A stretch of 64,000 bases of DNA from Egicoccus sp. AB-alg6-2 (lineage in GTDB: Bacteria; Actinomycetota; Nitriliruptoria; Nitriliruptorales; Nitriliruptoraceae): the NCBI RefSeq assembly GCF_041821025.1, contig NZ_JBGUAY010000009.1, positions 62,001 through 126,000 on the forward strand, in the 5' to 3' direction. A program made the translations under genes and the position numbers. A model generated the notes under the pieces. It was not told the DNA's origin and did not search any database. It was given only the letters and a program-made list of their open reading frames with translations. Positions 1 through 64,000 of this stretch are shown here, one piece after another; position 1 is the first letter of the stretch, and every line of letters begins with the position of its first letter.

Positions 1-8
1 GACCGCAC

Positions 9-85
9 GCGGATGTAGCTCAGTTGGCTAGAGCGCCACCTTGCCAAGGTGGAGGTCGCGAGTTCGAATCTCGTCATCCGCTCCA
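9..85 (+). tRNA. tRNA-Gly (anticodon GCC)
   Basis: A full cloverleaf can be folded. The acceptor stem GCGGATG (9-15) pairs with CATCCGC (75-81), followed by discriminator T and an encoded CCA. The D-stem is GCTC/GAGC, the anticodon stem CCACC/GGTGG encloses TTGCCAA with anticodon GCC, and the T-arm GCGAG/CTCGT carries loop TTCGAAT. Discriminator U fits glycine tRNAs. It decodes GGC and GGU, frequent in a GC-rich genome. Confidence 0.96.
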
Positions 86-90
86 CGAAA

Positions 91-106
91 CCCCGCTTCG
101 GCGGGG
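91..106 (+). terminator. Hairpin terminator of the tRNA gene
   Basis: A 6-bp GC stem (CCCCGC/GCGGGG) closed by a TTCG tetraloop starts six bases after the tRNA CCA and is followed by GGTTCGTCGTTC, which is only weakly T-rich. A cUUCGg loop on the plus-strand transcript suits termination or processing of the tRNA precursor. Confidence 0.65.
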
Positions 107-279
107 GTTCGTCGTTCATGAGCACGGCATCACCGGCACGGGTAGAGGCGTCCGGCCTGGGAAGAGCGGCCCAGCTTCGGGGGACGGGCCGTGGGCGGCG
201 GTCTAACGTCTGAAGTCGGTTGGTCCTTCCGCGCCGTCGCTCCTTCGGCGCAGCGCTTCCTCTTCCGACTCGAGGTGAC

Positions 280-468
280 GTGGACGTCCCCTTTGCTGCC
301 CTGGCTCCGCTGGTTGTTCTGGCGCTGGCATTCATCGTGTACTGCCTGGTCGACCTGCTGCGCTCCGACGACGTTCGTGGACTGCCGATCTGGGGATGGG
401 CCGTCCTGATCGTGGTCTCTGTGCCGCTGGGCGGTATCGCCTATCTGGTCTGGGGCCGGCCGTCTTGA
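280..468 (+). CDS. Small PLDc_N-type membrane protein
   Basis: This is a 62-residue protein made almost entirely of two hydrophobic helices around a short polar loop (DLLRSDDVRGLP). The pattern matches the phospholipase-D N-terminal (PLDc_N) membrane module, which has no catalytic residues of its own. The GTG start at 280 is chosen because it follows a purine-rich GAGGTGA. An upstream ATG at 220 would only add an Arg-rich stretch unlike the family. Its stop overlaps the probable TTG start of the next gene, so it is probably translated with the ABC exporter; small PLDc_N proteins often sit beside such exporters. Its role is unknown. Confidence 0.7.
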   Translation: MDVPFAALAPLVVLALAFIVYCLVDLLRSDDVRGLPIWGWAVLIVVSVPLGGIAYLVWGRPS

Positions 469-1379
469 CTCCGCCTGCCGTCCTCACGCAGGGATTGACG
501 AAGCGATACCGCGACCACACCGCCCTCCGCGACGTCGATCTGGCCGTCCCGGCGGGCGGCGTCTACGGCCTCGTGGGCCCCAACGGTGCCGGAAAGACCA
601 CGTTGCTGTCGTTGCTGCTCGGTCTGCGGCAGCCGACGTCGGGGACCATCCACCTCGAGGTGGCGCGCACGCGCATCGCCGCCGTTGCGGACACGCCGCA
701 GTTCGATCCCTGGCTGTCGGCACGCGAGGTCGTTGACCTCTCCCGCCACCTGCTGGACGGGTCGATGCCGGCATCGCGCGTGGACGACGCCCTCGGACGT
801 ACCGGCCTGGCGGACGCCGCGGACCGACGTTGCGGGGGGTTCTCGCGAGGGATGCTGCAGCGTCTGGGGCTGGCTGCCGCCGTCGTCGGTGACCCCGAAC
901 TGCTGATCCTGGACGAACCGGCCAGCGCGCTTGATCCGGCCGGCCGGCGCGACGTGCTCGACCTCGTGTCCGCGATCGGCGAGCAGTCGACCGTGCTGTT
1001 CTCCAGCCACATCCTCGCCGACGTCCAACAGGTCAGCGACACGGTGGGGATCCTTCGCGACGGCGTCCTGCTGTTCCAGGGACCCCTGACCGAACTGCTC
1101 GTCGGGCGCGCCTCGCCGGCCGTGCGCGTGCATGTCCGCGACCGTGCGGCGGCACTGACGGCGTCGCTGCGTGACGAGCCCTGGATATCCCACGTCGACG
1201 TGGACGGCCCGTACGTGCTCCGGGTCGTCACCGTCACCGCCGAGCACGCCGAGCGTGAGCTTGTCCGCGCCCTGGCGCGGCTGGGTGCGCGAGTCGTGAG
1301 CCTCACTCCCGAACGGGGCGACCTCGAGCAGGTGTTCCTCGAGCTGACGGGCACCGCGGTCACGGAGGGAGAGCGGTGA
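465..1379 (+). CDS. ABC transporter ATP-binding protein
   Basis: This is an ATPase subunit of about 304 residues that would power the permease encoded next. It shows Walker A (GPNGAGKTT), a signature region reading GGFSRGMLQRL in place of LSGGQ, Walker B with D-loop (LLILDEPASALDP) and an H-loop SSH, followed by a roughly 85-residue C-terminal extension typical of CcmA/NatA-type exporters. The start is uncertain: TTG at 465 overlaps the stop of the preceding gene, while ATG at 396 would add 23 residues lying entirely within that gene. The stop overlaps the permease GTG by four bases (GTGA). The substrate cannot be told; exporters of this class move antibiotics, lipids or ions. Confidence 0.88.
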   Translation: MTPPAVLTQGLTKRYRDHTALRDVDLAVPAGGVYGLVGPNGAGKTTLLSLLLGLRQPTSGTIHLEVARTRIAAVADTPQFDPWLSAREVVDLSRHLLDGSMPASRVDDALGRTGLADAADRRCGGFSRGMLQRLGLAAAVVGDPELLILDEPASALDPAGRRDVLDLVSAIGEQSTVLFSSHILADVQQVSDTVGILRDGVLLFQGPLTELLVGRASPAVRVHVRDRAAALTASLRDEPWISHVDVDGPYVLRVVTVTAEHAERELVRALARLGARVVSLTPERGDLEQVFLELTGTAVTEGER

Positions 1380-2122
1380 CCGCCTGGCGCCTCGAGTGGT
1401 ACCGCCTGGTGCGGACCCGCCGTCTGCTTGCGCTCGTGATGGTCTTCGCCTTCTTCGGTTTCACCGCCCCGGTGATCACGGCTTACATGGACCAGCTGGT
1501 GGGCGCCGCCGGCCAGGGCCTCGTCATCCAGGCCCCGGACCCCACCCCCGAGCTGGCGGTGGGGCAGTTCACCTCCAACGCTTCACAGATCGGTGTGCTG
1601 GTCGCGATCGTCGTCGCCGCCGGCGCCCTCGCGTTCGACGCCAGGCCCGAGCTGGCCACCTTCCTGCGCACCCGCTCGGGGAGCATCTGGCAGTTGATCC
1701 TGCCGCGGTACGTCGTGTCCACGCTCGCCATCGTGGCCGCTTTCGCGCTCGGCGTCCTTGCCACGTGGTACGAGACGGTCGTGCTGATCGGCGCCCCGGA
1801 CGCCGCCGGCATGGTGGTCGGCACGCTGCTCACCGGCGCCTACCTCGCCTTCGCCGTGGCGGTCACCGCGCTCGCCACGAGCCTCACGCGCAGCGTCTTG
1901 ACTGCGGTCGCCGTCACGGTGGTCGTGCTGCTCGGGCTCCTGGTCCTCAGCGTGGTCGAAGCGCTGGCACCGTGGCTCCCGAGCCGGTTGATCGGCGTGT
2001 TGCCGGGGCTCGCCGCCGGCAGCGACGCGGGCGATCACCTCCGGGCCCTCGCAACGACGGTGGTCGTGACCCCGGTGCTGCTCCTGCTGACGGTCCGGAG
2101 GTTGGAGCGCCGGGAGGTGTGA
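1376..2122 (+). CDS. ABC transporter permease (ABC-2 type)
   Basis: A 248-residue integral membrane protein with about six hydrophobic segments, beginning right after a short cytoplasmic lead (WRLEWYRLVRTRR), as in ABC-2 permeases. A longer extracytoplasmic loop lies between the first two segments. The GTG start is fixed by the GTGA overlap with the ATPase gene, indicating translational coupling and one exporter complex in the cytoplasmic membrane. No operon partner follows; about 200 bases without a recognisable gene separate it from the flavodoxin. Confidence 0.85.
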   Translation: MTAWRLEWYRLVRTRRLLALVMVFAFFGFTAPVITAYMDQLVGAAGQGLVIQAPDPTPELAVGQFTSNASQIGVLVAIVVAAGALAFDARPELATFLRTRSGSIWQLILPRYVVSTLAIVAAFALGVLATWYETVVLIGAPDAAGMVVGTLLTGAYLAFAVAVTALATSLTRSVLTAVAVTVVVLLGLLVLSVVEALAPWLPSRLIGVLPGLAAGSDAGDHLRALATTVVVTPVLLLLTVRRLERREV

Positions 2123-2321
2123 GCGGCCACGACCCGTCGCGCGCTGCGTCCCGGAGCGGTCGGGCCGCCGAAGGAGCCGAGTCTCGTGTCAGGTGACGGC
2201 TCGCGATGGGGATGGTCGTAGGGGCTTCCGGCCCGGGACGGGCGACGCTGGAGGGCGCAAGCTGGTTCGTGGACGCGGCATGGAGAGCGTCCAGAACGGT
2301 CGTCGCGAGGAGGTATCGACC

Positions 2322-2909
2322 ATGCGAGCCCTGGTGGTGTACGAGTCCATGTTCGGCAACACGGCGAAGATCGCGACGGCCATCGTGGCCGGTTTGCGCG
2401 ACACCCTCGAGGTCGTCCTGTCCGAGGCCCACGAGGCACCGACGCAGTTGGCGGCCGGCTGGGACCTGGTGGTGGTCGGCGGTCCGACGCACGCGTTCGG
2501 AATGAGTCGGGCATCGACGCGTACGTCCGCGGTAGAACACGGTGCACCTGCGGGAATGCGGGACCGTCAGGGCATCCGTGAGTGGCTGGCCGACGTATCG
2601 ATCCAGGCCCCGCTACCGCTGGCGGCGGCGTTCGACACCAAGGTCGCCAGACCCGACCTGCCGGGCTCGGCGGCGCACAAGGCAGCACGGCGGCTGCGCA
2701 GCCTCGGCCTGCGCCTGCAGCTACCGCCCGAAACGTTTCTCGTGGAAGACCTGTCCGGACCGCTCCTTGCCGGCGAGGTCGACCGCGCCAGCGCGTGGGG
2801 GCGGGAGCTCGCCGCGAAGGTCACGGGCCGGCACACGACACCAGCCGCGCGCAGCCGGCCCTCGAGCCGGGCGCGGGTGGGCTCCTCGGCACGAACGGGA
2901 CCGTCGTAA
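2322..2909 (+). CDS. Flavodoxin-family protein
   Basis: The protein (195 residues) opens with a beta strand and FMN phosphate-binding loop (VVYESMFGNTAKIA), followed by a strand ending VVGGPTHAFGMS that matches the second flavin-binding loop. The ATG at 2322 has an AGGAGG ribosome site six bases upstream; longer in-frame starts lack one. The last ~25 residues are Arg/Ser-rich and lie outside the fold. It probably carries electrons or acts as an NAD(P)H-dependent flavoprotein; the redox partner is not apparent. It converges on the corA-like gene with only 13 bases between stops. Confidence 0.85.
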   Translation: MRALVVYESMFGNTAKIATAIVAGLRDTLEVVLSEAHEAPTQLAAGWDLVVVGGPTHAFGMSRASTRTSAVEHGAPAGMRDRQGIREWLADVSIQAPLPLAAAFDTKVARPDLPGSAAHKAARRLRSLGLRLQLPPETFLVEDLSGPLLAGEVDRASAWGRELAAKVTGRHTTPAARSRPSSRARVGSSARTGPS

Positions 2910-2922
2910 GCCGCGGTGATCG

Positions 2923-3912
2923 TCACAGCCACCCGCTGCGCTTGAACAGTCGATACAGCACGGCGCATGCGCTCGCCATGAAACCGAGCACGACGAAGTA
3001 GGCGTAACGCCACTCGAGTTCGGGCATGTACTCGAAGTTCATGCCATAGATCGCGGCGATTGCCGTCGGTACCGCTGCGATGGCCACCCAGGCCGCAATG
3101 CGTCGCATGTCCTCGTTCTGGCGGACACCGATCTGAGCCAGATGCGCGGAGAAGGCACTGTTGAGCAGGTCATCGAGGCTGGCGACCTGCTCCCAGACCC
3201 GGGTCGCCTCGACCTGGATGCCGCGCAGCCGAACGAGCACCTCGGCGCGCCCCGGCTCGTCATCGCGAGGGGCGGCGACGGCCTCGTCGTCGAGCAGCTG
3301 CTCGATCTCGTCGGGCAGAGCGGCGACCGCGCGACGGAACTGCTGAACCTCGCTCTTGAGACGGTAGATCCGCTCCGCATGGCTTCCGCGGTCGCCAGAG
3401 AAGACCTGCGCCTCGATCTCCTGGACGTCCTGGTCGAGCCCGGCCAGGACCGGCGTGTAGCTGCGCACGACGCGGCTCGCGACGGCGGCCACGATTCCGG
3501 CCGGTCCGAGGGTGAGGGCGCGGGGATCGAGGTCGACCGCGCGGAAACCGGGCTCGGGCTGTGAACCGGTCGCGCTGCTGACGACGACGTGTTCGTCGAC
3601 GACCACGCCGAGCTGGCCGACGTTGATCACCTCCTCGCGGTCGACGTAGACGGCGCTCTTGAACACCACGACGAGGGCGCTGCCGTGACGCTCGAGTCGT
3701 GGCCGTGCCTGGTCGCGTCCGATGACCGCGACGGCCGTATCGGGAAGCGCGGTCAGATCGGCGATCTCATCGAGGTCCGCGCGGCTGGGCTCGGTGAGCT
3801 GGATCCACAGGAGACCCCGGCAGCTGACGGCGTCGACGAGTTGCTCGGCAACCGGTGTGCCGTCATCGACGGTCCAGGCACCGTCGCGGAAGCTCGCCAC
3901 CCTCATGCCCAT
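2923..3912 (-). CDS. corA: CorA-family Mg2+/divalent cation transporter
   Basis: About 329 residues. The C-terminal end has two membrane helices with the diagnostic YGMNF signature at the end of the first, an acidic loop (EYMPELEWRY), then a second helix and a basic tail (KRSGWL). The long N-terminal part is the soluble alpha/beta and stalk-helix domain. CorA proteins form pentamers that admit Mg2+, Co2+ or Ni2+. Two nearby ATG codons (3912 and 3906) compete for the start and neither has a clear ribosome site, so the N-terminus is approximate. Confidence 0.9.
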   Translation of the reverse strand: MGMRVASFRDGAWTVDDGTPVAEQLVDAVSCRGLLWIQLTEPSRADLDEIADLTALPDTAVAVIGRDQARPRLERHGSALVVVFKSAVYVDREEVINVGQLGVVVDEHVVVSSATGSQPEPGFRAVDLDPRALTLGPAGIVAAVASRVVRSYTPVLAGLDQDVQEIEAQVFSGDRGSHAERIYRLKSEVQQFRRAVAALPDEIEQLLDDEAVAAPRDDEPGRAEVLVRLRGIQVEATRVWEQVASLDDLLNSAFSAHLAQIGVRQNEDMRRIAAWVAIAAVPTAIAAIYGMNFEYMPELEWRYAYFVVLGFMASACAVLYRLFKRSGWL

Positions 3913-3949
3913 GGGGCAGCCACGTCCGTGCGTGCCGGAATGGTCGCCG

Positions 3950-4459
3950 TCATGCGACGTCGGGACCCGTCGCCGCGAGGTGCGCACCGAGCTTGTCCAG
4001 CTGCGCCTTGTAGCCCCACCTCATGCCGAACGCGGCCATCTTCGCGCCGGAGCCGATCTCGACGATCGTGATGCGCAGGTTGACGGTCGTCTCGTTGCCG
4101 TCCTCGGCGAAGCGCACGTCGTTGACGTGTTCGATCGTGGTGGTCTCCTCCTCGCCCTCGGTCCATGACCGCGCCTCGTAGGCGAGATGGCGGTGCTGCT
4201 CGATGTGCGTGAAGGTGCCCGCCATGGGCCAGCGCGTGCCCTGGTACTTGCCCATGCCCTCGCCGGCCTCCATCACCAGGTAGAGCCGGCCGCCGACGTG
4301 CAACTCGACCTCCGCGTCGGTCACCGTGGTGTCCTCGGGGCCCCACCACTGGCGCAGCAGTTCGGGCCGCGTCCATGCGTCCCACACGGCGGTGATGGGC
4401 GCCGGGTAGGACCGCTCGAAGGTGAGTTCCTTCTTCCGCCTGAACAACTGGGTGATCAT
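3950..4459 (-). CDS. SRPBCC (AHSA1-like) domain protein
   Basis: A 169-residue protein with the START/AHSA1 fold signature near the N-terminus (ERSYPAPITAVWDAWTRPEL, then QWWGP). These proteins bind hydrophobic ligands in a helix-grip cavity. The ATG at 4459 follows an AGGAG site and overlaps the stop of the ArsR gene as ATGA, so the two are translationally coupled. ArsR-SRPBCC pairs are a recurring actinobacterial arrangement in which the regulator controls its SRPBCC partner; the ligand is unknown. Confidence 0.88.
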   Translation of the reverse strand: MITQLFRRKKELTFERSYPAPITAVWDAWTRPELLRQWWGPEDTTVTDAEVELHVGGRLYLVMEAGEGMGKYQGTRWPMAGTFTHIEQHRHLAYEARSWTEGEEETTTIEHVNDVRFAEDGNETTVNLRITIVEIGSGAKMAAFGMRWGYKAQLDKLGAHLAATGPDVA

Positions 4460-4794
4460 GGTCGTGCTCTCCTGTCCCGGTTCGGTTCGCCTGTCGCGTG
4501 CAGGAACGTGTCCAGCGCGTTCAGACGTGCCTCCCACTGCTGCTCGAACGTGTGGACCCAGACGCTGATCTGCTCGAAGGGCTCGGCCCGCAGGTGGTAG
4601 ATCCGTCGGCGGGCGACCGGCTCGGCCTCGACGATGCCTGCCTCGCGGAGCACCCGGAGGTGCTTCGAGACCTGCGGCTGTCGGATGGACAGCGCCTCCG
4701 CGAGGTCGCCGACGGACCGGGGGCGCTCGCGCAGCAGCCCGACCATCTGCAGTCGACTTGGTTCACCGAGGGCGGCGAAGGTGTTCGCATCCAT
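4456..4794 (-). CDS. ArsR-family transcriptional regulator
   Basis: A 112-residue winged-helix protein: ALGEPSRLQMVGLL at the N-terminus, recognition-helix region SIRQPQVSKHLRVLREAGIV, then a wing with Arg-rich VARRRIYHL. The metal-binding ELCVCD motif of classical ArsR is absent, so the inducer is probably not a metal. The ATG at 4794 lies only seven bases after a -10-like hexamer, which suggests a leaderless transcript; a longer start upstream would run through the operator. It should repress itself and the coupled SRPBCC gene through the palindrome at 4818-4837. Confidence 0.9.
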   Translation of the reverse strand: MDANTFAALGEPSRLQMVGLLRERPRSVGDLAEALSIRQPQVSKHLRVLREAGIVEAEPVARRRIYHLRAEPFEQISVWVHTFEQQWEARLNALDTFLHATGEPNRDRRARP

Positions 4795-4801
4795 GCGTTG
4801 C

Positions 4802-4837
4802 ACGCTATGCCGCCCATATATTCCCGTCAAGGAATAT
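4802..4837 (-). promoter_or_regulatory. Promoter with ArsR-type operator
   Basis: On the minus strand a -35 TTGACG (4830-4825), a 17-base spacer and a -10-like TAGCGT (4807-4802) lie just upstream of the ArsR start. The -35 hexamer is exactly the centre of a perfect inverted repeat ATATTCC-N6-GGAATAT (4818-4837). A repressor bound there would block RNA polymerase. The site is conspicuously AT-rich for this genome. Confidence 0.7.
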
Positions 4838-4850
4838 GTGCTCCGGCCGG

Positions 4851-5552
4851 TCAGCGGCGTCGTGCCATGGAGCCGAGGATGAGGCGCTCGGTCGCAAGCG
4901 CATAGGCCTGCCCCTGGTCGAGTCCGGCCGTGTCGGCGAGAAACCCCTTGATCTGCGCATGGACGCGAGGCGAGAACTGCCGCAGGCGCGAGATCTCCTC
5001 GCGGACGGTTGCCGCCAACGACGCATCGGGCACCGCCCGGGTCAGAAGTCCGAGGTCGGCCGCGACCGCGGCGCCGAACCGCTCGCCGGTGGCCGTCAGG
5101 TGGAAGGCTCGCTTCGGGCCGACGATGGCGGGGAGCCAGGACAGCACGACCGTCGGCGCGAGGTCGATCTCCACCTCGGGGAACCAGAAGAGCGCCGATT
5201 CCGCAGCAATGGCCACGTCGCAGAGCGCCGGTAGACCCACGCCGATGCCGGCGGCGTCACCCTGGATCTCGGCGACACTGACGAGCCGCGACACACCGAA
5301 GGCGCGGTTGAGACCGACGAGTGCCCCGACCTCGCCTCGAAGTGCCGCCGGATCCTCCGCGGTGCGTTCGCGGCCGAGGCAGAAGGCCGGGCCCTCGGCG
5401 CGGAGGTGCAGGACGTGCAGGTCGTGCGGTGGCTGGAGGAGCAGCTGGCGCAACGCGCGGCAGATGTCCTCGGTGAGCAGGTTGCCGGAGCCGCGCGCCA
5501 ACGTGGCGGTCGCCACGCCCGCCTCGTGCCGGATCCGCAGCCCCTCAGCCAT
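4851..5552 (-). CDS. Enoyl-CoA hydratase/isomerase (crotonase) family protein
   Basis: A 233-residue crotonase-fold protein, short for the family. Landmarks are the first oxyanion-hole region (AEGPAFCLGRE), the second (GDAAGIGVGLPALCDVAIA) and WFPEVEIDLAP, which holds the equivalent of the second catalytic glutamate. The position of the first catalytic glutamate (GGG-x-E in hydratases) is occupied by Gly in VGLPALCD, so canonical hydration is doubtful and isomerase, hydrolase or another acyl-CoA role is possible. No pathway genes are adjacent, and no clear ribosome site precedes the ATG. Confidence 0.85.
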   Translation of the reverse strand: MAEGLRIRHEAGVATATLARGSGNLLTEDICRALRQLLLQPPHDLHVLHLRAEGPAFCLGRERTAEDPAALRGEVGALVGLNRAFGVSRLVSVAEIQGDAAGIGVGLPALCDVAIAAESALFWFPEVEIDLAPTVVLSWLPAIVGPKRAFHLTATGERFGAAVAADLGLLTRAVPDASLAATVREEISRLRQFSPRVHAQIKGFLADTAGLDQGQAYALATERLILGSMARRR

Positions 5553-5669
5553 CGGCCCGGACCGGCTGATCTCGCCTGCGCACGCCGGCTCCTTCGTTCC
5601 GGCGAGCCTACGTCCGAACGGCCCGCGAGGCGCCGCGATCGCGCCAGTGAGCGGCGCGTAGCATGGGTG

Positions 5670-5698
5670 TTGTCATCTGTCCAGTTCGCCGGTACGGT
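5670..5698 (+). promoter_or_regulatory. Possible promoter of the CxxC small-protein gene
   Basis: TTGTCA (5670-5675), 17 bases, TACGGT (5693-5698) resembles a housekeeping-sigma promoter in the divergent region between the crotonase and the following plus-strand gene, leaving a leader of about 60 bases. Only the hexamers support it. Confidence 0.35.
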
Positions 5699-5766
5699 CT
5701 TCTGGTCGGGTGTCAAGCAGCGGGGCCTGACCGCCGCACGAGCGCGACGACCCACGGGGGCCCCGA

Positions 5767-6096
5767 ATGCTTCTTCCGTCACCTCGATCTCCATCCGAAG
5801 CCGATCTCCAGGCGCTCGGCCTGACCGGCTGTGTCGTGTGCGGTGACAAGGCAGCCGAGGGCACGGTTTGCTCCCGCGGCTGCGCCGTCGAGGCAGAACG
5901 CCAGGTCGCCCGCAACGTGGCCGAGCTGCGCCAGCTCGGCGCGGCCAAGGGACACCGGGCGAGACGGCAGTTCCTCAAGGCCCGCAACGGACGGCTGACG
6001 GACGCCATGCTGACGTGGCGGCCCGACGCCCACACCGGGTGCGGACCACCAGCGGGCGACGGCCCCGACGGGGCGGAGGGCGAGGCCGGCGCCTAG
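5767..6096 (+). CDS. Hypothetical protein with zinc-ribbon-like CxxC...C...C
   Basis: A 109-residue protein of no recognised family. Near residue 22 it has CVVCGDKAAEGTVCSRGC, a four-cysteine arrangement (CxxC, then CxxxC) that resembles a zinc-binding treble-clef or ribbon. A basic helix follows (RQLGAAKGHRARRQFLKARNG), which could bind nucleic acid. The tail is Gly/Asp-rich. The ATG at 5767 follows a G-rich stretch rather than a clear Shine-Dalgarno site. It stands alone, divergent from the crotonase. Confidence 0.6.
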   Translation: MLLPSPRSPSEADLQALGLTGCVVCGDKAAEGTVCSRGCAVEAERQVARNVAELRQLGAAKGHRARRQFLKARNGRLTDAMLTWRPDAHTGCGPPAGDGPDGAEGEAGA

Positions 6097-6144
6097 CCGC
6101 CTGCCCGGACGGCCCCCACCACGGAGGCGGTCTGCGCTCTAGGC

Positions 6145-6162
6145 TCGGGCGACGACGCCCGA
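6145..6162 (+). other. Hairpin in the leader of the Asp-rich peptide gene
   Basis: A perfect 7-bp inverted repeat (TCGGGCG, loop ACGA, CGCCCGA) ends a few bases before the GGGAG ribosome site of the peptide gene at 6179. It could be the end of the preceding transcript or a translational control element; nothing distinguishes these. Confidence 0.35.
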
Positions 6163-6178
6163 ACCGAGGGAGCGATCC

Positions 6179-6400
6179 ATGCGCGTGCAAGGACTGACGG
6201 AAGCCGACATCGAGACGGTCGGCACCACCACCGACGTCGCCACCACTGCCACCACCCGGGACGGCGATGCCACCGATGTCAGCGACGGGGACGCCGGCGA
6301 CGCGGACGGCACCGACGCCGACGACGCGGACGGCAACGACGCCGACGGCAACGACGGCGATGCGACCGACGGCGCCGACGCCGACGGCACCGACGCCTGA
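6179..6400 (+). CDS. Asp-rich low-complexity peptide, candidate substrate of the JmjC enzyme
   Basis: A 73-residue peptide. The first ~27 residues (MRVQGLTEADIETVG, then Thr-rich, ending in Arg27) are of mixed composition. Residues 28-73 contain only Asp, Gly, Ala, Thr, Asn, Val and Ser, with 19 Asp spaced every one to three residues (DADGNDADGNDGDATDG). It has a GGGAG ribosome site, and its TGA overlaps the ATG of the JmjC gene by one base (TGATG), which argues that it is translated. A leader/core layout like that of a modified-peptide precursor is possible; the DxDxDG-like spacing also resembles calcium-binding loops. No family is recognised. Confidence 0.6.
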   Translation: MRVQGLTEADIETVGTTTDVATTATTRDGDATDVSDGDAGDADGTDADDADGNDADGNDGDATDGADADGTDA

Positions 6401-7563
6401 TGACCGGCTCGTCCCTGACCCGGTTGGTCGGGGACGTGCGGCACTTCCTGGACCGGGTGTTCGGCGAGGTGCCGCTGCACGTCCCGGCGGCCGCACCCGA
6501 CGCCTTCGACGACGTCCTGTCCCTGGTCCACGTCGACGAGATCGTGGCCGCCTCCGGCTTGCGCGCCCCCGGCTTCCGGGTCGTGAAGCAGGGCGCGACG
6601 CTGCCCGCCAGCCGCGTGACGCGCAAGGCGCGGATCGGCTCGCGGCCGGTGGACGATCTCGCCGACGTCGCGGCGGTCCACGCCGCGTTCGCCGACGGAG
6701 CGACCGTGGTGCTGCAGGGACTGCATCGCTCGTGGCGTCCGGTCGCACAGCTCTGTCGTGAACTGGAGGTCGAGCTGACCCATCCCGTGCAGGCCAACGC
6801 CTACCTGACGCCGCCGGTCGCGCAGGGCCTGCACCTGCACGAGGATCCCCACGACGTGTTCGCCGTCCAGACCCACGGGGTCAAGCGGTGGGTCGTGCAT
6901 CCGCCAGACGGCACGGCGGCGTGGGACCTCGAACTCAAGCCCGGGGACGTGCTCTACCTGCCGGCAGGCACGCGGCATGCCGCGCAGACCGTCGAGTCCG
7001 CCTCGCTGCACCTCACCATCGGGGTCCGGACGATGCGTTGGTCGCAGCTCGTCCGGCGCGCCTTCGACGCGGCCCTGTCCTCAGCCGAGCTCGACCGGAC
7101 GGTGCCGGCGGGCTGGGCGGACACCCCAGGCGACCACCGTGACCTGCTCGCACGACAGCTCGAGACCGTGGCCGACGCGCTGCGCAATGGGGACCCGGAC
7201 ACCGCGCTTCGGGATGCGGCGGCGGCCTTCTGGTCCAACCGCGTCCCCGACCGCAGTGGTGGACTGCAGGACCTCCTCGCGGTCGACCAACTCGACGACG
7301 CCACCGCGCTCCGGGTTCGACCGCACCTCAGCGTCAACCTCGAGTTGGACCGGGACGTGGCCGTGCTCGTGCTGGCCGACCGGCGCGTGCGCATGCCCGC
7401 AGCCGTCGAACCGGCGCTGCGCTGGATGCTCGGGGTCGGCCGGTTCCGTCCGGCCGATCTCGACGATCATCTCGACGAGGCCAGCCGACTGGTGCTGTGC
7501 CGCCGACTGGTCCGGGAGGGGCTGTTGACCCTGCACGGTGCCGGGGACGGCGACCCGGCGTGA
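6400..7563 (+). CDS. JmjC/cupin-fold 2-oxoglutarate Fe(II) oxygenase
   Basis: A 387-residue protein of the ROXA/YcfD-like JmjC group, whose known members hydroxylate ribosomal proteins, while the related FIH hydroxylates Asn and Asp in peptides. The iron triad is visible: H147-x-D149 in LHLHEDPHD and distal H193 in GTRHAAQT, within a jelly-roll that includes LKPGDVLYLPAG. The C-terminal ~190 residues are helical and end in a winged-helix-like part as in ROXA enzymes. The start overlaps the Asp-rich peptide stop, and the stop overlaps the next gene (GTGA), so all three are probably made together. The peptide is the obvious candidate substrate by position. Confidence 0.82.
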   Translation: MTGSSLTRLVGDVRHFLDRVFGEVPLHVPAAAPDAFDDVLSLVHVDEIVAASGLRAPGFRVVKQGATLPASRVTRKARIGSRPVDDLADVAAVHAAFADGATVVLQGLHRSWRPVAQLCRELEVELTHPVQANAYLTPPVAQGLHLHEDPHDVFAVQTHGVKRWVVHPPDGTAAWDLELKPGDVLYLPAGTRHAAQTVESASLHLTIGVRTMRWSQLVRRAFDAALSSAELDRTVPAGWADTPGDHRDLLARQLETVADALRNGDPDTALRDAAAAFWSNRVPDRSGGLQDLLAVDQLDDATALRVRPHLSVNLELDRDVAVLVLADRRVRMPAAVEPALRWMLGVGRFRPADLDDHLDEASRLVLCRRLVREGLLTLHGAGDGDPA

Positions 7564-8453
7564 CCGACTGGTGCGCGCAGGAATCGCGCACCCGGGGCGA
7601 AGGGCCGCTCGGCACCGCCTCGCGGGCCCGGCGCTGGCTGCTGCTCGAGCAACCCGGTTCCTGGGGACGCGACGCGCTGCGTGCGTCCGACCTGCCTGCA
7701 GCGGTCGCCGAGCAACTCGAGGCCTGGTCCCGCGAGGTGCCCGTCCGCGTGCTGCTGCTGCGTCGGCCCGGCGGCGACCGGCCGCTCGGGGCCGAGCGTC
7801 TGCTGTACGCGGGCGTCAGCGCGCCGCAGGGCAGCTGGCTCGAGGCGATCGAACTGGGACACGTCCGCGAGGTGCTCGACCTCGACGTGTCGCCGTTGCG
7901 CGACGGCCGCAGCATCGGCGGAATCCGGGTCGTGGATCCGCTCTACCTCGTCTGCACCAACGGCAAGCACGACCCGTGTTGCGCAAAGTTCGGGCTGCCC
8001 GTGGCGCAGAGTCTGCTGGACGTCGTCGGCGACCGGGTGTGGGAGTGCTCCCACGTCGGCGGCGACCGCTTCGCCGGCAACCTGGTCTGCCTTCCCGACG
8101 GCCTCTTCTATGGCCACCTCGACGCCGACACGGCCCGCGTCGCCGTGGCGGCCAACGAGGGCGGCCGGATCGATCTCGACCACTTCCGCGGCCGCTCGTG
8201 CCACGCGTTCCCGGTGCAGGCGGCCGAGGCGCTCGCGCGTCAGCGGATGGGACTGCAGGGAACCGGGGCTTTGCGGGTGGTCGACGTGCAACGGGCCGGT
8301 GACCGCCACCGGGTGCGGTTCGCGCGACCCGGTGGCCGCCGTCTGGTCGTCGAGGTGGTGACGCGGCGCGACGCGCCCCCCGCACCGCTGACCTGTGGCG
8401 GCCTACCCGGGGCCGCACCGAGCTACGAGTTGGTCCACCTCGCCGAGGACTGA
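7560..8453 (+). CDS. Sucrase/ferredoxin-like (thioredoxin-fold) protein
   Basis: A 297-residue protein matching the Suc_Fer-like family. The central motif VCTNGKHDPCCAKFG (C132, C140, C141) and WECSHVGGDRFAGN (C163, H165) are the family hallmarks and are expected to bind an iron-sulfur cluster in a thioredoxin-like ferredoxin fold. A further cysteine lies at position 177. GTG at 7560 overlaps the JmjC stop by four bases. It probably supplies or handles electrons for the JmjC enzyme or keeps its iron reduced; that link rests on gene order only. Confidence 0.82.
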   Translation: MTDWCAQESRTRGEGPLGTASRARRWLLLEQPGSWGRDALRASDLPAAVAEQLEAWSREVPVRVLLLRRPGGDRPLGAERLLYAGVSAPQGSWLEAIELGHVREVLDLDVSPLRDGRSIGGIRVVDPLYLVCTNGKHDPCCAKFGLPVAQSLLDVVGDRVWECSHVGGDRFAGNLVCLPDGLFYGHLDADTARVAVAANEGGRIDLDHFRGRSCHAFPVQAAEALARQRMGLQGTGALRVVDVQRAGDRHRVRFARPGGRRLVVEVVTRRDAPPAPLTCGGLPGAAPSYELVHLAED

Positions 8454-8470
8454 CGGGACCTCTGTCCCGT
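8453..8470 (+). terminator. Hairpin after the JmjC/ferredoxin-like set
   Basis: A perfect 7-bp repeat ACGGGAC, loop CTCT, GTCCCGT begins at the stop codon of the ferredoxin-like gene. No T-tract follows, so it is at best a weak intrinsic terminator separating the set from the SOS-controlled gene downstream. Confidence 0.45.
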
Positions 8471-8476
8471 GCACGT

Positions 8477-8490
8477 CGAACACACGTTCG
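8477..8490 (+). promoter_or_regulatory. LexA-binding SOS box
   Basis: CGAACACACGTTCG matches the Gram-positive/mycobacterial SOS consensus CGAAC-RNRY-GTTYG at every defined position. It lies immediately before a -10-like TATCGT (8492-8497) and 13 bases before the AlkB-like start, so bound LexA would cover the promoter. The ATG follows the -10 by six bases, suggesting a leaderless transcript. Confidence 0.82.
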
Positions 8491-8503
8491 GTATCGTCGT
8501 GCC

Positions 8504-9115
8504 ATGATCGAACTTGCATGGCAGGGCTCGCTGCTCGGGGCCGAGACGCCGACCGTGGATGCCGGGCTCCGCGGCCTGCAGCGGCACGAGCTCTCGAACG
8601 GCGCCTGGGTCGACCACCTGCCGGGTTGGCTGCATGGCGCCGACGCGGTCTTCGCCACCGCCCTCGAGCGCCTCCCCTGGGGGCAGCGGACCGAGCGGCT
8701 CCACGGGCAGGAACTCCTCCAGCCGCGGCTGACTGCCTCCATCCCGGTCGAAGCGCCGCCGGCCGGCCTCGAGGTCCTCGGCGAGATCGGGCGCATCCTC
8801 GACGACCGCTATGGGCGCCACTTCGAGCGGATCGGCGCGAACCTGTACCGCACGGGCCGCGACTCGGTGGCCTGGCACGGCGATCGGATCGCCCGCGACC
8901 TGCCGCAGGCCCTGATCGCGATCGTGTCGGTCGGCGCGCCCCGAACCTTCCGGCTGCGCCCGCGTGAGGGCGGCGCGAGCCTCGGTTTCTCGCTCGGCAA
9001 CGGCGATCTGCTGGTCATGGGAGGCAGCTGTCAGCGCACCTGGCAGCACACCGTTCCGAAGGTCGCCAGCGCCGGACCGCGGATCAGTCTCACCTACCGG
9101 CACGCCTACCCGTGA
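8504..9115 (+). CDS. AlkB-like 2-oxoglutarate Fe(II) dioxygenase
   Basis: A 203-residue protein of the AlkB family, which removes alkyl groups from nucleic acid bases by oxidation. The iron ligands are H125 and D127 (WHGD) and H182 (WQHTVPK); the 2-oxoglutarate-binding arginines are R193 and R199 in GPRISLTYR. The substrate lid contains NLYRTGRDSVAWH. The length is typical of bacterial AlkB homologues. An SOS box and a near-leaderless start precede it, fitting a DNA-damage-induced repair gene, and it is transcribed separately from the upstream JmjC set. Confidence 0.9.
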   Translation: MIELAWQGSLLGAETPTVDAGLRGLQRHELSNGAWVDHLPGWLHGADAVFATALERLPWGQRTERLHGQELLQPRLTASIPVEAPPAGLEVLGEIGRILDDRYGRHFERIGANLYRTGRDSVAWHGDRIARDLPQALIAIVSVGAPRTFRLRPREGGASLGFSLGNGDLLVMGGSCQRTWQHTVPKVASAGPRISLTYRHAYP

Positions 9116-9124
9116 GCCGGGCAC

Positions 9125-9946
9125 TCAGCCGGGCTTGACCGCCTCGAGGGTGAACATCAGCGGCAGGCGCTCACGGCCATGGGAGAGCGCCCAACGGCCG
9201 TCCCCGGTGGGAACCATCCCGTCGAGGAACTGCCACTCGAGCTCGGTGTGCTCCTCCAGCCGGGTGAGGGTCAGACCCGCGTCCAGCACCGCCTGCACCG
9301 TTTCCGCCAGGCCGTGCGCCCACTCGCGGGCGACGGGCGACTCGAGCCTCGCGTCGTCGCCCGTGTAGGTCACCTCGCTGACCCACTCGCTCGGTTCCTC
9401 GGTCTCGAAGTACGGATAGGTGACGACCAGCAGGTCGTCGTCGCGCTCGTCGTCGATGGTGCCGAGCATCGGATGGCCCTCGCGCAGATAGAGCCGCCCA
9501 CCCGGCGCCAGCAGGCCGGCCACGATGCGGGCCCACCGGGCGATGGACGGAAGCCAGTTGATGGCGCCCACGCCGGTGTAGACGAGGTCGAACGTCTCGG
9601 GCAGGGCGGCGGGGATCTCGTCGACCGCCGCATGCACGTAGCGGACGTGCGGACCCGCTCGCTCGCTCAGGTCACGGGCGACCTCGAGCGCCGCGGGCGA
9701 GAAGTCGACCCCGGTCACCTCGGCTCCGAGTCGCGCCAACGACAAGGTGTCCGTCCCGATGTGGCACTGCACGTGCACCACCCGCTTGCCGCGCAGATCG
9801 CCGAGATGCGGTGCGTCCCACGCCACGACGCCCGACAGGTGGCGCGGATGATCGACGAAGCGCTGCAACCCGTAGGCCGTGCTGGTGGCGTGGATCGGGA
9901 CGCGGGACTCCCAGTTGGCCAGGTTCACCTGGGTGTGTTCATCCAT
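9125..9946 (-). CDS. Class I SAM-dependent methyltransferase
   Basis: A 273-residue protein with a Rossmann-type SAM-binding core: motif I is VVHVQCHIGTDTLSLARLGA, the acidic end of strand 2 is VTGVDFSP, and a strand 4 region reads FDLVYTGVGAINWL. The N-terminus (NLANWESRVPIHA) is typical of the Methyltransf_25/11 proteins of actinobacteria. The ATG at 9946 has AGGAC upstream; extending further would give a low-complexity Arg/Pro stretch. The substrate is unknown. It converges on the AlkB-like gene with nine bases between them. Confidence 0.85.
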   Translation of the reverse strand: MDEHTQVNLANWESRVPIHATSTAYGLQRFVDHPRHLSGVVAWDAPHLGDLRGKRVVHVQCHIGTDTLSLARLGAEVTGVDFSPAALEVARDLSERAGPHVRYVHAAVDEIPAALPETFDLVYTGVGAINWLPSIARWARIVAGLLAPGGRLYLREGHPMLGTIDDERDDDLLVVTYPYFETEEPSEWVSEVTYTGDDARLESPVAREWAHGLAETVQAVLDAGLTLTRLEEHTELEWQFLDGMVPTGDGRWALSHGRERLPLMFTLEAVKPG

Positions 9947-10140
9947 GCGTTTCGTCCTGGCCGTCGGGAGCCGGCCGACGATAGTCGCGTGGCGAGCGTG
10001 GCAGGGCCGATCGCCGCCGGGAACACGGCATGCCGCAGTCGCCGGGCGGAACCGCCACCCGCCGACGGGCAGGTCCCGGGACCATCGGACGGCGCTTGCG
10101 TGGGGTACCACCGAGGTCCCGCCGAACGACAGGACGTGCC

Positions 10141-10812
10141 GTGCCGCTGTTGACGACCGCGTTCCGGCTCGGGGCGCGGCTGCGGGGAGCACGGGCGTTC
10201 CATCCCCACGGCGTCGTGCTCGACGCCGTCTGGCGCCCCTCGGACGCGGGCCGCGAGATCCTCGTCGGTGCGCCCCTGCTCGAGCGGGATCGTCCCGCGC
10301 TGGTCCGGTTCTCGCACGGCATCGGGCTGCCCGCCGGTGCCCCCGACCTCCTCGGCGTCGCCCTGAAGGTCCCCGACGTCCACGGTGACGGCCGCGACCA
10401 GGACCTGCTGTTCACCTCCACCGGCCGTGGCCGGATCGGACGTCGACTGCTGCGCCCCTCGCGGATGCTGTCCGGCGGCGTGTTCAGCACGCTCCTGCCC
10501 TATGACATCGCGGGGGCGGGACGTCATCCGCTGGTCGCCGTTGCGTCCGCCACGCCGACGGTCTCCTACCACGAGGTCTCCGAGGGGGCCGCGCCTCCGC
10601 GGTTCGAGGTCCGGGTGGGCGGGGCCGGCGAGACGCTGCTCGGCACGGTCGACGTCGAGGGGAACGCCCGGCCCGGCGACGACGGCACCCTGGCCTTCGA
10701 CCCGTGGCACACCGGCCCGAACCTGCGACCCGCCGGCTGGATCAACCGCCTCCGTCGACCGACCTACGGAGCCAGTCGCGCCGGACGAGCCGACCGCCGC
10801 CGGGAGCGCTAG
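10141..10812 (+). CDS. Catalase-fold protein
   Basis: A 223-residue protein resembling small catalase-superfamily proteins. Features are RAFHPHGVVLDAVW at the N-terminus, VRFSHGIGLP, PDLLGVALKVPD, QDLLFTSTG and a C-terminal FDPWHTGPNLRPAGWINRLR. It is far shorter than true catalase and the catalytic His/Asn and proximal Tyr cannot be assigned with confidence. Homologues are often labelled as phosphodiesterase without support. GTG at 10141 is the first start with a plausible ribosome site (AGGACG). Confidence 0.6.
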   Translation: MPLLTTAFRLGARLRGARAFHPHGVVLDAVWRPSDAGREILVGAPLLERDRPALVRFSHGIGLPAGAPDLLGVALKVPDVHGDGRDQDLLFTSTGRGRIGRRLLRPSRMLSGGVFSTLLPYDIAGAGRHPLVAVASATPTVSYHEVSEGAAPPRFEVRVGGAGETLLGTVDVEGNARPGDDGTLAFDPWHTGPNLRPAGWINRLRRPTYGASRAGRADRRRER

Positions 10813-10823
10813 CCTTCTCTGTT

Positions 10824-10837
10824 AGTGATCGTTCACT
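10824..10837 (+). promoter_or_regulatory. Palindromic operator before the acyl-CoA dehydrogenase operon
   Basis: AGTGATCGTTCACT is a perfect 5-bp inverted repeat around TCGT, located between the upstream stop and the ribosome site (GAGAGGGAG) of the first dehydrogenase. Half-sites of the TGAAC/AGTGA kind are common for actinobacterial TetR regulators, and the third gene of this operon encodes one. Confidence 0.55.
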
Positions 10838-10856
10838 TGGAGAGGGAGACGTTCGC

Positions 10857-12047
10857 GTGGCCACGGACGAGCGTGCACGGGTCGAGGCCCAGATCGAGGC
10901 CCTGTTCGCCTCGTACCCGCCGGCCGACATGCCGGAACAGCAGTTCTGGGGCGCCCAGTACGACCACGGGTTGGCGTGGGTGCAGTTTCCCGAGGGGCTC
11001 GGTGGACTCGGCGTGAGCCCGCGGTGGCAGGCGGAGGTCAACCGGCGCATCGAGGAGGCCGGGGGCTCGATCCGCAACCGCTTCAACAACGTGCTCGGCA
11101 TCGGCATGGGTGCCGGCACCCTGCTGGCGCACGGCACCGAGGAACACCAGCGTCGCTTCCTGCGTCCGATGTTCACCACCGAGGAGATCTGGTGTCAGTT
11201 GTTCTCCGAGCCCGGTGCCGGCTCGGACCTGGCGGCGTTGTCGACGACCGCCGTGCGTGAGGGTGACACCTGGATCGTCAACGGGCAGAAGGTGTGGAAC
11301 ACCCTGGCCCACCTCGCCAAGTGGGGGTTGCTCGTCACCCGCACGGATCCCGACGTTCCCAAGCACGCCGGCCTGACCTACTTCGTGGTGGACATGGAGG
11401 CCGAGGGCGTCGACGTCCGGCCGCTGCACCAGATCACGGGTGAGGCCGAGTTCAACGAGGTCTATTTCACCGACGTGCACATCCCCGACGACCTCCGGCT
11501 CGGCGAGGTCGGCGAGGGCTGGTCGGTGGCGATGACCACCTTGATGAACGAGCGCGTCGCCATCGGTGGTCAGGTCGCCCCGCGGGGGAGTGGCGCCATC
11601 GCCCACGCCGTCGCTGCCTGGGAACAGACCGACCGGGACGACGCGGTCGCGCGCGATCAGTTGCTGGCGTACTGGATCGAGTCGGAAGCGATGCGACTGA
11701 CCGCCATCCGTGCGGGCGAGGCCGCCAAACGGGGCACACCGGGACCGGAGGGGTCGACCGCAAAGCTGCACTGGGCCGACCTGAACAAGTCGATCACCTC
11801 GTTCGCCATCGACCTGATGGGGGCCGAAGGCATGACCTACCCCCAGGGCTACGCGTTCTCGCGCCCCGACCTGACCGCCAATCGCACCGAGGACCCGCAC
11901 AAGGCGTTCCTGCGCGCCCGGGCGAACTCCATCGAGGGCGGCACCAGCGAGATCATGAAGAACATCCTGGGAGAACGCGTGCTCGGCCTGCCGGGCGAAC
12001 CGCGTGTGGACAAGAACGTCGCCTGGCGCGACGTGCCGCGCAGCTGA
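10857..12047 (+). CDS. Acyl-CoA dehydrogenase, catalytic-type subunit
   Basis: A 396-residue FAD enzyme of the acyl-CoA dehydrogenase superfamily. Landmarks are the FAD-binding FSEPGAGSDLAAL, WIVNGQKVWNT, and near the C-terminus NSIEGGTSEIMKNILGERVLGLP, where the glutamate of GGTSEI is the usual base. GTG at 10857 follows GAGAGGGAG. It is the first gene of a three-gene operon with a second dehydrogenase and a TetR regulator. Such paired subunits form alpha2beta2 enzymes in mycobacterial sterol and fatty acid breakdown. Confidence 0.92.
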   Translation: MATDERARVEAQIEALFASYPPADMPEQQFWGAQYDHGLAWVQFPEGLGGLGVSPRWQAEVNRRIEEAGGSIRNRFNNVLGIGMGAGTLLAHGTEEHQRRFLRPMFTTEEIWCQLFSEPGAGSDLAALSTTAVREGDTWIVNGQKVWNTLAHLAKWGLLVTRTDPDVPKHAGLTYFVVDMEAEGVDVRPLHQITGEAEFNEVYFTDVHIPDDLRLGEVGEGWSVAMTTLMNERVAIGGQVAPRGSGAIAHAVAAWEQTDRDDAVARDQLLAYWIESEAMRLTAIRAGEAAKRGTPGPEGSTAKLHWADLNKSITSFAIDLMGAEGMTYPQGYAFSRPDLTANRTEDPHKAFLRARANSIEGGTSEIMKNILGERVLGLPGEPRVDKNVAWRDVPRS

Positions 12048-12060
12048 CAAGGGGCCGACG

Positions 12061-13194
12061 ATGACGACGATGACCATCTCGTTCGGCGAGACCGACGAGC
12101 AGCAGCAGTTGCGCGGCATGCTCCGCGACTTCCTGGCCGCCCGCGCAACGTCCGAGCGGGTCCGCGAGGTGATGCAGGGCGACACCGGCGTGGACGAGGC
12201 TGCCTGGAAGGAGCTGGGCGAGTACGGGCTGCTCGGGCTGCCGATTCCCGAGGAGTACGGCGGTGCCGGGTCGGCGTTCGTCGAGCTGGCCCTGGTCGTC
12301 GAGGAAGCGGGGAAGCGGCTGCTGCCGGTGCCGCTGCTGTCGTCGGCGGTGCTCGGGACGACCGCGCTGTTGGTGGCCGCCACGGACCAGCAGAAGCAGC
12401 AGTGGCTGCCCGAGGTCGCCACCGGTGCCCTCCGGCTGGCCCTCGCGCACCTCGACGAACGCGGACGGCTGACCGCCGATCCGGGCGTGCACGCGCGTCG
12501 GGACGGTGACGGATGGGTGCTCGACGGCACCGCCGGCTACGTGATCGACGGGCGCACCGCCGATCTCGTGCTCACCGCCGCGACCACCGACGAGGGCCCG
12601 CAGCTGTTCGCCGTTGCGGGCGACGTGGACGGACTGACCCGTGACGCCGTGCCGGCGCTCGACCTCACCCGGCCGCTCGCCACACTCGGCTACGACGGTG
12701 TCCGGGTCGCCGCCGACGCCGTGCTCGACGGTGGGGATCCGACGACCGCCGTGCACGACGCGGTGACCGCCGGCGTGGTCGCGATTGCCTCCGAGCAGGT
12801 CGGCGGCGCCCAGCACGTGTTGGAGATGACGACGGCGTACGCGCGCGAACGGATCCAGTTCGGGCGGGCGATCGGCTCCTTCCAGGCGGTCAAGCACCTC
12901 CTCGCGGAGGGCCTCGTGAAGCTCGAGGCGGCCCGCTCGGCCGCGCTCCATGCCGCCCGCGCCGTGGCCGCCGGTGACCGGCAGGAGATCGCGATCGCCG
13001 CGCCCATGGCCAAGTCCCTGTGCAGCGAGGTGTACGAGGCCATCACGGCGGACGCGATCCAGCTGCACGGCGGCATCGGGTTCACGTGGGAGCACGATGC
13101 CCATCTGTACTTCAAGCGGGCGAAGGCCACCAAGCTGCTGCTCGGCGACCCGCACCTGCACCGCCGTCTGCTGGGCGACGTGCTGGGCCTGTGA
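12061..13194 (+). CDS. Acyl-CoA dehydrogenase, partner subunit
   Basis: A 377-residue protein with the acyl-CoA dehydrogenase fold (DEQQQLRGMLRDFLAARA, IPEEYGGAGSAFVELALVVEE, then HGGIGFTWEHDAHLYFKRAKA). It lacks the C-terminal GTSEI segment carrying the catalytic glutamate, and the middle region has no SEPGAGSD. That pattern fits the non-catalytic or FAD-sharing partner of a heteromeric enzyme with the upstream protein. ATG at 12061 is 13 bases after that stop, behind AAGGGGC. Its stop overlaps the TetR start (GTGA). Confidence 0.9.
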   Translation: MTTMTISFGETDEQQQLRGMLRDFLAARATSERVREVMQGDTGVDEAAWKELGEYGLLGLPIPEEYGGAGSAFVELALVVEEAGKRLLPVPLLSSAVLGTTALLVAATDQQKQQWLPEVATGALRLALAHLDERGRLTADPGVHARRDGDGWVLDGTAGYVIDGRTADLVLTAATTDEGPQLFAVAGDVDGLTRDAVPALDLTRPLATLGYDGVRVAADAVLDGGDPTTAVHDAVTAGVVAIASEQVGGAQHVLEMTTAYARERIQFGRAIGSFQAVKHLLAEGLVKLEAARSAALHAARAVAAGDRQEIAIAAPMAKSLCSEVYEAITADAIQLHGGIGFTWEHDAHLYFKRAKATKLLLGDPHLHRRLLGDVLGL

Positions 13195-13787
13195 GCGAAC
13201 CCGGCGTCGACGTCGTCCCCGCCACGGCGCGGGGGCGTCGTCGGCGGGAGGCGGTGCTCGACGCGGCCGAGCAGTTGTTCTTCGAACACGGCTTCCACGG
13301 CACCAGCGTCGACGACATCGGCGCTGCCGCGGGCATCTCGGGGCCCGGGCTGTACCGCCACTTCCCGTCGAAGGACGCCCTGTTGATGGCCGTGCTCGAC
13401 CGGATCTGGGGCCAACTGCGACCGGCCATCGACGTCGCGGCCGAGCAGGAACCGGACCTCGCGCTGCAGACGCTGCTCGACGCCCAGCTCGAGCTCGCCC
13501 TCGGCCAGCCGTCGGCGCTCGTCCTGCTGGTGCGCGAGCTGCGCCACCTGCCCGAGGACTACCGGCGCCGGGCAGCCCGCAACCACCGCCGCTACCTCGA
13601 CGCCTGGGTCGACGCGCTGCGCCGCACGGCACCGCATCTGCACGCCGACGACGCCCGCACCACGGTGATGGCGGTTCACGGCCTGATCGACTCCGTCGCG
13701 ATCAACCCCGAGGCGCGACGGCTCCCACAACGCCGCGACTGGCTGCGCGGTCTGGCCGACGCGGTGCTCACCCGCGCGGCAGACTGA
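13191..13787 (+). CDS. TetR-family transcriptional regulator
   Basis: A 198-residue regulator with an N-terminal TetR helix-turn-helix (AAEQLFFEHGFHGTSVDDI, then AAAGISGPGLYRHFPSKDALL) and a C-terminal ligand domain of the TetR_C33-like type. GTG at 13191 overlaps the preceding stop. Being the last gene of the dehydrogenase operon, it probably represses the operon through the palindrome at 10824-10837, with an acyl-CoA as likely inducer; this is inferred from position. Confidence 0.9.
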   Translation: MSEPGVDVVPATARGRRRREAVLDAAEQLFFEHGFHGTSVDDIGAAAGISGPGLYRHFPSKDALLMAVLDRIWGQLRPAIDVAAEQEPDLALQTLLDAQLELALGQPSALVLLVRELRHLPEDYRRRAARNHRRYLDAWVDALRRTAPHLHADDARTTVMAVHGLIDSVAINPEARRLPQRRDWLRGLADAVLTRAAD

Positions 13788-13829
13788 GGCGCAGGCGCGA
13801 CCGGCGCCACGACCGAGGGAGCTTCTGCC

Positions 13830-14489
13830 ATGGACCACACCGAGGTTTCTGCCGTAGACGTCGCCGCGCTCGACGACCTCAGGGACTGGCGCGTGCTGCT
13901 GGGTGCGATCCACGCCGAGTTCCGGGCCGGTTCGTTCTCGGCCGCCGCGGCACTGGCGGCATCGATCGCCGAGGCGGCCGATGCGGCCGACCATCATCCG
14001 GACCTCGACCTGCGCTACCCGGACCGCCTCCGCGTCAGTCTCGTGTCCCACGCCGCCGGGACCCTGACCGACCGCGACGTCGCCCTGGCCCGTCATGTCA
14101 ACGCGCTCGCCGACGACGCCGGGGCCAGCCCCGGCCCCGCCGATCTGCAGGCGCTCGAGATCGCGCTCGACACCATGGACGCCGATCGGATCCGGCCGTT
14201 CTGGGCCGCGGTCCTCGGCTACGTCGACGACCGGGGCGCGCTCGTGGACCCGCTGCGACTCGGTCCCGCGTTGTGGTTTCAGCAGATGGATCAGCCGCGG
14301 ACGCAGCGCAACCGGTTCCACCTCGACGTCACCGTCCCGCACGACCAGGCCGACGCGCGCATCGCCGCCGCCCTCGCCGCCGGCGGCACCATGGTCGAGG
14401 ACCGCCATGCCCGGGCGTTCTGGGTCCTCGCCGATGCCGAGGGCAACGAGGCCTGCGTGTGCACATGGCAGGACCGGGGAGACGGCTAG
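13830..14489 (+). CDS. Pterin-4a-carbinolamine dehydratase fused to a VOC/glyoxalase-like domain
   Basis: A 219-residue two-domain protein. Residues ~15-100 are a 4a-hydroxytetrahydrobiopterin dehydratase: the key motif appears as AADHHPDLDLRY followed by VSLVSHAAGTLTDRDVALARHV, holding the active-site histidines. Residues ~110-215 form a glyoxalase/VOC-like half-domain (DADRIRPFWAAVLGY, ending ACVCTWQD). ATG at 13830 is preceded by GAGGGAG. The fusion recurs in actinobacteria, but no pterin-dependent hydroxylase is nearby, so the physiological substrate is unclear. Confidence 0.85.
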   Translation: MDHTEVSAVDVAALDDLRDWRVLLGAIHAEFRAGSFSAAAALAASIAEAADAADHHPDLDLRYPDRLRVSLVSHAAGTLTDRDVALARHVNALADDAGASPGPADLQALEIALDTMDADRIRPFWAAVLGYVDDRGALVDPLRLGPALWFQQMDQPRTQRNRFHLDVTVPHDQADARIAAALAAGGTMVEDRHARAFWVLADAEGNEACVCTWQDRGDG

Positions 14490-14522
14490 CGTCCCGGCTC
14501 CACGTCCACGAGGAGATGCGCG

Positions 14523-14816
14523 ATGCCCAAGGCCTACTGGATCAACGCGGTGCGTTCCGTCCGCGATGCGGACAGGGTCGCTGCCTACGTCGAGCTGGCC
14601 GGTCCCGCGATCCTCGAGGGCGGAGGCAGGTTCCTGTCCCGCGGCATGCCCGCACGGGTCTTCGAGGCCGGCGTGGACCAGCGCACGGTGATCATCGAGT
14701 TCCCCAGCGCGGACCAGGCGGTGGCGACCTACGAGAGCCCCGCCTACCAGCGTGCGCTCGAGGCGCTCGGCGACGGCGCTGAACGCGACCTGCGCATCGT
14801 CGAAGCCGTCGAGTGA
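14523..14816 (+). CDS. DUF1330 family protein
   Basis: A 97-residue ferredoxin-like-fold protein: KAYWINAVRSVRDADRVAAY at the N-terminus, GGRFLSRGMPARVFE in the middle and VIIEFPSADQAVATYESPAYQ near the end are the family landmarks. The function of DUF1330 is not established; a dimeric alpha/beta barrel like that of small monooxygenases is expected. ATG at 14523 has GAGGAGATG upstream. It converges on the XRE regulator with only three bases between stops. Confidence 0.88.
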   Translation: MPKAYWINAVRSVRDADRVAAYVELAGPAILEGGGRFLSRGMPARVFEAGVDQRTVIIEFPSADQAVATYESPAYQRALEALGDGAERDLRIVEAVE

Positions 14817-14819
14817 CGC

Positions 14820-15623
14820 TCAGTCGCTCGGCATGAGCTCGCCGAGCCGTGTGTCGGTTCGCTCGTCGAGGGGGAAGAACGTCTCGATCGCGAGCTCGGC
14901 CACCGTGACATCGACGGGTGTGCCGAACGTGGTGATGGTGGTGAAGAAGGCCAACTCGCCCTCCGGGTGACGCAGCCGCAGCGGGATCACCACGTCGGCG
15001 GGGACGTCGAGGTGGCGGGGGAGGCTTCGGACGCTCGGATACCGCTCCACCTCGGCGAGCAGATCGGCGAGGCCGTCGTCGCCGCTGATCTGCACCTCCC
15101 GACGCAGCCGGCTCAGCAGGTGGTGGGCGACCTCGTCGAAGTTGACGATGCGGCCGGCGAGGCCGTCGGGATGCAGGGACACCCGGTAGACGTTGGTCGG
15201 CGGGCCGAGCAGTTCCTGGTCGACGCCCTCGAGAAGCAGCGGTACGGCGCCGTTCGCCGCGATCAGGTCCCAGCGCCCGTCGACGGCGAGCGCAGGATTC
15301 GGAAGGTGTCCACGAAGGACCGTGTCGACCGCGACCCGTACCGCGGTCAATTCGGGCGCTTCGAGCGGCCGCTGCGGAAATCCGGCCGCGAAGCCGGCGC
15401 TGGTGAGCAGCACGTTGCGCTCGCGCAGGGGGACGTCGAGCGCGTCGGCGAGGGCGAGCACCATGTCGCGACTCGGCCGCGACCGCCCCGTCTCCAGAAA
15501 GCTGAGGTGACGCGCCGATACCTCGGCGGCCAAGGACAGTTCGAGCTGGCTGAACCGGCGCCGGACGCGCCAGTCGCGGAGCCGCTCGCCGAATGCCGAA
15601 CCCGCCTGCTGCGGTGCCCCCAT
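14820..15623 (-). CDS. XRE-family regulator with MmyB-like ligand domain
   Basis: A 267-residue regulator. The N-terminal helix-turn-helix reads LRDWRVRRRFSQLELSLAAE then VSARHLSFLETGRSRPSRDM; the remaining ~170 residues match the MmyB-like, PAS-related sensor domain (LAVDGRWDLIAANGAVPLLL, VVIPLRLRHPEGELAFFTTI). ATG at 15623 with GGAG eight bases upstream is preferred over GTG at 15629. The ligand and targets are unknown; members often regulate an adjacent oxidoreductase, which is not evident here. Confidence 0.9.
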   Translation of the reverse strand: MGAPQQAGSAFGERLRDWRVRRRFSQLELSLAAEVSARHLSFLETGRSRPSRDMVLALADALDVPLRERNVLLTSAGFAAGFPQRPLEAPELTAVRVAVDTVLRGHLPNPALAVDGRWDLIAANGAVPLLLEGVDQELLGPPTNVYRVSLHPDGLAGRIVNFDEVAHHLLSRLRREVQISGDDGLADLLAEVERYPSVRSLPRHLDVPADVVIPLRLRHPEGELAFFTTITTFGTPVDVTVAELAIETFFPLDERTDTRLGELMPSD

Positions 15624-15779
15624 GACCACTCCGATCGTCGACGCCGCCGAGGCGCACCATAGGTCGGCGCGACGGGTGCGTCCCTTACCGGCGAGGTCAT
15701 CGACGCGGCGACCTCGCCCATCGAAGGTGAGGGTGCGACCCCGGCCGAGTGCGCCGGGGCGGTGCCCGAGGAGGCAGCC

Positions 15780-16016
15780 ATGTCAGCCACGACCCGATCC
15801 GTCACGACCACCAATGCCTTCCGGAACATCCCGCCCCTCGCGGTCGTCGACCTGGTGCTCGGCGCGGCGCTGCTGGTCGTCGCCGGGCTGGACCCGCTCC
15901 ACCTGCCGACGTGGGCGAGGTGGGCCGTCGCCGGTGTCGGCGACCTGTTGCTGGTGATCGCGGCGGCGGCCTTCGTCCGTGCGGGGCGCGGGGGGCGCGT
16001 GCCTGGACGACGGTGA
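15780..16016 (+). CDS. Small two-helix membrane protein
   Basis: A 78-residue hypothetical protein with a short Thr/Ser N-terminus, two hydrophobic helices (LAVVDLVLGAALLVVAGL and a second around WAVAGVGDLLLVIAAAAFV) and a basic tail. ATG at 15780 is preceded by GAGGAGG. No family is recognised. The 156 bases between it and the divergent XRE gene hold no further gene. Confidence 0.6.
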   Translation: MSATTRSVTTTNAFRNIPPLAVVDLVLGAALLVVAGLDPLHLPTWARWAVAGVGDLLLVIAAAAFVRAGRGGRVPGRR

Positions 16017-16060
16017 CCAGCGGCCGGGCCGTCAGGGCGGGGCGCAGGTGCGCCCCGCTC

Positions 16061-16066
16061 TAGAGT
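16061..16066 (+). promoter_or_regulatory. Possible -10 element of the phosphohexomutase gene
   Basis: TAGAGT ends seven bases before the ATG at 16074, and no ribosome site lies between, so the transcript could be leaderless. No good -35 is present. The spacing matches the candidate elements before the ArsR and AlkB-like genes. Confidence 0.35.
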
Positions 16067-16073
16067 GGCCGCC

Positions 16074-17807
16074 ATGAGCGACCACGAACCCGCCCCCCAG
16101 CCGCAGCTCGACGACCTCCAGGCGCGTGCGCGCGCCTGGATCGCGGGCGACCCCGACGAGACCACCCGCAGCGAACTGCAGGCGCTGGTCGACGCGGGCG
16201 ACGAGGCCGAACTCCGCGAACGCGTCGGCGTCGGGCTCGAGTTCGGCACCGCCGGCCTGCGCGGCATCGTCGGTGCCGGCACCAACCGGATGAACCTCGC
16301 CGTCATCCGCCGCACCAGCCGCGGTCTGGCCGATCATCTGCTCGCGACCGTCCCCGACGCCGCCGACCGCGGGGTGGTGGTGGGCTTCGACGCCCGCATC
16401 GACTCCGAGGCCTTCGCCCGTGAGGCGGTGGCGGTGTTCGCCGGCGCGGGACTGAAGGTGCAGTGGTTCCCCTCGCCGCGGCCGACGCCACTGGTCGCCT
16501 ACGCGCAGAAGGTGCTGGATGCCGCGGCCGCGGTCGTGATCACCGCCAGCCACAACCCGCCGGAGTACAACGGCTACAAGGTGTACGCCGAGGGGGCCGC
16601 GCAGATCGTCCCGCCGGCCGACGCGGCGATCGCCGCCGCCATCGAGGCGACCGGTCCGTCCGTCGACATCCCGTTGGTCGACCCGCTCACGAGCGACCTC
16701 GTCGCGCCCGTCCCCGCCTCGGTCGTCGACCGCTACCTCGACGAGCTCGCGGCGGCGCGGCCCGACACGCCGGGACCGGACCTGACCCTGGTCTACACCC
16801 CACTGCACGGCGTCGGCGGCGAACTCGTCCAACGCGCCATGGCCGAAGCGGGGTTCGCCGACTTCCACGTCGTTCCATCGCAGGCGGAGCCGGACGGGCG
16901 GTTCCCGACCGTGCGGTTCCCCAACCCCGAGGAACCGGGCGCCATGGACGCCGCGGTCGAACTGGCCCGCGAGGTCGACGCCGATTTGGTGATCGCCAAC
17001 GACCCCGACGCGGATCGGCTGGCTGCCGCCGTCCCCGACGGCGCTGGCGGCTACCGGTTGCTCACCGGCAACCAGATCGGTGTCCTGCTCACCGACCACC
17101 TGCTCGCCGGCAGCGACGCGGACCGCCCCCTGGTGGTGGCCTCGATCGTGTCGACACCGATGTTTCGCGACGTCGCGGCCCACTACGGCGCCCACGCCGA
17201 GTTCACGCTCACCGGCTTCAAGTGGATCTGCGCCGCGGCACGTGACCTCGAACGTGCCGATGGACGCTCCTTCGTCTACGGCTTCGAGGAGGCGTTGGGA
17301 TCCTCGGTCGGCACCGTCGTCCGCGACAAGGACGGGATCGGTGCCGCGGTGGCGTTCGCCGGGCTCGCCCGGTCCCTGGCCGCCGAGGGCCGCACCGTCA
17401 GCGACCGTCTCGACGAGCTGTACCGGCGCCACGGGCTGTGGGTGAGCCACCAGCACTCCATCACCCGCCCCGGCAGTGCCGGCCTGGCCGAGATCGCGAC
17501 CGCGATGGCCAAGCTCGAGACCCAGGTCCCCGAGGCGCTCGCCGGCCAGCAGGTCCTGTCCAGCGTCGACTACCGCACCGGCGCCGAGGAACGTCCGCCC
17601 TGGCTGGAGGCGCACGACATGGTGGCGTTCGAGCTGACCGACGGGCGGGCCCTGATCCGTCCCTCGGGCACCGAACCCAAGCTCAAGATCTACGTCGACC
17701 TGCGCGGCGAGGTGCGCCCCGAGGACGATCTCGACGCGCGCAGTGAAGAGTTGCTCGCCCGCGCCACGACGGTCGCCGAGGAGCTCGCCGCCTTCGTCGG
17801 GCTCTGA
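16074..17807 (+). CDS. Phosphoglucomutase/phosphomannomutase family enzyme
   Basis: A 577-residue alpha-D-phosphohexomutase, which moves phosphate between C1 and C6 of hexoses. All four signatures are present: the phospho-serine loop TASHNPPEYNGYKVY (Ser159), the metal-binding NDPDADRLA, the sugar-binding GFEEALG, and the phosphate-binding RPSGTEPKLKIY near the C-terminus. The length fits the longer PMM/PGM group. ATG at 16074 is preferred over GTG at 16065. It links glycolysis to glycogen or cell-envelope sugars; a glycolytic aldolase gene follows. Confidence 0.93.
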   Translation: MSDHEPAPQPQLDDLQARARAWIAGDPDETTRSELQALVDAGDEAELRERVGVGLEFGTAGLRGIVGAGTNRMNLAVIRRTSRGLADHLLATVPDAADRGVVVGFDARIDSEAFAREAVAVFAGAGLKVQWFPSPRPTPLVAYAQKVLDAAAAVVITASHNPPEYNGYKVYAEGAAQIVPPADAAIAAAIEATGPSVDIPLVDPLTSDLVAPVPASVVDRYLDELAAARPDTPGPDLTLVYTPLHGVGGELVQRAMAEAGFADFHVVPSQAEPDGRFPTVRFPNPEEPGAMDAAVELAREVDADLVIANDPDADRLAAAVPDGAGGYRLLTGNQIGVLLTDHLLAGSDADRPLVVASIVSTPMFRDVAAHYGAHAEFTLTGFKWICAAARDLERADGRSFVYGFEEALGSSVGTVVRDKDGIGAAVAFAGLARSLAAEGRTVSDRLDELYRRHGLWVSHQHSITRPGSAGLAEIATAMAKLETQVPEALAGQQVLSSVDYRTGAEERPPWLEAHDMVAFELTDGRALIRPSGTEPKLKIYVDLRGEVRPEDDLDARSEELLARATTVAEELAAFVGL

Positions 17808-17907
17808 GCCCTCCGCCCCGGGCGCGCTCGTCCGGTTCGCTCCACGTCCTCGTCGCCCCGCCTACGCTCGTTCCCCTTCGATCCCCGCACCAGCAGGAGT
17901 CGCACCC

Positions 17908-18930
17908 ATGCCGATCGCAACGCCCGAGGTCTACGAGCAGATGCTCGACAGCGCCAAGCGTGGCGCCTTCGCCTTCCCCGCGATCAACGTCACCTCGTCG
18001 CAGACCCTCAACGCCGCCCTGGCCGGTCTCGCCGAGGCCGAGAGCGACGGGATCGTGCAGGTCTCGACCGGTGGTGCGGCCTACTGGTCGGGCTCGACGC
18101 AGAAGAACATGGTCACCGGCGCGGTCGCGTTCGCCGAGTACGCACGGGTCGTCGCCGAGCAGTACCCGGTCAACGTGGCGCTGCACACCGATCACTGCCC
18201 CAAGGACAAGCTCGACGACTTCATGCGGCCGCTGGCCGAGATCTCCAAGCAGCGCGTGGCTCGCGGCGAACAGCCACTGTTCAACTCGCACATGTGGGAC
18301 GGCTCGGCGGTCGAACTCGAGGAGAACCTCTCGATCGCCCGCGAACTGCTCGCGACCTGCACGGCCGGCAGGACCATCATGGAGATGGAGATCGGCGTCG
18401 TCGGTGGCGAGGAGGACGGCATCGTCGGCGAGATGAACGAGAAGCTGTACTCCACGCCGGGCGACGCCATGCGGGTGGCCGAGACGCTGGGCACCGGTGA
18501 GAACGGCCGCTACCTGCTCGCCGCCACCTTCGGCAACGTCCACGGGGTCTACAAGCCGGGGCACGTGCAGCTGCGGCCCTCGATCCTCAAGGACCTCCAG
18601 GACGCCGTCGCCGGCTCGACGGGCACCAAGCAGCCGTTCGACCTCGTCTTCCACGGCGGTTCGGGCTCCACGCTCGAGGAGATCCACGAGGCGCTCGACC
18701 ACGGCGTCGTGAAGATGAACATCGACACAGACACGCAGTACGCGTTCACGCGTCCCGTCGCCGACCACATGCTGCGCAACTACGACGGCGTGCTGAAGGT
18801 CGACGGCGAGGTCGGCAACAAGAAGGTCTACGACCCGCGCAGCTGGGGCGCGTCGGCGGAGGCCGGCATGGCGAAGCGCGTCGTCGAGGCGTGCCAGATG
18901 CTGCGCTCGGCCGGCACCCGGATCCGCTGA
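17908..18930 (+). CDS. fba: Class II fructose-bisphosphate aldolase
   Basis: A 340-residue zinc aldolase that interconverts fructose 1,6-bisphosphate and two triose phosphates. The zinc and active-site motifs are LHTDHCPKDKL, MEMEIGVVGGEEDG, GNVHGVYKPG, FHGGSGST and KMNIDTDTQYAF, matching the long class IIA type. ATG at 17908 follows CAGGAG. It is preceded by a 100-base gap holding a possible TACGCT -10 element and is followed after three bases by a small metallopeptidase gene. Confidence 0.96.
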   Translation: MPIATPEVYEQMLDSAKRGAFAFPAINVTSSQTLNAALAGLAEAESDGIVQVSTGGAAYWSGSTQKNMVTGAVAFAEYARVVAEQYPVNVALHTDHCPKDKLDDFMRPLAEISKQRVARGEQPLFNSHMWDGSAVELEENLSIARELLATCTAGRTIMEMEIGVVGGEEDGIVGEMNEKLYSTPGDAMRVAETLGTGENGRYLLAATFGNVHGVYKPGHVQLRPSILKDLQDAVAGSTGTKQPFDLVFHGGSGSTLEEIHEALDHGVVKMNIDTDTQYAFTRPVADHMLRNYDGVLKVDGEVGNKKVYDPRSWGASAEAGMAKRVVEACQMLRSAGTRIR

Positions 18931-18933
18931 CGC

Positions 18934-19278
18934 GTGGACCCGATCTCCGAGGAGCGCTTCGAACAACTGGTCGGTGAGGCCCTCGACGAGGTGCCCGACG
19001 AACTGTGGGAGCAGTTCGACAACGTCGTGGTCCTCATCGAGGACCGTCACGAGGACGAACCGGACCTGCTCGGGATCTATGAGGGCATCCCGCTGACCGA
19101 ACGCGAGGAGTACGCGGGCGCGATGCCCGACGTCATCCGGGTCTTCCGGCTCGCGCTGTGCGACTTCTGCGAGGACGAGCAGCACCTCGTCGACGAGGTC
19201 TATGTCACGGTCGTGCACGAGTTCGCCCATCACCTCGGCATCGACGACGACCGGTTGCACGAACTCGGCTGGGCGTGA
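18934..19278 (+). CDS. Minigluzincin-type metallopeptidase-like protein
   Basis: A 114-residue protein with a zinc-protease signature HEFAHHLGIDD: H95, E96 and H99 plus a downstream acidic ligand. It matches the small metallopeptidase family widespread in actinobacteria (GIYEGIPLTEREEY in the N-terminal half is typical). No signal peptide, so it acts in the cytoplasm if active. GTG at 18934 is three bases after the aldolase stop, and its TGA overlaps the next ATG by one base, so the three genes probably form an operon. The substrate is unknown. Confidence 0.85.
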   Translation: MDPISEERFEQLVGEALDEVPDELWEQFDNVVVLIEDRHEDEPDLLGIYEGIPLTEREEYAGAMPDVIRVFRLALCDFCEDEQHLVDEVYVTVVHEFAHHLGIDDDRLHELGWA

Positions 19279-19994
19279 TGGTGCGGCTGCCGTTCGAGGA
19301 ACTGGATTCGCAGTCGACGCCGATGGGCGAGATCAATCTGCGGCGGCGGATCGAGCCGTCGCGGCAGGTCGACGTCTACGAGGTCAAGCTCGGTGACGAG
19401 TTCCTGATGTCGAGCCTGTTCACGGTCGCCGAGATCGAACTCGCACGTCTCGGACTCGCCGCGGTCGACGGCGACGACCTCGACGTGGTGGTCGGGGGGC
19501 TGGGGCTCGGCTACACGGCCGTCGCCGCGCTCGAGGACGAACGGGTCCGGTCGTTGACCGTCGTCGAGGCACTGCCGGAGGTCATCGGCTGGCACGAACG
19601 TCGCCTGCTGCCCGAAGCGTCCCGGTTGGTCGACGACGGCCGCACGCGGCTGGTTCGCGGCGACTTCTTCGCGCTGGCGGCCGGGGACGAGGGCTTCGAT
19701 CCGCACGCGCCCGGGCGGAGGTTCGACGCGATCCTGTTGGACGTCGACCACTCGCCCCGCCACGTCCTGCATCGCAGCCATGCCGGCTTCTACACCCCGG
19801 ACGGGTTGCGCGCGATGTCCCGCTTCCTCGGTCCGGACGGCGTGTTCGCCCTGTGGTCCGACGATCCGCCCGACGACGGCTTCCTCGACGTGCTGCACGA
19901 GCTGTTCAGCCACGCCCGTGCCGAGGTCGTGGCCTTCGACAACTTCTACACCGGCGGCGAGTCGACGAACACCGTCTACGTCGCCCGCCGCTGA
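19278..19994 (+). CDS. Spermidine-synthase-like methyltransferase-fold protein
   Basis: A 238-residue protein with the SpeE-type Rossmann core: VVVGGLGLGYTAVAAL is the nucleotide loop, LTVVEALPEVIGWH the next strand, and FDAILLDVDHSPRHVL the catalytic region. The N-terminal tetramerisation domain of true spermidine synthases is missing, so aminopropyl transfer is unproven; such proteins are usually annotated as spermidine-synthase-like. The ATG overlaps the preceding stop (TGATG). Confidence 0.8.
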   Translation: MVRLPFEELDSQSTPMGEINLRRRIEPSRQVDVYEVKLGDEFLMSSLFTVAEIELARLGLAAVDGDDLDVVVGGLGLGYTAVAALEDERVRSLTVVEALPEVIGWHERRLLPEASRLVDDGRTRLVRGDFFALAAGDEGFDPHAPGRRFDAILLDVDHSPRHVLHRSHAGFYTPDGLRAMSRFLGPDGVFALWSDDPPDDGFLDVLHELFSHARAEVVAFDNFYTGGESTNTVYVARR

Positions 19995-20059
19995 CCATGT
20001 CGCGGCAGCGCGTCGGTGTCGCGCCAGACCCGCACCGGTGCGTAGCTGCCGCGACATGG
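19995..20059. repeat. Long perfect inverted repeat in an intergenic region
   Basis: CCATGTCGCGGCAGC (19995-20009) is repeated exactly inverted as GCTGCCGCGACATGG (20045-20059) with 35 bases between. A third partial copy, TCGCGACATGG, follows at 20068-20078 in the orientation of the second arm. It fills the gap between convergent genes, so it could be a bidirectional transcription stop or a REP-like interspersed element. Confidence 0.8.
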
Positions 20060-20096
20060 ATGAGGAGTCGCGACATGGTTGTCCGCCGCGCCGATG

Positions 20097-20393
20097 TCAG
20101 CCGCCGGCCATGGCGCCGATGACGGCGAACGGTTCCTCGCCGCGCGCGATCGCCTCGGGCAGCGGATCGTCGGGGGAGTCGTGCGAGAGGTCGCGGCCGC
20201 AGGCGAAGAAGCGCACGAACGCCCGCCGCTGGTGGGTGCCGTGGTCGCGGATCGTGCCGCGCAGGACCGGGTAGCTCGCCTCGAGGGCGTCGAGCACCGC
20301 ACGCTGGGTGACCGGGCCGTCGACCTCCAGTCGGACCTCGTGACCCACCTTCGCCAGCGTTCGCAGGTGGGTGGGGAGCAGGACGCGGATCAT
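20097..20393 (-). CDS. ThiS/MoaD-like ubiquitin-fold protein
   Basis: A 98-residue protein: [21 protein letters not shown] starts a beta-grasp fold, [16 protein letters not shown] is the central helix, and the C-terminus ends in a Gly-Gly pair (AMAGG) as in sulfur-carrier proteins that are adenylated and thiocarboxylated. ATG at 20393 overlaps the stop of the upstream propeller gene (ATGA), so the two are coupled. No activating enzyme or molybdopterin/thiamine gene is nearby, so its sulfur-carrier pathway is unknown. Confidence 0.82.
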
Positions 20394-21505
20394 GACAGCG
20401 TCTGCACCTCGACCGAGAGGATGCGCGGCAACCCCTCGACGATCGGCGCCCAGGAGTCGCCCGCGTCGGCCGAACCGAACAACTGCCCGCTGGTGGTGCC
20501 GACGTACACGCCGCAGTCGTCGAGGTGGTCGACCGCCATCGCGTCGCGCAGGACGTTGACGTAGCAGTTCTGCTGCGGCAGCCCCTTGGTGAGCGGCTCC
20601 CACTCGCCGCCGCCGGTCCGGCTGCGATAGACCTTCAGCGCGCCGTCGATGGGGTAGTGCTCCGCGTCGGACTTGATCGGTACGACGTAGACCGTCTCGG
20701 GTTCGTGGGCATGCACGTCGATGACGAAGCCGAAGTCGGTGGGAAGGTCGCCGCTGACCTCACGCCAGGAGTCACCGCCGTCATCGCTGCGCATCACGTC
20801 CCAGTGCTTCTGCATGAACAGCGTCTGTGGTGTCGACGGATGCCGCGCGATCTTGTGCACGCAGTGGCCGACCTCGGCGTCCTGATCGGGGATCTCCCCG
20901 GATCGCAGCCCCTTGTTGGTCGCCTTCCAGGTCGCCCCGCCGTCGTCGGTGCGGAAGGTGCCCGCGGCCGAGATCGCCACCAGCAGCCGTTGCGGGTCCG
21001 TCGGATCCTGGACGATGGTGTGCAGGCACAGGCCTCCGGCCCCGGGCTGCCACGACGAGCCGGTGCCGTGCTCGCGCAGGCCGCGCAGCTCCTGCCACGT
21101 CCCGCCGGCGTCGTCCGAGCGGAACAACCCCGCGTCCTCGATGCCGGCGTAGACGACGTCGGGTTCGGTCAGCGACGGCTCGAGGTGCCACACCTTGGCG
21201 AACTCCCACGGGTGCGGCGTGCCGTCGTACCACTGGTGGGTGCCGGGCACGCTGGCATAGCTGAACTCGTTGCCGACCGGGTTCCACGAGCGTCCACCGT
21301 CGTCCGAGCGCTGGATCACCTGCCCGAACCAGCCGCCGCACTGGGAGGCGTAGATGCGGTCGGGGTCGAGTGGCGAGCCCTGGACGTGGAAGACCTCCCA
21401 CCCGCCGAACAACGGCCCCTGGACGTCCCAGTCCCTGCGTCGCTCGTCCGACGCGAGCACGAACGCGCCCTTCGCCGTGCCCACCAGGACCCGCACGCCA
21501 GCCAT
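20390..21505 (-). CDS. Asp-box beta-propeller (sialidase/BNR-like) protein
   Basis: A 371-residue protein with at least five Asp-box/BNR repeats ([40 protein letters not shown]), which mark blades of a WD40/sialidase-type propeller. There is no signal peptide, so it should be cytoplasmic, and the arginine triad of real sialidases is not apparent. It is translationally coupled to the ThiS-like gene, an association I have the impression is common in actinobacteria. ATG at 21505 follows GGAGAGCG. The function is unknown. Confidence 0.82.
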
Positions 21506-21611
21506 CGGTCGCTCTCCTTCGTCGTCGCTGTGGTCGTCCGTTGGGCAGACGACGGCGGGGGACCGAACTCATCGGTCCTCGTTGACCGCGATTCTGGCAG
21601 AACGACCCGGC

Positions 21612-22745
21612 TCAGGCGGCCCTGGGGAGCGTGAACCGGAAGGTGGCGCCGGCACCTCGTGGGCTGTCGGCGGTGAGCCTGCCGCCGTGCATCTCGACGA
21701 ACTGTCTGGCGATGGACAGGCCGAGCCCCGTTCCGCCCCGGTCGCCGCGCTCGAACCGGTCGAAGACCCGCGCCAGGAGTTCGGCCGGGATGCCGGGCCC
21801 GTCGTCGTTGACCTCGACGACGACGTGGTCGCCGTCGACCTCGGCGCACACGGCGATCGCCGTGCCCTCCGGGGTGTGGCGCGCCGCGTTGCCGAGCAGG
21901 TTGCGAAGGATCCGTTCGAGGCCGTGGGGATCGGCCTCGACGACGAGGTCGTCGACCTTGCAGGTCACGTTCCGGTTGCCGAACACCGGTGTCATGTCCG
22001 ACAGCAGGCGCCCGACGAAGGTCGCCAACGGGACCCGGGCGGGTCGCAGCACGACGCAGCCCTCGCTGAGACGGGTGTAGGAACTCAGGTTCGAGATCAG
22101 TTCCTGCAGCGTGCGGGCGTTGGACCGCAGACGTTGATGGATGTCGTCCTTCATGTCGTCGGGGAGGTCGCCGGCCGCAAGCAGGTCGAGGAAACCGCTG
22201 ATGCCGATGATGGGGGTCTGCAGATCGTGGACGACGGTGTTGATGAAGTCGCGCCGCCACCGGTCGAGTTCCTCGAGCCGGGTCAACGCCTGGCCGCGTT
22301 CCTCGAGCAGCCGTTCGCGTGACGCCGCGGACTGGTGGCCCTGGGTCACGTCGCGGACGACCTGCGCGAACCCGCTGTGCTCGCCGGCGTCGTCGAAGAG
22401 GGGGGTGGTCACGACGTCGGCCCAGAACGTCGACCCGTCCTTGCGGACCCGCCAGCCGCTGTGCTCGGCCCGTCCTTCGGCCAGCGCCGTCTTCAGCAGA
22501 TGAGCGGGCAGGTCAGCGTCGAGCTGATCGCCGGCGTGGAAGACGGCGTCGTGGGACCCGAGGACGTCGTCGGGCAGGTGGCCGTGCAGGCGTTGGGCGC
22601 CGACGTTCCAGCTCTCGACCAGGCCGGTCGGCCCCAGCAGGTAGATCGCGTGGTCGGTGACCGACTCGACGAACAGCTGGAAGCGTTCCTCGCTGCGTCG
22701 GAGCGCAGCGAACGCCTCGGCGTCGTCGAGGGATGGGTCGGGCAC
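21612..22745 (-). CDS. PAS-domain sensor histidine kinase
   Basis: A 377-residue soluble kinase. Residues ~15-135 form a PAS domain (FQLFVESVTDHAIYLLGPTG, then a conserved WNVGAQRLHGH). A coiled linker leads to the DHp domain with H173 in VVHDLQTPIIGISGF. The ATPase domain has the N-box NLLGNAARHTPEG, G1 DDGPGIP and G2 GGTGLGLSIA. No transmembrane segment. GTG at 22745 follows AAGGAGC. No response regulator is adjacent, so it is an orphan whose partner lies elsewhere. Confidence 0.93.
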   Translation of the reverse strand: MPDPSLDDAEAFAALRRSEERFQLFVESVTDHAIYLLGPTGLVESWNVGAQRLHGHLPDDVLGSHDAVFHAGDQLDADLPAHLLKTALAEGRAEHSGWRVRKDGSTFWADVVTTPLFDDAGEHSGFAQVVRDVTQGHQSAASRERLLEERGQALTRLEELDRWRRDFINTVVHDLQTPIIGISGFLDLLAAGDLPDDMKDDIHQRLRSNARTLQELISNLSSYTRLSEGCVVLRPARVPLATFVGRLLSDMTPVFGNRNVTCKVDDLVVEADPHGLERILRNLLGNAARHTPEGTAIAVCAEVDGDHVVVEVNDDGPGIPAELLARVFDRFERGDRGGTGLGLSIARQFVEMHGGRLTADSPRGAGATFRFTLPRAA

Positions 22746-22950
22746 GCAACGCTCCTTGTCTGAACGTTTCTGGCGCAAAGGATGCAAGGTAGCCACCGTC
22801 CGCCGCCCGCGAACCTGGCCGCGGCCACCCCGCCAGGTCACCATCGCGGGCGCGGCACGCGGCCCGGTGAAGTGGGGCCCGAAGGCCCTGTGCCACCACC
22901 GGAGATCGGCGCAACCTGGGGGCACCGGTTCGACACGAGGGGACACGAGG

Positions 22951-23451
22951 ATGCGGGTACTGGTGGCGGTGGCGTCGCGGCACGGTGCCACCCACGAGAT
23001 CGCGGCCGCACTCGGTGAGCGCCTTGCGGGACATGGCCTGCGCGTGGTGGTGGCAGATGCCGAGGTCGTCGACGACCTCGAACGCTACGACGCCGTCGTG
23101 CTCGGGAGCGCCGTGTACGCCGGGCACTGGCTCGAGTCGGCCCGCGACCTGGTCGAGCGGTTGCGCGACCCGCTGATGCAGCGGCCGCTGTGGCTGTTCT
23201 CGTCCGGGCCGGTCGGTACGCCACCGAAGCCGGTCGAGGAGGCGCTCGAGCCGCAACGGCTCGCGCGTGAACTCGGCGCCCGTGCCCACCGGGTCTTCGC
23301 GGGCCGGATCGACCGCGACCGGCTCACCTTCGGGGAGCGGGCGTTGGTGCGGGCGCTGCGGGCACCCGTCGGTGACTTCCGGAACTGGGCCGACGTGGCG
23401 TCGTGGGCCGACGAGATCCATGCCGCCCTGGTGGCCGCGCCGGCGGTCTGA
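22951..23451 (+). CDS. Flavodoxin-domain (protoporphyrinogen oxidase HemG-like) protein
   Basis: A 166-residue flavodoxin-fold protein: VLVAVASRHGATHEIAAAL is the FMN phosphate loop, AVVLGSAVYAGHW the second loop, and PLWLFSSGPVG the third. This matches the Flavodoxin_5 group that includes HemG, although actinobacteria rarely use HemG for haem synthesis. ATG at 22951 follows ACGAGG. It is divergent from the kinase gene; the 205 bases between hold no gene. Confidence 0.87.
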   Translation: MRVLVAVASRHGATHEIAAALGERLAGHGLRVVVADAEVVDDLERYDAVVLGSAVYAGHWLESARDLVERLRDPLMQRPLWLFSSGPVGTPPKPVEEALEPQRLARELGARAHRVFAGRIDRDRLTFGERALVRALRAPVGDFRNWADVASWADEIHAALVAAPAV

Positions 23452-23472
23452 CCTCGACCATCGACAACAGCA

Positions 23473-23496
23473 CGAGCCCCGCCGAAGCGGGGCTCG
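23473..23496 (-). terminator. Strong terminator, probably of the cold-shock gene
   Basis: A 10-bp perfect stem CGAGCCCCGC/GCGGGGCTCG encloses CGAA on the plus strand, which is TTCG in the minus-strand transcript, giving a stable cUUCGg loop. On the minus strand it is followed by TGCTGTTGTCG. It lies between the convergent flavodoxin and cold-shock genes and may serve both. Confidence 0.75.
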
Positions 23497-23566
23497 TCTC
23501 GATCGTGGTGTCCGTCGGGCTACAACGCCTTACGCGAACCTCAAGATCGTCCGTGCGTCAATCCCC

Positions 23567-23770
23567 TCAGAGGGGCGTGACCTCGGTCGCCTGCGGGCCC
23601 TTCTGACCCTGACCGACGTTGAACTCGACGCGCTGACCTTCGTCCAGGGACTTGTAGCCCTGGGACTGGATCGCGGAGAAGTGGACGAACAGGTCATCGC
23701 CGCCCTCGGCCGGGGTGATGAACCCGAAGCCCTTGTCAGCGTTGAACCACTTGACGGTGCCCTCTGGCAT
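23567..23770 (-). CDS. cspA: Cold-shock protein (CspA family)
   Basis: A 67-residue single cold-shock domain: [15 protein letters not shown] carries RNP1 and [10 protein letters not shown] carries RNP2; the protein starts MPEGTVKWF as in actinobacterial CspA. It binds single-stranded RNA/DNA as a chaperone. ATG at 23770 follows AGGAAAC. About 125 bases separate it from the upstream nurA stop, a stretch AT-richer than its surroundings, which could be a regulatory leader as in other csp genes. Confidence 0.96.
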
Positions 23771-23896
23771 GTTTCGTTTCCTATCGAAAAACGCGCGGTC
23801 CAGGATGTTCCCGACGAAAGCGAGGAACTTGGGGTCCTGACCACGCGATGCACGAAGCATAGCCGTTCGCTCGCCTCGCTGCACAGGGGCGCGAGG

Positions 23897-24850
23897 TCAG
23901 GCCGTCGCCGGCGGTCGACCGGCGGCCTCGCGCAGGGCACGAAGCACGTGGTTGCCGTCGCCGAGGAGCCGCTTGAGATGCCGCTCGAGCCCGGCGATGG
24001 GGTACAGGTTCTGCGGCGCGCGACGGTCCTTGTGGGGACGCGAGGCGAACCGGGGGAGTCGGCCGGCGGCGAGGTCGGCCAGCCGCGCCGCCTCGGCGAC
24101 GCCCACGTCGGCCGATGCCTCACAGCGCACGATCCCCGCCCAGGGATGGTCGCCGCCGTACGGCAACCGCTGATACCAGGAGAAGCGCGTCCACGACGAC
24201 TGGGCCAGGAACAGCGGGGTGCGCTCACCCGGGGCCAGCGCACCGACGACGTGCCGGACCTCCTCGGGCAGGTAGGCGACGTGGTGGGTCTTGACGTAGC
24301 CGATGGCGTGGGGGACCTCCACCGAGCCGTCCAGCGGGCCGTCGAGGACGAGCAGGCCGACCTCGCCCACGCCGTCGGGCCAGGCGAGGCGATCGAGCAG
24401 GCGGCGCTCCAGGCGCCGCAGGCGCTCCTGCATCCCGCGCTGCAGCGCGGCCGGGTCGTCGTCGGCGACCGCCCGGGGCTCGAAGCGTCCGGCCCGCGTC
24501 TGCAGTGGGGCGAACCCCGCCGGCCCGATGAGCAACCGCTGCACCTCGGTGGTGGTGATGGTCGCCTTGTCCCCGGCGCAACACACCGCACCCGCGGCGA
24601 TGGACACGGCCGCGGCCTGCCGAACGACGCCGGCCGGCGCGTCGTCGGCGCCCCAGACGAGGCCCTCGACCCGACGCACCCCGTCGACGAAGGCGACCGG
24701 TGCGGCGTCGCCCTCCGGAGGTCGGCGCGGTGCCCACCGGGCTGCTGCCACCTCGACGTCGGGATCGACCTCGCCCGGACCCGCCGGCAGGTCGTCGCCT
24801 CCGCCGGGGCCGCCCATCTCGGGTGCCCAACTCTCGACCGCCAGCTTCAC
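23897..24850 (-). CDS. nurA: NurA-domain 5'-3' nuclease
   Basis: A 317-residue protein with two NurA-like metal motifs: VAFVDGVRRVEG (D56) and LLVLDGPLDGS (D170). The C-terminal part holds KTHHVAYLPEEVRHVVGAL and HPWAGIVRCEAS, also seen in bacterial NurA-like proteins. GTG at 24850 overlaps the sbcC stop (GTGA), making it the last gene of the sbcD-sbcC-nurA set. In archaea NurA works with the HerA ATPase and Mre11-Rad50 to resect broken DNA ends; a HerA-like gene lies 6.5 kb upstream on the same strand. The family call rests on motifs and context, without a search. Confidence 0.72.
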   Translation of the reverse strand: MKLAVESWAPEMGGPGGGDDLPAGPGEVDPDVEVAAARWAPRRPPEGDAAPVAFVDGVRRVEGLVWGADDAPAGVVRQAAAVSIAAGAVCCAGDKATITTTEVQRLLIGPAGFAPLQTRAGRFEPRAVADDDPAALQRGMQERLRRLERRLLDRLAWPDGVGEVGLLVLDGPLDGSVEVPHAIGYVKTHHVAYLPEEVRHVVGALAPGERTPLFLAQSSWTRFSWYQRLPYGGDHPWAGIVRCEASADVGVAEAARLADLAAGRLPRFASRPHKDRRAPQNLYPIAGLERHLKRLLGDGNHVLRALREAAGRPPATA

Positions 24851-27309
24851 GCCGCATCCTCCGCGTCGGACTCGGCCCCGGCGGTCGCGCCGCCGTCGTG
24901 GCGGGTGACGACCGACCCCGACGGCCCCCGCCGCACCTCGAAGCGCACCGGCAGGCGTTCGGCGAGGTCGGCCACGTGGGTGACGATGCCGACCATGCGA
25001 CCGCGCGATCCGAGTTCCTCGATGGCGGCCGCGACCACGTCGAGGGTGTCGGCGTCGAGGGTGCCGAACCCCTCGTCGAGGAACAGCGACTCGAGGCGGG
25101 CGGCGCCCTCGGCGGCGAGGTCGGCGACGTGCTCGGCGAGCGCCAAAGCCAGGGCGAGCGAGGCGAGGAACCGCTCGCCACCGGACAGGCTGCGGACCGT
25201 GCGCGGTTCGTCGGCGTTGCGGTGGTCGAGCACGAGGAACTGGTTGGCGTCGTCGAGCGCCAGCGAGTACCCCCCGGAGGACAGGTCGCGCATGAGGTGC
25301 GACGCCCCGACGACCAGCAGCGTGAGTGCCCGGTTGAGCAGCCACCGTTCGAAGCCGTTGGCACGCAGATGGTCACCCAGCGCCTTCGCAACCGCCTGCT
25401 CGTCGCGCGCCGCCGCCAGGTCGAGGCGTGCCTGGCCGGCCCGCGCCAGTCGATCCTCCAGCGTCTTCAGGCGTTCCTCGGCGCGCGCCGACGCACCGGA
25501 GACGGCGAGCGCCGGGGTCGAGCCCGCGGGCACCTCGACGCCGGCACCGGCGCACTCCTCCCGCAGGCGCCCGTCCACCTCGCGCCACCGCTGCTTGGCG
25601 CGGTCGACCTCGGCCAGCGCCAGCTCCGCGCGTTCCTGCGCCCGCGGAACCTGGTCGCGCGCCCAGGTGAGCAGTTCGCGCCAGGCACGGGTGAGGTCGT
25701 CGCGGTCGGCGGCGGGCGGGCGCAGGGCGGCGACGGCGTCGCGGGCCCGGTCGAAGGCGGCCCATGCCTCGCGCTCGCGGTCGCGCAGCTCGTCGGCGGC
25801 CCTGGTCGCCTGCTGGACGTCGTGACGGGCGCGCCGTTCGTGGGCGCGTGCGTCGGTCAGCGCCTGCTGGCCGGCCCGGATGCGTCCGAGCAGTGCGGCG
25901 ACCTCGTCGGGATCGGGTGCGACCTGCAGCTGCGAGGCCAACGCGTCGCGGCGGTCGGTGAGCTGACCGGTGCGTTCGTCGTGGGCGCGCACCGCCTGCT
26001 CGGCGACCGCACGCTCACGGTCGGCCTGTGACCGCGTGCGGCCGGCCTGCGCCGCGACCTGCTCGGCGGCCGTCAGCGCGGCTCGGGCGGCCTCGGTCCG
26101 TTCGGCTGGAGGATGCTGCGGCAGGTCGGCGACCTCGGCCAGGCATACCGGGCACGGCGAGCCGACCTGCAGGTGCGCGGCCAGCGTGAGCGCCAACTCG
26201 CCCCGGGTCGCGTCCTCGACGGCGGCGCGGGCATCGGACACCGCCGCGACGGCGGCTTCCTCGGCGGCTGCGGCTTCCCCGGCGGTGGTGGCGGCGGCCT
26301 CGGCGGTCGCGTGCAAGGCGCGAGCGCGGTCGGCCGCGGCGGTCAGTTCCTCCAGCACCCGGGACAGCTCGGTCGCGACCTCCAGCGGCGGGACGTTCTC
26401 GAGCGCGTGTTCGGCCGCCTCGACGGCCGTGATGGCGTCCGCCAGCGCCCGCTCGGCCGTCGTGCCGAGTTCGGCCGCCTGTCGGAGCCGGTCCCCGAGC
26501 TCCGCGGCTCCGTCGGGCATGGCCAGCTGCGACAGCGCTTCGGCTGCCTGACGGGCGTCGTCCGCCTCCTGCCGGCGGCGCCGACCTTCTTCGACGATGC
26601 GCTCGAGCTCGGGCTGCAGTTCTTCACAGCGACTCGTCAGTTCCCGCAGGTGCTGCAGCCGTGCCGCGGCCTCGTCCCGCGCCTCGGGGGTCGCCTCGGC
26701 GAGCTCGCCATCGAGCCGTCGCCGCAGTTCGGTGATGCGCGCTTCGGCCTGGGTCGCGCGCAGCCGGGCGCGCTTGCCGATCTCCTCGTACACACCGAGG
26801 TCGAGCAGCTGCACCAGCAGGTCGTTGCGCTCGCGCGGCTTGGCGAACAGGAACCGGTCGAAGTCACCCTGGGGGAGCACGACCGAACGCGTGAACTGCT
26901 CGAAGGTGAGCCCGAGGAGACGGCCGATGGCCGTCGAGAGCTCGTCGGCGGTTCCGGCCACGGTGGCGATGCCGCCGTCGGTGACGTCCTCGAGCCGCGC
27001 CTCCTTGGTGGTGGCGCCCGTCGCGGTCCGGCGCACCACGCGGGTCGCCTGGTAGGTGCGTTCGGCGACGGCGAACGTGAGCCGGACCCTGGCCTCGTTG
27101 CGCCCCTGGTTGACGATCGGGGCCACCAGGCGGCGGTCGTCGTAGCGCGGCACGCTGCCGTAGAGCGCGAAGACGATCGCGTCGATGATCGAGCTCTTGC
27201 CGGCGCCGGTCGGGCCCGACAGCACGAACAGGTCCGCGTCGGCCAGTTCGACCGACGTCGCGTCCCGGAAGCTGCTGAACCCCTCCATCTCGAGTCGCAG
27301 CGGTCTCAT
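24847..27309 (-). CDS. sbcC: SbcC/Rad50-type SMC-like exonuclease ATPase
   Basis: An 820-residue SMC-like protein. Walker A is GPTGAGKSSIIDAI near residue 35. Long Ala/Glu/Arg-rich coiled coils flank a zinc hook CPVC (C386 and C389), and the C-terminal half has the signature SGGERFLASLALALAL and Walker B LFLDEGFGTLD. It pairs with SbcD to open and trim DNA ends and hairpins. Its ATG overlaps the sbcD stop and its stop overlaps the nurA start, both by four bases. Confidence 0.95.
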   Translation of the reverse strand: MRPLRLEMEGFSSFRDATSVELADADLFVLSGPTGAGKSSIIDAIVFALYGSVPRYDDRRLVAPIVNQGRNEARVRLTFAVAERTYQATRVVRRTATGATTKEARLEDVTDGGIATVAGTADELSTAIGRLLGLTFEQFTRSVVLPQGDFDRFLFAKPRERNDLLVQLLDLGVYEEIGKRARLRATQAEARITELRRRLDGELAEATPEARDEAAARLQHLRELTSRCEELQPELERIVEEGRRRRQEADDARQAAEALSQLAMPDGAAELGDRLRQAAELGTTAERALADAITAVEAAEHALENVPPLEVATELSRVLEELTAAADRARALHATAEAAATTAGEAAAAEEAAVAAVSDARAAVEDATRGELALTLAAHLQVGSPCPVCLAEVADLPQHPPAERTEAARAALTAAEQVAAQAGRTRSQADRERAVAEQAVRAHDERTGQLTDRRDALASQLQVAPDPDEVAALLGRIRAGQQALTDARAHERRARHDVQQATRAADELRDREREAWAAFDRARDAVAALRPPAADRDDLTRAWRELLTWARDQVPRAQERAELALAEVDRAKQRWREVDGRLREECAGAGVEVPAGSTPALAVSGASARAEERLKTLEDRLARAGQARLDLAAARDEQAVAKALGDHLRANGFERWLLNRALTLLVVGASHLMRDLSSGGYSLALDDANQFLVLDHRNADEPRTVRSLSGGERFLASLALALALAEHVADLAAEGAARLESLFLDEGFGTLDADTLDVVAAAIEELGSRGRMVGIVTHVADLAERLPVRFEVRRGPSGSVVTRHDGGATAGAESDAEDAA

Positions 27310-28523
27310 GGCGCCACCCTCCCGCCGGCGGCGCCGCCCGGGTCGTCCTCGGCGAGGGTCGCCTCCTCGAGGAGCTCGGCGAACAGCTTGTCGAGCCGCG
27401 GGTCCTCGATGCCCTGCTCGTCGAGGTACTCGCCGAACAGCGCCAGCGGTGACTGGCGCAGGTCCTGGGCGTCGAAGTTAACGTCGTGCGAGGTGGGCCC
27501 GTCCTCGTCCTGCGGCCGCACCACACTGACGTCCACCGCCTGGGGCAGCGCCTCGCGGACCTGGTCGGCCAAGCCGGGTCGGGGCGACTCCTCGAGCAGG
27601 ACGCGGACGTAGTCGTCCGCCAGCTCCGCGCCGCGGGCGAGCACCTGGTCGACGCTGCCCCGCAGCGTGCGCATGCGGCGACCGGCGCGCAGGTCGATGC
27701 CCTCGACCTTCGCAGGCGTGTCGGGGTGCGCCTCGACGAGCAGGACCTGCTTCGCGCCCCGGTCGGCCTCGCCGAAGTCGAGGTGTAGCGGCGAGCCGCA
27801 GTACCAGGTCGGCGCCGGCCCGGGGATGCGGTGCGGCAGGTGCAGGTGGCCGAGCGCCACGTAGTGCGCCGTGGCAGGGAAGGCCTGGGGCGGGACGACG
27901 TAGTCGAAGATGGTGTGGGCCTGGCGTTCCCCGCCGCCGAGCACCGGTTCGCCCGACGCGACGGTGAGGTGGCCGACGACGACGTCCACGGTCTCGCCGG
28001 AGCCGAAGTCCGCCGTCAGCGCCGCGATGATGCGCCTGGCCCGGTCCGCGTAGGTGCTGGACTGCTGCGAGGCGTCGTTGGCCATCAGCTGGTCGCCGGT
28101 GACGATCGAGCGCTGCGAGAGGAACGGCACCAGCGCGACGCGGGCGACCTCGCCGGACGGGGTCGGCAGATCGAGGACGCCGCCGTGGTCGGGGCGCATG
28201 ACGCGGTCGGCGAGGTGGACGTTGCCGAGCTCGAGCAGCGGGCGGACGGCGGCCCAGCGTCGCGGGTTGTCGTGGTTGCCGGCAAGCACGACGACGTGGG
28301 CGCCGGTCGCGGCGAGGTCGAGCAACGCCCGGTAGACGATCGACTCGGACTCTGCCGACGGCGCGCCCGTGTCGAACTGGTCGCCGGCGACCAGGATCAG
28401 GTCGACCTGCCGTTCGTGCGCGATGCCGGCGATCTCGGCGAGCACCGCGCGGTGCTCGTCGGCCCGGCTCCGGCCACGGACGGTCCGGCCGACGTGCCAG
28501 TCGCTGGTGTGGAGGATGCGCAT
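27306..28523 (-). CDS. sbcD: SbcD/Mre11-type nuclease
   Basis: A 405-residue calcineurin-like phosphoesterase with all Mre11 motifs: MRILHTSDWHVGRT, VAGDQFDTG, LAGNHDNPRRW, VVGHLTVASG and ALGHLHLPHRI. The C-terminal third is the capping and SbcC-binding region. It is the first gene of the sbcD-sbcC-nurA set; 88 bases with no gene separate it from the lipoprotein gene upstream, so a promoter could lie there or the unit could extend from herA. Confidence 0.95.
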   Translation of the reverse strand: MRILHTSDWHVGRTVRGRSRADEHRAVLAEIAGIAHERQVDLILVAGDQFDTGAPSAESESIVYRALLDLAATGAHVVVLAGNHDNPRRWAAVRPLLELGNVHLADRVMRPDHGGVLDLPTPSGEVARVALVPFLSQRSIVTGDQLMANDASQQSSTYADRARRIIAALTADFGSGETVDVVVGHLTVASGEPVLGGGERQAHTIFDYVVPPQAFPATAHYVALGHLHLPHRIPGPAPTWYCGSPLHLDFGEADRGAKQVLLVEAHPDTPAKVEGIDLRAGRRMRTLRGSVDQVLARGAELADDYVRVLLEESPRPGLADQVREALPQAVDVSVVRPQDEDGPTSHDVNFDAQDLRQSPLALFGEYLDEQGIEDPRLDKLFAELLEEATLAEDDPGGAAGGRVAP

Positions 28524-28611
28524 GGTCGCACTCTACGGAGCCGCCGTGACATTCCCCCGGCGGCTGCCCCTCCCGGCCGCTCGTCGCGCTCGTGACGCGG
28601 CGGGCTCGGGG

Positions 28612-30558
28612 TCACTGGTAGGACACGAACACCGGCAGCGGATCGAGGGCCAGCACCTGCTCCGGCGTGGGCGTCGGGCTGTCCTCGTCGTAGAAGTTCT
28701 TCCAGCCCCACCACCAGCGGTCCTCCGCGCCGGCGGTGATGGCGGCGTAGGTGTCGTACTTGGTCCCGATCGGCCCCTGCCCGTCCATGTGCACGACCGC
28801 GGCCAGTTCGGGTCCGACCTCGACGGTGTCGCGGTCGGGCAGCATGTCGTGGCGGAACTGGTGCAGGATCAGCAGCTTCTGCGGCAACTGCTCCTCGCGC
28901 ACCACCTCGGCGAGCCAGTCGGCAACGCGTTGGACCTCCTCGGCCGCGACCGAGCCGATCTGGCGCAGGTGGACCTCGTCGTCCTCGAGCCGCCACTCGG
29001 GGTCCAGCGCCAGACCGACGTGGGGCTGCGCGAGCAGGTCGCGGTACTCCTGGGCCTGGTCGAGGAAGTCGGTGCGACCCGGCTGCAGGTCGAGGATGAC
29101 GTAGATGCCCTCCTCGGCGGCGCGGTCGATCCAGGGCTGCAGACCCTCAGGGTCCAACCGGCGGCTGTAGTCGCCGCGATCGCCGGCCTCGGCGGAGGCC
29201 ACGGTCGTGATGATCTCGAACGCGGGCAGCACCGTCCGGCCGTCGGCGCCGTAGGGCTCGGCGACCTCGCGCAGACGGGCGATGGTGGCGTCGAGGTCCT
29301 GCTCGCCCAGGGCGCCCAGGGCACGGGAGCCGGGCGTGCCGTACAGCGCGACCATGCGCTCGGTGTCGAAGAGGGTGTAGCCGCCCGACGGCAGCGGTTC
29401 GTTCGAGAGGACGGTCCGCAGCTGCCAGTCGGCGGCAGCGGCGTCGGCGTCGCCGACCAGCGCGACCCGCTCCGGCCCGACCTCGCGCACACGTTCGGTC
29501 CGGCCAGCCTCCCGCCAGGGAGCGTCGCCGTGGACGGGCAGCAGCACCTCGTCGCGTGCACCGGCCGACGCCGCAGCGACGGCGTAGGACGCCCGGTCGA
29601 CCGGGTCGGCCAGCCAAGCGACCTCGGAGGGGTCGGTGGCGAAGCGCGGGCTGGCGCTGGGCTCGGCGTCGACGCCGAGGTCGACGAGGCGGTCCGCCAG
29701 CGCCTGGGCCGCCTCGCCGTCGCGCGCGATGGTCTCGACCCGCAGCGACGGCGGCAGCTGCGTGACGGTGGCCTCCAGCTCGGCCGCGTCTTCGGGCAAC
29801 GGCAGCAGTGGAAGGCCCTCACCGGCACGTGAGAGCGCGGCCGCCCGCGAGCCCGCGTCGCCGGCGGCGAAGCCCAGTGCACGCTCCTCGCCCAGGTGGT
29901 CGATCACGGCTGAGGTGAGCGCTGGATCGGGCGCCGCGTCGTCGCCGCCGGTCTCGGGCGCGTCGTCGGCGGCCGTGTCGTCGTCGGTGGCGTCCTCGGT
30001 CGTGTCCTCGGTGTCGGTGTCGGTCGCGTCGTCGGCGCCGAGGGCGGTCACCTCGACGTCGCTGCCCACGAGTCCGGAGACGTCCTCGCGAAGTCCGAGC
30101 GTCACGACCGCCGGGGGCTCGAGGGCCGTGATGGTCTCGCCCAACGCGTCGAGTCCGCCGACCGACGCCAACAGCAGTGGCGCGCCCGCAGCCGCAGCGA
30201 CGGGCGCGGCGAGCGTCGCGGCCCAGGCATGATCGGGGTCGGCGACCACGACCGTGTCGGCGCAGCGGTGGGTGACGGCGGCCACGGCGGTCGCGACGGC
30301 GACCGGGTCGTCACCGGTGAGGTCGCTGATCGCCTCTGCGGGACCCTCGCCGGCACAGTTCCGTGGTTCGGGTCCGCCTTCGTCCTCGGCGGCGGTGGCG
30401 CCCGGCTCGGTCGGCTCAGTGTCGGCGTCCGTTTCGGCGTCGGCGACGTCGTCACCCTCGGGGGACGCGGACGGCTCGTCGCTGGTACAGGCCGCCAGGG
30501 CCAGTGCCACGGCCGCCGTCACGCCGATCAGGCGGTTGGCCCATGCGAAGCGTGACAC
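28612..30558 (-). CDS. Surface lipoprotein with cell-wall-repeat-like region and TIM-barrel-like domain
   Basis: A 648-residue lipoprotein: the signal peptide ends in a lipobox ALALAAC (Cys24), followed by an Asp/Thr/Glu-rich linker. The next ~300 residues contain units resembling cell-wall-binding repeat 2 (VVVADPDHAWAATLAAPVAA, PLLLASVGGL), interrupted by a second very acidic linker around residues 176-210. The C-terminal ~240 residues (IYVILDLQPGRTDFLDQAQE, GLALDPEWRL) look like a glycoside-hydrolase-type TIM barrel of unknown activity. The GTG start lies inside the GNAT gene's last 31 bases. Confidence 0.72.
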   Translation of the reverse strand: MSRFAWANRLIGVTAAVALALAACTSDEPSASPEGDDVADAETDADTEPTEPGATAAEDEGGPEPRNCAGEGPAEAISDLTGDDPVAVATAVAAVTHRCADTVVVADPDHAWAATLAAPVAAAAGAPLLLASVGGLDALGETITALEPPAVVTLGLREDVSGLVGSDVEVTALGADDATDTDTEDTTEDATDDDTAADDAPETGGDDAAPDPALTSAVIDHLGEERALGFAAGDAGSRAAALSRAGEGLPLLPLPEDAAELEATVTQLPPSLRVETIARDGEAAQALADRLVDLGVDAEPSASPRFATDPSEVAWLADPVDRASYAVAAASAGARDEVLLPVHGDAPWREAGRTERVREVGPERVALVGDADAAAADWQLRTVLSNEPLPSGGYTLFDTERMVALYGTPGSRALGALGEQDLDATIARLREVAEPYGADGRTVLPAFEIITTVASAEAGDRGDYSRRLDPEGLQPWIDRAAEEGIYVILDLQPGRTDFLDQAQEYRDLLAQPHVGLALDPEWRLEDDEVHLRQIGSVAAEEVQRVADWLAEVVREEQLPQKLLILHQFRHDMLPDRDTVEVGPELAAVVHMDGQGPIGTKYDTYAAITAGAEDRWWWGWKNFYDEDSPTPTPEQVLALDPLPVFVSYQ

Positions 30559-31196
30559 GTCGGATCAGACCTCCCGGAGGGCGGTGACGCTAGCCCGCGG
30601 GGCTCCACGCTCGTCGTACGCGCCGTGTACTCCCGGCCGAGCAGGCCGTAGACCGCGTCGTCGGTCCACCCGCCGTCGTCCCAGTAGGACTCGCGCAGCA
30701 CGCCCTCGCACGTGAACCCGAGGCGATCGAGCAGTGCCGCCGACCGCGCGTTGCGCGGGTCCAGGCGGGCCTCGACCCGGTGGACCGGGCTGCCGGCGGC
30801 GAAGAGGTGGTCGAGCAGCAGCCGGATCGCGGCGGTCGCGTGGCCGGCACCGCGGTGTTCCGGCGCGAGGGTGAACCCGATCTCGACCAGGCGGAGGTCG
30901 TCGCCCGTCGACAGCATCACGTCACCGATCAGCCCCGCGGCCTCGACGCGCTCGACCGCGTACTGGAACGTGGTGCCCGGGCGGCCGGGCTCGCCGGCCG
31001 CGAACTCGTCCACCAGCTCGCGCGCCCTGGCCAGCGGGAAGGGCGTCGACCAGCCCTGGAAACGGGCCGTGTCCGGGTCAGAGCGGTAGGCCGCAAGCGC
31101 GTCCGCGTCGTCTGGCCGGAAGCGCCGCAGCCGCACCGTCGGCCCCTCGAGTACGTCGGGCACGTGCAGCCGCCCGGCCGTCGCCTCTTCGCTCAT
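30528..31196 (-). CDS. GNAT-family N-acetyltransferase (RimJ/RimL type)
   Basis: A 222-residue acetyltransferase: GPTVRLRRFRPDDADALAAY opens the fold, IGFTLAPEHRGAGHATAAIR is the acetyl-CoA loop, and VHRVEARLDPRNARSAALLD then LGFTCEGVLRESYW is the RimJ/RimL-type C-terminal half. It acetylates an amino group, perhaps of a protein N-terminus; the substrate is unknown. ATG at 31196 is chosen from the family N-terminus. Its final ~30 residues are non-conserved and read into the start of the lipoprotein gene, a 31-base overlap. Confidence 0.87.
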   Translation of the reverse strand: MSEEATAGRLHVPDVLEGPTVRLRRFRPDDADALAAYRSDPDTARFQGWSTPFPLARARELVDEFAAGEPGRPGTTFQYAVERVEAAGLIGDVMLSTGDDLRLVEIGFTLAPEHRGAGHATAAIRLLLDHLFAAGSPVHRVEARLDPRNARSAALLDRLGFTCEGVLRESYWDDGGWTDDAVYGLLGREYTARTTSVEPRGLASPPSGRSDPTCHASHGPTA

Positions 31197-31303
31197 CGCC
31201 TCGTCCCGCGTCGCGCGACCGCCACCGATCGCCCGCCCCCGCGGAAGTGTGCATCCGAAGGCGGGGAATTGCGCGTCTCGATGCACGGATCGGGCGGGAT
31301 CGC

Positions 31304-33046
<1,743 letters not shown>

Positions 33047-33218
33047 GTCGCGGGCTCCTCCGGCGGTGGGCAGGTCGTTCTCGCGCAGCCTACGGGGGCC
33101 CTGCGACCCACCCGGCACCTCGTGGCGGGTGCGCCCACCGATCGCGTCCACTGTGGTCGCCGTCCCTCCGGCCGACGTCTGCCACCATCGGGTCCGTCAC
33201 GGGGGGGAGGGGCGGCAG

Positions 33219-34469
33219 GTGCAGCTACCGAGGGGTCGGTTCGCACGCCTTGTGGTGGCCGTGGTGACGGCCACCACGCTGCTGCTGGCCGTGGCTCCCG
33301 TCGCGGCCGCGACACCGGGCCGGGACACCTCGCAGAGCTGTCCACGGGGCGACCATCCCTTCACCGACGTCGGCGGCGTCCACGCGCCCGCGATCACCTG
33401 CGTCCACCTGCTGGGGATCACCACGGGCCGGACCCCCACCACCTACGAGCCGGGCGGGGCACTTCGCCGTGACCAGCTCGCCTCGCTGCTCGTGCGCACC
33501 CTCGAGGCCGCCGGACACCCTCTGCCGGAGCCCGCGGCGGACCCCTACGACGACCTTGCCGGCAGCGTCCACGCCGACGCGATCGGTCGCCTGGTCGCAG
33601 CGGGCGCCCTGCCCGGTGGCGGGGAGTTCCGCGGGCGGACGCCGGTCGACCGGGCCGAGATGGCGGTCATGACGGCGGCAGCCCTGCGCGCCACCGGGAC
33701 GCTCGCGACGACGGACCGCGACCTGTTCACCGACGACGACCGACTTCCGGCCGCGACCCGTCGGGCGATCGACGAACTGGCGATGGCCGGGGTCGTGACC
33801 GGCGTCGACACCGGCCAGTACCGGCCGGAGCTGGTCCTGCGCCGCGACCAGATGGCGTCGATCCTGACCCGGGCTCACGACCTGGTCGTCACCGGCGGGC
33901 GGGCTCCCGCGACCGTGCCACCCGCCCCGTACTCGCGTTCGCCCGAGGGTTGGATCGTCGCCGGCGGCACGACCGACGTCGCCGGTCGCTCCGGCACCGT
34001 CACCCGCTACACCGTCGAGATCGCCGATGGATTGCAGACACGCCAGGACGTGTCCGACTTCGCCCGCCGGGTGGAGCGTGCACTGCACGAGCCGGGACAC
34101 GGTTGGACCGCCCGCGGCGAGCACCGGCTGCAGCGGGTCGCTTCGCCGGCCGAAGCCCGGATCCGGGTCGTCCTCGGCAACCCCGCGACCGTCGACCGGT
34201 TGTGCCGCCAGGCCGGGCTCAACACCGCCGGCATCTACTCGTGCTGGAACGGTCGGGTCGCCGCGCTCAACGCCGACCGCTGGTTCGGCGGCGTCCGTCA
34301 CGTCGCCGACCTGCAGCTGTACCGGACCTATCTCGTCAACCACGAGGTCGGACACGGCCTGGGGCACGGCCACCGCGACTGCCCGGGCCGCGGCCGAACC
34401 GCCCCCGTCATGATGCAGCTGTCGAAGTCGACCTACGGCTGCGTTCCCAACCCGTGGCCCTATCCCTGA
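33219..34469 (+). CDS. Secreted SLH-domain protein with DUF3152 metalloprotease domain
   Basis: A 416-residue exported protein. A signal peptide (basic start, LVVAVVTATTLLLAVAPVAA) precedes about three S-layer-homology repeats (FTDVGGVHAPAITCVHLLGI, YDDLAGSVHADAIGRLVAAG, DDDRLPAATRRAIDELAMAG), which anchor to cell-wall polymers. The C-terminal ~180 residues match DUF3152 with zinc motif HEVGHGLGHGH. GTG at 33219 has GGGAGG upstream. It is divergent from herA; the 172-base gap holds no gene. It probably cuts or remodels a surface substrate. Confidence 0.85.
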   Translation: MQLPRGRFARLVVAVVTATTLLLAVAPVAAATPGRDTSQSCPRGDHPFTDVGGVHAPAITCVHLLGITTGRTPTTYEPGGALRRDQLASLLVRTLEAAGHPLPEPAADPYDDLAGSVHADAIGRLVAAGALPGGGEFRGRTPVDRAEMAVMTAAALRATGTLATTDRDLFTDDDRLPAATRRAIDELAMAGVVTGVDTGQYRPELVLRRDQMASILTRAHDLVVTGGRAPATVPPAPYSRSPEGWIVAGGTTDVAGRSGTVTRYTVEIADGLQTRQDVSDFARRVERALHEPGHGWTARGEHRLQRVASPAEARIRVVLGNPATVDRLCRQAGLNTAGIYSCWNGRVAALNADRWFGGVRHVADLQLYRTYLVNHEVGHGLGHGHRDCPGRGRTAPVMMQLSKSTYGCVPNPWPYP

Positions 34470-34472
34470 CCG

Positions 34473-35510
34473 TCAGACGCGGATCCAGACCGGTGAGGTC
34501 GCGCCGTCGGCGTGCCGCTGTGCGTAGCTGGTCACGAGCCCGTGCTCGTCCACGGCCAGCTCACCCACGAAACCACCGGCGGAGCGGTAGGTCCAACGCC
34601 CCTCGCCCTCCTCGGCGTAGGACTGCTCGAGCGGCTCGATCGCCGGCCCTGGAACACGAAGCCACGCGGCCCGCACCGGGCCACCCCGGGCGCGCCGCAA
34701 CGGCAGCGTGTTGGTGACGGGGCTGGCTTCGAGGTCGACGTCGAGGCAACCCTCGAGGTCGGTGACCTGCTGCCCGTTCCGCCACCAGCGTCCGTGGCCA
34801 TCGCTGTGCAGGACCCGGACGTCGTCGGCGGTCTCGAGACGTGCCCGGCGGGTGCGCCAGGCGGCGTCGACCTCGACCTCGTAGCCCAGCGCCGCCGACA
34901 ACCCACCCGCACCGGACGGTTCGACGTTCCCGCGGAAGACGACGCCATCCGGCAGGTCGTACCAATCGACGTGTTCGGCACCGAAGGGTCCCTCCCAGCC
35001 GACGGTGCGGGTCGGCGCCGCCGGAGCGACCGGCTTCTCGAAGCAGATCTCGGTGGTGTGCGAGGGATCGTCGAGGTCGCGCCGGGCGCCGGTGTCGGCG
35101 TAGCCGTGCCGCTCGTAGAGGCGGTGGGCGTCGTGGAAGCGGGTGTCGGACCACAGCACGACGTGCGAGGCGCCGATCCCGGCCGCCTGGGCCTCGACCC
35201 GCCGCACCAGCTGGCCGGCCAGGCCGCGGCGTCGGTGGCTGGCCGCGACGTAGAGCCGTTTGAGCTCGACGCGACCGTCGTCGTCGGGTGCCCCGGTCCC
35301 CACGCTGGCCACGATCGTTCCGACGTCCTCGACGACCCACCACCGCCCGCCACGTCGTGCGGCCGTCGTCGCCGGCACCGGCAGGTCGTCGTCGAGGTCG
35401 GGCAGGTCGAGCACGCAGCCGGGGTACTCCGCGTAGGCAGCGCCGACGAGGTGGACCAGTTGGTCGCCGTCGGCGTCCCGGATGGCCCGCAGGACCAGAC
35501 CGTCGTTCAC
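34473..35510 (-). CDS. GNAT acetyltransferase fused to a glycolipid-binding domain
   Basis: A 345-residue fusion. Residues 1-165 are a GNAT domain (LYVAASHRRRGLAGQLVRRV is the acetyl-CoA loop; LYERHGYADTGARRDL near its end). Residues ~175-345 match the putative glycolipid-binding family (WRTRRARLETADDVRVLHSD, GCLDVDLEASPVTNTLPLRR). GTG at 35510 is preceded by GGAGCGG. It has no signal peptide, so both domains act in the cytoplasm. The combination suggests acylation of a lipid or sugar-linked substrate, but that is inference. It ends four bases from the convergent DUF3152 gene. Confidence 0.8.
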   Translation of the reverse strand: MNDGLVLRAIRDADGDQLVHLVGAAYAEYPGCVLDLPDLDDDLPVPATTAARRGGRWWVVEDVGTIVASVGTGAPDDDGRVELKRLYVAASHRRRGLAGQLVRRVEAQAAGIGASHVVLWSDTRFHDAHRLYERHGYADTGARRDLDDPSHTTEICFEKPVAPAAPTRTVGWEGPFGAEHVDWYDLPDGVVFRGNVEPSGAGGLSAALGYEVEVDAAWRTRRARLETADDVRVLHSDGHGRWWRNGQQVTDLEGCLDVDLEASPVTNTLPLRRARGGPVRAAWLRVPGPAIEPLEQSYAEEGEGRWTYRSAGGFVGELAVDEHGLVTSYAQRHADGATSPVWIRV

Positions 35511-35576
35511 CGTGACCGCTCCTCGGGGCGTGACGGTCCGGCAAGCTAGCGCCAGCCCCTGACACCAGGAGACCGC

Positions 35577-36524
35577 ATGGACCTCGCCGGCCTGCGCCCG
35601 ATGCTGGCGACGCCCGGTCAGCCGGACGCCGTGCGGCGGGGCCACCGGTACGAGTTCAAGTGGGACGGCGTGCGTGCCTTGGTGGCGATCACCGCCGACG
35701 GTTCGCTGCAACTGCGCAGCCGGAACGGCGTCGACATCACCGCGCGCTATCCCGAACTGGCCGGACTGCCCGACGCCGTCGGTTCCCCCGCCGTGCTCGA
35801 CGGTGAGATCGTCGCCTTCGACGAGCGGGGCCGACCGTCGTTCGCGGCCCTGCAACCGCGGATGCACCTCGCCGATCCCGCGCGCGCGGCACAGGCGGCC
35901 GCCACGCGTCCGGTCGCCCTGCTCCTGTTCGATCTGCTCTCCCACGACGGCGACGACCGCCTGGCGTGGCCGCAACAGCAGCGGCGCGCCGGCCTGCTCG
36001 ATCTCGACATCGCCGCCGGCGGGCCGTGGTCGGTGCCGCCCGACACCGACGACCTCGACGCGGCCCTGGCCATCGCGACCGAGCGCGGGCTCGAAGGGGT
36101 CGTCGCGAAGCGGCTCGACGCGCCGTACCGGCCCGGCGTCCGTTCCAGCGCCTGGGTCAAGTTGCGCCTGGCACGGCGGCAGGAGGTCGTCGTGGGCGGC
36201 TGGCGGCCGGGCAAGGGCCACCGTTCGGGTCGGATCGGCTCGCTGCTCGTCGGCGTCAACGACGGCACCGGGCTGCGGTACGCCGGGGGGGTCGGGTCGG
36301 GACTGGGCGAGCGTGAGATCGAGGCGCTCGAGGCGGCGATCGTCCCGCGTGCGCACAGCCCGTTCGTCGACGCGGTCGAGCACCGCGACGCACGCTTCGC
36401 CGAACCCGGCATCGTGGTCGACGTGCGCTTCACCGAATGGACTCCCGACGGGCGGCTGCGGCACCCGGTCTACCTCGGCCGCCGCGACGACAAGGACCCC
36501 GCGGACGTCGTCCGCGAGGACTGA
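35577..36524 (+). CDS. ATP-dependent DNA ligase (LigD ligase module)
   Basis: A 315-residue ligase. Motif I is YEFKWDGVRAL with adenylated Lys28; motif III appears around LLLFDLLSHDGD, motif IV GLEGVVAKRLDAPY and motif V SSAWVKLRL. The C-terminal OB fold contains VVVGGWRPGKGHRSGRIGSL. The size equals the ligase domain of LigD alone. ATG at 35577 follows CAGGAG. It leads a Ku-polymerase set for non-homologous end joining. Confidence 0.93.
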   Translation: MDLAGLRPMLATPGQPDAVRRGHRYEFKWDGVRALVAITADGSLQLRSRNGVDITARYPELAGLPDAVGSPAVLDGEIVAFDERGRPSFAALQPRMHLADPARAAQAAATRPVALLLFDLLSHDGDDRLAWPQQQRRAGLLDLDIAAGGPWSVPPDTDDLDAALAIATERGLEGVVAKRLDAPYRPGVRSSAWVKLRLARRQEVVVGGWRPGKGHRSGRIGSLLVGVNDGTGLRYAGGVGSGLGEREIEALEAAIVPRAHSPFVDAVEHRDARFAEPGIVVDVRFTEWTPDGRLRHPVYLGRRDDKDPADVVRED

Positions 36525-36599
36525 TGCGGACCGCGTGGCGGGAGTACGCTGCGGCCGTGCGCACTCCGCCCGCGGGGTGCGACGGCGAGGAGGCAGCGC

Positions 36600-37421
36600 A
36601 TGCCACGCGCGATCTGGAACGGTGCGATCAGCTTCGGGCTGGTGAACATCCCGGTGAAGCTGGTGACGGCGACGCAGAGCAAGACGGTGCGCTTCCGCGA
36701 GATCCGGCGCGGCGACAACTCCCGCATCCGTCACCGCAAGGTGGCCGCTTCCGACGGCGAGGAGGTCACCAACGACCAGATCGTCAAGGGCTACGAGATC
36801 GCGCCCGACCGTTACGTGGTGCTCGACCCGGAGGAGCTCAAGGCCCTCGACGCCAAGCGGTCGCGCGCCATCGACATCGAGGACTTCGTCGACCTCGCCG
36901 ACATCGAGCCGCTCCAGTACGAGTCGTCGTACTACCTCCTGCCCGGTGACATGTCTGGCAAGTCGTACGAGCTGCTGCGCCGGGCCATGGAGGAGACCGG
37001 CAAGGCGGGCGTGGCGCGCTTCACGCTCCGCAGCAAGCAGTACCTCGCCGTGCTGCGTCCGGTGGGAAAGGCGTTGGCCGTCTCGACGCTGCTCTACCAC
37101 GACGAGGTGGTCGCGCCGGAACAGCTCGACGGCTTGCCCGACGACGTCGAGGTCGCCGATCGGGAGCTCGCGATGGCGACCTCGCTCATCGAGTCCATGA
37201 CCACCGAGTGGGACCCCAGTCGCTACGAGGACGAGCACCGCCAGCGCGTGCTCGAGTTGATCGAGCGCAAGGCCGAGGGCGAGGACATCGCCAGCGTCCC
37301 CGAGACGGAGCGCGAGGCCGGCGACGTGGTCGACCTCATGGCGGCGCTCGAGGCGTCGCTGTCGGCGGCCAAAGCTGGCGCGGCGTCGGACAAGGGCGAC
37401 GGCCAGCGCGACACCGCCTGA
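36600..37421 (+). CDS. ku: Non-homologous end-joining protein Ku
   Basis: A 273-residue bacterial Ku: MPRAIWNGAISFGLVNIPVK is the characteristic start, with the beta-barrel bridge region following and a short charged C-terminal tail rich in Ala/Lys/Asp. It forms a homodimeric ring on DNA ends and recruits the ligase and polymerase encoded on either side. ATG at 36600 follows GAGGAGG. Its TGA overlaps the ATG of the polymerase gene (TGATG). Confidence 0.97.
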   Translation: MPRAIWNGAISFGLVNIPVKLVTATQSKTVRFREIRRGDNSRIRHRKVAASDGEEVTNDQIVKGYEIAPDRYVVLDPEELKALDAKRSRAIDIEDFVDLADIEPLQYESSYYLLPGDMSGKSYELLRRAMEETGKAGVARFTLRSKQYLAVLRPVGKALAVSTLLYHDEVVAPEQLDGLPDDVEVADRELAMATSLIESMTTEWDPSRYEDEHRQRVLELIERKAEGEDIASVPETEREAGDVVDLMAALEASLSAAKAGAASDKGDGQRDTA

Positions 37422-38437
37422 TGGCGCCGAAGGACGAGTCGAAGCGCCAGACGGTGCAGGTGCCCGGCGTCGACGCGCAGGGAAACACCGTCTCGCGCCA
37501 GCTGAGCGTGTCCAACCTCGACAAGGTCCTCTGGCCAGACGGCACCACCAAGGCGGCCTACATCAACTACCTGGTGTCGATCGCCCCGGTCATGCTGCCC
37601 CACCTCGTCGACCGCCCGGTGACCCTCAAGCGCTACCCCGACGGCGTCGACGGGCAGAGCTTCTTCGAGAAGCGGTGTCCACCCCACAAGCCCGACTGGC
37701 TGACGACGACGCCCCTGCCGAAGCGGGGGACCGGCCGATGGGGACGGCCGAAGCCCGAGGAGGAGAAGCCGAGGAAGCTTCGTCCGGGCGAGCGCGAGGA
37801 CATGGTCGACCACTGCAACCTCACCGACACGGCGGCGTTGGTGTGGGTGGCCAATCTGGCCGCCCTGGAGCTGCACGTCACCATGGGACGCGCGCCCGAG
37901 CCGGGCAACCCGCGGGCGGTGGTCTTCGACCTCGACCCCGGTCTGCCGGCGGACGTCGTGACCTGCGCCCGGGTCGCGCTGCACCTGCGTGAGGTGTTCG
38001 ACCGCCTCGGGCTGCTCGCCGTGCCGAAGACCTCCGGTGGCAAGGGACTGCAGCTGTACGTACCGATCAACCAGGACGCGGTCACCTACGACGACACCAG
38101 CGACTTCTCCCGCGAGGTGGCCCAGCTGCTGGAGCGGGTGCACCCCGAGCTGGTCGTGTCGACCCAGACCAAGACCGAGCGGGTCGGCAAGGTGCTCATC
38201 GACTGGTACCAGAACACCCTCACGAAGACGACGGTGTGCGTGTACTCGCCGCGGGCCCGGGAGCGCCCGACCGTGTCGACGCCTCTGACCTGGGACGAGG
38301 TCTCCGACGGCGCCGATCAGGGCGATCCCGCGAAGCTGCGTTTCGTGATGGACGAGGTCGTCGAGCGCGTCCAGCGGCACGGCGACCTGTTCGCGCCGGT
38401 GGCCGAACTGCAGCAGGAACTGCCGCAGTTGGCATGA
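37421..38437 (+). CDS. LigD-type NHEJ polymerase/primase
   Basis: A 338-residue archaeo-eukaryotic-primase-type polymerase. Catalytic aspartates lie in VVFDLDPG (D170, D172), with KTSGGKGLQLYVPI as nucleotide-binding region and VLIDWYQN supplying the third acidic residue. It fills gaps with ribonucleotides during end joining. Residues ~98-128 form a Lys/Arg/Pro/Glu-rich stretch between FFEKRCPPHKPDWL and the catalytic core that seems longer than in mycobacterial LigD. No phosphoesterase domain is attached. ATG overlaps the Ku stop. Confidence 0.93.
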   Translation: MAPKDESKRQTVQVPGVDAQGNTVSRQLSVSNLDKVLWPDGTTKAAYINYLVSIAPVMLPHLVDRPVTLKRYPDGVDGQSFFEKRCPPHKPDWLTTTPLPKRGTGRWGRPKPEEEKPRKLRPGEREDMVDHCNLTDTAALVWVANLAALELHVTMGRAPEPGNPRAVVFDLDPGLPADVVTCARVALHLREVFDRLGLLAVPKTSGGKGLQLYVPINQDAVTYDDTSDFSREVAQLLERVHPELVVSTQTKTERVGKVLIDWYQNTLTKTTVCVYSPRARERPTVSTPLTWDEVSDGADQGDPAKLRFVMDEVVERVQRHGDLFAPVAELQQELPQLA

Positions 38438-38613
38438 CCTGTCGTCTTCAGCTGACGTACAGGGTCCGCTGCCCGTACGGGCGGGCGGTCCGTCGGGGCC
38501 ATGGTCGGCCGGTCGGCGCGGGCGTTCGCCTGCCGGGTCCGGCTTCGTACGGTCCGTTCAGGTCAGGTGACCAGCCACGCGCTCACCGCGGTCCAACGGA
38601 GGACGTCGAACTC

Positions 38614-39762
38614 TTGGATGCCATCGCAAGCACGCCGCCACTGGCGGGCCAGCCCATGGGCGACGGGGCCCCGCGCCCCCTGCAGCACCCGGGACGCCAT
38701 CTTCCCTGCCCCCTGCCGGAGCCCCGTGGCCCGGTCACCAGCTTCCTCGTCGAGCACCTGGTTCGTGCCCCGCACGACCTGCCGGTGTGGCCCGCACCCA
38801 CCGACGACCCGCTGACGGGTGACGACACCCATCTCGCGCTCTACCTCGTCTACGAGCTCAACTACCGCGGCGTCGAGGGCGTCGACGAGCGGTGGGAGTG
38901 GCACCCCGACCTCATCCGGCTGCGGGGGCAGCTCGAGGACCGGTTCGAGGCGGCACTGGTCGAACTCGTCGGGGACCTGCCCGAGGTCGACGACGTCACC
39001 GTCTTCCTGCAGGAACTCACCACCGACGACGGCGACGGCCGCTCCATCTCGAAGTTCATCGAGCACGAGGGCGACCTGCAGCAGTTCCGCGAGCAGGCCG
39101 TGCACCGCACCGCGTGGCAGCTCAAGGAGGCCGACCCGCACAGCTGGGCCATCCCGCGGTTGGGCGGCAAGCCGAAGGCCGCACTGGTCGAGATCCAGGC
39201 CGACGAGTACGGCGACGGGGTCGACCAGGATGTCCACGCCGAGCTGTACGCACTCACCATGGAACGCCTCGGCCTGTCGTCGCGGCCCAACCACTACATC
39301 GACCTGCTGCCGGGCATCACCCTGGCCACCGTCAACCTCGTGTCCATGTTCGGCCTGCACCGTCGCTGGCTCGGCGCCGTGATCGGCCACCTCGCCGTGT
39401 TCGAGATGTCGTCGGTCACCACGATGGCACGCTTCGCCACCGCGTTGCGGCGGCTGCACTTCGACCCGTGGACCTGCCTGTTCTTCGACACCCACGTGGT
39501 CGCCGATGCCCACCACCAGACCGTGGCCGCCACCGACCTGGCCGGCGGGCTGGTCGAGCAGGAACCGCGCCGGTTGCAGGAAGTGGTCTTCGGTGCCCTG
39601 GCGTTGTGCAAGCTCGAGGGCAAGCTGACCGAGCGGGTCCTGGACGCCTGGGACCGCGGCGAGTCGTCGTTGCTCGGCGAACTCGGCGTCACCGGCCCCG
39701 CACCCGGCCAGGACATCCTCCACGTCCCGGCCGACGACCCCCGGGTGCGCGCCGGGGCGTGA
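38614..39762 (+). CDS. Iron-containing redox enzyme family (haem-oxygenase-like fold)
   Basis: A protein of about 382 residues matching the iron-containing redox enzyme group related to haem-oxygenase-like diiron oxidases. Candidate metal ligands are ALVEIQADEYGDG, DVHAELY and a later FDTHVVADAHHQTVA with E and H residues spaced as in the family. The start is uncertain: TTG at 38614 has GGAGG 11 bases upstream, while ATG at 38656 lacks a site. The 175 bases after the polymerase gene hold nothing recognisable. The substrate is unknown. Confidence 0.72.
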   Translation: MDAIASTPPLAGQPMGDGAPRPLQHPGRHLPCPLPEPRGPVTSFLVEHLVRAPHDLPVWPAPTDDPLTGDDTHLALYLVYELNYRGVEGVDERWEWHPDLIRLRGQLEDRFEAALVELVGDLPEVDDVTVFLQELTTDDGDGRSISKFIEHEGDLQQFREQAVHRTAWQLKEADPHSWAIPRLGGKPKAALVEIQADEYGDGVDQDVHAELYALTMERLGLSSRPNHYIDLLPGITLATVNLVSMFGLHRRWLGAVIGHLAVFEMSSVTTMARFATALRRLHFDPWTCLFFDTHVVADAHHQTVAATDLAGGLVEQEPRRLQEVVFGALALCKLEGKLTERVLDAWDRGESSLLGELGVTGPAPGQDILHVPADDPRVRAGA

Positions 39763-39792
39763 CGACCTCTTCCGCAACACGAGGAGCAGAGC

Positions 39793-40044
39793 ATGGCCAA
39801 GGACCATGGACCGTCCGTGAAGAACGACGCCCAGTACGAGGCGCTGCGCGACGAGGGCCACAGCAAGGAGGCCGCGGCGCGGATCGCCAACAGCGGTAGC
39901 GAGTCGTCGCAGAAGGGCGGGCAGAGCGGTTCCTACGACGACTGGACCGTCGATGACCTGCGGGAGCGGGCCGCCGAGCTCGACGTCGAGGGCCGCTCCG
40001 GCATGAACAAGTCCGAACTCATCGAGGCACTCCGCAACCGGTAG
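39793..40044 (+). CDS. Small protein with Rho N-terminal-like (SAP-type) motif
   Basis: An 83-residue protein: the N-terminal half (GPSVKNDAQYEALRDEGHSK, then AARIAN) resembles a short actinobacterial family of unknown function, and the C-terminal half (WTVDDLRERAAELDVEG then MNKSELIEALRNR) is a Rho-N/SAP-type helix-extended-loop-helix that binds nucleic acids. A Ser/Gly linker joins them. ATG at 39793 follows GAGGAGCAG. It may follow the redox gene in one transcript (30-base gap). Confidence 0.82.
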   Translation: MAKDHGPSVKNDAQYEALRDEGHSKEAAARIANSGSESSQKGGQSGSYDDWTVDDLRERAAELDVEGRSGMNKSELIEALRNR

Positions 40045-40109
40045 GCCCCAGCGCCCCGTGGCCGGGTCCGCGTTCCGCGGGTCCGGCCACATCCGCTTGA
40101 CTGGCCATC

Positions 40110-41825
40110 GTGACCACCGACCCCACCAACCTCGGCCCCCGGCCAGCGACGCCCCCGCCGGCGCCGCCCGTGTCGACGTTCGCGCCGCTGCGGGTCCGCG
40201 AGTACCGCCGCATCTGGTCCGCGGCGCTGGTCAGCCACCTGGGCACGTTCCTGCAGCTGACGGCGGGGCCGTGGGTCATGCAGGAGATGACCGGCTCGCC
40301 GCTGCTGGTCGCACTGGTCACCACGTCGCTGACCCTGCCGCGTCTGCTGCTCACGCTGCCCGCGGGGGCGCTCGCCGACGTGGTCGACCGGCGCACGTTG
40401 ATGCTGATCGGGCAGTTCACCAGCGCGATCTCGGTCGCCGCCATGACGGTGCTGAGCGTGACGGGCTTGCTGACGCCGCTGTGGCTGCTCGGCCTGTCGT
40501 TCCTGCTCGGGGTCGGCAATGCGATCGGTCTGCCGGCCTTCCAGACGCTGATCCCCGACCTCGTGCCGCGCAACCTGATGCCCCAGGCCATCACCCTCAA
40601 CTCCGGGGCGTTCAACGTCGCCCGCGCCATCGGCCCGGCCCTGGGCGGCGTGCTGGTCGGGGCCGGGCTTGCCAGCACGGCGTTCGGCGCCAACGCGGCG
40701 TCCTACCTCGCCATCGTCGGGGTGCTGCTGACGTTCCCACGCGCGACCGTGTCCGACCATTCGCGCCCGACGCTGTGGCGCTCCACCGCGATGGGTGTGC
40801 GCTACGCCCGTTTCACCCGGCCGATCCGGGTCCTGCTGGCGGTCAGCGCGACGTTCGCGCTGACGACGGCGAGCATCCAGTCGCTGCTCCCGGTCGTCTC
40901 CACCGAACTGGGCCTGGGCGGTACCGGGTTCGGCGTGCTCTACGGCCTGTTCGGCGCCGGCGCGCTGGTCGGCGTGCTCTCGCGCGAGCGCGCCCGTGTG
41001 CGGTTCGGCCGCCGCATGCTGCCGGGCGCGATGCTGACCTTCGGGGTCTCGGGGGTCGTGTTCGGACTGGCGCCGCATCCGGTCGTCGCCGGCGCCGCAC
41101 TGAGCATGAACGGGCTGTGCTGGGTCTTCACCCTCGTCACGATGAACGCGACGGTGCAGATGCTGGCGCCGAGGTGGGTGCGCAGTCGGGTCGTGTCCCT
41201 CTACGTGCTGGCGATCGGTCTGCAACCGGTCGGGGCGTTCGCCGCGGGTGCGCTCGCCGAGGTCACGGGGGCGGGGGTCTCGGTCGCGATCTGGAACCTC
41301 GGCACCGTGCTGCTCGGACTCGTCGCGTTCCGGCTCGGCCTGCCCGTGCTCGGCGAGTTCGACGAGCCGGCGGCGCCGGACGACTGGCACGTTCCGCGTC
41401 ACGCCCAGCACGTCGCCGGTTCACCCGTGCTCATCGTCAACACCTGGGAGATCGACCACGACGACGCCGAGGAGTTCATGGCGGTCATGCGCGAACTGCG
41501 TCGTCAGCGCTTCCGAACCGGCGCGCAACGCTGGTCGCTGTACCGCGACGCCGACCGCCCGACCCGGATCACCGAATTCATCGTGGTGCACGACTGGGAC
41601 GAGCACCTGGCCCAGCATGCGCGCATGGACCAGGAGGTCGCCGACGTGCTCGCCCGTGCGCGCGCGTTCGACCGCGCTGACGGCCCGATCACCCGGCACC
41701 TCGCGGGCCTCGACATCCTCGACTCGAGCGCGCCGTCGATCGACGAACAGCTGCTCACCATCCACGCCGAGGCGCACCGAAGCGATGGCAGCGTCCCGCT
41801 GGACGAGCGTGAGGTCGCCGACTAG
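40110..41825 (+). CDS. MFS exporter (MFS_3/EntS-like) with C-terminal soluble domain
   Basis: A 571-residue protein. Residues ~25-420 carry about 12 membrane helices with the MFS loop signature [13 protein letters not shown], matching the enterobactin-exporter-like MFS_3 group. A further ~110 residues ([40 protein letters not shown]) form an alpha/beta ferredoxin-like domain resembling antibiotic monooxygenase folds, as in other long members of this group. GTG at 40110. It probably exports a small molecule. Its TAG shares the palindrome CTAG with the stop of the convergent cold-shock gene. Confidence 0.87.
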
Positions 41826-42079
41826 GCGAGGCGGACCTGGAGCGCCCGGGGGCCGCGGCCGTCGTCGCTGCGTTCGAACTGCACCCGCTGGCCGGCGCTG
41901 AGGCACTTGAAGCCCTCGCCGGCGATGGAGGAGTAGCGCACGAAGACGTCGTCACCGTCGTCGTCGGGGGCGATGAAGCCGTAGCCCTTCTCCTCGTTGA
42001 ACCATCGCACCTCGCCGGTGACGAGGTCGGCTTCGACGAGGGGGATCTCGGTGGTGAGCTGCTGCAGGTCGGGGTGCAC
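41822..42079 (-). CDS. Divergent cold-shock-domain protein
   Basis: An 85-residue protein: an N-terminal ~20-residue extension precedes a cold-shock domain with [20 protein letters not shown] (RNP1 region) and DVFVRYSSI in place of the usual VFVHFSAI, so the RNP2 His and Phe are Arg and Tyr. [20 protein letters not shown] and a short RALQVRL end complete the barrel. GTG at 42079 follows AGGAG. Nucleic-acid binding is expected, but with altered specificity. It lies downstream of the topoisomerase pair on the same strand after a 114-base gap. Confidence 0.9.
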
Positions 42080-42193
42080 GGTGGGCTCCTGGTGGCACGG
42101 GCGAGCCACGGCTGGCGGGTCGATGACCGAGACTACGACCGTGGGACAGAAGTCCTAAAGGTCGAGTCGGCCATCCGTACGGGGAGCGCCCGA

Positions 42194-46856
<4,663 letters not shown>

Positions 46857-47780
46857 GTGGAGGACGGGACGCCGGAGGACGAGGGTGGCGGCGAGACCGT
46901 CATCCTCGAAGACGTCGATCCGCCCGGCAGTTGGGACGAGCTCGTCGAACTGCTGAGCGATTCGCTCCAGGCGCTGGCGGAAGGCTTCGTGGCGCGGTTG
47001 CCGCTGATCGCGCTGGCCCTGGTGCTGTTCTTCGCCGGCCTGCTGCTGGTGCGGTGGGTGCTGCGCGGCGTCGAACGTGCCCTGCAGAGCCGGCGCGCCG
47101 ACCGGACGGTGCAGGGGCTGGCGATCCAGCTCGCGCGGGTCGTGCTGGTGCTGTTGGTGACGCTGTACGCCCTGAGCGTGGCCGGCGTGCAGATCGGCGC
47201 GGTGCTGGCGGGTCTCGGGCTGGCCGGCCTGGCGCTGGCGTTCGCACTGCAGAACATCCTGGAGAACTTCGTCGCCGGCGTCCTCATCCTGATCAGAAAG
47301 CCGTTCCGGCGCGGCGACCAGATCGAGTCCAACGAGTTCATGGGCACGGTCGAGGACATCGACCTGCGTGTGACGCGCATCCGCGACTTCGACGACCAGG
47401 TCGTGCTGATCCCCAACGCGATGGTGTTCACCGAGCCGATCGTGAACCTCACCCGCCTCGGTCGCCGGCGCACCCGTATCACGATCGGCGTCGACTATCG
47501 CGACGACCACGACCGAGCCCGCGAGGTACTGCTCGAGGCGGTTCGCGGCGTCGAGGGTGTGCTGCCCGTACCCGAACCCGAGGTGCTGTGCACGGAACTC
47601 GGCGACTCCAGCGTCGACTTCGAGGTCAGCTTCTGGTCGCGGCCACAGATGAAGGAGGTCCGCTTCGCACGCGACCGCGTCCTGCGCGCCTGCAAGTCGG
47701 CCGTCGAGGCCGAGGGCATGACCATCCCGTGGCCCATCCGCACGCTGGAGTGGGGCCGGAGCACCGAGCCGCCCGAGTAG
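46857..47780 (+). CDS. MscS-family mechanosensitive channel
   Basis: A 307-residue channel. An acidic cytoplasmic lead precedes helices near residues 45-65 and 85-105 and the pore helix (GAVLAGLGLAGLALAFALQN), rich in Gly/Ala as in MscS TM3. The beta domain follows with LIRKPFRRGDQIES and VRIRDFDDQVVLIPNAMV-like segments, then the C-terminal alpha/beta domain. It opens under membrane tension to release solutes on osmotic downshock. GTG at 46857 follows GGGGAGG. Confidence 0.92.
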   Translation: MEDGTPEDEGGGETVILEDVDPPGSWDELVELLSDSLQALAEGFVARLPLIALALVLFFAGLLLVRWVLRGVERALQSRRADRTVQGLAIQLARVVLVLLVTLYALSVAGVQIGAVLAGLGLAGLALAFALQNILENFVAGVLILIRKPFRRGDQIESNEFMGTVEDIDLRVTRIRDFDDQVVLIPNAMVFTEPIVNLTRLGRRRTRITIGVDYRDDHDRAREVLLEAVRGVEGVLPVPEPEVLCTELGDSSVDFEVSFWSRPQMKEVRFARDRVLRACKSAVEAEGMTIPWPIRTLEWGRSTEPPE

Positions 47781-47822
47781 CGTGCCCGCACGGCAACGCA
47801 CGTTCGCCCAGGAGCGCCGCTC

Positions 47823-48404
47823 GTGCCCGTGCAACGGACCGCCATCGAGGGTCTGCTCGTGCTGCGCTTCGAGCCCGCGACGGACGAGCGCGGATTCTTC
47901 CGCCAGGCCTTCCAGCTCGGCGAACTCGAGGATGCCCTCGGCCGCGAGGTGCGACTGCGTCAGGGCAACCATGCCCGAAGTGCGCCGGGCGTGATCCGCG
48001 GCTTCCACGCCGAGCCCTGGGACAAGCTGGTCCACGTCACCCGCGGCACGGTGCTGGCGGCCGTCGCCGACATCCGGCCGGATCATGGCACCTTCGGTGA
48101 GGTGGCGACCTTCCTGCTCGGCGACCACCCGGGGGAGCAGGCCGCGCTGTTCGTGGCCGAAGGACTCGCCAACGCCTATGGCGTGCGCGGCGACGAACCA
48201 GCCGACTACGTCTACGAGGTCAGCCGCGAATGGGCGGCGACGGCCGACAAACGCGCGGTTGCCTGGGACGATCCCGACCTCGCCGTCGACTGGGGCATCG
48301 AGGTTCCAGCGGTGTCGGCGGCTGACCGCGCCAACCCGACGCTGCGACAGCGGTTCCCGCATCACCCGCGCTGGCGTGACGGCACGTCCGATCAGCGGCG
48401 CTGA
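47823..48404 (+). CDS. dTDP-4-dehydrorhamnose 3,5-epimerase-like protein
   Basis: A 193-residue cupin of the RmlC family: FEPATDERGFFRQAFQLGEL, NHARSAPGVIRGFHAEPWDK (the RG-[LF]-H motif with the likely catalytic base) and GLANAYGVRGDEPADYVYEV are recognisable. The protein may epimerise a dTDP- or GDP-keto sugar, but no other rhamnose genes are adjacent, so the exact sugar is uncertain. GTG at 47823. It converges on the Crp-family gene and overlaps it by 13 bases at the 3' ends. Confidence 0.83.
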   Translation: MPVQRTAIEGLLVLRFEPATDERGFFRQAFQLGELEDALGREVRLRQGNHARSAPGVIRGFHAEPWDKLVHVTRGTVLAAVADIRPDHGTFGEVATFLLGDHPGEQAALFVAEGLANAYGVRGDEPADYVYEVSREWAATADKRAVAWDDPDLAVDWGIEVPAVSAADRANPTLRQRFPHHPRWRDGTSDQRR

Positions 48405-49183
48405 CCAGCGGTGCGTGGCTCGTCGCTACCGGCGTCGGCGAGCAGGACGTCGATGACCGAGGCCGCCGTGCCGTTGCTGCGCTGCCGTGCCTGCAGCGCC
48501 GACAGGTCACGGATGATGAGCTCGCGCCGGCCCGTGTGGAGGATGTGGGCGCGTCGCAGCTCGCCGAGCACCTTGGCCAGCGACTCCCGCGAGACACCGG
48601 CCCACGACGCCAGTTCCTCCTGGGTCAGGTGTAGCCGAACCATCACCACGCCGTCGACCGGCTGCCCCCACCGGGTTGCCAGCTCCAGCAGCCGGTGCAC
48701 GATCCGTCGGGTCGTTGACGTGCCCGCGAAGGCCACGGAACGCTCGTGGAGGTCGGCGTACTGTTCGGTGACCGTGCGCAAACACGCCTGTGCGACGGGT
48801 GGGCGTGAAGCGGCGAGGTCACGCAGGTCGCGTCCCCGCAGCACGAGTCCTTCGAAGCGTTCGAGCGCCGTGACGTCGTTTCCGCCCGGGTAGCCCAGCG
48901 CCGTCGTCAGTCCTCCGACATCGCCCGGGCCCAGGACGTTGGTCAGAACCTGGAGGCCGTCGAGGTTGGTGCGGTGCTCCTTGGCGGCGCCGCGGAGAAC
49001 CACCAGCGCCGCATCGTCGGCGCGACGGAGCACCACCTCGCGCCGTACGTGTCGGACGACCCTGGCCGCGCCGAGCACGGCAGAGAGATCGTCACCCCCG
49101 AGCGCCCCCAATAAGGAGGAGGCGCGTGCCGCTGACACGGCATCGTGAACGGAGGCCCGGCCCCCGGCGTTGACGTCTCGCAC
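48392..49183 (-). CDS. Crp/Fnr-family transcriptional regulator
   Basis: A 263-residue regulator. The N-terminal ~140 residues form a degraded cyclic-nucleotide-binding-like barrel without the classical RGE phosphate cassette, so the ligand is doubtful. A dimer helix leads to the Crp winged helix (LTQEELASWAGVSRESLAKVLGEL is the DNA-reading helix-turn-helix). GTG at 49183 with AGGGGC upstream is preferred; GTG at 49138 is an alternative. The C-terminal ~30 residues are non-conserved. Confidence 0.85.
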   Translation of the reverse strand: MRDVNAGGRASVHDAVSAARASSLLGALGGDDLSAVLGAARVVRHVRREVVLRRADDAALVVLRGAAKEHRTNLDGLQVLTNVLGPGDVGGLTTALGYPGGNDVTALERFEGLVLRGRDLRDLAASRPPVAQACLRTVTEQYADLHERSVAFAGTSTTRRIVHRLLELATRWGQPVDGVVMVRLHLTQEELASWAGVSRESLAKVLGELRRAHILHTGRRELIIRDLSALQARQRSNGTAASVIDVLLADAGSDEPRTAGQRR

Positions 49184-49709
49184 GCTTGCCCCTGCGTCCG
49201 CCGTTGAAACGATGGTCGAGCCTGCCTTCAGCAGCGCTTCAACGTGGGATTTTTGGGCAATCGGGCCATATGCGACCGCAATGGTGCAATTGGCGCGCGA
49301 CCGGGCCAGCCCATTCGGCCCAGTGGCGGTCCGATCGGCGCCGCCGGGCACCCGTCGGGATGGGGACCCGCGGGTGCCCGGGCTCGCGCCGAGGATCCCC
49401 GGCGGCGAGATCTGGGTCGGTCAGCGCGTTGCCCGAAGCTTGGCCGGTCGTGCTCTCGCCATGCTGCGCGTCGGTCTCGGCGGCTACCACGTCGCGTGAC
49501 ACACCCGATCTGTGTCGTCGCCGACAGAGGGGGCACACGGCGCGGAGGCGGCCGCCATCGGCACTTCCGGGCCGCGCCTTGAGCGATTGCGCGGCCACGG
49601 CATGGCGTGTCGAGCGTCTGCGATCCACGACCGATGTCTGAGTGAAGCCGGCAGGGGCGCCTGCCCGCACATGGGGTGCCGGCTCCCGATCGACGAGGTT
49701 GCTTCCGCC
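49184..49709. other. Long intergenic region with two dyad symmetries
   Basis: About 525 bases between the Crp-family gene and the subtilase without a convincing gene. Around 49245-49295 it is unusually AT-rich (GGGATTTTTGGGCAATC), a plausible promoter area. GACACA (49498-49503) and TGTGTC (49511-49516) form an inverted repeat with a 7-base spacer, a possible operator. AGCCGGCA (49646-49653) and TGCCGGCT (49677-49684) form an 8-bp stem close to the subtilase ribosome site. No known riboswitch motif was recognised. Confidence 0.55.
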
Positions 49710-51227
49710 ATGACCGAATCCCGCGCGCGTCGCGCCCCGCTCCACGCCCTGCTGACGCTGCTGCTCATCGCGTCGCTGCTGCCGTTCTCCACCGCCGCCG
49801 CACCGGCGGCCGCCAGTGACACCGGGCGGATCCCCGACCGGATCCTGGTCAAGTGGGAGAAGGGCACACCCGATCATGCCAAGGCGGCCGCCCGTTCGGC
49901 AGTCGGTGCGAAGAAGATCGGTGCCATCGACCCGTTGGGCGTCGACGTGCTCGCCGTTCCGGCCAAGGCGTCACCACGTGCGCTCGCTGCCCTGCAGCGC
50001 ACGCCGCGGGTCGCCTATGCCGAGCTTGACGCGGCCGTTGAGGCCGAGACCGTTGCGCCCAACGACCCGGAGTGGTACCGGCAGTGGGGGCCGGTCAAGG
50101 TGAACGCGCCGCAGGCCTGGGCCGTCACCACCGGCGTGCGCGACACGGTCATCGCCGTCCTCGACACCGGGGTGGCCCCGGTCGCCGACCTGAAGGGCAA
50201 ACTGCTTCCCGGGCGCAACGTGATGACCGGGACCAGCGACACGACCGACAGCAACGGTCACGGCACGATGTCGGCAGGCGTCGCCTCGGCCAGCACCAAC
50301 AACGGCATCGGTGTGGCCGGCTACTGCTGGGACTGCGCCATCCTGCCCGTCAAGGTCATGGAGAGCTCGGGCACCATGTCCGACCTCGCCCGCGGCATCG
50401 TCTGGGCGACCGACAACGGCGCCGACGTCATCTCCATGAGCCTCAGCGGCGCGAGCGGGACGACCACGGTGCTCGACGCGGTCCGCTACGCCCGCGATCG
50501 GAACGTCTCATTGGTGGCAGCTGCCGGCAACCAGGGCGACAGCATCGTCCGCTACCCAGCCGCGTATCCCGAAGTGATCGCGGTGGCGGGAACGATGAGC
50601 TCCGACGAGCTCTACAGCTGGTCCAACTTCGGCTCGTGGGTGGACGTGGCCGCACCCGGCCAGAACCGCACCCTCAACAAGGACGGCGCCGTCTTCCTGT
50701 ACGGCGGAACCTCGTCGGCCACGCCGGCGGTCGCAGGAGTGCTCGGTCTGCTCCGCTCGGCCGGAGCAAGCGCTGCCGCGGCCCGGACCGCGCTGCAGGA
50801 CGGTTCCGCCCCGCTGAGCGCCGTTCGCTACGGCCGGATCGACGCGAAGGCCGCGTTGGACCTCCTCGGGGCCTCGACGGCGCCCAAGGCACCAGCGCCG
50901 GACCCGGAACCCGATCCAGCGCCGGAGCCAGCCCCCGCTCCCACGCCGGAGCCCTCGCCAGCTCCCGCTCCCGCGCCGGACCCCGAACCGGAGCCGACGA
51001 TCAGCCTGCTGGTGAGCACGTCGAAGCAGAAGGGGCTCAACACGGCGAGTGTTCGCTGGTCGGCCGCGAATGGCTCGCGCGTCGAACTGCGGATCGACGG
51101 TCGTGCCACCTCGGTACCGAACAGCGGCTCGTACCAGCACGCCACCGGCCAGCGCGGCAGCACGACGATCACCTACCAGGTCTGCGACCTGTCCAGCTGC
51201 TCGAAGCTGGTGACCGCGAGCTGGTAA
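49710..51227 (+). CDS. Secreted subtilisin-like serine protease (S8)
   Basis: A 505-residue protease. A signal peptide (LHALLTLLLIASLLPFSTAA) is followed by an inhibitor-like propeptide to about residue 115, then the S8 domain with D152 (AVLDTGV), H184 (NGHGTMSAG), oxyanion N274 (AAGNQG) and S335 (GGTSSATP). A Pro/Glu/Ala-rich linker of alternating PEP and PAP units (~388-427) leads to a ~75-residue beta domain ending in a Cys pair region (VCDLSSCSK). ATG at 49710 lies behind GACGAGG. It degrades extracellular protein, perhaps with cell-wall attachment through the tail. Confidence 0.93.
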   Translation: MTESRARRAPLHALLTLLLIASLLPFSTAAAPAAASDTGRIPDRILVKWEKGTPDHAKAAARSAVGAKKIGAIDPLGVDVLAVPAKASPRALAALQRTPRVAYAELDAAVEAETVAPNDPEWYRQWGPVKVNAPQAWAVTTGVRDTVIAVLDTGVAPVADLKGKLLPGRNVMTGTSDTTDSNGHGTMSAGVASASTNNGIGVAGYCWDCAILPVKVMESSGTMSDLARGIVWATDNGADVISMSLSGASGTTTVLDAVRYARDRNVSLVAAAGNQGDSIVRYPAAYPEVIAVAGTMSSDELYSWSNFGSWVDVAAPGQNRTLNKDGAVFLYGGTSSATPAVAGVLGLLRSAGASAAAARTALQDGSAPLSAVRYGRIDAKAALDLLGASTAPKAPAPDPEPDPAPEPAPAPTPEPSPAPAPAPDPEPEPTISLLVSTSKQKGLNTASVRWSAANGSRVELRIDGRATSVPNSGSYQHATGQRGSTTITYQVCDLSSCSKLVTASW

Positions 51228-51239
51228 GCGTCAAAGCGA

Positions 51240-51268
51240 GGGCCCGCACCGAGATTCGGTGCGGGCCC
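51240..51268 (+). terminator. Strong bidirectional terminator
   Basis: A 13-bp perfect stem, GGGCCCGCACCGA (51240-51252) and TCGGTGCGGGCCC (51256-51268), with a three-base loop, lies between the convergent subtilase and secreted-protein genes and can stop transcription from both sides. Confidence 0.85.
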
Positions 51269-51296
51269 CAGCGCTGTCTCGTGCGACCTTGTCCTG

Positions 51297-52913
51297 CTAG
51301 AAGGTCGGGTCAGGGACCCAGCGTCCGACATCCAGGTGGATGCCGTAGCAGGTGGTGTTCGTCAAGCCGGTCACCGAGAACGAAGTCTGCGTCGAACTGA
51401 CGGTCGTCTTCGACGAGAACTGTCCCGGTTGGACGTACTTGAACGTGCTGGGGTTACTCGGGCAGGCGAACGGGTGGATCTTGACATTGTTGGTGACGCC
51501 TGCCAGCTCCCACCCGTCGGTGAGTGTGAAGTTCAGGGTCGTCGTGCCGTTCCGCGTGCCCGTCACGGTGCCGATGTTGTGGTGCTGACCAGCGATCAGG
51601 TCAGCGCCGCCATCAGCGATGTCAGCCCACGTGGTGTACATGAACCAGTTGTTGGGTGCGCCCTTGGTCCGACGCCACTCCGGACCGAAGCCCGTCGCGG
51701 TCTCGCCCGCGAACACCTCGCACTGGACCTCGATCGTCAGCGTCGCGGTGGCGAAGTCGAGCACCACTTCCTCGTCGCCTACCACTTCGGCCTCATTGAT
51801 GATCTCGTCGCCGACGCAGGCGTCGCCCCGAGTCGGGTAGTCGCTGCGGTCGAAGGTTTCCGAGTACGTGAAGGACTCGGACATGCCCTCCGTGAAGTCG
51901 ACGGCACACAGGGTCGAGTCGTCGGAGTCGTACTTCAGCCCGAAGCCCGCGTTGGTGTCCGTCACCGTCACGCACGCGTTGACCTCGTCGTCGGGGTCGG
52001 TGCCGAATGAGTAGTTCGCTGAACCGGTGCTCTCGAACGGCTCGTCGTCCAGCTCCGGATCGACAGCCGAGAACAGGTAGTCGCCGGAGGCGGTCGCCGT
52101 ATTCGTGCCGGCCGAGCCATCGGCGACCTCGACCTCGTACGTGCATTCGAAAGCGTCACCCGGCTCGAGAACATGACCACCGGCCAGATCGACCTCGCAC
52201 TCGACGTCAGCCCCGTCGAGGCCATCATCGACCGAGTCGATGCGGGCATCGGTGTTACCGCCGTTGGAGACCTCGATCGTGCCGTAAACGGTGTAGCCGC
52301 CGTCCTCGAACCCCTCGTAGGTCACGTCGACGTCCCACGTGGCGGTCCCGGTGGAGTCGTCACCCGACAAGTAGAGGCGCAGGGTCTCCGGGTCGACGGA
52401 CTTGTCGATCGACCAGTCGTGCGTCCGGGTGAAGCGCGTGGATGCGGTCTTCTCCACACTCACGTTGCCTTCGGGCACGAACGGTGGCTCGCCTTCAGGG
52501 AAGCACCGGCTGAGCAGGTGCTCGCGGGCAGCGTCTGGGTCGTCGTTCCAGAGCGGCCCGTCCCCCCAGTGCATGCCTGGATAGCTGCCCGAAACCGTCT
52601 GGTTCCCTTCGCGGTAGGTGTAGTCGAAGGCCGGGATGATGTCGTCCCATTCGGCACGATCGCCAGGGCCCGGTGTGGGATCGATGTCGAAGAAGGTTTG
52701 GCCGGCTCCATGGTGCCCGTCATGCCCCTGCCGGAAGATCGCGGCCGGGTCAATCGTGATGACCACGTACGGGTTCGACGTAGAGTGGGTCGCATGACAC
52801 AGCGTGACCTTGCCAGTCGTCCCATGATTGTCGGGTGTCGCCATGGCCGCTGGTATAGCCAGCATGCTCATCATCAACGCGAGAACGCTGATGAGCGTGA
52901 GTGTTCGTCTCAT
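51297..52913 (-). CDS. Large secreted beta-rich protein of unknown function
   Basis: A 538-residue exported protein. The signal peptide (LTLISVLALMMSMLAIPAAM) cleaves near AMA. The following part has VTLCHATHSTSNPYVVITI, a motif seen at the start of several actinobacterial surface proteins, then Asp/Thr/Gly-rich beta domains with paired cysteines (residues ~150-400) like DUF11-type adhesin modules, and a C-terminal domain with scattered Cys. No catalytic motif is visible. The gene looks less GC-rich (about 60%) than its neighbours. ATG at 52913 follows GGGGAG. It is probably a surface or matrix protein. Confidence 0.7.
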   Translation of the reverse strand: MRRTLTLISVLALMMSMLAIPAAMATPDNHGTTGKVTLCHATHSTSNPYVVITIDPAAIFRQGHDGHHGAGQTFFDIDPTPGPGDRAEWDDIIPAFDYTYREGNQTVSGSYPGMHWGDGPLWNDDPDAAREHLLSRCFPEGEPPFVPEGNVSVEKTASTRFTRTHDWSIDKSVDPETLRLYLSGDDSTGTATWDVDVTYEGFEDGGYTVYGTIEVSNGGNTDARIDSVDDGLDGADVECEVDLAGGHVLEPGDAFECTYEVEVADGSAGTNTATASGDYLFSAVDPELDDEPFESTGSANYSFGTDPDDEVNACVTVTDTNAGFGLKYDSDDSTLCAVDFTEGMSESFTYSETFDRSDYPTRGDACVGDEIINEAEVVGDEEVVLDFATATLTIEVQCEVFAGETATGFGPEWRRTKGAPNNWFMYTTWADIADGGADLIAGQHHNIGTVTGTRNGTTTLNFTLTDGWELAGVTNNVKIHPFACPSNPSTFKYVQPGQFSSKTTVSSTQTSFSVTGLTNTTCYGIHLDVGRWVPDPTF

Positions 52914-53188
52914 ACGTCTCCCCTATCTGTTCTGACTCGCGCCCCAGATGCCGCAAGTGAGCGTGACCCCCGTGGCCCGCCCCATGCGATGATCCGCGGT
53001 CCGCGCCAAAGGGGCCACGTCGCGGGACGACGTGTGGATGTGTCGTCTCGCACGTTTGCATCAGGCGGTACCCACATCGACGCGGAGAGATGCGCCCCGC
53101 CTCGGAAAGCGGCACCTCTCACGGGCGTCGTGGAACGTTTCGTGGGCTATCGTTCCCGCTCGTTGCAAGGCATGACCGGGAGGCAGCC

Positions 53189-54790
53189 GTGCCGGGCGAT
53201 GTACTCGACTCGCGTGTCGACTCGCAGAGCAATGGCTTCAGCCGCAACCGTGATACCAACCTCGCCACGCTCGCGAAGATCGACACTGCACTCGCGGATG
53301 CGGTCGCCGGCGGGGGAGGGCACAAACTGGCCCGCCACCGGTCACGCGGCAAGCTCACAATCCAGGAACGGATCGCCCTGCTGTTCGATCCGGGGAGCCC
53401 GTTCCTCGAACTGCAGCCGCTGATCGGGTGGGGCAGTGACTTCCACGTCGGTGGCTCGCTGGTGCAGGGCATCGGTGTCGTGTCCGGGGTGGAGTGCCTC
53501 GTCACCGGCCCCGATCCCACCGTGAAGGGTGGCGCGTCCAACCCGTACTCGGTCACCAAGGCATTGCGGGGCTTGCAGATCGCGGCCGAGAACCGCCTGC
53601 CCGTGATCAACCTGACCGAGTCCGCGGGCGCCGACCTGCGCACCCAGAAGGACATCTTCGTCCGCGGCGGCCGGACCTTCCACGACCTGACCGCGCTTTC
53701 GAAGGCCGGGATTCCCACCATCTCGGTGGTGTTCGGCTCCTCGACCGCCGGCGGCGCGTACGTGCCCGGCATGAGCGACTACACCGTCCTCGTCCGCGAC
53801 CGCTCCAAGGTGTTCCTCGGCGGCCCACCGCTGGTCAGGATGGCGACGGGGGAGGAGGCCGACGAGGAAGAGCTCGGCGGCGCCGTCATGCACGCGAAGG
53901 TCTCCGGGCTCGCCGACTACCTCGCCGACGACGAACACGACGCCATCCTCACCGCCCGCCGCATCGTCGGCCACCTGCGCTGGCGCAAGGTCGGCCCACC
54001 ACCGTCCGAGCCGGCCGACGAACCGCTGCACGATCCCGAGGAACTCCTGGGCATCGCCTCGGCCGACCTGCGCGAGCCGTTCGACAGCCGCGAGGTGCTC
54101 GCCCGGGTGGTCGACGGCTCCCGCTTCGAGGAGTTCAAGCGCTCGTACGGCCCCAACCTCGTCACCGGCTGGGCCTCCGTCCACGGCTACCCGATCGGCG
54201 TGCTCGCCAACAACGGCGTGCTCTTCAACGCCGAGGCCGAGAAGGGGGCGCAGTTCATCCAGCTCTGCAACCGCATCCCGGTCCCACTGCTGTTCCTGCA
54301 GAACATCACCGGCTTCATGGTCGGCACCCACTACGAGCAGGCCGGCATCATCAAGGATGGTGCGAAGCTCATCAACGCCGTCACCAACTCCGAGGTGCCG
54401 CACCTGACGCTCATGACGGGCGCCTCGTACGGGGCCGGCAACTACGGCATGTGCGGCCGCGCCTACGACCCGCGGATGCTGTTCACCTGGCCCAACCACC
54501 ACATCGCCGTGATGGGCCCACAACAGCTCGCGGGCGTGCTGTCGATCGTGGCGAGGTCGGCGGCGGAGAACCGGGGTGAGACCTGGGACGACGCCCAGGA
54601 CGCCTCGGTCCGCCGCATGGTCGAGGAGCAGATCGAGGAGGAGTCCAACGCCCTGTTCGCGACCGGTCAGGGTTGGGACGACGGCGTCATCGACCCTCGC
54701 GACACCCGCCACGTCCTCGGGCTCGCCCTGTCGGCGGTGCACTCCGCCGAGGTCCGTGGCGCCACCGGCTACGGCGTGTTCCGGATGTGA
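53189..54790 (+). CDS. Acyl-CoA carboxylase carboxyltransferase beta subunit
   Basis: A 533-residue carboxyltransferase (AccD/MccB type) that moves CO2 from biotin to an acyl-CoA. The crotonase-like halves show FGSSTAGGAYVPGMSDYTVL, GGPPLVRMATGEEADEEELG and GASYGAGNYGMCGRAYDPRM, the last typical of methylcrotonyl- or geranyl-CoA carboxylases rather than acetyl-CoA. GTG at 53189 follows GGGAGG. The stop overlaps the biotin carboxylase start by four bases. Confidence 0.93.
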   Translation: MPGDVLDSRVDSQSNGFSRNRDTNLATLAKIDTALADAVAGGGGHKLARHRSRGKLTIQERIALLFDPGSPFLELQPLIGWGSDFHVGGSLVQGIGVVSGVECLVTGPDPTVKGGASNPYSVTKALRGLQIAAENRLPVINLTESAGADLRTQKDIFVRGGRTFHDLTALSKAGIPTISVVFGSSTAGGAYVPGMSDYTVLVRDRSKVFLGGPPLVRMATGEEADEEELGGAVMHAKVSGLADYLADDEHDAILTARRIVGHLRWRKVGPPPSEPADEPLHDPEELLGIASADLREPFDSREVLARVVDGSRFEEFKRSYGPNLVTGWASVHGYPIGVLANNGVLFNAEAEKGAQFIQLCNRIPVPLLFLQNITGFMVGTHYEQAGIIKDGAKLINAVTNSEVPHLTLMTGASYGAGNYGMCGRAYDPRMLFTWPNHHIAVMGPQQLAGVLSIVARSAAENRGETWDDAQDASVRRMVEEQIEEESNALFATGQGWDDGVIDPRDTRHVLGLALSAVHSAEVRGATGYGVFRM

Positions 54791-56985
54791 GCGGCCTGTC
54801 GAGGGAACCGGTGCGCCTTCCCCGCAAGGTGCTCATCGCCAACCGCGGCGAGATCGCGGTGCGAGTCGCCCGCACCTGCCGTGCCATGGGCACAGCCACG
54901 GTCGCGGTGTACTCCGATGCCGACACCCGTGCCCTCCACGTCGAGGTCTGCGACGAGGCCGTCCGCATCGGCGGAACCCGCCCCGCCGACAGCTACCTGC
55001 GCGCCGACCTGCTGCTGGCGGCCGCGGAGAAGACCGGTGCCGACGCCGTCCACCCGGGCTACGGCTTCCTGTCCGAGAACGCGGACTTCGCTCGTGCCGT
55101 GGTCGCCGCGGGTCTGACCTGGATCGGCCCCCCACCGGACGTGATCGCCGCGATGGGCGACAAGCTCGAGGCGAAACGCCGCCTGGCCGCCGCCGGCGTC
55201 CCGGTCCTGCCCGGCGCCGAACTGCCCGCCGACCTCGACGACACCGAGGTGGCCGGCCGGGCCGCAGAGGTCGGCTATCCGCTGATGGTCAAGGCGGCCG
55301 CGGGCGGTGGCGGCAAGGGCATGCGGGTGGTCGCGGACCCGGCCGCCCTTGTCGAGGCGGTGGCGGCCGCCCGTCGCGAGGCCGCGTCCGCCTTCGGCGA
55401 CGACCGGGTCTTCGTGGAGCGCTTCGTCGCCCGTCCGCGCCACCTCGAGGTGCAGGTACTGGCCGACGTACATGGCACCACGGTGCACCTGTTCGAGCGC
55501 GAGTGCTCGATCCAGCGCCGACACCAGAAGGTGGTCGAGGAGGCCCCGTCGCCGGCGATCGACGACGCCGTGAGAGCCGCGTTGACGGACGCAGCCGTCG
55601 CTGCCGCACGGGCGATCGGCTACGTCAACGCCGGCACGGTGGAGTTCGTCGCCGACGAGGCCGTGCTTGCGCGCCGACGTGACGGCGAGGACGTCGACCG
55701 ACGTGACGCGTTCGCTTTCCTCGAGGTCAACACGAGGTTGCAGGTCGAGCACCCCGTCACCGAACAGACGGTGCGCCTCCGCACGGCCGCGGCAGACGAA
55801 CCGCTGGACCTCGTGCGCCTGCAGTTGCTGGTCGCGGCCGGTGCTCCGCTGCCGTTCCTCCAGGACGAGCTGATGCAGGCCGGGCACGCGATCGAGGCCC
55901 GCCTGTACGCCGAGTCGCCGGCCGCCGACTACCGACCGTCGCCGGGCGCACTGTCGTTGTTCGAGCCCGCCGGTGCGCCAGGCATCCGCTGGGACACCGG
56001 TGTTCGCACCGGCGACCGGATCACGCCCGACTACGACCCGCTGCTGGCCAAGGTGATCGCCACCGCGCCGACCCGCGGCGAAGCAGCGGCACGCCTGGCG
56101 GCCGCGCTCGGCGCCACCCCGCTGTGGGCGACCACCAACCGCGACCTGCTGGTCGCGGTCCTGCGCGACGACGCCTTCCTCGCCGGCGACACGACCACCG
56201 CCTTTCTCGACGAGCGGTTCGGCGACCCGGCGCTCCGTGAGGCCGCGCCGCCGGACGCCGTGCTGAGCACGGCACTGGCGGCCGCCGGTCTGCACGCGGT
56301 GCTCCGGTCACGGGCGGACGTGGTCCCCGCCGGCGTGCCGGTCGGGTTCTCCAACACGATCGGCCTCGGCCAGCAGGTCGACTTCGAGGCACCTGGCCTG
56401 TTCGGCGCGGGCCGGGACCGGCGCGCGACCGTCCGCGCCGCGCCCGCCGCGCGGGGAGGCGGGTGGTGGCGCGTCCTGGTGGGCGCATCGGGCGCACCGG
56501 GCCAGGTGCAGGCACCGTTGCGCGACGCCGAAGCCTCGGACTGGTTCGTCCACGGCGCCGGTCCCGACCACCTCGAGGTCGAGCACGACGACGGACGTCG
56601 GCAGCGGATCACCGTGCGGACCGTCGGCGCCGACGGCGATCCGGACGTCGACACCCGATGGCTGCTCGTCCGGGTCGACGGCAGCTGGGTGCGACTGATC
56701 CAGCAGCCTCGGTTCCCGTCCGCGGACGCCGCCGACGAGCCCGGCACCACCACCGCCCCGATGCCCGGCGTCGTCACCACCGTCGCGGTGGCCGTCGGCG
56801 ACGACGTCTCGCGCGGCGACCTGCTGCTCACCATCGAGGCGATGAAGATGGAGCACCGCGTCGTCGCCGAACACGACGGTCGCGTCGACGCCGTCCACGT
56901 CAGCCCCGGCCAGCAGGTCGACGCCGACGAGGTCCTGGCCGTCGTCACGGGCACCGACGACCCCGAGGGCTCGGCGGCAACCTGA
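54787..56985 (+). CDS. Acyl-CoA carboxylase biotin carboxylase/biotin carrier subunit
   Basis: A 732-residue alpha subunit. The biotin carboxylase part starts KVLIANRGEIAVRVARTCRA, with the ATP-grasp loop KAAAGGGGKGMRVV and FLEVNTRLQVEHPVTE. The C-terminal biotinyl domain carries the lysine acceptor K687 in EAMKMEH. A ~130-residue beta-barrel linker domain lies between. It works with the coupled beta subunit, most likely in leucine, isoprenoid or odd-chain acyl-CoA breakdown. It converges on the antiporter operon. Confidence 0.94.
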   Translation: MSGLSREPVRLPRKVLIANRGEIAVRVARTCRAMGTATVAVYSDADTRALHVEVCDEAVRIGGTRPADSYLRADLLLAAAEKTGADAVHPGYGFLSENADFARAVVAAGLTWIGPPPDVIAAMGDKLEAKRRLAAAGVPVLPGAELPADLDDTEVAGRAAEVGYPLMVKAAAGGGGKGMRVVADPAALVEAVAAARREAASAFGDDRVFVERFVARPRHLEVQVLADVHGTTVHLFERECSIQRRHQKVVEEAPSPAIDDAVRAALTDAAVAAARAIGYVNAGTVEFVADEAVLARRRDGEDVDRRDAFAFLEVNTRLQVEHPVTEQTVRLRTAAADEPLDLVRLQLLVAAGAPLPFLQDELMQAGHAIEARLYAESPAADYRPSPGALSLFEPAGAPGIRWDTGVRTGDRITPDYDPLLAKVIATAPTRGEAAARLAAALGATPLWATTNRDLLVAVLRDDAFLAGDTTTAFLDERFGDPALREAAPPDAVLSTALAAAGLHAVLRSRADVVPAGVPVGFSNTIGLGQQVDFEAPGLFGAGRDRRATVRAAPAARGGGWWRVLVGASGAPGQVQAPLRDAEASDWFVHGAGPDHLEVEHDDGRRQRITVRTVGADGDPDVDTRWLLVRVDGSWVRLIQQPRFPSADAADEPGTTTAPMPGVVTTVAVAVGDDVSRGDLLLTIEAMKMEHRVVAEHDGRVDAVHVSPGQQVDADEVLAVVTGTDDPEGSAAT

Positions 56986-57029
56986 AGCCCCAGCCTCGAG
57001 GTCGGCGACCCCGAACCCACGGCGGGCGG

Positions 57030-58505
57030 TCAGCCGAGCATGCGCTCGGCGACGGGCATCAGCACGTTGTCCACCAGCACCGCGTTGAACAGCCCGATCG
57101 ACAGCACCGCGACGCCGAGGACGGCGACGGTCCCCACGACGCGGGGGCCGGGCTCGCGCGCAGCGGCGACCACCTCGAGCTCGGGCTCGCGGACGAACAC
57201 CTGCTCGAACAGGCGCAGGAAGTAGATCGCCGTCAGCAGGCTCGAGGACACCACGATGGCGAAGACGGCCCAGTTGCCGGTCTCGATGCCTCCCCACACG
57301 AGATAGAACTTGGAGAAGAAGCCGGCCGTTGGCGGGATGCCGACCATCGACAGGCCCATGACGGCGAAGCCGGCCATCGTCCACGGCATCCGTTTGCCGA
57401 GCCCGGCGAACTTCGCGATCGTCTTCAGCCCGGTCTGCTGGATGATGCCGCCGGCCACCAGGAACAGGCCGCTCTTCATCACGGCGTGGTTGAGCACGTG
57501 CAGCAGCGCACCGACCAGCGCGAGCGGGTTGGCGAGCCCGATGCCGACACCGATGTACCCCAGCTGCGCGACGGTGGAGTAGGCGAGCAGACGCTTGAGG
57601 TCGGTCTGCTGGATCGCCAGGATGGAACCCACCAGGATGCCGGCCAGACCGAACCAGGTCAGTGCCGTGCTCACGGGCAGGCCGCGACCGTCGCCGTACG
57701 CCGGGCCGAAGACGTCGAACAGGATCCGGATCAGCCCGTAGGCGCCGGCCTTGACCTGCACGGCCGCCAGCAGGGCCGCCACCCCCGGCGGCGAGTAGCT
57801 GTGTGCGTCCGGCAGCCAGACGTGCAGCGGGAACAACGCCATCTTCAGCGCCAGGCCGATGACGATCAGCGCCATCGCACCCAGGATCGTGGGCGAGTCG
57901 GCCAGCGGCGGGAGCAGCTCGGCCATGTGGGCCATGTTGAGCGTGCCGGTGGAGAAGTACAGGAACCCGACGCCCAGCAGGTACAGGCCGCTGCCGAGGG
58001 TGCCCAGCAGCAGGTAGCGCAGCGACGCCAGCACGCCGCGGTCGCCGCCGAGCGAGACCAGCCCGTAGGTCGCGATGGCGTAGATCTCGAGCATCACGAA
58101 CAGGTGGAACAGGTCGCCGCTGAGCACCACACCCGTCAGACCGGTCAGCAGCAGCAGCGTCAACGGGTACAGCGGCGCCCCGCGGGCAGGCCGCAGGTCG
58201 AAGGCGGCCGACACGGGGTAGATGCTGACCAGCAGACCGACGAACGAGATGATGACCGCGAGGTACGCCGACAGCGGGTCGAGGACGTACTCGATGCCGA
58301 CCGGCGGCGCCCAACCGCCGAGGTCGTGGGTCATGGCGCCGTCGGGGACCACGCGCACCAGTCCGACGACGGCCAGCATCAGCGAGGAGGCAGTCGACAC
58401 CACCGCGATGGCCTGGGCGGCGGCCGGCCGCCACAGCCCCGCGATCGTCGCGACGACCGCACCGAAGAGCAGGGGCAGCAGGATCAGGATCGGAAGGTTG
58501 TTCAC
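57030..58505 (-). CDS. mnhD: Mrp/Mnh antiporter subunit D
   Basis: A 491-residue membrane protein of the NuoN/MrpD proton-channel family with ~14 helices. The conserved acidic residue is in FHLFVMLEIYAIATYGLV and the conserved lysine in AVQVKAGAYGLIRI; LKRLLAYSTVAQLGYIGVGI is the family's broken-helix region. GTG at 58505 overlaps the subunit C stop. It forms one of the ion-translocating channels of the complex and is the last gene of the operon. Confidence 0.92.
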   Translation of the reverse strand: MNNLPILILLPLLFGAVVATIAGLWRPAAAQAIAVVSTASSLMLAVVGLVRVVPDGAMTHDLGGWAPPVGIEYVLDPLSAYLAVIISFVGLLVSIYPVSAAFDLRPARGAPLYPLTLLLLTGLTGVVLSGDLFHLFVMLEIYAIATYGLVSLGGDRGVLASLRYLLLGTLGSGLYLLGVGFLYFSTGTLNMAHMAELLPPLADSPTILGAMALIVIGLALKMALFPLHVWLPDAHSYSPPGVAALLAAVQVKAGAYGLIRILFDVFGPAYGDGRGLPVSTALTWFGLAGILVGSILAIQQTDLKRLLAYSTVAQLGYIGVGIGLANPLALVGALLHVLNHAVMKSGLFLVAGGIIQQTGLKTIAKFAGLGKRMPWTMAGFAVMGLSMVGIPPTAGFFSKFYLVWGGIETGNWAVFAIVVSSSLLTAIYFLRLFEQVFVREPELEVVAAAREPGPRVVGTVAVLGVAVLSIGLFNAVLVDNVLMPVAERMLG

Positions 58506-58945
58506 GAGCGCCCACCCTCGTCGTCGGGGTGGGGATCGGGTGCGGTGTCCTCGGTGGGAGCACCGAGCGGTTCGCCGCGGCCGGAGAGGCGGTCGGCGAT
58601 CACCGCCTCGTCGAGGGTCCCGTGCACGCGGTACAGCCGTACCAGCAGCGACAGCGCCACGCCGACGACCCCGACGCCGACCACGATGGCGGTCAGGATC
58701 AGCAGGTGTGGCAGCGGGTCGACGTAGGCCAGCGGATCCGACCCGAGCGCGGGATCGATGATGGGCGCCGTCGCGTCGTCCTGGACGCTGCCCTCGATGA
58801 AGAACAGGTAGATCGCCGTCGAGTAGATCGTGAGCCCGATGACCTTCTTGACCAGGTCACCCTTGGCCAGGATCCCGTACAGCCCGATCGCGAGCAGCAC
58901 GAGCACCAGCACGTAGATGTAGCGGGCGAGCAGCAATTCGATCAT
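58502..58945 (-). CDS. mnhC: Mrp/Mnh antiporter subunit C
   Basis: A 147-residue NuoK-like protein with three helices; VVGVGVVGVALSLLVRLYR is the third, and LPHLLILTAIVVG the conserved pore segment. The last ~35 residues are a polar cytoplasmic tail longer than usual. ATG at 58945 and stop both overlap neighbours by four bases. It sits between the B and D subunits in the membrane. Confidence 0.9.
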   Translation of the reverse strand: MIELLLARYIYVLVLVLLAIGLYGILAKGDLVKKVIGLTIYSTAIYLFFIEGSVQDDATAPIIDPALGSDPLAYVDPLPHLLILTAIVVGVGVVGVALSLLVRLYRVHGTLDEAVIADRLSGRGEPLGAPTEDTAPDPHPDDEGGRS

Positions 58946-59379
58946 CGCGCGCCCCGCCCGGTGATGGTGTCGAAGATCAGCAGCATCGCGCCGAACACGG
59001 CCAGCCCCACCCCGACCTCGACGATCAGGATGCCGAGGTAGCGCACCCGGGCGGGTTCCATGCCGGCGATCTCGACGGCGCCGTAGTCGAGGAAGGCGCC
59101 GCCCACCAGCAGCGGCACCACCGCGACGAACAGGAACAGCAGCATCCCGATGCCAGCCGACAGCGGTCCGGCCGCCGGCGGGAAGATGCGGTAGGCGAGG
59201 CGCTCGTCGAGGGTGAGCCGCGGCAGGATCGCGCCAACCGCGACGAACACCCCGCCGGCGAACCCGCCGCCGGGCCCGTAGTGGCCGTGCGCGATCACGT
59301 ACAGGCCGAACAGCGCGATGAACGGGCTCGCGACGGCGCAGATGACGCGGACGACCTCGGAGGGGTAGGAGCCGGTCAT
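58942..59379 (-). CDS. mnhB: Mrp/Mnh antiporter subunit B
   Basis: A 145-residue four-helix protein. SPFIALFGLYVIAHGHYGPG then GGFAGGVFVAVGAIL is the diagnostic MnhB segment (HG-x-x-x-PGGGFQGG type). ATG at 59379 overlaps the preceding stop. In classical Mrp operons it follows MrpA; here it follows a detached MrpA-tail-like protein. Confidence 0.92.
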   Translation of the reverse strand: MTGSYPSEVVRVICAVASPFIALFGLYVIAHGHYGPGGGFAGGVFVAVGAILPRLTLDERLAYRIFPPAAGPLSAGIGMLLFLFVAVVPLLVGGAFLDYGAVEIAGMEPARVRYLGILIVEVGVGLAVFGAMLLIFDTITGRGAR

Positions 59380-59981
59380 CGCCGTTCCTCCCCGCCGTCG
59401 GTGGCGTCGGGCACGATCTGCGGATCGGTGGAGCCGGTCTCGTCCTCCTCGTCACCGCCGCGGCGGATCAGCACCAGGGCGGCGGCGAGCGCGGCCGTGA
59501 CGATGACCAGCGTCTCGCCGAGCGTGTCCTGGGAGCGGTAGTCGGCCAGGATCGCGGTCACGACGTTGGGGGTCTGCGTCTGCTCGAGGGATCCCTCGAT
59601 GTAGGCGGTCGCGACGCCGCGGTGGGCGGGGGCGTCGGGGTCACCGCGGTCGGGCAGGTCCACGCTGGCGTAGAGCATCAGGCCGACGAACCCGACGATC
59701 AGCGGGATGACGACGAGGCGCCGGCGGGGGTCGGTCCGCGGTTCGGAGCGGCGCGTGGTCGCCAGGATCGCCGCGATGAACAGCACGCCGGTCAGACCCG
59801 CGCCGAGCGCCGCCTCGACGAGCGCGACGTCGAGCGCCGACAGCCCGGCGAACAGCAGGGCCGCGAACAGGCTGTAGGCCGACAGCAGCGCCGTGGCCGC
59901 CAGCAGGTCCTTCACGTGCAGGGCCAGGATCGCGGTCGCGATCAGGGTGACGAACAGCAGGATGTCGAGAGGGACGATCAC
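59376..59981 (-). CDS. DUF4040 protein (MrpA C-terminal/MbhD-MbhE-like subunit)
   Basis: A 201-residue membrane protein. The N-terminal ~85 residues (LLAATALLSAYSLFAALLFA, VEAALGAGLTGVLFIAAI) match DUF4040, which corresponds to MbhD or the tail of MrpA; the rest (TAILADYRSQDTLGETLVIV) matches the MbhE/MnhB-like part that follows it in MrpA. It is thus the C-terminal third of MrpA as a separate gene. GTG at 59981 overlaps the subunit G stop. Confidence 0.82.
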   Translation of the reverse strand: MIVPLDILLFVTLIATAILALHVKDLLAATALLSAYSLFAALLFAGLSALDVALVEAALGAGLTGVLFIAAILATTRRSEPRTDPRRRLVVIPLIVGFVGLMLYASVDLPDRGDPDAPAHRGVATAYIEGSLEQTQTPNVVTAILADYRSQDTLGETLVIVTAALAAALVLIRRGGDEEDETGSTDPQIVPDATDGGEERR

Positions 59982-60349
59982 GGCTGCGCCTCCTCGTCGG
60001 TGGTCGGACCGCTGTGGAGGGCCTGGCCGATCTCGTCGTCGGCGGCCTGCTGGCCCACGGTCTGGACCGGCAGCGCGCCGGCGCGGTGCGCGGCCCGGAT
60101 CAGGGCGTGTACGGCGGTCGGGTTCAGGATCAGCGAGGCGATCAGGACGAACGCGAGCCGGAAGGCGGCGTCGATCTGCAGCTCGGGACGCAGCAGCAAA
60201 CCGCCGAAGAGCAGCAGGAGCCCCAGCGTCTCGGACTTCGCGACCGCGTGGGCGCGGGTGTACAGGTCGGGCAGCTTGAGCAGTCCGAGGGTGGAGGCGA
60301 CCAGGAAGACCATCCCGATCACGATCAGCACGCTGGAGACGACGATCAT
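59978..60349 (-). CDS. mnhG: Mrp/Mnh antiporter subunit G
   Basis: A 123-residue protein with three helices and the MnhG signature LGLLKLPDLYTRAHAVAKSET in the first loop. The ~30-residue polar tail is not conserved. The start overlaps the subunit F stop (ATGA). It belongs to the accessory part of the antiporter. Confidence 0.92.
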   Translation of the reverse strand: MIVVSSVLIVIGMVFLVASTLGLLKLPDLYTRAHAVAKSETLGLLLLFGGLLLRPELQIDAAFRLAFVLIASLILNPTAVHALIRAAHRAGALPVQTVGQQAADDEIGQALHSGPTTDEEAQP

Positions 60350-60639
60350 CGGCGGTCCCCCTTCCGCTCGCCGCCGCGCCCCTCGAAGTAGCGGCCGAGG
60401 GCGATGGGGAGCAGGAACGCCAGCAACATGAAGCCCAGGGCGATGTCGAGGAAGAACCCGGGCCGGCCGAGCGCGAAACCGAGCACGACGATGACCACGA
60501 CCCCGTTGACCGACACGAGGGCGACGGCGACGAGCCGGTCGAACACGGTCGGGCCGGACCAGACGCGGACGAGTCCGGCGACGATGAGCAGCGCGACGAC
60601 CAGCAGGACGCCGACCAGGAACAGGCTGAGGTCGGCCAT
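60346..60639 (-). CDS. mnhF: Mrp/Mnh antiporter subunit F
   Basis: A 97-residue three-helix protein: VRVWSGPTVFDRLVAVALVS is the MnhF signature around a conserved RxxxGP-x-x-xDR segment, and the basic C-terminus (GRYFEGRGGERKGDRR) is cytoplasmic. ATG at 60639 shares one base with the subunit E stop. Confidence 0.92.
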   Translation of the reverse strand: MADLSLFLVGVLLVVALLIVAGLVRVWSGPTVFDRLVAVALVSVNGVVVIVVLGFALGRPGFFLDIALGFMLLAFLLPIALGRYFEGRGGERKGDRR

Positions 60640-61208
60640 CACGGTGCCTCGCTGAGGTCGGGGTCGCGTGGCGGTTCCAGGCGCGGCTCCTCCCACCGCA
60701 GCTGCGGGGGGTCGTCGGGTGGGTCGCCGAAGATCCTCGCGATCCGCCGCTGCGTCGCGGCGTTGGCCAGGTCCGCGACGGCCGTGGGGGTGAAGGCGTG
60801 GACGGTGAACTCGGCTCCGTCGACGTCGAGGGTCATCGTCCCGGGCACCATCGTGATCGAGGTGGCCAGCATGGTCCGTGCCGCCGGGCTCGACAGGTTG
60901 GTGCGGAAGCGGACCACACCCGGCCGCGGGGGGACGCGCGGGTCGAGCACGATGTGGGCGATGTGCACGCCCGCCGCGGGCAGACGGGTGAGCAACCAGC
61001 CGACGTAGAGGAGCAGGTAGCCGACGTGCACGTGACGGCGGGTCTTCGCGGCACCGAGGACCGCGTCCAGCAGCGGCAGGCTGTACCAGGTCACGACGGC
61101 GGCCGAGACGACACCGAGCACCAGGAACAGCGGGTCGAGGCGCCACGACAGCAGCAGCCAGAAGGCCAGCATGGTGACGAACAGCACGAGGGTGCGCAGC
61201 GATCTCAT
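60639..61208 (-). CDS. mnhE: Mrp/Mnh antiporter subunit E
   Basis: A 189-residue protein with two N-terminal helices and a soluble domain containing LATSITMVPGTMTLDVDGAE, the MnhE signature, followed by VHAFTPTAVADL. The last ~40 residues are Pro/Arg/Glu-rich and unusual in length. It shares one base with the stop of the upstream antiporter-like gene and with the start of subunit F. Confidence 0.92.
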   Translation of the reverse strand: MRSLRTLVLFVTMLAFWLLLSWRLDPLFLVLGVVSAAVVTWYSLPLLDAVLGAAKTRRHVHVGYLLLYVGWLLTRLPAAGVHIAHIVLDPRVPPRPGVVRFRTNLSSPAARTMLATSITMVPGTMTLDVDGAEFTVHAFTPTAVADLANAATQRRIARIFGDPPDDPPQLRWEEPRLEPPRDPDLSEAP

Positions 61209-62953
61209 CAGCGGACCACGCTCACGACGAGGACGAGGACGGCGGCGGCGAGCAGGACCGAGCCGAGGGTCCAGGTCGCCGCGACCGGCGGGGGACCGCC
61301 CGGCTCGCGCTGGGCGGTGCGTGCGAGCACCGCCGTGCGGGCCCGCACCAGCGGGCCGCGGACCGCGGGTTCGGCCGGCGCGGGCCGGTCGACCGGGTCG
61401 CGCCGGTGCCTCGCCCTGCTCGCGGTGTCCCGGACCAGGAGCGGCAGCCGCCGGTACAGCCAATCGGTATCGACGGTGACCATCGCCTTGGCGTGCAACT
61501 GGCCGAGGAGCAGGAAGAACGCCAGCGCGGTGAACACCAGGATCTGGCTCTTCTCGAGCACCTTGCCGACCGAGTACGCCTGGTAGTCGACCGGGAACGG
61601 CAGCAGGTCGTAGAGCAGGTTCGGGAACAGCCCGATGCCGAAGTTGAGCACCGCACTGAGGCCCATGGCCGCGATCATGGCGCGCGGCACGGCTCCCACG
61701 TGGATGTGGTGCCCCTCCTCGTTGGTGCGTGGGCCGACGCCGTCGTGGCCGAACCAGGCCCCGTACGGCAACTTGAGGCCGGTGTGGAGGAACGTTCCGA
61801 CCGAGGCGATCTGCAGCAGGATGACGAGCCAGATGCGCTCGTCGACGTAGGCACCCTCGACGACCAGTTCCTTCGCGACGAACCCGCTGAAGAACGGCAC
61901 CGACGAGATCGAGGCAGCACCGACGAGGTAGAGGACCAGGACGGTGCGCATGCGGTTGGCGATGCCACCCAGCGCCGACATCTTGGAACGCCCCGTCGCG
62001 TAGATGACCGCGCCGGCCCCCATGAGCAGCAGGCCCTTGTAGAGGATGTGGGCGAAGGCGTGGGCGGTGGCGCCGTTGATCGCGAGCTGGGTCCCGATGC
62101 CGACGCCGGCGACCATGTAGCCGACCTGGCTGATGATGTGGTAGCCGAGCAGGCGCCGGATGTCGTTCTCGAGCACGGCGTACACGACGCCGTACAGCGC
62201 CATGAAGATGCCGAGCCAGACCAGCACCTCCCAACCGGCGAACCCGCGGGCCAGCGCGTAGACCGCGGCCTTGGTCGTGTAGGCCGACAGGAACACGGTG
62301 CCGGCGATCGTCGCCTCGGGGTAGGCGTCCGGCAGCCAGGCGTGCAGCGGGGGGACCGCCGCCGAGATCAGGCAGGCGAGCAGGATCAGGACGCCGCCGG
62401 TCGACACGTCGAACCCGCTGAACGTCAGCGACCCGGTGGCGGTGTAGTGCCACACGATGCCGGCCAGCAGCAGCTTGCCGCCCAGCACGTGCATGTAGAG
62501 GTAGCGCATGCCGGCCCGGCCGGCGAGGGGGGCGCGACGGGCGAGCACCACGAAGGTGCTCGCAATCGCCTTGATCTCCCAGAACACGAAGAAGGTGATC
62601 AGGTCGCCGGCGAACACCACGCCCATCGCCGCACCGGCGTAGGCGAGCGCGGAGGAGCGCTCGCCACGGCTCATGGTCGGCAGCCCGTAGATCCCGGCGA
62701 TGACGGCCGCGATGCCGAAGATGACCCCGAACGGCCGAGCGAGCCCGTCGACCCGCAGCAGCTCGAGCTGCCAGGCGAACCAGCCCGCTTCGACGCTGGT
62801 GCCGAGTTCCAGGCCGGCGAGCGCCGCCAGCGACAACAGCGGCGCGACGATCAACAGGACCTGTCCCACCACCCGCGGAACGAATCGCACGACCACGGCG
62901 GCCAGCAGCAGCGGCAGCGCTGGGTGCAGGAGGAGCGGGTTGTCAGCCACCAC
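61208..62953 (-). CDS. NuoL/MrpA-D-like proton-conducting antiporter subunit
   Basis: A 581-residue membrane protein of the Proton_antipo_M family. The conserved glutamate is in FFVFWEIKAIASTFVVL and the conserved lysine in FLSAYTTKAAVYALARGF; histidine-rich HAFAHILYKGLLLMG and LKLPYGAWFGHDG are further channel features. The C-terminus has a basic cytoplasmic segment (RARHRRDPVDRP) before a final helix. It supplies a second ion channel beside MnhD, taking the place of the MrpA N-terminal part. GTG at 62953 (or 62950). Confidence 0.88.
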   Translation of the reverse strand: MVADNPLLLHPALPLLLAAVVVRFVPRVVGQVLLIVAPLLSLAALAGLELGTSVEAGWFAWQLELLRVDGLARPFGVIFGIAAVIAGIYGLPTMSRGERSSALAYAGAAMGVVFAGDLITFFVFWEIKAIASTFVVLARRAPLAGRAGMRYLYMHVLGGKLLLAGIVWHYTATGSLTFSGFDVSTGGVLILLACLISAAVPPLHAWLPDAYPEATIAGTVFLSAYTTKAAVYALARGFAGWEVLVWLGIFMALYGVVYAVLENDIRRLLGYHIISQVGYMVAGVGIGTQLAINGATAHAFAHILYKGLLLMGAGAVIYATGRSKMSALGGIANRMRTVLVLYLVGAASISSVPFFSGFVAKELVVEGAYVDERIWLVILLQIASVGTFLHTGLKLPYGAWFGHDGVGPRTNEEGHHIHVGAVPRAMIAAMGLSAVLNFGIGLFPNLLYDLLPFPVDYQAYSVGKVLEKSQILVFTALAFFLLLGQLHAKAMVTVDTDWLYRRLPLLVRDTASRARHRRDPVDRPAPAEPAVRGPLVRARTAVLARTAQREPGGPPPVAATWTLGSVLLAAAVLVLVVSVVR

Positions 62954-63179
62954 GCAGGTCCTCCTGGACGTCGGGGGCGACGTCGTGCTCGTAGTAGCCC
63001 TCGGGCCGTTCGAGCAGACGCTTGCCGATCCACTTGGAGACCACGACGATGACGACGCAGCCGCCGAAGCCGATCAGCGCGCCGTAGCCCGGGAAGCGGG
63101 CGTACTGGACCACGAGGTCGAGCGCGACGACCACCACCAGCGCGATGCCGGTGATCACCCACAACCGCCTGGTGTTCAT
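62943..63179 (-). CDS. Small two-helix membrane protein in the antiporter operon
   Basis: A 78-residue protein with two hydrophobic helices (LWVITGIALVVVVALDLVVQ and YGALIGFGGCVVIVVVSKWI) and a charged tail (PEGYYEHDVAPDVQEDLRGG). ATG at 63179 overlaps the upstream stop by four bases, and its 3' end overlaps the next gene by 11 bases. No canonical Mrp subunit matches it; similar small proteins occur in some Mbh/Mrp-like operons, so it is probably an accessory subunit. Confidence 0.78.
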   Translation of the reverse strand: MNTRRLWVITGIALVVVVALDLVVQYARFPGYGALIGFGGCVVIVVVSKWIGKRLLERPEGYYEHDVAPDVQEDLRGG

Positions 63180-64000
63180 CGTCCCCCTCCGGTGACCGAA
63201 CCGGCCACCTCGCCGGCGATCGAGTAGATCCCACCGAGGTCGCCGAGGCCGAGCAGCAGGCCCACGACGGCGGTCACGCACAGCGGCACCACCATCAGCG
63301 GCGAGGCCTCGCCGTGGGGGTGCGCACGGGCGTCGTCGGAGAGCGGCTTGAAGAAGGCGCGGTAGACGACGGGGAACAGGTAGCCGGCGGTGAACAGGCC
63401 GCTGCCGGCGATGAGTGCGGCGTACACCTGCTGGTCGGCGTCGAGGGCGCCGAGGGTGAGATACCACTTGCTGACGAACCCGCCCATCGGTGGCAGGGCG
63501 GCCAGCCCGTACGAGGCGAGCGCGAACGCGGCCATGGTGTAGGGCATGCGCCGGCCGATGCCGTCGAGTTCGCTGACGTAGTCCTTGTGGGCCGCGATGT
63601 GGATGGCGCCGGCGCAGAAGAACAGGGTGATCTTGAGGATGCCGTGGTTGACGATGTGCAGCAGGCCGCCCTCGTAGGCGGTCGGCGACAGCAGCGAGAA
63701 CCCGAGCACGATGAACGCGAGGTGGGCGATGGTGGAGAACGCCAGCCGTCGCTTCAGGTGGTCCTGACGCAACGCGACCACCGACGCGACCGCGATGGTG
63801 GTGCCGGCGACGACCGAGAGCCAGCCCTGCACGCCGAGGTCGAGCAGCACGTCGGGGCCGAGGACGAACCCGATGACGCGGCCGAAGGCGAACACGCCGG
63901 CCTTGACGACGGCGACGGCGTGGAGCAGGGCGCTGACCGGCGTCGGGGCGACCATCGCGGCCGGCAGCCAGCGGTGCACCGGCATCAGGCCGCTCTTGGT
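63176..64000 (-). CDS. NuoN/MrpD-like antiporter subunit (partial, 5' end outside window)
   Basis: The reading frame continues past the window edge, so the N-terminal part is missing. The visible ~274 residues have the Proton_antipo_M core: AVAVVKAGVFAFGRVIGF with the conserved lysine, DHLKRRLAFSTIAHLAFIVL, LLHIVNHGILKITLFFCAGA and ALPPMGGFVSKWYL. It is the third channel-type subunit of this operon. The stop overlaps the small membrane protein start (ATGA). Confidence 0.9.
   Translation of the reverse strand, partial: TKSGLMPVHRWLPAAMVAPTPVSALLHAVAVVKAGVFAFGRVIGFVLGPDVLLDLGVQGWLSVVAGTTIAVASVVALRQDHLKRRLAFSTIAHLAFIVLGFSLLSPTAYEGGLLHIVNHGILKITLFFCAGAIHIAAHKDYVSELDGIGRRMPYTMAAFALASYGLAALPPMGGFVSKWYLTLGALDADQQVYAALIAGSGLFTAGYLFPVVYRAFFKPLSDDARAHPHGEASPLMVVPLCVTAVVGLLLGLGDLGGIYSIAGEVAGSVTGGGR

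Follow-up and report, generated by a model that had tools for sequence, protein, structure and literature searches.

Three genes that overlap end to start, and form an operon, encode a 73-residue Asp-rich peptide, a JmjC oxygenase and an iron-sulfur protein of the Suc_Fer type in the 64-kb stretch of DNA analysed here (the window). Together these genes probably constitute, with a likelihood that we place at about 0.55, a RiPP-like cassette in which the JmjC protein recognizes the leader of the peptide and oxidizes its core, the Suc_Fer-like protein acts as an accessory carrier, and the product is a chelator or polyanion. The cassette looks like a so far undescribed route to an oxidized, probably metal-binding, peptide; no published description of it was found in the open-access literature.

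Organization of the cassette

The features of the cassette are as follows.

6166..6172, + strand: Shine-Dalgarno-like GAGGGAG, 6 bases 5' of the peptide start, read from the sequence
6179..6400, + strand: candidate precursor peptide, 73 aa
6179..6223, + strand: peptide leader MRVQGLTEADIETVG, carrying L-x-[DE]-x-[DE]-[IM]-x-T as its motif, from aligned leaders
6260..6397, + strand: Asp-repeat core, residues 28-73, 19 Asp, from sequence reading and family statistics
6400..7563, + strand: JmjC (ROX-type) Fe(II)/2OG oxygenase, 387 aa
6838-6840, 6844-6846 and 6976-6978, + strand: codons of the JmjC metal triad H147, D149 and H193
7309..7533, + strand: C-terminal RRE-like / winged-helix domain of the JmjC protein, from the secondary structure of an AlphaFold2 model
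7560..8453, + strand: Suc_Fer-like protein, 297 aa, GTG start overlapping the JmjC stop
7935..8195, + strand: thioredoxin-like [2Fe-2S] ferredoxin domain of the Suc_Fer-like protein
C131, C140, H164 and D168 of the Suc_Fer-like protein (numbered from the residue after the GTG start): candidate ligands, from motif comparison with PMC8482512

The layout described in an earlier note on this DNA was confirmed. Residues 28-73 of the peptide comprise D, G, A, T, V, S and N only; the peptide TGA (6398-6400) and the JmjC ATG (6400-6402) have one base in common, and the JmjC stop TGA (7561-7563) overlaps the GTG start (7560-7562) of the Suc_Fer-like gene. The assignment of the third protein as Suc_Fer-like was borne out by a Pfam match to PF06999 (E 3.4e-18), and the JmjC protein matches JmjC_2, PF08007 (E 2.6e-20). 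Pfam returned no match for the 73-residue peptide, and in NCBIfam none of the three products had a match above the cut-offs. An AlkB-like 2OG-Fe(II) oxygenase gene (8504-9115), 50 bases downstream of the Suc_Fer gene, was considered as a fourth member of the cassette and rejected, as it is kept at that place only within the genus. Upstream of the cassette a small open reading frame (5767-6096) with the Cys-rich motif CVVCGDKAAEGTVCSRGC is likewise kept only in members of the genus.

Distribution and gene order

When 61 related genomes were searched with the JmjC protein, 36 contained a match, and nearly every match was preceded by an Asp-rich frame that opens with a leader of the kind MRVEGLTDQDIETV. 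Genome contigs were scanned as well, which identified 80 loci, some of them in the genomes already searched; these loci lie mostly in Nitriliruptoria and Nocardioidaceae and also in Acidimicrobiia and 2 Myxococcota-type genomes, with the peptide in almost all. The same three-gene order recurs across Actinomycetota and the two Myxococcota-type genomes, and many of the bacteria with such a cassette come from soil and sediment. By automatic criteria a type I Asp-repeat peptide is encoded directly upstream of 96 of the 124 distinct JmjC homologues and a type II peptide upstream of 11 (107/124 for either type). Another acidic peptide, judged by eye, precedes 5 of the 124, no upstream peptide was found for 8, which are mostly distant and long-branch, and the tally includes 4 whose peptide could not be judged. 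A Suc_Fer gene lies directly downstream of JmjC in 75 of the 77 loci with enough sequence. When the search was reversed, with a peptide profile as query, the peptides recovered lay at the JmjC locus, the seeming exceptions being contig ends or weak matches. The Asp-rich frame is retained in nearly all homologous loci, contrary to the outcome that would have refuted the earlier note, and the peptide is a genuine companion, conserved alongside the JmjC and Suc_Fer genes.

The JmjC gene was present in 55 of 396 sampled Actinomycetota genomes (14%). The three genes travel as a unit, as the wider neighbourhood is not conserved. No conserved protease or exporter, components that are common in RiPP clusters but not essential to their definition, was found around the homologous cassettes. 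An optional MFS_3-type exporter gene lies downstream of Suc_Fer in 8 Nocardioides loci only (L084, L086, L088, L096, L100, L108, L112 and L113), and a P450-like gene occupies a downstream position in L074 and L113.

The peptide and its leader

A composition pattern of at least 10 Asp in 30 residues, almost all of them D/G/A/S/T/N and with no more than 1 Glu, occurs once in the six frames of the window, at the 73-residue peptide, and in 777 kb of related loci it never occurs outside the slot upstream of JmjC. A Shine-Dalgarno-like motif lies ahead of the peptide start in 85 of 87 homologues, whereas among ATGs of the window as a whole 21% have one. In pairwise comparison the leader had a pN/pS of 0.48 and the core one of 0.33, the latter in line with the purifying selection on which the earlier note had staked its reading, although both values are descriptive only because the pairs overlap phylogenetically and are not independent.

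The peptides share a short leader motif, L-x-D-[DE]-[DE]-[IM]-x-T, and across 89 distinct sequences a conserved leader is followed by a variable repeat core. This architecture, and the encoding of the peptide alongside the gene of a modifying enzyme, are what is expected of a RiPP precursor. A leader extending to Arg27 had been suggested earlier; the leader itself is conserved, but it ends near residue 15, and Arg27 does not mark its border with the core. Representative peptides matched no Pfam or NCBIfam model even at E 10, and an unannotated family of simple composition now has a defined enzyme partner.

Composition and spacing of the core

Core statistics refer to type I peptides, of which the C-terminal 55% was taken. 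These cores contain 1481 Asp vs 10 Glu, and 97% of their residues are D, G, A, T or S. Successive Asp are spaced by 2 or 3 in 96.4% of cases, as against 39% in shuffled sequences, while adjacent Asp account for 1% rather than the 37% found in shuffles; the steps usually run 2,3,2,3 (DADGTD, DGDSTD), with Thr often before the Asp and Gly or Ala often after it. The repeats expand and contract among homologous peptides. Aligned core Asp are unchanged in 96% and are replaced by Glu 6 times in about 13,000. Asp is the most tightly kept residue across the core types, including a divergent Streptomyces clavuligerus peptide that lacks core Gly.

Type II peptides contain repeats like EGPADGGSNPEGHDGGADGTA. 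A variant peptide with ADGTDQGVxGGTYGPRDA repeats occurs, without a Suc_Fer gene, at L063 and L022, and at L219 a third repeat type, PTEDDENLDAPGEHSQDTGDE in two copies, precedes the JmjC gene, with an Asp-type Suc_Fer gene about 22 kb away.

The JmjC enzyme

The HxD...H triad and the PF08007 profile match identify the second protein as a JmjC Fe(II)/2OG oxygenase, and the residues already proposed as its triad, H147, D149 and H193, do not vary among 20 homologues. An AlphaFold2 model (pLDDT 89) resembled, over nearly the whole chain, NO66 (Z 27.6), MINA53 (24.9) and YcfD (18.2), whereas FIH was matched through the JmjC core only (Z 13.9). As the nearest whole-chain folds are NO66 and MINA53 followed by YcfD, the enzyme is of the ribosomal-oxygenase (ROX) type by both sequence and fold, and the relationship to FIH that was originally suggested does not hold. 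The predicted structure has the overall ROX fold including its winged helix. At the C-terminus the model has strands and then three helices, an order that resembles an RRE (PqqD-like, three strands before three helices) or a winged helix. It should be emphasized, however, that this assignment comes from predicted topology, that there is no PqqD match in Pfam and that ROX enzymes have a similar winged helix anyway, all of which count against RRE-mediated leader binding.

NO66, MINA53 and YcfD/RoxA, which share with the JmjC protein the whole-chain fold, the metal triad and the winged-helix C-terminus, hydroxylate His or Arg of ribosomal proteins. These target residues, in contrast, are nearly absent from type I cores, and the gene neighbourhood points to the peptide, rather than to His or Arg of a ribosomal protein, as the target. 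In the JmjC tree, type II peptides are confined to one 12-row clade (SH-aLRT 99), in which row twelve, L222, carries instead an acidic peptide that is unrelated, and the enzymes of L022 and L027, both associated with GPRDA-repeat peptides, are sisters (support 95). Core type thus follows JmjC phylogeny, the pattern that joint evolution of core and enzyme would produce.

The iron-sulfur partner

A sequence search of solved structures revealed no relative of the Suc_Fer-like protein. Structural comparison shows that its residues 125-211 adopt, in prediction, the thioredoxin-like [2Fe-2S] ferredoxin fold (Z 12.4, rmsd 1.7 over 87 residues with 1m2a). Yeast relatives use the motif CX8CXnHX3H (PMC8482512). 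The cassette protein resembles these Apd1/Aim32-type [2Fe-2S] proteins in its fold and in its CX8C...HX3 motif, and C131, C140 and H164 are invariant in the linked family. The second His of the motif, however, is replaced in the JmjC-linked proteins, where the 106 readable motifs comprise 105 Asp, 1 Cys and 0 His. The canonical bis-His pattern of the Apd1 type is therefore absent, the fourth position being Asp, while the family profile still matches. Suc_Fer proteins elsewhere have His at this position in 22 of 25 readable cases, and the 3 Asp cases come from two genomes (G164 and G038) that also hold a JmjC gene. In 12 Nocardioides-type loci, including L086, a second Suc_Fer gene with a canonical GGH motif lies just upstream of the peptide; this His-type paralogue, about 0.35-1.5 kb upstream of JmjC, serves as a built-in control. 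The altered ligand position suggests from sequence that the subfamily may have a dedicated redox role, and the His-to-Asp swap poses a separate, directly testable bioinorganic question. The protein is probably accessory, because cassettes without a Suc_Fer gene exist (L063, L101, L214 and L217).

Proposed mechanism and alternatives

We infer that the peptide, once translated, would be recognized through its N-terminal leader by the JmjC protein, probably via the C-terminal RRE-like domain, and that the Fe(II)/2-oxoglutarate centre would then oxidize the repeated core many times, most likely by beta-hydroxylation of Asp, the favoured residue because it is kept in all core types. Hydroxylation is in keeping with the fold matches, as NO66, MINA53 and YcfD are all hydroxylases of peptide side chains. 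The [2Fe-2S] protein may serve the cassette as a dedicated electron carrier, in an accessory role that would either hold the iron of the oxygenase in the reduced state or assist a second step; against such a role, coupled turnover of 2OG hydroxylases needs no electron donor. The product would probably be a multidentate hydroxycarboxylate chelator or a structured polyanion. If many Asp are oxidized per peptide, the JmjC protein would be an iterative peptide hydroxylase.

It could be argued that the peptide is a RiPP-like precursor but that the JmjC enzyme performs a reaction other than Asp beta-hydroxylation, such as desaturation, oxidative decarboxylation, backbone cleavage, crosslinking or oxidation of Thr, Ser or Gly, with the Suc_Fer-like protein perhaps a true second catalyst or reductase. 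2OG enzymes catalyse varied reactions in RiPPs, and both the Thr and Gly/Ala that often flank core Asp and the altered Suc_Fer ligand position fit such chemistry. In some cores oxidation could fall on Thr, Ser, Gly or Ala, and it could end in desaturation or cleavage. This reading is rather unlikely, given that the nearest JmjC folds are hydroxylases and that Asp persists even in the Gly-less S. clavuligerus core.

It is more doubtful still that the peptide is not a substrate at all and serves instead as an acidic buffer for metals, as a chaperone supplying iron to the JmjC and iron-sulfur proteins, or as a tether between them. Poly-Asp binds metals, both partners are predicted to be iron proteins, and the lack of a conserved protease or exporter would be in keeping with such a role. 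A mere buffer, however, would tolerate Glu and adjacent Asp, both almost absent here, while a conserved short leader ahead of a variable core, and core types that track the enzyme tree, are precursor-like.

The earlier note had also offered a calcium-binding repeat with an affinity tuned by hydroxylation. The Asp/Gly/Asn content is high, and beta-hydroxy-Asp/Asn is found in calcium-binding EGF domains. The calcium-loop motifs, however, are depleted in the cores: DxDxDG loops (EF-hand/thrombospondin-like) were observed 7 times vs 35.2 +- 5.9 in shuffles, RTX-type GGxGxD 0 times vs 10.5, and no signal peptide was seen in the peptide sequences. This reading is thus highly improbable, and the depletion together with the Asp spacing rule indicates that acidity alone does not account for the core, and nor does a standard calcium motif. 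Finally, a low-complexity translation artefact without a product, to which a GC content of 70-76% and the changing repeat number might point, is ruled out, as far as sequence can do so, by the unique placement of the frame, its Shine-Dalgarno motifs, core pN/pS and conserved leader, and its spread over >100 distinct loci.

Relation to known systems

In biphenomycin RiPPs the JmjC enzymes BipG and PbsQ hydroxylate Orn (PMC12707348, PMC12257519). As predicted for the cassette, a JmjC-family Fe(II)/2OG enzyme encoded with the precursor acts there on its core; biphenomycin clusters, however, also contain an MNIO, a B12 radical SAM enzyme, an arginase and a protease, and have an FRF-type core with Orn as target, without Asp repeats or a Suc_Fer partner. 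Bregman et al. 2025 (PMC12710340) noted RRE-like folds in members of PF08007 that occur near RiPP-like contexts. The JmjC protein shares with these the family, a C-terminal fold predicted to be RRE-like and the bacterial RiPP-like context, whereas the passage of that paper on PF08007 features neither an Asp-repeat precursor nor a Suc_Fer partner.

Beta-hydroxyaspartate siderophores such as cupriachelin are nonribosomal peptides made with other Asp hydroxylase families (PMC12971057). The proposed cassette product would share their Fe(III)-binding beta-hydroxyaspartate, although the cassette peptide is ribosomal. As this residue is an established iron ligand in such siderophores, a metal-binding product is an attractive possibility, and if many Asp are oxidized the ribosome might supply a metal ligand that until now has been known from nonribosomal siderophores. 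We advance only tentatively the fuller proposal, that the cassette represents a new class of ribosomal peptides, widespread in Actinomycetota and present in Myxococcota too, in which a ROX-type JmjC enzyme makes many beta-hydroxyaspartates at regular spacing within a single peptide, yielding a gene-encoded polydentate ligand for iron or another metal, with an Asp-ligated [2Fe-2S] partner.

JmjC genes on plasmids

On an S. clavuligerus plasmid (L131, 5685-5831) a 48-residue peptide with a similar leader (LEPDEIEVI) and a different, Asp/Pro core precedes a JmjC gene; genes for an S9 peptidase and an ABC transporter lie nearby. Elsewhere, distant JmjC genes adjoin YcaO/TfuA genes on a Streptomyces plasmid (L133) or lie near a LanM gene on a Pseudanabaena plasmid (L136). 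On E. coli plasmids of about 7.9 kb, such as pHUSEC41-3, a distant JmjC gene (L134) follows an ABC transporter and a hypothetical gene, and these genes possibly form a peptide system.
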